This document shows, piece by piece, positions 1 to 22,732 of a stretch of DNA of 22,732 nucleotides. The translations under genes were made by a program, and so were the position numbers. The stretch is from Halobacteriales archaeon. Its GTDB lineage: Archaea; Halobacteriota; Halobacteria; Halorutilales; JAHENH01. The stretch lies in assembly GCA_018609935.1 (NCBI GenBank), contig JAHENH010000059.1:1-22732 (forward strand). The letters are read 5' to 3'. The notes beneath the pieces were generated by a model. The model did not search any database, was not told where the DNA came from, and saw only the letters and a program-made list of their open reading frames with translations. Position 1 is the stretch's first letter. Each line of letters begins with the position of its first letter.

Positions 1-1
1 A

Positions 2-1192
2 GTTGTCACCTTCCAAGTTGAAGATGCAAATGGAAACAACCTAGATATAAACAATGACGGAACTCCAGACGGAATATCCGTTAAAGATGGAGGATTCGCA
101 TACATAGATGACGGACCAGGAATGAACCTATTTGGATCACCACCACTTGGACATGACACAATAGTCGGAGTCGACAAAGATGGTACAAGAAACGGTGTCA
201 TAACCGCTAGACTACAGCTAGGACAAATCTTTGACTCCGGAGAAGCAGCAACTGGAGACCTTGAAGTCTTCGCTATAGCAGCTGTAGACTTCAATCAACC
301 ATCAGCTGATTCTAATACTATACAAGTAGACAATGAAAGACCAACAATGACTACATCTGCAAACACAGGTGACCAACATCTTACTGTCCACTTTAATGAA
401 GGAGTATACGCAAGAGAACTCAGCCATGAAACTCTAAGAGAAGACGACTTCAGATACATAGATAAAGACTTCTCTGGTGCATCAGAGATAATATCAGTAG
501 ATCACAGTGGTGGAAGCGACACAGCAACCCTACAACTAAATAGCGCACTAACAAGCCAAGACTTAATAGACGATAAAATAAGCATAGTAGTAGCACAGGA
601 ATCATTAGTTGATGTAGGAACACCACTTCATGACAACCCAATAGAGGATAGAGTAGGAAACAATCTACTTGTAGGATCACCAACACAGAGTATAAACCAA
701 GCAAACCCAGATAGTGTCAACCTAACTGCAGGTGCCACACAGGTATCAGTAGGATCAACTACAACACTAACAGCAAAAGCACTAGATAGTAATGACAACA
801 CTCTCAACGATAAGAACATCACACTAACTACAGATCACGGAACATTCGCAAACGGACAAACATCAATAACCAAGACAACAAGTGCACAAGACAATACACA
901 CAAGATAGAAACAACAATATCAGCACAAACAGCTGGTACAGCAGACATAACAGCAACAGCACAAGGAGGAGCATCCGACAGTGTACAAGTCACATTCGGA
1001 CAACCATCAGGTGGAGACGGCGACGGTGACGGAGACGGACAAAATGGAGTAGTATCACAATACGATGCTGACAGTAGTGGATCTATAGATAGTGACGAAG
1101 TCAAACAAGCAATAACAGACTTCCTATTCAACAACCAAATAAGTAGTGCTGACGTCAAAACAGTAATACGTGCATTCCTAGGCTTTTCATAA
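2..1192 (+). CDS. Secreted surface protein, 5'-truncated by window edge: Ig-like domain, Big-1-like domain, dockerin-like C-terminal module
   Basis: The frame is open from base 2, so the gene starts outside the window and the ATG at 122 is internal. 396 residues are visible. In order: a beta-rich Asp/Gly segment; an Ig-like repeat (VHFNEGVY ... DRVGNN, the pattern of SwmB/SbsA-like surface domains); a Big-1/invasin-like domain beginning about residue 235 (VNLTAGATQVSVGSTTTLTA ... ITATAQGGASDSVQVTF); a GDGDGDGDG linker; and a C-terminal module with one EF-hand-like loop (DADSSGSIDSDE) followed by KTVIRAFLGF. That layout suggests an extracellular Ca2+-binding surface protein. The terminal module is half of a type I dockerin-like fold: only the first loop keeps acidic ligands. 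The next gene ends in a matching module, so the two probably share a partner or attachment mode. No enzymatic motif is visible. Secretion is inferred because the N terminus is missing. Confidence 0.85.
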   Translation, partial: VVTFQVEDANGNNLDINNDGTPDGISVKDGGFAYIDDGPGMNLFGSPPLGHDTIVGVDKDGTRNGVITARLQLGQIFDSGEAATGDLEVFAIAAVDFNQPSADSNTIQVDNERPTMTTSANTGDQHLTVHFNEGVYARELSHETLREDDFRYIDKDFSGASEIISVDHSGGSDTATLQLNSALTSQDLIDDKISIVVAQESLVDVGTPLHDNPIEDRVGNNLLVGSPTQSINQANPDSVNLTAGATQVSVGSTTTLTAKALDSNDNTLNDKNITLTTDHGTFANGQTSITKTTSAQDNTHKIETTISAQTAGTADITATAQGGASDSVQVTFGQPSGGDGDGDGDGQNGVVSQYDADSSGSIDSDEVKQAITDFLFNNQISSADVKTVIRAFLGFS

Positions 1193-1197
1193 AAAAA

Positions 1198-1262
1198 GCC
1201 TAATTTGAAGACTAGGTAGGCGAACAAAAAACAAAAATATTTTATTTTTTTCTTATTTTTTC
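1198..1262 (+). terminator. Hairpin plus T-rich tract after the truncated surface gene
   Basis: A GCCTA/TAGGC inverted repeat (1198-1202 with 1215-1219) starts 6 bases after the stop. It is followed by T-rich runs at about 1238-1262. Archaeal transcription usually ends on U-rich tracts, so this is a plausible terminator. The rest of the spacer to 1387 is AT-rich without other structure. Confidence 0.4.
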
Positions 1263-1387
1263 TTACCATATTTTATTTATTTTTTTGTTTTTCTCTATAT
1301 TTTTTTAGAAAATATAGATTTTTTCTTTTTAGAGATTAAAATTTATCCAGGTTTTATTGGTAAATAAATATGTTTCTTCGTTAGTTT

Positions 1388-1395
1388 TTTATAAA
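1388..1395 (+). promoter_or_regulatory. TATA box of the two-repeat secreted protein gene
   Basis: TTTATAAA centred at 1391-1392. Archaeal TATA boxes lie about 28 bp upstream of the start of transcription, which predicts initiation at about 1419. That is the second ATG (1419), not the first (1413), and supports a leaderless mRNA starting at 1419. Confidence 0.55.
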
Positions 1396-1418
1396 CAATA
1401 GTTTATCTCTATATGTTT

Positions 1419-2378
1419 ATGAAACAAAAACTACATAAAATAACGTTATTTTTTGTGGTGGCCCTGCTGGCCTTATCCACCATATCCATGATGCCGGTAT
1501 ATGGTCAAACAATATCATCTAGTAGCGGAGATACAGCACCACCTGGAGGTACAGCCTCAGTAACTGTATCAGCAGAAAATGTAGACGAAATAAGAATAAC
1601 AGGAATACCAGGTGACTGGACAGAAAAAAGCCATGACACAGATGGATCATCATTTGCAAGCCAAATATCCAGCCAAAACAGAGTTAGATGGGTTTGGGCA
1701 TCAAACCAATCAACTACAGATATATCAGTAGACCTAGAAATAAACCTAACAGCAAACATAGGAACAAACCAAACCCTAACAGTCGTAGCACTAAGTGGCA
1801 ACACCCAAACCACAACCAATATAGATATAGGTATTGAAGGAGCTACAACCCATAACCTAGAAGCTTCTGTAAATAATACTTCACCAGGTGGAAAAATACA
1901 GATAAAGGCAAACGCAACAAATGTAGGAGGAATAACAATAGAAGAAATACCAGACAACTTCACAGTAGCAGCAAACACATCCAATCCACAAGGAATATTT
2001 GTAGAATTCGATCCTGACAATGATGGAAACAACGAAAGCGCAGGATGGGCATGGGGATCAACAGTACTAAAAGCAAACACAACACTAACACTCGATGTAC
2101 CAGTAGACGCCCAGATTAGGGCATACAACTTCAATGTAACAGCAAAAAACGGAGTAAACGAAACAACAACAATAACAGCAATGGTCCAACAAGAAACACC
2201 CGCAGGTATCTATGACCAAAACGACAACCAACAAATAGATAGCAATGAGGTAAAACAATCAATACGTTGCTTCTTGTTTGATGGAAACAACTGTATAGGA
2301 GGACAACAAATAACAAGCACAGAAATAAAAACCCTCATACGGATATTCCTAGGATTCGAAACATTCCCTGGAACATAA
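1419..2378 (+). CDS. Secreted protein with two S-layer-type N-terminal repeats and a dockerin-like C-terminal module
   Basis: 319 residues. Residues 1-29 form a signal peptide (MKQKLHK, a hydrophobic core, then YGQ). Two homologous repeats of about 110 residues follow. Each has the pattern S-PGG ... I-I-G/E-IP-...-T, then D-P-D-N-D-G/N (clear in repeat 2), W-x-W, L-D-V/NL and a closing NGVNETTTITAMVQ-type strand. The same module is at the N terminus of the S-layer protein at 4535. The C-terminal ~60 residues carry an EF-hand-like loop (DQNDNQQIDSNE) and KTLIRIFLGF, matching the tail of the upstream gene, with an extra Cys pair (RCFLF...NNCIGG) between the helices. I chose ATG 1419 over 1413 from the TATA spacing. 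Numerous N-x-S/T sequons suggest glycosylation. The likely role is a small S-layer-associated or envelope-matrix protein. No catalytic motif is seen and no named family is recognised. Confidence 0.85.
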   Translation: MKQKLHKITLFFVVALLALSTISMMPVYGQTISSSSGDTAPPGGTASVTVSAENVDEIRITGIPGDWTEKSHDTDGSSFASQISSQNRVRWVWASNQSTTDISVDLEINLTANIGTNQTLTVVALSGNTQTTTNIDIGIEGATTHNLEASVNNTSPGGKIQIKANATNVGGITIEEIPDNFTVAANTSNPQGIFVEFDPDNDGNNESAGWAWGSTVLKANTTLTLDVPVDAQIRAYNFNVTAKNGVNETTTITAMVQQETPAGIYDQNDNQQIDSNEVKQSIRCFLFDGNNCIGGQQITSTEIKTLIRIFLGFETFPGT

Positions 2379-2450
2379 AAAAATATTCTTTTTTAAGTCT
2401 TATAGAAATACAAAACTAAATTCAATAACTATCCATTATTATTTCGACAC

Positions 2451-2470
2451 TTTAATATTTAAATATTAAA
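2451..2470. repeat. 20-bp perfect palindrome in the spacer
   Basis: TTTAATATTTAAATATTAAA reads identically on both strands. It lies 73 bp after one gene stop and 39 bp before the GT2 stub. It could be an operator, a terminator element or chance in an AT-rich spacer. Confidence 0.7.
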
Positions 2471-2508
2471 TCACTATCATTTAACACTATATTTAATATA
2501 ATAAATTA

Positions 2509-2688
2509 ATGAAAACTAAAGGAGATTTATATATCTTCCTTATTGTTTTATATATCTTTCCTATTGTTAGTGTTATTATTCCAACAAAAAATAGGGTAGA
2601 AATGTTAACTCGTGCAATCGATAGTGTTCTTGATCAATCCTATACAAATAAAATCCAGATGTTATCAAAATTAAAAAAAGTAAAGTAG
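2509..2688 (+). pseudogene. Truncated family-2 glycosyltransferase (N-terminal stub)
   Basis: A 59-codon frame (ATG 2509, TAG 2686). After a hydrophobic leader it contains VSVIIPTKNRVEMLTRAIDS followed by VLDQSYTN. This is the hallmark first strand, NR motif and helix of GT-A fold GT2 glycosyltransferases. The protein should continue with a nucleotide-binding DDGSxD motif, but here it ends 13 residues later in lysines. A normal GT2 enzyme has 230-350 residues, so this is a remnant and not a working enzyme. Its position between surface-protein genes suggests that an envelope-glycosylation gene once stood here and was deleted. The leader MKTKGDLYIFLIVLYIFPI is unusual for GT2 and may be read-through sequence. 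Confidence 0.7.
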
Positions 2689-2721
2689 GAATCTGTCAAA
2701 GTCTCTGTTGAACCCTCTTTT

Positions 2722-2730
2722 TTTATATAT
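2722..2730 (+). promoter_or_regulatory. TATA box of the lipoprotein gene
   Basis: TTTATATAT centred at 2726 predicts initiation near 2754. That is just before an in-frame TTG at 2757 and 12 bp before the ATG at 2766. Confidence 0.5.
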
Positions 2731-2765
2731 AAAATTTTTTCTATCAAGATTTACAATTGATTGTT

Positions 2766-3686
2766 ATGATTTCAAAAAAATATCTTATAGTTCCATCTTT
2801 AATTTTTATAGTTTTTATCACAGGCTGTATTGGAGGTCAAGTACAGATATCTCCACAAGAAATAAAAAACAATACTATACAGACAACAGAAAACATCAAT
2901 ACGTATAAATATAATGTAGATATGTCTACAGAGATGGCGATAAAAGAAGGTGGAGGCCAAACTAATTTTAGTTTGTTTAGTAGAACAACTGGTGGTGGAG
3001 ATGTAAACATAACAGACCAAAGATCTAGGACAAACCTTACACAGTATATAGTTATCTCTTCTGGTGAAAACCCACAACCCCCTAATCTTTTTTCTAGACG
3101 TGGAAACTCTTCTGTATATATAATAGGAAATACAGGATATTTTTTGTCTGACATATTTAATAGACAGAATAATCTTAGTGATGATCTATGGGTAAAGTCT
3201 GATCTACCACAGACACAGACATCATGGAGGATGCAAAACCAGCTTTTATTGTTAAACCAACAAACTGGGCTTTTGAATACAACCGATAATATTGAACTTG
3301 TTGGTGAAGAACAAATTAATAATAAAGACTCATATATACTAGAAATTTCTCCTGATAAACAGTCTCTTCTCAGATTTATACAACAACAAACATCTAATAG
3401 TATGGTTCAAGATCAAGCATACCTAACAGACAAAAGAGCAATAAAAAACTCCTCGATTAGATATTGGATATCAAAACAAAACAACCAACCAATAAAAACA
3501 AACATAACAGTATCAATAACACCAAATATATCTGGACTTGATCCATTAGTTAATATATCACTACAAAATAAAACAATAGAAAGTAAAATAAACATAGAAA
3601 CAACATATACAGATATAAACCAACCTATAAATATAAAACTTCCAACTAAAGCCCAAAATGCAACAGACATAACAAACATACAATAA
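2766..3686 (+). CDS. Exported lipoprotein, LolA/LppX-like fold suspected
   Basis: 306 residues from ATG 2766; an in-frame TTG at 2757 would add three residues and fits the TATA spacing better. The N terminus is a lipoprotein signal peptide: MISKKY, hydrophobic stretch, lipobox ITGC at about residues 18-21, then Gly-Gly. The acylated cysteine would hold the protein on the outer face of the membrane. The mature part starts with a helix (ISPQEIKNNTIQTTENINTY) and runs into alternating beta-strands, NxS/T sequons and Trp/Tyr-rich strands (YWISKQNNQPIKTNITVSI). This order resembles archaeal lipoproteins of the LolA/LppX-type half-barrel class, but that assignment is from general pattern only. The function is unknown. 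Codons shift from T-ending at the start to A-ending in the last third. Confidence 0.8.
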   Translation: MISKKYLIVPSLIFIVFITGCIGGQVQISPQEIKNNTIQTTENINTYKYNVDMSTEMAIKEGGGQTNFSLFSRTTGGGDVNITDQRSRTNLTQYIVISSGENPQPPNLFSRRGNSSVYIIGNTGYFLSDIFNRQNNLSDDLWVKSDLPQTQTSWRMQNQLLLLNQQTGLLNTTDNIELVGEEQINNKDSYILEISPDKQSLLRFIQQQTSNSMVQDQAYLTDKRAIKNSSIRYWISKQNNQPIKTNITVSITPNISGLDPLVNISLQNKTIESKINIETTYTDINQPINIKLPTKAQNATDITNIQ

Positions 3687-3875
3687 GAGAATCTTAAACA
3701 TCAAAACTAGCAAAAAACAAACATATAGATCTATCCTTAAAACATAAAGATATTCTAGTTTTTATATATCCCTATACTATATACAGATAAATATACTAGT
3801 TATATATATTTATTGGGATGGAAGAAGAGATATGATGTCTGTTTTGTGGTTGGTTCAGGATAAACGTATATATTA

Positions 3876-4100
3876 GTGTTGAAAGAACGTAGATTTATCT
3901 ATAGCGATTATATATTAGAGAGGAGTTATAGATATAGAGTTGAGGAGACTTCGATTGAAAAAATAAGATCTGTTCTTGATGTTGGAAAACTTGATTTATT
4001 GGCAGTAACAACAGGTTCTGGAGATATTGTTGGATTCTCGAGGGTTGTTTTAGGAAAAGATTTATCGTGGGTCATATATCCTATAAGGCAGTCGATATAG
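3876..4100 (+). CDS. Small hypothetical protein
   Basis: A 74-codon frame starting at GTG 3876 (alternative TTG 3879). I recognise no family. The product begins with a basic/aromatic stretch (LKERRFIYSDYILERSYRYR), then a helix (EETSIEKIRSVLDV) and a compact hydrophobic part (LDLLAVTTGSGDIVGFSRVV). There is no signal peptide or membrane segment. T-ending codons match the 5' parts of real genes here, and a TATA-like run (TATATATTTA, about 3802-3811) lies upstream, so it may be expressed. It could also be the N-terminal fragment of a lost gene, since it ends abruptly just before an AT-rich spacer. Spacer 3687-3875 holds nothing else recognisable. Confidence 0.4.
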   Translation: MLKERRFIYSDYILERSYRYRVEETSIEKIRSVLDVGKLDLLAVTTGSGDIVGFSRVVLGKDLSWVIYPIRQSI

Positions 4101-4502
4101 ATATTTGACTAAATAAACTTTTTTGTCGTTATATTTTTTGAGTATTATTTTTCCAATTTAACATAAAAGTTTTATATAGAATAAAAAAACAACACTATAT
4201 AATTGTTTACTATAAAATTTTTTAAATTTTTTTTAGAAAAACTATAAAAATAAAACTATTAAATAAAAAAATAAACCATGTTTGTCTTAGAAATTTTTGT
4301 AATAATAAATAAACTATATTATATTTAGGGTAAATGAATTTTTCCAGCGGAACTAAATGTGTATATATGTTTATTTCTATATCTGTAGTATAGAAAAAAA
4401 TAGAAATATTTTTTAGGAAAACATGTTTATTTATAAAAATATTTTATTGTGTTGTTTTTTGTTGTTTTTGTATGACAAAATGGTGGGTATAACACAGAAA
4501 GT
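4101..4502. other. Long AT-rich spacer upstream of the S-layer gene
   Basis: About 400 bases of very AT-rich DNA with A and T runs and no coding frame or strong hairpin. Long upstream spacers are common for highly expressed S-layer genes and could hold regulatory sites, but I can name none beyond the TATA box that follows. Confidence 0.5.
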
Positions 4503-4510
4503 ATTTAAAA
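4503..4510 (+). promoter_or_regulatory. TATA box of the S-layer gene (leaderless start)
   Basis: ATTTAAAA centred at about 4506 is 28-29 bp from the ATG at 4535, the spacing expected if transcription starts at or next to the first codon. No Shine-Dalgarno sequence precedes the ATG. Confidence 0.6.
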
Positions 4511-4534
4511 AGAAGTAACCAATCATCAACTGCG

Positions 4535-7500
4535 ATGAATATAAACAAGAAAGTCTTAGGTGTATTTCTAACACTATTGATGATTTTGTCGGTGTTTTCT
4601 GTAGCAACAGTTTCAGCAGCTACAGTAAACAGTGCTAGTGCTACGGACAGTAACCCCGGAGGCACCACCACTATATCAACAACCGCGGGTAGTGCTACTG
4701 GTATAACAGTCAGTGGCATACCAGATGGTTGGACAATAGATGGAGCAGCCACACAGAACGACAGTGGTATAATGGTGACAAACGATCCAGACAATGACAA
4801 TCATCCTGAAGAAGTCGGCTGGGCATGGCAAAACCAAGGAAGCCATAGCCCATCCTTAGTACTAAACGTTCCAGGTAATGCACAGACAGGACAGAGCCAC
4901 CAATTCACAGTAGAAGCAAGAAACGGTGGAACTGACACATCAACAGTATCTATGACGGTACAATCACAACAACAACCACCACCTCAACAACAAGGACAAT
5001 CAACACGTGGCGGACAAGCATTCAATCCTGGAAATAGTAGTGGAGATATAGGTCTTGGAGGATCAATATTTATAGGAGAAGATGAAGCCACAATTAGAGA
5101 CAACCAAGGCAACGTAGTCACCAACCTTGATGGTGTCCCTGATACAAACACTGAAGGAGAACAACTAGACGTCCCTCCACCACTAGGTCTACCTATTGGT
5201 ACATATGATCAAGATGACACTCTTGGGACGGGAGATGAAATAACTGTAAGTACTCCAAGAGTTCTACGTCTACGTGTATATAATGAACAGGGAGAAGAAG
5301 TATCAGGTAGCGCAATAGAAGAAAACGAAGACGTAATCATAGTCGGACAAACAAACTATATGCAAGCAGAAGACATACGCCTTAAAATAGAAAATGAAGG
5401 AGGAACACAGATAACACAGACTGCACTAACTACAGATACAGATGCATTAACTACCGATCAGCTAAACAGAATAGACGGATTTTCTGGATGGCAAGTAATA
5501 CGAAACAATACAGGTACATTCATAGTAGATGATGGAAACAACAACATAGACAGATCAGATGATCTATCTACACAACAACAAGGTATAGGAAACACAAATC
5601 TTGAACAGGGAGATGTTGCTATTTGGCATCTAGACCTAGATGAACTAGAAACAGAAACACACATAGTAAGAATAGAAGGTATAGATGACTTTGCACTAAA
5701 TAGTCCATTCTCTAATGATGGACCACCATTCGGAAGCCCACCAAGTACAGCAGTAGACACTATATCACTAGAAGTATTAGGAGAAGAGGATCCAGAACTA
5801 AATATAGAGGATGACACCGTAACACAAGGACAACGTTCAAACTTCGAAATAACAACTTCAACACCTGGAAATGTCCATGTCGTAGCTATAGAACAAAACG
5901 ATATGAGAGATGACAGACTAGACGAACGTGTTTTCATGCTTACAGAAGACACAGTAGATAGAGATACAGCACACGGACATGCATATGCAATAGTACGTAT
6001 AGACACGGATGGTATAGGAATAGGACGTATAGATTCAGAGTTCTTAGATGATACAGGAGTAGATGTAGACCTATTCGGTGAAGAAGCACAGTTCTCAAAC
6101 ATTACAGCAGCACAAAACGCAATAAGTGCTGCTCCAACCTTTTTCGCTGAAGGTAACAGCATAGATGATGAGGAACTAGAAGTTGAAGAAGGACTTGTCA
6201 GCGTAGACAATCCAGGACGTGAATATGTCGCTGGAGACGAACTAGACGTCAATGGTACAGCAAGTGAAGGTATAGACAGAGTTGTTGTATATGTCAGAAA
6301 AGACTCTGATATATGGCATAAAGTCCTAGACGATAGAGCAAGCGGTGGAGAATGGGAAGAAGACGACTTCGAACTTAATACAGACGCAGAAACTTCAGAT
6401 GCAAGAAATCTACTATCACTACCAGGCGTTAAACGTATAGGAATAATAGACGCAGAAGACGTAAGAGACAACCAAGGAAGAATACTAGACAATATAACAA
6501 CAACACGGTTCAACCAAGGAACAAGCAAACAACGCAGTCTACGTATAGTAGATCCAACACTAACCACAACATTCAAAACAGTAGATGGACAGATATTCGC
6601 AGGTGACGGAATAGACTTCGAGGGAACAGCAACAGGAGTCGACTCAGTAGCAATATATGTCATAGATGATAATGGAAAGGCAAACGTAGAGCTAGTAGAT
6701 GTCAACCAAGATGACGACACATTTGACGAAGATGACTACTCATTAGCTGACAAGATAGATCCAGGAAGAGCAACAATAATATCCGCAAGTGTAAGTAGAG
6801 ATGGAGTACTAGGAGACAACACACTAACCGATGCAGGAAGATATGATTCTAATAGAAACAACCAGTTTGTAGATACTGGAAGCTACCTACTCAACTTTGC
6901 TAACTGGGTTAATACACCACCGGGATATCCAGCAGACCTCGGAGTAGACGATCGTGGACTATCACATACCCAAATACTCCAATACTTAGTATCACAGACA
7001 ACCGGGGACGATGGAAGTGATGACCTAGCAGTCCTAGAAAACTTCCGATTCACAGACGACTCAAGTACAAGTATAAATACAATAAGACCGGAAGGATTCA
7101 CAAACATAACAGATAGAATAGTACCAATACAGCCAGGAGAAACAATGGAAGTCATGGGTATAACAAACAGACAATCAGACGATAACACAATAGCAGTAGA
7201 AGTCATAAGAGGCCCAGACACAGCAGCATTCGAAGTAGCTACAACAGAGGACTGGCCACTATCCGGAGAATGGAGTGTTACACTACAAGTAGACCAAAAC
7301 GTCACACCAGGTAACTACACAATAGAAGCAGAAGACGGAGACTCCTCAGACGTAGTAGACTTCCAAGTCACAACAGAAAGAACACTAGACACAGGAGACG
7401 GACAACAGGTCCAAGAACTAAGAGAACGACTACAACAGAAAAACCAAACAATAAACAACCTAGAACAAGACCTCAATGAAACACAACAACAAAGACAACA

Positions 7501-7669
7501 ACTACAACAACAAAATGAACAACTCAACCAAAGAGTCAGTCAACTAGAACAAAACATATCCAACCTAACAGAACAACAACAACAACAGCAACCTGGATTC
7601 ACACCACTCGTAGCTATAATCGCATTCGTAACAATAGCACTACTCGCACTTAAAAGAAGAAAACACTAA
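4535..7669 (+). CDS. csg: S-layer glycoprotein, haloarchaeal type, with PGF-CTERM anchor
   Basis: 1044 residues, a little longer than haloarchaeal S-layer glycoproteins (about 800-900). Order: signal peptide 1-29 (ending VSA-A); an extra N-terminal domain, about 30-145, of the S-PGG/IPDGW/DPDNDN/WAW type also present twice in the protein at 1419; a Gln/Pro linker; then the haloarchaeal S-layer core from about 165. The core recalls the Haloferax protein in several places: LGLPIGTYDQDD, HVVAIEQNDMRDD, AYAIVRID...FLDDTGVDVDLF, YVAGDELDVNGTAS, SSTSINTIRPEGF and PGETMEVMGITN. Residues 959-1013 form a Gln/Leu-rich coiled coil in place of the usual Thr-rich glycosylated stalk. The protein ends with PGF at 1020-1022, a membrane segment and KRRKH, the signal cut and lipid-anchored by archaeosortase A. 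It would build the cell's outer lattice; Asp/Glu richness suits high salt. The core reading is from memory of the family, not an alignment. Confidence 0.93.
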   Translation: MNINKKVLGVFLTLLMILSVFSVATVSAATVNSASATDSNPGGTTTISTTAGSATGITVSGIPDGWTIDGAATQNDSGIMVTNDPDNDNHPEEVGWAWQNQGSHSPSLVLNVPGNAQTGQSHQFTVEARNGGTDTSTVSMTVQSQQQPPPQQQGQSTRGGQAFNPGNSSGDIGLGGSIFIGEDEATIRDNQGNVVTNLDGVPDTNTEGEQLDVPPPLGLPIGTYDQDDTLGTGDEITVSTPRVLRLRVYNEQGEEVSGSAIEENEDVIIVGQTNYMQAEDIRLKIENEGGTQITQTALTTDTDALTTDQLNRIDGFSGWQVIRNNTGTFIVDDGNNNIDRSDDLSTQQQGIGNTNLEQGDVAIWHLDLDELETETHIVRIEGIDDFALNSPFSNDGPPFGSPPSTAVDTISLEVLGEEDPELNIEDDTVTQGQRSNFEITTSTPGNVHVVAIEQNDMRDDRLDERVFMLTEDTVDRDTAHGHAYAIVRIDTDGIGIGRIDSEFLDDTGVDVDLFGEEAQFSNITAAQNAISAAPTFFAEGNSIDDEELEVEEGLVSVDNPGREYVAGDELDVNGTASEGIDRVVVYVRKDSDIWHKVLDDRASGGEWEEDDFELNTDAETSDARNLLSLPGVKRIGIIDAEDVRDNQGRILDNITTTRFNQGTSKQRSLRIVDPTLTTTFKTVDGQIFAGDGIDFEGTATGVDSVAIYVIDDNGKANVELVDVNQDDDTFDEDDYSLADKIDPGRATIISASVSRDGVLGDNTLTDAGRYDSNRNNQFVDTGSYLLNFANWVNTPPGYPADLGVDDRGLSHTQILQYLVSQTTGDDGSDDLAVLENFRFTDDSSTSINTIRPEGFTNITDRIVPIQPGETMEVMGITNRQSDDNTIAVEVIRGPDTAAFEVATTEDWPLSGEWSVTLQVDQNVTPGNYTIEAEDGDSSDVVDFQVTTERTLDTGDGQQVQELRERLQQKNQTINNLEQDLNETQQQRQQLQQQNEQLNQRVSQLEQNISNLTEQQQQQQPGFTPLVAIIAFVTIALLALKRRKH

Positions 7670-7738
7670 ATAACTAAATAAAGTAGGAAAAAAGAAGAAA
7701 TACGTAGCAGCCAAAAAAACAAAAAATCTTTTCAACTT

Positions 7739-7773
7739 TCTTTTTACTTACTTTTTCCCCGTACTACTTTTTT
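7739..7773 (+). terminator. T-rich termination tract after the S-layer gene
   Basis: Several T-rich runs (CTTTCTTTTTACTTACTTTTT and TACTTTTTTA) begin about 70 bases after the stop, as expected for archaeal U-tract termination. No stable hairpin is seen. The rest of the spacer to 8012 is AT-rich with nothing recognised. Confidence 0.45.
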
Positions 7774-8012
7774 ATCTAACATCTATACTTATTTTCAGAC
7801 TCTAAAATAACCTAATTCTACCAGATATATCATTAATTCATCCAGTCTAATACCTATATTAAAACATACAAGTCTTAGATTTGAAAATAGAATAAAATAA
7901 TACACAATACATAGAAAATTTATATCTATTATTTTTTTGAAATCTATAATAAATTCCCTAGAAATTCTTTTGTTAAAAATTATTTATAGATTATTGGAGA
8001 TATAGGATAGAA

Positions 8013-8020
8013 TTATAAAT
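8013..8020 (+). promoter_or_regulatory. TATA box of rps6e
   Basis: TTATAAAT centred at 8016 predicts initiation near 8044 and a T-rich leader of about 54 bases before the ATG at 8098. Unlike neighbouring genes this mRNA would not be leaderless. The leader has no Shine-Dalgarno motif. Confidence 0.45.
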
Positions 8021-8097
8021 AGAGTATTTTTTTGTTGGTTTTTGTTTTTGTCTTTGTTTTTAGCAAGGCTTATTCTTTATTGTATTATATTTTTTTT

Positions 8098-8490
8098 ATG
8101 CAGCTTATAGTTTCGGATCCATCAAGTGGAGAATCCTATAATTTAGATGCTGATACAGATAGTATTGCAGGCCATGAGGTTGGAGAAAAGATAGATGGAT
8201 CCATAGTAGGACTTGATGGTTATACTTTAGAAATAACTGGTGGTAGTGACTCTACAGGAAGACCCATGCGAAAAGATATAGTAGGATCTGATACAAAACG
8301 TGTACTTTTGAGAAATAAGACTGTAGGATTTAAACCAAAAAGAGATGGGGAAAGAAGACGTAAAACTCTACGTGGACGCCGTATAGAAGAAGATATAGTA
8401 CAGGTAAACACACAGATAACAGAAAAAGGAGAAAAAACAATAACAGAACTACTAGGACTAGAAGACGAAGAAGAATCACCTGAACAATAA
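8098..8490 (+). CDS. rps6e: 30S ribosomal protein S6e
   Basis: 130 residues, normal for archaeal S6e (about 120-135). S6e is a small-subunit ribosomal protein found in archaea and eukaryotes. The sequence shows the family pattern: MQLIVSDPSSGESYNLDAD at the start, then GHEVGEKIDGSIVGLDGYTL, the diagnostic GGSDSTGRPMRKDI, and the basic RRRKTLRGRRIEEDIVQVNT near residues 85-104. It ends in an acidic tail (GLEDEEESPEQ). I chose ATG 8098 because S6e proteins begin with this strand; the frame extends upstream to 8032 only through T-rich codons encoding FVFVFVFS, which is leader sequence. It stands alone here, without the translation-factor or ribosomal genes that often flank it in archaea. Confidence 0.95.
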   Translation: MQLIVSDPSSGESYNLDADTDSIAGHEVGEKIDGSIVGLDGYTLEITGGSDSTGRPMRKDIVGSDTKRVLLRNKTVGFKPKRDGERRRKTLRGRRIEEDIVQVNTQITEKGEKTITELLGLEDEEESPEQ

Positions 8491-8513
8491 ACCTATCTTA
8501 TGTGGGTGTGTGA

Positions 8514-8560
8514 GGGAAGTCTGTAGGACTCCCTTCCCTTTAGGTCAGGGAGAAGTCACA
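8514..8560 (+). repeat. Two-hairpin IS200/IS605-end-like element (copy C)
   Basis: A GGGA(A)GTC/GACTCCC hairpin (8514-8533) is followed by a TCCCT/AGGGA hairpin (8535-8551) around TTAGGT, then AGAAGTCACA. This is the layout of IS200/IS605 right ends (GAAG-hairpin with TTTAGG loop-TCAC). It lies 23 bases after the rps6e stop. It may instead be a terminator, but no T-run follows directly. Confidence 0.45.
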
Positions 8561-8596
8561 TAGTATAGAATATTTTTTTGTTGTATAGATATGTTT

Positions 8597-8604
8597 TTTA
8601 TAAA
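8597..8604 (+). promoter_or_regulatory. TATA box of the GT4 gene
   Basis: TTTATAAA centred at 8600 predicts initiation near 8628 and a leader of about 20 bases. A weak AAGGT just before the ATG could serve as a ribosome site. Confidence 0.5.
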
Positions 8605-8647
8605 TGTATCGCATAGGTTTTTAGGTGTGGACTTTAAGTTTTAAGGT

Positions 8648-10033
8648 ATGAAGGTATCTGCTTTCACGGATACATATCTTCCTAGTATAAATGGTGCTTC
8701 TTATACTGTGAACTTATGGAAAGATAAATGGAACCAGGAATGGGGTGAAATGATGGTTGTATATCCAGGTGATAAAGATTATATCCCCTCAAGTAATGAA
8801 TTTCCTGTTCGTAGTCTACCTCTTCCTTTTTATGATGATATAAATCTTGGACTTCCTTTTCCCTCAGCAGTATCCGGACTATTTAGGCTTACATCAAATA
8901 AAAAATCATATAGAGATCCACGGGCTGCAGCATATGGTACTGTAGGTGCAGCAATGATGGCAGGTCTCCTATTAGGATATGGAGGATACAGATCTGCATC
9001 ACGTCTATCACCAAAATCACTATTTAAAACAGAAAAAGCATTAGGGCCCACCCTAAAAACAAATGGAGTCTATAAAGAAAAAAAAGAAAAATATACAATA
9101 GATAGAGATCAAGATAGATTTTTACTTCCACGAAAAGTCCGTGAAGCAGACATAGTACATGTACATGGCCCATTCACTATGGGTATAGCAGGAGCATCAC
9201 TAGCCCTCTCAAGAAATACACCATTTGTTGTAAGCTATCATACACCTACAGAAGAATACATAGACTATCTAACAGACAGAAAAAAAGTAAAACAAAACCT
9301 ACTCAGGATAAACAATTGGTGGGAGAAAAAATATCTAGATAATGCAGATGCAGTAATAATACCATCAAAACAAGCCAGGTCATGGATACCAGACACAGTA
9401 CCACCCAGGAAAATACATCCACTACCAAACGGAGTAGACATAGACTTTTTCCGACCAATAAAACCACAAAAATATAAACAATATCTAGAATTAGACAAAA
9501 ATATAGACCTAACTGGAAAAACAATAGGTTATTGTGGACGTCATGGACATGAAAAAAGATTAAAAGACGCAATATATACAGCAAAACACCTACCAGATAT
9601 AGACTTCATACTTGTAGGAAACGGACCGGCACACAAAGACCTAAAAAAATATGCAGAAAAAAACCAGGTAGACAATGTATACTTCCCCGGATTCTTAGAA
9701 AGAGAAAAACTACCAGGATTCTACAGCTCACTAGACTGTTTTATATTCCCAAGTGATGTGGAAACAGAAGGAATAGTAGCACTAGAATCTACAGCCTGTG
9801 GAACCCCAGTAGTAGCCGCAGACAGCGGAGGCCTAAAAGAAACAGTAAAACAAGGAAAAAACGGATACAGATACCCAGTAGGAAACACAGAAAAAATAAT
9901 AGAAACAATACAAAAAACCCTAGACAATAAACAAAAACTAACAAAAAACTGTATAGAAATGAGAGAACAACTAGCAGTAGAAACCACAATAGAAAAACTA
10001 CACAACATATACTCAAAACTACTCAGAAAATAA
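8648..10033 (+). CDS. GT4-family glycosyltransferase with a hydrophobic insertion
   Basis: 461 residues. GT4 (GT-B fold, retaining) enzymes move a sugar from a nucleotide donor onto a lipid, glycan or small acceptor. The N-terminal acceptor domain begins MKVSAFTDTYLPSINGASYT and continues with HVHGPFTMGIAG (171-182) and VSYHTPTEEYIDYL (195-208). The C-terminal donor domain has LPNGVDIDFFRP, GYCGRHGHEKRL, LVGNGP and the EX7E motif (E372, E380) within ETEGIVALE, then CGTPVVAADSGG. Residues about 80-158 form an insertion with a glycine-rich hydrophobic stretch at 98-112 and a Lys-rich stretch at 141-149; I do not recall it in haloarchaeal relatives. It might hold the enzyme at the membrane. Glycolipid or S-layer glycan synthesis is plausible, but the substrate cannot be read from sequence. 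Third-position bases shift strongly from T to A along the gene. Confidence 0.9.
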   Translation: MKVSAFTDTYLPSINGASYTVNLWKDKWNQEWGEMMVVYPGDKDYIPSSNEFPVRSLPLPFYDDINLGLPFPSAVSGLFRLTSNKKSYRDPRAAAYGTVGAAMMAGLLLGYGGYRSASRLSPKSLFKTEKALGPTLKTNGVYKEKKEKYTIDRDQDRFLLPRKVREADIVHVHGPFTMGIAGASLALSRNTPFVVSYHTPTEEYIDYLTDRKKVKQNLLRINNWWEKKYLDNADAVIIPSKQARSWIPDTVPPRKIHPLPNGVDIDFFRPIKPQKYKQYLELDKNIDLTGKTIGYCGRHGHEKRLKDAIYTAKHLPDIDFILVGNGPAHKDLKKYAEKNQVDNVYFPGFLEREKLPGFYSSLDCFIFPSDVETEGIVALESTACGTPVVAADSGGLKETVKQGKNGYRYPVGNTEKIIETIQKTLDNKQKLTKNCIEMREQLAVETTIEKLHNIYSKLLRK

Positions 10034-10038
10034 CTCCC

Positions 10039-10046
10039 TTTTATAT
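10039..10046 (+). promoter_or_regulatory. TATA box of the creatininase-family gene (leaderless start)
   Basis: TTTTATAT centred at 10043 places initiation at about 10071, two bases before the ATG at 10073. The gene therefore has its own promoter although it begins only 39 bp after the GT4 stop. Confidence 0.55.
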
Positions 10047-10072
10047 GGAGATGAAGGATAAATACCTAAATA

Positions 10073-10768
10073 ATGACTATATTAAGTAATTGTTCTTGGA
10101 AAAAAATAGAAAACCTAGATACAGATATAGCACTATTACCAGCTGGAAGTACAGAACAACATGGACACCATCTACCATTAAATACGGATTCAATAATAGC
10201 AGAAAAAATAGCACAAAAGACAGCAGAAAAAACAGATATAATATGTCTCCCCACACTAAAATATGGAGTATCGGAAGAACACAGAGAATTCAATGGAACA
10301 CTATGGATATCAACAGACACATATAGAAAAATAATATCAGATATATTCCAATCATTAGAAAAAAATGATATGGAAAAAGTAATTGTTGTAAATGGACACG
10401 GAGGAAACATTGATCCACTACAGGAAGTATGTAGAAAAACAACAAGACATACGTCTTTGTTTGCTACAGAATGGATATGGTGGCGTGCCCTAAACCTACA
10501 AAAACAACTGGGACATGCAGGAAAACTAGAAACATCACTACTATTATATCTACAAAAAGAACATATAGACCAAGAAAAAGCGAAAAAAGGACCGAATAGC
10601 TGGGGGAAAATAATAGAAGGATCCCAAACACTCTATGATGTAGAACAGTTCACAGATACAGGAACAATAGGAAACCCAAAAGAAGCAACAAAACAAAAAG
10701 GAAAAAAACTATTTAAAAAATCAACTAAATCACTTATAAACCTAATACAAACCCTAAAAAAACAGTAA
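10073..10768 (+). CDS. Creatininase-family metal-dependent amidohydrolase, possible ArfB-type formamide hydrolase
   Basis: 231 residues, normal for the family. Creatininase-fold enzymes use two metal ions to hydrolyse cyclic or formyl amides. The signature ligands are present: LPAGSTEQHGHHLPLNTD at about 22-39 (E28, H30, D39), VVNGHGGN near residue 109, and HAGKLETSLLL at about 143-153 with its glutamate. In archaea the best-known member is ArfB, which deformylates the 2-amino-5-formylamino-pyrimidine nucleotide made by ArfA, on the way to riboflavin and coenzyme F420. Other members are creatinine amidohydrolases or MftE-like peptidases. ArfB is the most likely role in a methanogen-like archaeon, but no riboflavin or F420 genes are nearby, so the substrate is inference. 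Start set by the TATA spacing. Confidence 0.85.
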   Translation: MTILSNCSWKKIENLDTDIALLPAGSTEQHGHHLPLNTDSIIAEKIAQKTAEKTDIICLPTLKYGVSEEHREFNGTLWISTDTYRKIISDIFQSLEKNDMEKVIVVNGHGGNIDPLQEVCRKTTRHTSLFATEWIWWRALNLQKQLGHAGKLETSLLLYLQKEHIDQEKAKKGPNSWGKIIEGSQTLYDVEQFTDTGTIGNPKEATKQKGKKLFKKSTKSLINLIQTLKKQ

Positions 10769-10828
10769 CAATATATTAATTTCCCATACATCTCCCTTCC
10801 CACTTTTATCTAATTAGTTAGTTCGTAA

Positions 10829-11089
10829 GGAAGCCTATAAACCCTCTTCCTTTAGGTAGAGGATGCATAAACTCTTCTTGCCGGAAGGGGTTTTTTAGGT
10901 ATTAACATATATCAGGTTGTCCGAAAGAAGTCAATTGTAGGCTTATTGGACATACAACGAAAAACCTTATTGTATGTGGGGGGGAACAGGCGGAAATAGA
11001 GCCCTTTGGAGAGTGTAGGTTCTCTGGAATCCAAAGGCTCCCTCGCTGAACAGGGAAGCTTCCGTCCCCTCTAGGCAGGAATGGTTCAC
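10829..11089 (+). mobile_element. IS200/IS605-like non-autonomous element, copy A
   Basis: 261 bp between convergent genes. The left part is GGAAGCCTATAAACCCTC with a hairpin CCTCT/AGAGG around CCTTTAGG (10842-10862). The right end is GAAGCTTCCGTCC...GGAATGGTTCAC. Copy B at 16782 has the same layout: ATAAACCCTCTT near the left end, TTTAGGTATT about 70 bases in, a G7 run followed by AGCCCT, then CAGGGAAGC and TTCAC at the right. The distance between the two end hairpins is about 220 bases in both. This looks like a MITE/PATE-type derivative of an IS200/IS605 element that lost its transposase. The frame ahead of the right end (GGEQAEIEP...TGKLPSPL) contains a TGA and may be the decayed tail of a tnpB gene. 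No TnpA or TnpB is in the window. Confidence 0.5.
10978..11089 (+). ncRNA. Candidate structured RNA in copy A (omega-RNA-like)
   Basis: A GC-rich block in AT-rich surroundings. Long-range pairing GGCGGAA (10989-10995) with TTCCGTC (11060-11066) encloses a strong hairpin: GAGCC-C-TTTGG (10999-11009) with CCAAAGGCTC (11031-11040), topped by AGAG/CTCT. TnpB guide RNAs derive from exactly this part of IS200/IS605 elements, where the 3' end of tnpB overlaps the right end. Expression and function are inferred. Confidence 0.4.
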
Positions 11090-11138
11090 AACCTAATGGA
11101 AAACTATTGAAGTCCATAGATATACCATAATTATTTCT

Positions 11139-11453
11139 CTATGAGTTTTCGTCTACCCATTCTCTATATTCTTCTGTTGTTTTCAGTTCTATTGCAGTAA
11201 TCTCTGGGAGATCATATGGATGGATCTTTTCTATTTCTTCTACTATATCCTCAAAGCTCTGTGTTGTTTTCATTTCGATAGATATCTCTGGATGCTTCAT
11301 TTTTTCCCCTTCCCATATATATTTTGATTCTACCATGTGGGTACTTACACATGCAGCTATATTGTCATCTATGAGTTTTCCTGCTAGATCATCTGCTAGT
11401 TTTTTTGTTTCTTCTTTGGTTTCTCCTGAGATTTTTGTTTGTATTTTCAGCAT
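11139..11453 (-). CDS. cutA: CutA1 divalent-cation tolerance family protein
   Basis: 104 residues, typical for CutA1, a small trimeric ferredoxin-like protein found in all domains and linked to copper/divalent cation tolerance, although its true role in archaea is unsettled. Family features are clear: residues about 23-50 read LAGKLIDDNIAACVSTHMVE followed by SKYIWEGE, and HPYDLPEITAIEL lies near residue 80, with the usual glutamate-rich middle strand (EISIEMKTT). The gene starts 38 bp from the divergent site-2 protease gene, so the two promoters must overlap in that short AT-rich spacer. Downstream it faces repeat copy A. Confidence 0.93.
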   Translation of the reverse strand: MLKIQTKISGETKEETKKLADDLAGKLIDDNIAACVSTHMVESKYIWEGEKMKHPEISIEMKTTQSFEDIVEEIEKIHPYDLPEITAIELKTTEEYREWVDENS

Positions 11454-11491
11454 GCAAAACTGTATTGTATTTTGGTGTACTAAACGTTTCT

Positions 11492-13027
11492 ATGAATCTG
11501 ACTATAGTCTTGTTTGGATTTCTTCTATATTGGGTCTTAATTAGGTTTTTAGATTCTCGTGGTTTTCTACCTCGTGGAGTTGAAACTGTGGGTCCAATAT
11601 TACTTTTTAAGACCGCTAGAGGTAAGAGGTGGCTTGATAGGCTGGCAAAACCCAAACGGTTACTACATAGCTATGGTAACATTGGTGTTTTTATAGCTGT
11701 ATTAACTATGGTTGGGACTTTTTTTATGTTGTTATATTCGGGGTATGTGGGTCTTGTATCTCCGCCTGAGCCTTCTGCTCTTACAGATCCTAGGAATGTT
11801 TTGGTTATACCTGGAGTAAACGAGTTTTTACCTCTATCTGTAGCTCCAGAACTACTTGGAGGCCTACTTATCGGGTTGGTAGTACATGAGGGAGGGCATG
11901 GTGTAATGTCTAGAGTAGAAGATGTAGAAGTAGAAGGTATGGGGCCTGCATTTCTAGGGTTTATTCCTGTAGGTGCATTTGTAGAACCAAACCAGGACCA
12001 AGTAGACCAAAAATCTATAGGTTCAAGGTCAAGAATCTATGCTGCTGGGATAACAAACAACTTTGTTATTGCAATAATATCGTTTATAGCACTCGCATTA
12101 TTGATGAGTGCAGTTATTCCAACAGGGGGGGTTGGTATAGCTGGAGTTGTACAGAATTCAACTGCAGACAACCTAGACATACAGAGAGGAGATATAATAA
12201 AGACAGTAGAAGGAAAACAGATACAAAACCCACAGCAATACCACGACATCTTACAAAAAACTACGGGTAATATATCTATTGAGATTTCGACTAATGGAGA
12301 AACAAAAATACTGAATACATACCTACCAGGTGGAGTAAGGATAAGGAATACACTAGATGGATATCCGGCAGAAAATACTCTACAAAGTGGTGATTTGATA
12401 ACTGGTATAGATGGGGAAAAAATAGAAAATACAACAGCATTCCAACAGTATATACAAAATAAAAACCCTGGGGAAACAATAACGATAACATATCTTAGAA
12501 ACGGCCAAACAAACCAAGATACAATAGAGCTTGCTGAAAACCCACAACGTCCTAATAGTCCATTTCTTGGTGTAACATTTTATACAGAATCCCAACTTGT
12601 TGGAGTGGTTCCATATAACCAAAACATCCCTATAGGCTATCTTGGTTCCCTGAATCCTATAGATTGGATTGCATCTATATATCTGCCATTTGGTGCTACA
12701 GGACCACAGTTTTCTGGGTTCCATGGAACTACACTAGGGTTTTATAGTCTAAATGGGGTGCCAGCAATGTTTGGAGGCATATATTGGTTTATACTAAATC
12801 TGTTATATTGGACTGCATGGATAAATTTTAATGTAGCAGTTCTAAACTGTATACCACTAGTTCCACTAGATGGTGGAAGAATATTTAAAGAAATGGCTAC
12901 AGGGATACTAACCCCTATAACAAAGAAAAATAAAGAAAAAATAGCAAATATAGCTACGGGAGCAATAGCAGTCCTAATGCTAGCTAGTATTTTTCTATCT
13001 ATACTTGGCCCCAGAATTCTGGGATAG
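11492..13027 (+). CDS. Site-2 protease family membrane metalloprotease with two PDZ domains
   Basis: 511 residues from ATG 11492. The open frame extends back to 11405 over cutA, but family members begin with this first membrane helix (MNLTIVLFGFLLYWVLIRFL). S2P proteases cut membrane-spanning substrates inside the bilayer. The zinc site is visible: HEGGH at 132-136 and the LDGG motif with D460. Between them lie two PDZ domains (NLDIQRGDIIKTVEGKQI and ENTLQSGDLITGIDGEKI) that would select or gate substrates outside the membrane. At least five hydrophobic segments are present, with a conserved GFIPVGAFVEP after the active-site helix. It may act in regulated proteolysis of envelope regulators or in clearance of signal peptides; the substrate is unknown. 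Its 3' end overlaps the convergent Toprim gene by 29 bp. Confidence 0.92.
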   Translation: MNLTIVLFGFLLYWVLIRFLDSRGFLPRGVETVGPILLFKTARGKRWLDRLAKPKRLLHSYGNIGVFIAVLTMVGTFFMLLYSGYVGLVSPPEPSALTDPRNVLVIPGVNEFLPLSVAPELLGGLLIGLVVHEGGHGVMSRVEDVEVEGMGPAFLGFIPVGAFVEPNQDQVDQKSIGSRSRIYAAGITNNFVIAIISFIALALLMSAVIPTGGVGIAGVVQNSTADNLDIQRGDIIKTVEGKQIQNPQQYHDILQKTTGNISIEISTNGETKILNTYLPGGVRIRNTLDGYPAENTLQSGDLITGIDGEKIENTTAFQQYIQNKNPGETITITYLRNGQTNQDTIELAENPQRPNSPFLGVTFYTESQLVGVVPYNQNIPIGYLGSLNPIDWIASIYLPFGATGPQFSGFHGTTLGFYSLNGVPAMFGGIYWFILNLLYWTAWINFNVAVLNCIPLVPLDGGRIFKEMATGILTPITKKNKEKIANIATGAIAVLMLASIFLSILGPRILG

Positions 13028-13529
13028 AAATCTCCTCTATAATATCTGAATCTTCCTCTTTTTCTTTGTTTTCTTGTTCTATGTTTTCTATTTTTTGTCT
13101 ATATCTGTTTTGTCGGTTTTTCCTTGGGTTTTTTTGTTTTTTTATTTCTTTTTTGATTCTTTTTTTCCAGGATGTAAGTGCTTCTACCTCATGTACCTCT
13201 TTTTGTGTTAGTCCACGTAGCTGATTTCTTTCTTCTGTTCTTGGAAAAACTCCATGTAGCTCTAAGAGCTTTTTAAGTTTTGAACAGAGTTTTTCTCCCT
13301 GGGAGTCCCAGTCTGTTAATACTATAGCTTCTTCTGTTTTTCTTGATACTTCTTCTGCATTTGTGAGTAGGCTTTTACCGTTTCCTTTAACTCTAATTAC
13401 TTCGGTTTCAACACCAAGATTTCTAAGTGCTTCTTTATCTCCTTTTCCCTCAACTAGCACTGTTTCTACCTTGCATACGGCCTCCACTATTTCCTCGAAT
13501 CTGTGAAGACGATCTTCAGGAGTTTTCAT
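12999..13529 (-). CDS. Small Toprim-domain protein (UPF0292-like)
   Basis: 176 residues. A stand-alone Toprim domain: VEGKGDKEALRNLGV (Toprim motif 1, catalytic Glu, about residues 27-41), the RVKGN loop, and LTDWDSQGEKL (the DxD metal site, about 72-82), followed by GLTQKEVHEVEAL. Toprim domains bind Mg2+ and act on nucleic-acid phosphodiesters in primases, topoisomerases and RNase M5. Short archaeal members form an uncharacterised group close to the RNase M5/DnaG Toprim. The C-terminal third is a lysine/glutamate-rich, probably helical tail (KKEIKKQKNPRKNRQNRYR) that could bind RNA; the final residues PEFWGQV overlap the S2P gene. It is divergent from lysC across 80 bp. The nucleic-acid substrate is not known. 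Confidence 0.87.
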   Translation of the reverse strand: MKTPEDRLHRFEEIVEAVCKVETVLVEGKGDKEALRNLGVETEVIRVKGNGKSLLTNAEEVSRKTEEAIVLTDWDSQGEKLCSKLKKLLELHGVFPRTEERNQLRGLTQKEVHEVEALTSWKKRIKKEIKKQKNPRKNRQNRYRQKIENIEQENKEKEEDSDIIEEISIPEFWGQV

Positions 13530-13609
13530 TTGTGGAAAGGATCCCCTATATACTTATGTTTCTCGTGGAGAAGCCAAAAGCTTTTTTCCCCTCGTTTTTA
13601 AGCTACAGC

Positions 13610-14779
13610 GTGCGACTCGTCGTAAAGTTTGGGGGAACCAGCCTAGCAACAGGGGAAAAGATAAGGAAGGCAGCCGAAAGTATCAAAGCAGAAATTGATA
13701 GAGGAAACGAAGTAGCAGTAGTAGTATCTGCGATGGGAGACTCTACAGACAGGCTGATCGAAGTATCAGATAGTGCCGGAGTAGAAGAAAAACATAGAGA
13801 CGAAATAATAAGCATGGGAGAAAGGACATCAGCCAGAGTATTCAACGCAGTACTATCAAGCCTAACAGACAGCATCTCTCTAGAACCAGGACACAAACAC
13901 TGGCCAGTAATCACAGACAAAGAAGGAAGCATAGACGAAAATAGAAGCCAAGAAAAAATAAACCAACTAAAAACCCTCCTAGGAAAAAAAGTACCCATAA
14001 TCTGTGGATTCCTAGGAGAAACAACAGATGGAGAAATAACAACCCTAGAACGTGGAGGAAGCGATACAACAGCAACACTTCTAGGTAAATACCTAAACGC
14101 AGATGAAGTAATAATAGCAACAGACGTAGAAGGAATAATGACAGGAGACCCAGAAAGCGTAGAAAAACCACAAAGCGTAGAATCAATAACAACAGAAGAA
14201 ATGAAAGACCTCTCAGAAAGAGGAGCAAAAGTAATAGCACCAAGCGCACTCCGATACAAAACAGAAGGAACAACAATACGAGTAGTCCACCACGAAAACC
14301 TAGAAGGAGGAACAATCATAGAAGGAAGCCCAAGACGACAGATAGAGCTAAGAGAAGAAAAACTAGCAGCAGTAACAATAGCAGGAAAATCAATACTAGA
14401 AACACCAGGACTACTATCAAAAGTATCCACCTATCTAGGAAAAGAAGGAATAAACATATACGGACATTCAACAGGAAGAGACTCAATGTCATTTTTCCTA
14501 AAACAAACAGAAGGAAAAAAAGCACAAGAACTACTACACAAAGAAGTAGCCAAAAAAGAAAAACTAACAGGAGTCTCCCTAAGAGAAAACATAGCAATGC
14601 TAGTAATATACAACATAGAAGACCTCGCAGGAGCCATGAAAGAAACCAGCCAAGCACTAAAAAAAGCAGACATAGACGTAGTAGAAATATCCTCAAGCGT
14701 AACAAGCATAGCCATATTCATAGACTGGACAGACAGACACCAAGCCCTAGAACTAGTAGAAGAAATACCACTACCCTAA
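13610..14779 (+). CDS. lysC: Aspartate kinase
   Basis: 389 residues from GTG 13610. The enzyme phosphorylates L-aspartate with ATP, the first step toward lysine, threonine, methionine and diaminopimelate. Visible features: VRLVVKFGGTSLATGEKI at the start (ATP/aspartate-binding KFGGTS), VVSAMGDSTDRLIE, GFLGETTDGEITTLERGGSD with the catalytic-domain RGGSDTTA, then EVIIATDVEGIMTGDP. Two C-terminal ACT domains follow (ILETPGLLSKVSTYLGKEGI and the NIAMLVIYNIEDLAGAMKET region), which usually bind the feedback inhibitor. An in-frame ATG at 13556 would add 18 residues, but the family starts at the VRLVVKFGG strand. No neighbouring lysine or threonine genes. Almost all codons after the first 30 end in A. 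The divergent Toprim promoter is in the same 80-bp gap, with TATATA at about 13546-13551. Confidence 0.95.
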   Translation: MRLVVKFGGTSLATGEKIRKAAESIKAEIDRGNEVAVVVSAMGDSTDRLIEVSDSAGVEEKHRDEIISMGERTSARVFNAVLSSLTDSISLEPGHKHWPVITDKEGSIDENRSQEKINQLKTLLGKKVPIICGFLGETTDGEITTLERGGSDTTATLLGKYLNADEVIIATDVEGIMTGDPESVEKPQSVESITTEEMKDLSERGAKVIAPSALRYKTEGTTIRVVHHENLEGGTIIEGSPRRQIELREEKLAAVTIAGKSILETPGLLSKVSTYLGKEGINIYGHSTGRDSMSFFLKQTEGKKAQELLHKEVAKKEKLTGVSLRENIAMLVIYNIEDLAGAMKETSQALKKADIDVVEISSSVTSIAIFIDWTDRHQALELVEEIPLP

Positions 14780-14786
14780 AAAAACA

Positions 14787-14812
14787 AAAAACCCAATGAA
14801 AAAATGGTTTTT
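14787..14812 (+). terminator. Terminator-like hairpin after lysC
   Basis: AAAAACC (14787-14793) pairs with GGTTTTT (14806-14812), so the stem's 3' arm doubles as a T-tract. The following spacer to 15006 is AT-rich and holds nothing else I recognise. Confidence 0.45.
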
Positions 14813-15050
14813 CCAATATTTAATCTCCAGATATCAAGAAAAAAATAAACCAAAAAAATACCTCTTTATAGACTCTATCCAGACAGTCTAATTTATACTT
14901 ATTCTATATCATCGAATATCATCCATTCTGAAAGACATTATATACGCTGTTTTGGATCCAAATCTGATATTTTATCTTAATTAATAGCTATAGACAAATA
15001 AAACACATATTAAATGTTGATATGTCATAGTGACAACAGAATTAGTTATA

Positions 15051-15362
15051 ATGGTTGAATATACAGTTTTATTAGAAGGAGCAATACTGGTAGAAGATGT
15101 AGAAGAAGTAGATAAAGCAATAGATATAGCACTAGATAAAGCCAAGAAAACCACAGATAAAGCAGACATAGAGATAGGATTTATGGACTGTCCAGTATGC
15201 AGTGAACCCTTAGATTCTGTTTGTATATTCGCAAAAAAAGCCTTAGTAGGATTAATATATGAACAAAAAATAAATGCAGAAACAAGAGAAAAGGCAGAAA
15301 CAAAAGCAAAAAACCAAATAGACCTAAAAAACCTGAAAACACTAGATATAAACCAAAACTAG
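15051..15362 (+). CDS. UPF0212 (DUF555) family protein
   Basis: 103 residues from ATG 15051; a GTG at 15030 would add seven residues (VTTELVI) that the family lacks. The protein matches the archaea-specific UPF0212 family: VEYTVLLEGAILVEDVEEVD then AIDIALDKAKK, and the hallmark FMDCPVCSEPLDSVCIFAKK followed by ALVGLIYEQKI. The CPVC plus a later Cys could bind metal. Function is unknown; the family is widespread in methanogens and haloarchaea. A TATA-like ATATTAAA lies at 15007-15014. The gene converges on aroA with 57 bp between the stops. Confidence 0.9.
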   Translation: MVEYTVLLEGAILVEDVEEVDKAIDIALDKAKKTTDKADIEIGFMDCPVCSEPLDSVCIFAKKALVGLIYEQKINAETREKAETKAKNQIDLKNLKTLDINQN

Positions 15363-15419
15363 ATAGAACTCTTTCCATCCTTTAAGTAATATATAAAAAT
15401 ATAGAAATTTAGCTTCCTT

Positions 15420-16730
15420 CTATTTTTCAGGGATTTTTTTTATATTCCCTCCTAGACTTTTTATGTCTTCTATAAAGCTTGGATAAGATATATTTATACA
15501 TTCAGCATTTTTTATCTTTATACCTGAAACAAGACCAACAAGAGAAAAAGCCATCACTATTCTATGATCACCCCTACTATCTATCTCTATATTACCGGTG
15601 TCTTTTTTTCTTAGGTTTCCTTTAACTATTAAATAGTCTTTCCCTTCTTCTATATCTACTCCAAGCTTTCTAAGTTCTTCAGATATAGCTTCCAGCCTAT
15701 CCACTTCTTTATACCTTAGATGTCCTACATTCTCTATTTTTGTACTTCCAGATGCAAACATACCAAGGACAGCTATTGTAGGAACAAGGTCAGGATTATC
15801 GGATCCATCAAACTCTATACCATTTAATTCTCCACTTTTTGATGCTTTAACTACACCATCTTTCCATTCTATATCTACACCCATTCTATCTAGTAGATCA
15901 ACTATCTTTGAATCTCCTTGAGCATCATCAAACAAGTTCTCTATTTTGACATTTCCAGTTAATGCTCCAGCAGCCATCAGGTATGATGCACTAGAAAAAT
16001 CTCCTGGAACCTGTAGAGTATCTTGGCTGAAACTTTGATCTCCTTCTATATAGAAACCATTTTTTGTTTTTTCTATATCTATACCTGAATCTTCAAGTAC
16101 CTCTATTGTCATATCAACATAAGGCTTACTCTTCAAATTCTTTATATGGATTTCAACTCCTTTCTTTGAAGCTGGTCCAACAAACAAAAGAGATGAAACA
16201 AACTGAGAGGAAATGCTTGCATCTATCTCAGTTCTACCACCTTCTATAGGCCCCTCAACGATTATTGGAGGTTTCCCATTTCCTTTAGTTGAAAATACAC
16301 TACACCCAAGATCGTTCAAAGAATCAATTAAGGGCTGATTAGGCCTATCTCTTAAACTTTCATCTCCGGTTAAAACTGAAAAACCATCAACAAGACTACA
16401 TGTCCCAGTAAGTAGTCTTATAGTTGTACCTGAATTACCACAATCTAAAACATCATCTGGAACAACTGGATTACTATTAAATCCATCAATAACTAATTTT
16501 TTATCCTTCCAACTGGCTTCTGCACCTAAAGTTCTACAACACCTTAAAGTTGCCTCTGTATCCTCACTTTTTAACGGATCCAAAACAGTTGTTTTACCAC
16601 CAAGCCCTCCTGCAAGTATACATCTATGCGTATAACTCTTACTAGGAGGAGCTTCTACAACACCATCTATATCTGAAGCAGTAATCTCTATATCCACTAA
16701 ATATTCCTCGAACTCCCTACCTAAAACCAT
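15420..16730 (-). CDS. aroA: 3-phosphoshikimate 1-carboxyvinyltransferase (EPSP synthase)
   Basis: 436 residues. The enzyme joins shikimate 3-phosphate and phosphoenolpyruvate in the sixth step of the shikimate pathway to aromatic amino acids. All signature sites are intact: APPSKSYTHR (27-36), CGNSGTTIRLLTG (97-109), GDESLRDRP (122-130), ISSQFVSSLL (173-182), VPGDFSSASYLMAAGAL in the middle, EVDRLEAIS, and GDHRIVMAFSL (D388, H389, R390). Length is normal. I kept the ATG at 16730 because a TATA box sits 26-27 bp upstream of it, giving a leaderless mRNA; a GTG at 16697 would give a more usual N terminus (VDIEITASDIDG). No other aro gene is in the window. Copy B of the GC-rich repeat starts about 50 bp upstream. 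Confidence 0.96.
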   Translation of the reverse strand: MVLGREFEEYLVDIEITASDIDGVVEAPPSKSYTHRCILAGGLGGKTTVLDPLKSEDTEATLRCCRTLGAEASWKDKKLVIDGFNSNPVVPDDVLDCGNSGTTIRLLTGTCSLVDGFSVLTGDESLRDRPNQPLIDSLNDLGCSVFSTKGNGKPPIIVEGPIEGGRTEIDASISSQFVSSLLFVGPASKKGVEIHIKNLKSKPYVDMTIEVLEDSGIDIEKTKNGFYIEGDQSFSQDTLQVPGDFSSASYLMAAGALTGNVKIENLFDDAQGDSKIVDLLDRMGVDIEWKDGVVKASKSGELNGIEFDGSDNPDLVPTIAVLGMFASGSTKIENVGHLRYKEVDRLEAISEELRKLGVDIEEGKDYLIVKGNLRKKDTGNIEIDSRGDHRIVMAFSLVGLVSGIKIKNAECINISYPSFIEDIKSLGGNIKKIPEK

Positions 16731-16752
16731 TTAAGAAAAAAACCAGAAAACA

Positions 16753-16760
16753 ATATTTAT
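16753..16760 (-). promoter_or_regulatory. TATA box of aroA (leaderless start)
   Basis: On the minus strand the sequence reads AGATAAATATTG across this position. Its centre is about 26 bp upstream of the A of the ATG at 16730, the archaeal TATA-to-start distance. Confidence 0.5.
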
Positions 16761-16781
16761 CTATTTGCTGGTTTGTAGGAG

Positions 16782-17052
16782 GGAAAGCAATAAACCCTCT
16801 TTTCTTTGGGTGGGGGTGGATGGATTTTTTTATAGGAACTGGATGGTTTAGGTATTTGTATATTCTGTGTTTGGTTGTTCAATCTGAACTGTGTTTGGTT
16901 GGTTTATCTGAGGTTTCATAGGCTTGTTGGGTTTTGTATGATAGGGGGGGCAGTTGGAATCTAAGCCCTCTGACGTAATGGCTTCTATCAATGTGAGTTC
17001 GGTTGATGGAACAGGGAAGCCCCGTCCCCCCCTTTAGGTCTTGGTAGTTCAC
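16782..17052 (+). mobile_element. IS200/IS605-like non-autonomous element, copy B
   Basis: 271 bp, same orientation and layout as copy A: GGAAAGCAATAAACCCTC at the left, TTTAGGTATT, a G7 run, AAGCCCT, then CAGGGAAGCCCCGTCC and TAGTTCAC at the right. Just before the right end one frame reads QLESKPSDVMASINVSSVDG then TGKPRPPL and a stop inside the right-end sequence. That is how tnpB genes of IS200/IS605 elements end, so this may be a tnpB remnant; a TAG two codons upstream of the G7 run breaks the frame. The element separates the aroA start from the downstream side of the DHH gene. Confidence 0.5.
16944..17052 (+). ncRNA. Candidate structured RNA in copy B (omega-RNA-like)
   Basis: G7 (16944-16950) can pair perfectly with C7 (17026-17032). 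Inside this closing stem are AAGCC/GGCTT (16963-16967 with 16980-16984) and CTATCAA/TTGATGG (16985-16991 with 17003-17009). Copy A has the same closed-loop plan with different bases, which suggests that the structure is conserved. Expression is inferred. Confidence 0.4.
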
Positions 17053-17325
17053 CTCACTGTGAGCCGGTAAGACTCTGTGTATAGATCCGAGATGCACCAT
17101 CTATGTATTTTTTTTTACGATTTTGAACACTGCTCTATGTCGACGGACAACCTCCAAACATGGGATAAACCCTCTAGATACATTCTAGGAGATAGCTGTA
17201 TAGTTGACAAGGTAGAATGTGGTATATCCAGGGTCACTATGCAATTGATTCAACCTTTCCTTAATTTTTGGTGATAAAAGAATCTGGTGGCCTGAAGAAG
17301 TCTGTCTTTTAGGGTGGGGAATATT
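17053..17325. other. Intergenic stretch of unknown content
   Basis: Between repeat copy B and the DHH gene. It holds a hairpin CTCTAGA/TCTAGGAG (about 17171-17190) after another ATAAACCCTC, and a possible degenerate right-end-like motif GAAGAAGTCTGTCTTTTAGG at 17294-17313. These may be worn remains of further element copies. No convincing gene on either strand. Confidence 0.35.
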
Positions 17326-18336
17326 TCATTCTTCATCTTCTAGGTTCATTGCTTTGAAGAATCTTTCTTTAACTACTTCTTCTACTAGTTCTGTTAGTTT
17401 TCCTTCTTCTTCAAGTTCTCCGAATATACCTAGTGGGATTTGTGCTCCTGCTCTGTCTTTGTGTCCACCTGCTTTTCCGTCTTCTTGGAATGCTTCTCTC
17501 ATGACACTATCTAGGTTCACTCTTGAGTCATCTGATCTTGCGCTTATCCTTATTTGGTCTTCTACTATACCGAAGACGAGTGTTGTGGATACACCTTCTA
17601 GGTTCATTAGGTAGTCTGCTGCTTGAGGTATGGAGTCTCCTTCTGATGTTCTGGTTACACATGATACTAGAGAGGAGGCTCTTACTTCTCTGTTCGCTAT
17701 AGCTTTACCTATAGTGTCAAGTGTACTAGGGCTAAATACAGCTTGTTGTGCCTCTCTTAATAAGTCCTCATTTGATATTGGGTGTAGATACTTAGCTGCA
17801 CAGTAATCTCTGGATGTAACCCCTTTGAGAAACCCTAATGTCTCTGATCGTATAGCAAATAATAGGGATGTAGCTAGATCTTCATCTGGCTCTATTTCTA
17901 GTTCCTGTAGATATTCTACAAGTATTGTTGTGGTTGCACCAAATTCTTCTCTTACATCTATAAATTTAGCTTCTATTTTTTCCTCATCGGGAAGATGATG
18001 ATCTATAACTATGTCTGTGTCAACATCTTCAGGTATATCGTTGTTTTGTTCCTTTATAGAATGGTCTACTAGGCTTATAACATCGAAACTATCTAGTTCG
18101 TCTAGGTTTTCACCTAGCTTTGTCATCTCTATATCCATCAATGTAACTAGGGCTCTGTTTTGTTGGTGGGTTACTTCTCCCGAATAGAATAACCCACCAT
18201 CTAAACCTATCTCTTCTGCTATCTTTTTTAGTGCTAATCCACTAGCTATACAGTCTGGATCTGGGTTTTCATGGCAGACTATAGCAATTGATTCCTTACC
18301 TTCTAGTATTTCAACTAGCTCGTCTGCTTTACTCAT
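17326..18336 (-). CDS. DHH/DHHA1 phosphoesterase (NrnA/RecJ-like)
   Basis: 336 residues. DHH-family enzymes use Mn2+ to hydrolyse phosphoesters in nano-RNA, single-stranded DNA, pAp or cyclic dinucleotides. Metal-binding motifs are complete: CHENPDPDCIASG (21-33), the VDHS motif (D91, H92) and IDHHLP (D112, H113, H114), with an EFGATTTILVEYL helix next. The C-terminal DHHA1 domain ends in the substrate loop AGGHKDRAGAQIPLG near residue 290. At about 340 residues it is the size of NrnA-type oligoribonuclease/pAp phosphatases and shorter than full RecJ/GAN exonucleases, so it is probably small-substrate specific. It shares a 65-bp divergent promoter region with elp3. Confidence 0.92.
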   Translation of the reverse strand: MSKADELVEILEGKESIAIVCHENPDPDCIASGLALKKIAEEIGLDGGLFYSGEVTHQQNRALVTLMDIEMTKLGENLDELDSFDVISLVDHSIKEQNNDIPEDVDTDIVIDHHLPDEEKIEAKFIDVREEFGATTTILVEYLQELEIEPDEDLATSLLFAIRSETLGFLKGVTSRDYCAAKYLHPISNEDLLREAQQAVFSPSTLDTIGKAIANREVRASSLVSCVTRTSEGDSIPQAADYLMNLEGVSTTLVFGIVEDQIRISARSDDSRVNLDSVMREAFQEDGKAGGHKDRAGAQIPLGIFGELEEEGKLTELVEEVVKERFFKAMNLEDEE

Positions 18337-18401
18337 TTTCTGTCTCTTTTCAAAAACAGGTTACCGTCAAACATAACTTTTTCGAGGATCGATCAAACAT
18401 A

Positions 18402-19994
18402 ATGATGGGAGAGACAAAAGCGAGGAAACAGGCGGCACAGGATCTCGCTAAAAAAGTGGCAAGAGGAGACATAGAGAGGGATGAACTGGAGAAAAAGAAA
18501 AAAGAAATATGTTCCCAGTATGGAGCAGAACTTCCTAAAAATTCAGAGATATTAAAAGAAATACCAGAAGAAAACAGAGAAAAAGCAAAAGAAATACTAC
18601 GTACAAAACCGGTAAGGACGAAAAGTGGTGTCACTCCCGTAGCAGTAATGACGTCTCCAGCACCCTGTCCACATGGAAAATGTACATTCTGTCCAGGAGG
18701 TCCAGACTCAGAATTTGATTCACCTCAGGCATATACAGGAAAAGAACCTGCAGGCCGTAGAGGAGAATACAATGACTACGATCCATATGATCAAGTGGAA
18801 CATAGACTGAGCGACTTACACAGAAATGGACATCCAATAGACAAGATAGAACTAATACTTATGGGTGGAACATTAACAGCAAGACCTATAGACTACCAGG
18901 AATGGTTTGTTAAAAGATGTCTTGAAGCTATGAATGACTTCCAGAGACAACAAGGAAAAGGAAACTGGAGTTCATTCGAACAAGTAGAAAACGAAAACGA
19001 AAACTCAAATGCAAGAAACGTAACAACAACATTTGAAACAAAACCAGACTGGTGTGGAAAAGAACAAATCGATCTAATGTTACGTCTTGGAGGAACAAAA
19101 GTCGAAGTAGGAGTAGAAACAACACATGATCCAACACTGAAAAAAACACATAGAGGACATACAGACCAAGATACCAGAAAAGCAAACAGAAAACTTAGAG
19201 ATGCTGGATTCAAGGTAGGATTCCATATGATGCCAGGGCTACCAGGAAGAACACCAGAAGACGACCTAGAAGATTTTAAAAAAATATTCCAAAACACTGC
19301 ATATAGACCTGACTATCTAAAGATATATCCAACACTAGTAGTAAAAGACACAGGAATATACCATCAATGGAAAAACGGAGACTATAACCCCCTAACTACA
19401 GAGGAAGCTAAGAAACTTGTAGCAAAAATCAAATCGTTTGTACCAGAATATACAAGGATATCAAGGGTACAAAGAGATATACCAGCAACAGAAATAGAAG
19501 CAGGAGTACAAAAATCAAATCTACGACAACTTGCAAAAAAACATCTAAAACAAAATGGAGGTAGATGTGACTGTATACGGTGTAGAGAAGTGGGAATGAA
19601 CGATCAAAAACCAACAGATATAGAAACAAAAGAAAAAACATATCGGTGTGCAGGAGGCAGGGAATTTTTCATACAAAAAATAGACCCAACAAACAACCTA
19701 TTGTTAGGATTTATACGTCTACGTTTTCCTGGAAGCCCAACAAGAAAAGAACTAAAAAACTCAGGCATAGTAAGGGAACTACATGTATATGGAACAGAAG
19801 CTGGAATAGATGAAAAAACACAAGAAAAAATACAACATAGAGGAATAGGAACAGAACTAATGGAAAAAGCAGAAAACAAAACAAAAAACCAAGGATATGA
19901 AAAACTTACAGTCCTAAGCGGTATAGGGGTAAGAAACTACTATAGAGACATAGGATACACTAAAGACGGATCTTATATGTCCAAAAAACTCTAG
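18402..19994 (+). CDS. elp3: tRNA uridine(34) 5-carboxymethylaminomethyl synthase Elp3
   Basis: 530 residues from ATG 18402 (a second ATG follows at 18405). Archaeal Elp3 acts without other Elongator subunits and adds a carboxymethyl group to wobble U34 of tRNA, using radical SAM chemistry and acetyl-CoA. The radical SAM cluster motif is C89-x4-C94-x2-C97 (PCPHGKCTFCPGGPDSEF), followed by SPQAYTGKEPAGRRGEYNDY, LMGGTLTARP, EVGVETTHDPTL and FHMMPGLPGRTPEDD. A Cys-containing linker (GGRCDCIRCREVG) leads to a GNAT acetyltransferase domain: RELHVYGTEAGI, QHRGIGTELMEKAE, GVRNYYRDIGY. The frame extends upstream to 18288 over the divergent DHH gene, but the family does not need it. priS starts 22 bp after the stop and is probably co-transcribed. 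Confidence 0.96.
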   Translation: MMGETKARKQAAQDLAKKVARGDIERDELEKKKKEICSQYGAELPKNSEILKEIPEENREKAKEILRTKPVRTKSGVTPVAVMTSPAPCPHGKCTFCPGGPDSEFDSPQAYTGKEPAGRRGEYNDYDPYDQVEHRLSDLHRNGHPIDKIELILMGGTLTARPIDYQEWFVKRCLEAMNDFQRQQGKGNWSSFEQVENENENSNARNVTTTFETKPDWCGKEQIDLMLRLGGTKVEVGVETTHDPTLKKTHRGHTDQDTRKANRKLRDAGFKVGFHMMPGLPGRTPEDDLEDFKKIFQNTAYRPDYLKIYPTLVVKDTGIYHQWKNGDYNPLTTEEAKKLVAKIKSFVPEYTRISRVQRDIPATEIEAGVQKSNLRQLAKKHLKQNGGRCDCIRCREVGMNDQKPTDIETKEKTYRCAGGREFFIQKIDPTNNLLLGFIRLRFPGSPTRKELKNSGIVRELHVYGTEAGIDEKTQEKIQHRGIGTELMEKAENKTKNQGYEKLTVLSGIGVRNYYRDIGYTKDGSYMSKKL

Positions 19995-20016
19995 GGTAAT
20001 AACCTCTGAATACTGT

Positions 20017-21156
20017 ATGGATTCGAAGACTCTAGAATATATAAAAGGAAGATTCAAAGATTACTATAGAAAAACAGAAATAAACCCGCCTCCAGAGCCT
20101 GAAAAAAGAGAATGGGGACATATTTCCTTCAAACAAAACATGCACAGACATCTATCACTATTTGATATAGGAAGTATAGATGACTGGCTAATAAGAGAAA
20201 ACCCACAACATGTCTACTATAGCTCAGCTATATATGACACTCCTGGAGCAAGAGAAATGCAACTAAAAAATTGGAAAGGAGCAGACTTAATCTTCGATCT
20301 AGACGCAGACCATCTAACAAATGTAGAAAAACACCATACACATCCAGAATCTCTAGAAAAATGTAAACAAGAACTTCTAAACCTAATTTCTTTTCTCGAA
20401 GATGATTTCGGATTTAAAAAAATGGAGATAGTATTTTCTGGTGGAAGAGGATACCACATACACATAAGAGACAAAAAAGCAAGACAGCTTGATGGAGAAG
20501 GAAGAAGAGAAATAGTAGACTACATAGAAGGAAACAATCTAGAACTAGACTCTATAATATATACCGAAAGAGTAGAAGGAAAATATGGAACAGAATCTGC
20601 ACAAATAAAAAAACTAAAACAAAACGGATGGGCAGCAAAAGTCAGAAACCAAATACAAACTCTAACAGAAAACCTAAATAAAATGGAAGAAAAAAAAGCA
20701 AAAAACCACCTAAAAAACTATAAAGGAATAGGGGAAAAAAGAGCTAAAAAAATATATAAAGCTCTAACAGAACATAGAAACCAAATAGAAAAAGGAAACA
20801 TAGACACGGTAGGAATACCAAGTTTTTGGGAAAAAATAACAAAAAAAGCCAGAGAAAAAAACAAAGCAGAAATAGACGAACCAGTAACAACAGATACAAG
20901 ACGCCTAATACGACTCCCAGGATCACTGCATGGAGGAACAGGACTAAAAGTACAAAGAATAGAAAAAAAATCCCTAGAAGACTTCAAACCCCTAGAAGAC
21001 TCTATAGCATTCTCAGACCACAAAATAGAAATACAACCACAAAAACAAACACAGATACACATAAAAAACCAGACCTTCACCTTAGAAGAAAAAACAACAC
21101 TACCAGAATACGCAGCAATATATGCAATACTAACAAAAAAAGCAAAACTAGCGTGA
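20017..21156 (+). CDS. priS: DNA primase small (catalytic) subunit PriS
   Basis: 379 residues, the usual archaeal length. PriS makes RNA/DNA primers as a dimer with PriL. Catalytic residues are present: D94 and D96 in LIFDLDADHL, SGGRGYHIHI (141-150, nucleotide binding), the third acidic residue D287 in DEPVTTDTRR, and H305 in RLPGSLHGGTGLK. A His/Cys cluster after the DxD (HHTH, C116) sits where the zinc knuckle is found. The N-terminal WGHISF, RHLSLF and YYSSAIYD strands match the family. The protein is Lys-rich, not strongly acidic. The only gap to elp3 is 22 bp, with no clear TATA box, so the pair is probably an operon. gins51, its replisome partner, follows after a GC-rich 550-bp interruption. 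Confidence 0.96.
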   Translation: MDSKTLEYIKGRFKDYYRKTEINPPPEPEKREWGHISFKQNMHRHLSLFDIGSIDDWLIRENPQHVYYSSAIYDTPGAREMQLKNWKGADLIFDLDADHLTNVEKHHTHPESLEKCKQELLNLISFLEDDFGFKKMEIVFSGGRGYHIHIRDKKARQLDGEGRREIVDYIEGNNLELDSIIYTERVEGKYGTESAQIKKLKQNGWAAKVRNQIQTLTENLNKMEEKKAKNHLKNYKGIGEKRAKKIYKALTEHRNQIEKGNIDTVGIPSFWEKITKKAREKNKAEIDEPVTTDTRRLIRLPGSLHGGTGLKVQRIEKKSLEDFKPLEDSIAFSDHKIEIQPQKQTQIHIKNQTFTLEEKTTLPEYAAIYAILTKKAKLA

Positions 21157-21165
21157 CATTCTCCC

Positions 21166-21345
21166 TACCGTAAATGGTGGGGGTTCCCGAGGAGTCACCG
21201 ACCCCTTCATAGTCGAAAGCTGTGGAGGTCCGAGTCCGCTCGCCGACTTGATACCTATATATAGAGCTGGAGTTCAGAGGTTGGGTTGTAGCTACACCGT
21301 TCGGGCGTTGTCACAGACACCTCTGTTCCATACTAGAGGGCTTAT
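21166..21345 (+). ncRNA. GC-rich, structure-rich segment (candidate RNA or transposon-end remnant, D1)
   Basis: About 180 bases markedly richer in GC than anything nearby. Possible helices: GGGGT/ACCCC around 21180-21205, AGTCG (21211-21215) with CGACT (21244-21248), and CAGAGGT (21275-21281) with ACCTCTG (21319-21325), the latter enclosing ACACCG/CGTTGT. One frame stays open for about 80 codons without a start (TVNGGGSRGVTDPFIVESCG ...), so a decayed tnpB tail is possible. RNase P and SRP RNA signatures are not seen. Confidence 0.35.
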
Positions 21346-21515
21346 TTCATTCCTTGTTGAAAGCTCAAAACAAAATATGTGGGTTATAAACCTAAAACTG
21401 TAAGAGGGGTTTATTGTGTCTTCCACCTAATGGAAATGGGGTTTTATTGCACCAACCCAAAGTTAGATAAAACTCTAACACAAACAAAACTCCGACTGTC
21501 TTTACCATCCTCTTC

Positions 21516-21552
21516 GGGGATTCCACGTCCTTTATGGCGTGGAGGATGTCAA
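21516..21552 (+). repeat. IS200/IS605 right-end-like hairpin (D2)
   Basis: GGGGATTCCACGTCC then TTTATGGCGTGGAGGATGTC: stem CCACG (21523-21527) with CGTGG (21538-21542), followed by AGGATGTCAA. This is the form of IS200/IS605 right ends in halophilic archaea (GAA-hairpin-GGATGTCA). No intact transposase precedes it. Together with D1 it splits priS from gins51. Confidence 0.6.
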
Positions 21553-21655
21553 TTTATACTAATTATAAGGAATATAATAGATGAAATCACTCTACTGTAT
21601 GGTGTTGGATTTTTCCAAGGTATACTAAACCAAGGATATATTACCTAATATATAC

Positions 21656-21665
21656 TATATATTTA
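21656..21665 (+). promoter_or_regulatory. TATA box of gins51
   Basis: TATATATTTA centred at 21660 predicts initiation near 21688 and a leader of about 21 bases. gins51 would therefore have its own promoter now that it is separated from priS. Confidence 0.45.
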
Positions 21666-21708
21666 TTACCTCTCTATCTAGACAAAAAAATATAAACCAT
21701 CTTATTAT

Positions 21709-22269
21709 ATGGATATAGAACAGCTTAGAATAGCCCAACAAAAGGAGAAAAAATCCAGGAAGCTTCAAGACCTAGAGGATAGTTTCTATCCAAAAGCAAG
21801 AGCTCTAGCAAAACAAAATCAAAGCGCTAGAAAACTACTAGAAAAAATATATGAAAAACGGATAGGAAAAATAATAAAGCTAGCATCACTTTCTGCAAAC
21901 GGATCAAACACTTCAACCTCAGAGATGACAAAAGAAGAAAAACAAATCTATAGAAACATAGTAGAACAACTAGAAAAATCAAGAAAAAAAATACTAGAAG
22001 GAAAACAAAAAAATAAACCAAAACCCAAAGACCAAAATAACCAATCCGATAATCAAAACAACGAACACAGAAAACCAAAAAACGAGAATAAATATATAGA
22101 AATTAAAGCCAATGAAGACCTCCCAATATTTTTGGGTGTTGACGGAAAGGAATATGAACTAAAAAAAGGAGAAAAAGAAAAAATACCACAAAAAAATGCA
22201 GAACCTCTACTAAAAAACCATTCTGCAACAAAAACCAAAAACCAAAACAAAAAAACCACAAACAACTAA
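21709..22269 (+). CDS. gins51: GINS complex subunit Gins51 (Gins15)
   Basis: 186 residues. Archaeal Gins51 forms, with Gins23 or alone, the GINS ring that links MCM helicase to Cdc45/GAN and primase at the fork. The helical A domain has MDIEQLRIAQQKEKKSRKLQ, LEDSFYPKARALAKQN and the diagnostic EKRIGKIIKLASLSANG (about 49-65), then MTKEEKQIYRNIVEQLEKSR. A low-complexity Lys/Asn/Gln linker (about 99-127) leads to the small B domain: YIEIKANEDLPIFLGVDGKE, then YELKKGEKEKIPQKNAEPLL, the same closing pattern as haloarchaeal Gins51 (NAEPLL). The last residues are again Lys/Asn-rich. Its position after priS agrees with the frequent primase-GINS pairing in archaea. Confidence 0.9.
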   Translation: MDIEQLRIAQQKEKKSRKLQDLEDSFYPKARALAKQNQSARKLLEKIYEKRIGKIIKLASLSANGSNTSTSEMTKEEKQIYRNIVEQLEKSRKKILEGKQKNKPKPKDQNNQSDNQNNEHRKPKNENKYIEIKANEDLPIFLGVDGKEYELKKGEKEKIPQKNAEPLLKNHSATKTKNQNKKTTNN

Positions 22270-22353
22270 AAACTAATATATAAACTAAAAACAAACATAA
22301 TATATTAAGTTTCTAACCAACAAAAAAACAGATATACATAAACATAATTTTAC

Positions 22354-22361
22354 TTTATATA
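22354..22361 (+). promoter_or_regulatory. TATA box of the cupredoxin gene
   Basis: TTTATATA centred at 22357 predicts initiation near 22385 and a leader of just under 30 bases. Confidence 0.45.
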
Positions 22362-22413
22362 AAAAACAAAAAATCAACATTCTTTACTACTATGAAATTT
22401 AAAAGAAAAACTA

Positions 22414-22732
22414 ATGAAGAAGACGAGCAGGAGAGGATTTCTAGCAACAGCTGCAGGAACAACACTAGCTACTGGTACAGCCTTAGGACAAAACAACACC
22501 ACTAATGTAACAAATAACGCCACACCTACAAACCAAACAGATACTGAACAAGATGGAGGGCCTTCTACGTATGTTGTTGAGATGAGGAGTAGTGGTGGTG
22601 CGTATTTTTTTGATCCTGTTGGTTTGCGTGTTCAGCCGGGGGATACTGTTCGTTGGGAGATTGTTGAGCCTCCTCATAGTACTACGGCGTATCATCCTAG
22701 TAATCCGCAGGCGGATGTTCAGTTAATTCCGG
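22414..22732 (+). CDS. Tat-exported cupredoxin (halocyanin/plastocyanin-like), 3'-truncated by window edge
   Basis: 106 codons are visible. Residues 1-25 are a twin-arginine signal peptide: MKKTSRRGFLATAAGTTLAT then GTALG, with the SRRGFL motif. An Asn/Thr linker with several N-x-T sequons follows (QNNTTNVTNNATPTNQTD), then a domain starting TYVVEMRSSGGAYFFDPVGL and continuing RVQPGDTVRWEIVEPPHSTT. This is the beginning of a type 1 copper domain: VQPGDTVRWE, then the first copper His in PHSTTAYHP. Halocyanin-like proteins carry electrons outside the cell membrane or serve in copper handling. The remaining copper ligands lie beyond the window. A competing ATG at 22392 is in another frame and has no export signal. 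Codon usage changes abruptly at 22558: A-ending codons dominate before it, while of the 58 codons from there on only one (TTA) ends in A. Confidence 0.85.
   Translation, partial: MKKTSRRGFLATAAGTTLATGTALGQNNTTNVTNNATPTNQTDTEQDGGPSTYVVEMRSSGGAYFFDPVGLRVQPGDTVRWEIVEPPHSTTAYHPSNPQADVQLIP

Follow-up and report, generated by a model that had tools for sequence, protein, structure and literature searches.

Two diverged, TnpB-less elements with omega-RNA-like right ends in an AT-rich relative of Halorutilales, probably decayed members of one miniature IS200/IS605 family

Two intergenic stretches of a 22.7-kb AT-rich archaeal contig (36.3% G+C; this whole stretch of DNA is hereafter the window) appear to retain the guide-RNA end of a TnpB transposon without its nuclease gene. 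An earlier note, made from the letters alone, had described them as related copies of one structured element with IS200/IS605-type ends and no TnpB, which could be a MITE-like remnant, a trans-acting guide RNA or a domesticated RNA. The first, element A (261 bp), lies between the creatininase and CutA-like genes, and the second, element B (271 bp), between aroA and the gene at 17326-18336; both are intergenic and, as the note had stated, share one orientation. Their features are as follows.

10829..11089, + strand: element A, whole; ends from homology with B and the right-end model, left boundary approximate
10843..10862, + strand: left-end hairpin of A, CCTCTTCCTTTAGGTAGAGG; by eye like haloarchaeal IS605 left ends (CCCCTTCC...GGGAGGGGATGAAT)
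10966..11089, + strand: omega-RNA-like right end of A; covariance model R1 (see below), 17.3 bits, E 0.0013
11000..11059, + strand: scaffold core of A, AGCCCT...AACAGGGAAGC; helix P2 kept 4/4 (one G-U); old TnpB frame gives EQGS at GAACAGGGAAGC
11090..11109, + strand: sequence in the putative place of A's guide, 3' of TTCAC
16782..17052, + strand: element B, whole; same basis as A, left boundary approximate
16793..16815, + strand: left end of B, CCCTCTTTTCTTTGGGTGGGGG, hairpin degenerate
16931..17052, + strand: omega-RNA-like right end of B; model R1, 21.9 bits, E 6e-5
16964..17020, + strand: scaffold core of B, AGCCCT...AACAGGGAAGC; P2 kept 4/4; old TnpB frame gives MEQGSP
17053..17072, + strand: sequence in the putative place of B's guide, 3' of TTCAC

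The window also encodes ribosomal protein S6e, an RseP/HtrA-like protease, aspartate kinase, EPSP synthase, Elp3, PriS and a GINS/Sld5-like protein, with several of the gene matches (e.g. CutA and the protease) scoring under the NCBIfam cut-offs. Its Elp3 is 62% identical to the top-scoring other Elp3, and the closest by identity among the Elp3 proteins listed reaches 67% over 88%; because none of those listed exceeds this identity, coverage of the host, a relative of Halorutilales with 36% G+C, is poor in the collections searched. The best 3 of 80 genome loci kept, by Elp3, belong to Euryarchaeota Ods02, Halorutilus salinus (order Halorutilales, class Halobacteria) and Ods01, and PriS used as bait retrieved no relatives.

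Elements A and B are homologous. Their local alignment scores 370, against 171.6±19.1 (maximum 228) in 500 dinucleotide shuffles, which places it 10 SD above the shuffled sequences, and the shared pieces listed in the earlier note, namely ATAAACCCTCTT, TTTAGGTATT, a G7 run (starting at 10978 in A and 16944 in B), AGCCCT, GAACAGGGAAGC and the TTCAC end (as GTTCAC), are all present in both. Alignment is good at the ends, the middle can be aligned only by opening many gaps, and the 80-base flanks show no likeness beyond that of 300 shuffles. The patchy identity, together with the conservation of IS605 ends across families, would also suit two unrelated IS605 remnants that have just these end motifs in common and do not belong to a single miniature family. 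We regard this as improbable, given the equal length of the elements, the alignment score, and the occurrence in both of TTTAGGTATT and of the TTGTATG..G7 context, which lie outside the parts common to haloarchaeal right ends and persist despite the gappy middle.

Neither element encodes a transposase: both are too short, hold neither tnpA nor tnpB, and have no listed ORF of 80 aa or more inside them. Tblastn with eight usable TnpB proteins (ten were taken; L145 was empty and L110 was not TnpB) likewise revealed no TnpB in the window, its best match there having an E-value of 0.14; a chance-level match (E 6.5) lies across B on the opposite strand, and no TnpB similarity was found inside A or B on the + strand. 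BLASTN with B found no match among plasmids and phages, and in 11 genomes it gave short matches only, spread over seven of them; two of these matches, in genome G022, are TnpB-type right ends. The pattern AGCCCT..GAACAGGGAAGC matched once in 146 genomes, besides 18 viral stretches; the genomic match (L111), once read, was judged to be chance. A search of the nearest genomes with a model that includes A and B (R2) turned up no convincing new copy outside that of Halorutilus salinus (G002): its best matches were 21.8 bits (E 0.017) in G001, in DNA of 64% G+C, and 15.6 bits (E 0.49) in G003, with none in G004 and G005.

The shared GAACAGGGAAGC is the coding motif for the EQGS of the TnpB C-terminus, and several Halorutilus TnpB genes, identified by their Pfam domain ahead of any pattern search, are followed by ends like GGAAGCCCC..hairpin..GTTCAC. 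A BLASTN match led to a TnpB-bearing locus ending TGAACAGGGAAGCCCCG...GGTAGTTCAC, and the pattern made from this end gave eight matches in 7 of 293 genomes, compared with none for the reversed pattern. Four of the eight close a TnpB frame ending EQGSPALNE (L132, L135, L138, L139), two carry TnpB sequence that by eye has a broken frame or is truncated at the start of the contig (L133, L134), and two have no upstream TnpB (L136, L137). A wider right-end pattern matched in 37 of 79 genomes. This collection comprised 36 distinct right ends, reduced to 27 by setting aside L151, L161, L169 and near-identical sequences; 26 entered alignment A3, with L137 held out, and from these 26 haloarchaeal ends, window excluded, we built covariance model R1. 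A second alignment, A4, joined 13 of the 27 to A and B. The R1 training family covaries strongly in its four helices. Across the 26 ends 97.8% of cells are paired, and two-sided changes occur at 12 of 26 pairs, in 77 cells where 500 shuffles gave 20.9±4.4; slid versions of the helices reach 32-45% pairing. The four right ends left out of training (L137, L151, L161, L169) score 102-156 bits.

Searched with default filters and up to E 10, the window returned A and B and nothing else; with filters off, they took the top two places among 24 matches, the next scoring 11.4 bits. Since the training pattern holds pieces that are also present in the window, these E-values are partly circular, and we therefore put weight on a control and on TnpB loci chosen by protein family. 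In the control, 80 haloarchaeal loci totalling 1,589,600 bases, R1 gave two matches up to E 10, one a true element of 119.1 bits and the other of 11.4 bits. Among 39 TnpB loci picked by Pfam alone, 22 carry an R1 match at E 0.01 or better, at least five of these 22 being also in the training set. A and B thus have right ends homologous to those of haloarchaeal TnpB transposons, including the conserved sequence ending GTTCAC. Both the IS200/IS605-type ends with an omega-RNA-like right end and the MITE-like nature that had been proposed are borne out by a model trained without the window and by loci selected on protein family.

Against Rfam, nothing in the window reached a gathering score, RF02656 and RF02657 (sotRNA) included; neither of these two was among the matches up to E 5 over A or B, and no match was found over B. 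Three weak matches over A lay far under the gathering score and were taken as chance. The R1 family itself, a covarying RNA of haloarchaeal TnpB right ends, is a separate observation: ten loci that carry R1-type or other right ends had no relevant Rfam 15 match at E <=0.1, and RF02656 matched another TnpB locus (L177).

Kinship of sequence was not accompanied by kinship of fold. Neither copy retains the four helices of the R1 family: A keeps 2/5 pairs of P1, 4/4 of P2, 6/8 of P3 and 0/5 of P4, and B 3/5, 4/4, 5/8 and 0/5, respectively, so that P4 has been lost, P1 is largely disrupted, P3 persists in part and P2 is kept. Predicted RNA folds are no better than those of shuffled sequences (z +0.8 for A and +0.2 for B), in contrast to z-scores of -1.6 to -5.6 in 13 of 13 relatives. 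At three positions of P3, A still pairs with both bases differing from the common family pair, which could reflect retained structure or, with only two copies compared, a chance of alignment. As DNA, the end hairpins have z-scores of -1.5 (A left), -0.84 (A right), 0.0 (B left) and +0.9 (B right); the left palindrome of A is fair, its right one weak and both of B lost, the likeness of the left ends to IS605 being by eye only.

The earlier note had also proposed that a long-range stem closes at the same place in both copies, built of different bases in each. The stem of A (10989-10995/11060-11066) occupies alignment columns 25-31/117-123, whereas that of B (16944-16950/17026-17032) occupies columns 15-22/122-128. 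In favour of the proposal, A can pair its G run with its C run at 6 of the 7 positions of the B stem; B forms 2 of the 7 pairs of the A stem. Both stems are absent from all 13 haloarchaeal relatives, which pair 2-5 of 7 positions of the A stem and 3-4 of 7 of the B stem. Furthermore, the longest helix between the two stem regions, nine pairs in each copy, was reached by 42 and 73 of 500 mononucleotide shuffles. Covarying long-range stems were rejected on these three grounds: different columns, absence from relatives and a helix length common in shuffles.

The RNA parts of the elements are rich in G+C, at 54% in A and 51% in B, compared with 39% in the left parts and 27.7% in other intergenic DNA (3,467 bases); the scaffold of A is the highest 110-base G+C stretch of the window, and that of B falls in the top 0.6% of positions. 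This argues against plain decay in an AT-rich genome, which does not predict a G+C island. The islands could stem from slow loss of composition, from an unsampled G+C-rich donor or from selection on the RNA. Another G+C-rich island lies at 21153-21562, between priS and the Sld5-like gene, where two more IS605-type ends of another family face outwards, ...TTCGGGGATTCCACGTCCTTTATGGCGTGGAGGATGTCAA on the + strand and ...CTCGGGAACCCCCACCATTTACGGTAGGGAGAATGTCAC on the - strand, the latter being the third R1 match in the window (11.4 bits, E 0.063); no TnpB was found there.

Elements of comparable plan occur in other haloarchaea. R1 matched in at least 22 of 31 related genomes, and 35 loci seemingly without an adjoining TnpB domain were taken from among the matches listed. 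Searched by tblastn with the eight TnpB proteins, eight of the 35 proved to have extended TnpB similarity, 19 matched over a C-terminal piece of ~90 residues or less, seven had no similarity, and one matched TnpB on the opposite strand only. Several are repeated: L230 with L233, L234 and L235 (genome G013; ~390 bp, 85-87% alike), L243-L246 (G013; 79-88% alike) and L258/L259 (Halorutilus salinus; 97.9% alike over 334 bp); by eye, the flanks look unrelated. The ~390-bp element, whose omega-RNA right end is well preserved, is thus present in at least four copies in G013, and one like L230 by eye occurs in a second haloarchaeal genome, MAG QS_1_68_17 (L030:19790-20216).

Taken together, these data suggest that A and B are most likely old, decayed copies belonging to a single family of non-autonomous miniature IS200/IS605 elements, the palindrome-associated transposable elements (PATEs). 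This reading draws on the specificity of R1 for A and B, the EQGS motif, TnpB-less precedents here and in print, the fold lost in both copies and the DNA hairpins lost in B. It is opposed by the intact P2 in both copies, the 6/8 pairs with changed bases in P3 of A, the left-end match made by eye, and the Y1 transposase TnpA, which matched in only one of the five nearest genomes (at four places). In the proposed course of events, an internal deletion between the conserved ends of an IS605-type element, whose ancestral right end would have overlapped the last tnpB codons and borne the omega-RNA scaffold, would have removed tnpA and almost the whole of tnpB, leaving the left end, short non-coding middle and haloarchaeal TnpB right end that each copy keeps. 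The miniature element may then have been mobilised in the form of single-stranded DNA by a TnpA supplied in trans, after which both copies would have decayed, B more than A at its ends, and are presumably inactive at present. Elements of this kind are already known, and the case of A and B is mostly an ordinary one. Work on bacterial IS605 elements reportedly mentions TnpB-less relatives.

A rather unlikely alternative is that a reduced omega RNA, consisting of P2 and the 3' motif at 51-54% G+C, has been selected in this AT-rich Halorutilales relative, as a guide acting in trans or as a detached host RNA. Its more specific form, in which A and B still make working guide RNAs for a TnpB encoded elsewhere and are retained with the help of this function, gains from the scaffold core and 3' end, which both copies retain, the G+C islands, the three pairing-preserving changes in P3 of A and the presence of TnpB in at least 26 of 31 related genomes. 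It loses by the absence of P4, the mostly broken P1 and folds no better than shuffles, and by the nearest genomes, of which three of five have TnpB (PF07282) and two lack it among the matches listed. The sequences 3' of TTCAC, proposed for comparison with targets, had no exact 18-mer match in IMG/VR for either copy, which is a weak test. A retained trans-acting guide RNA in A and B is hence possible but unlikely, a working one carrying small probability, and the lost end hairpins of B and loss of most of the family fold weigh against any trans-acting or domesticated guide; decay is likelier than guide loading into TnpB in trans. A structured RNA adopted by the host, unlinked from transposition and TnpB, would suit the G+C islands in AT-rich DNA and is very improbable, as neither copy has a stable fold and a search of the three nearest relatives' Elp3 loci with R2 gave a single match (10.2 bits, E 0.34).

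On the favoured interpretation as decayed PATEs, the guide-RNA end of TnpB transposons is here seen parted from its nuclease gene, as it is in the multi-copy elements of other haloarchaea with better-preserved scaffolds, which raises the testable question of whether orphan guides load into TnpB in trans. The L230/L233-L235, L243-L246 and L258/L259 elements resemble A and B in being multi-copy omega-RNA right ends without an adjacent TnpB gene; L230 and L233-L235 are better preserved, at ~113-121 bits with R1 compared with 17-22 for A and B. Haloarchaeal omega RNAs are known to be transcribed, and the sotRNA of haloarchaeal TnpB (RF02656, sot0042) stems from the tnpB 3' end, at the right end of the transposon, as the right ends of A and B would, according to PMC12558985; unlike it, A and B have no relevant Rfam match and lack most of the R1 family fold. 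PMC3119063 describes PATEs of Haloquadratum walsbyi with the same plan as A and B, those like HqIRS71 in particular being short and transposase-free, with near-terminal palindromes related to IS605 ends that in A and B are weak or lost; A and B are also more diverged from each other than those homogeneous elements. No description of omega-RNA scaffolds in PATEs was recognised in the available portions of this literature. Both plan and length are matched by a 271-nt PATE-like IS605 remnant of Halanaerobium hydrogeniformans (PMC7290912), which differs from A and B in being bacterial, single-copy and of another sequence family, and which joins a 28-nt left end and the last 58 nt of tnpB to the whole right end.
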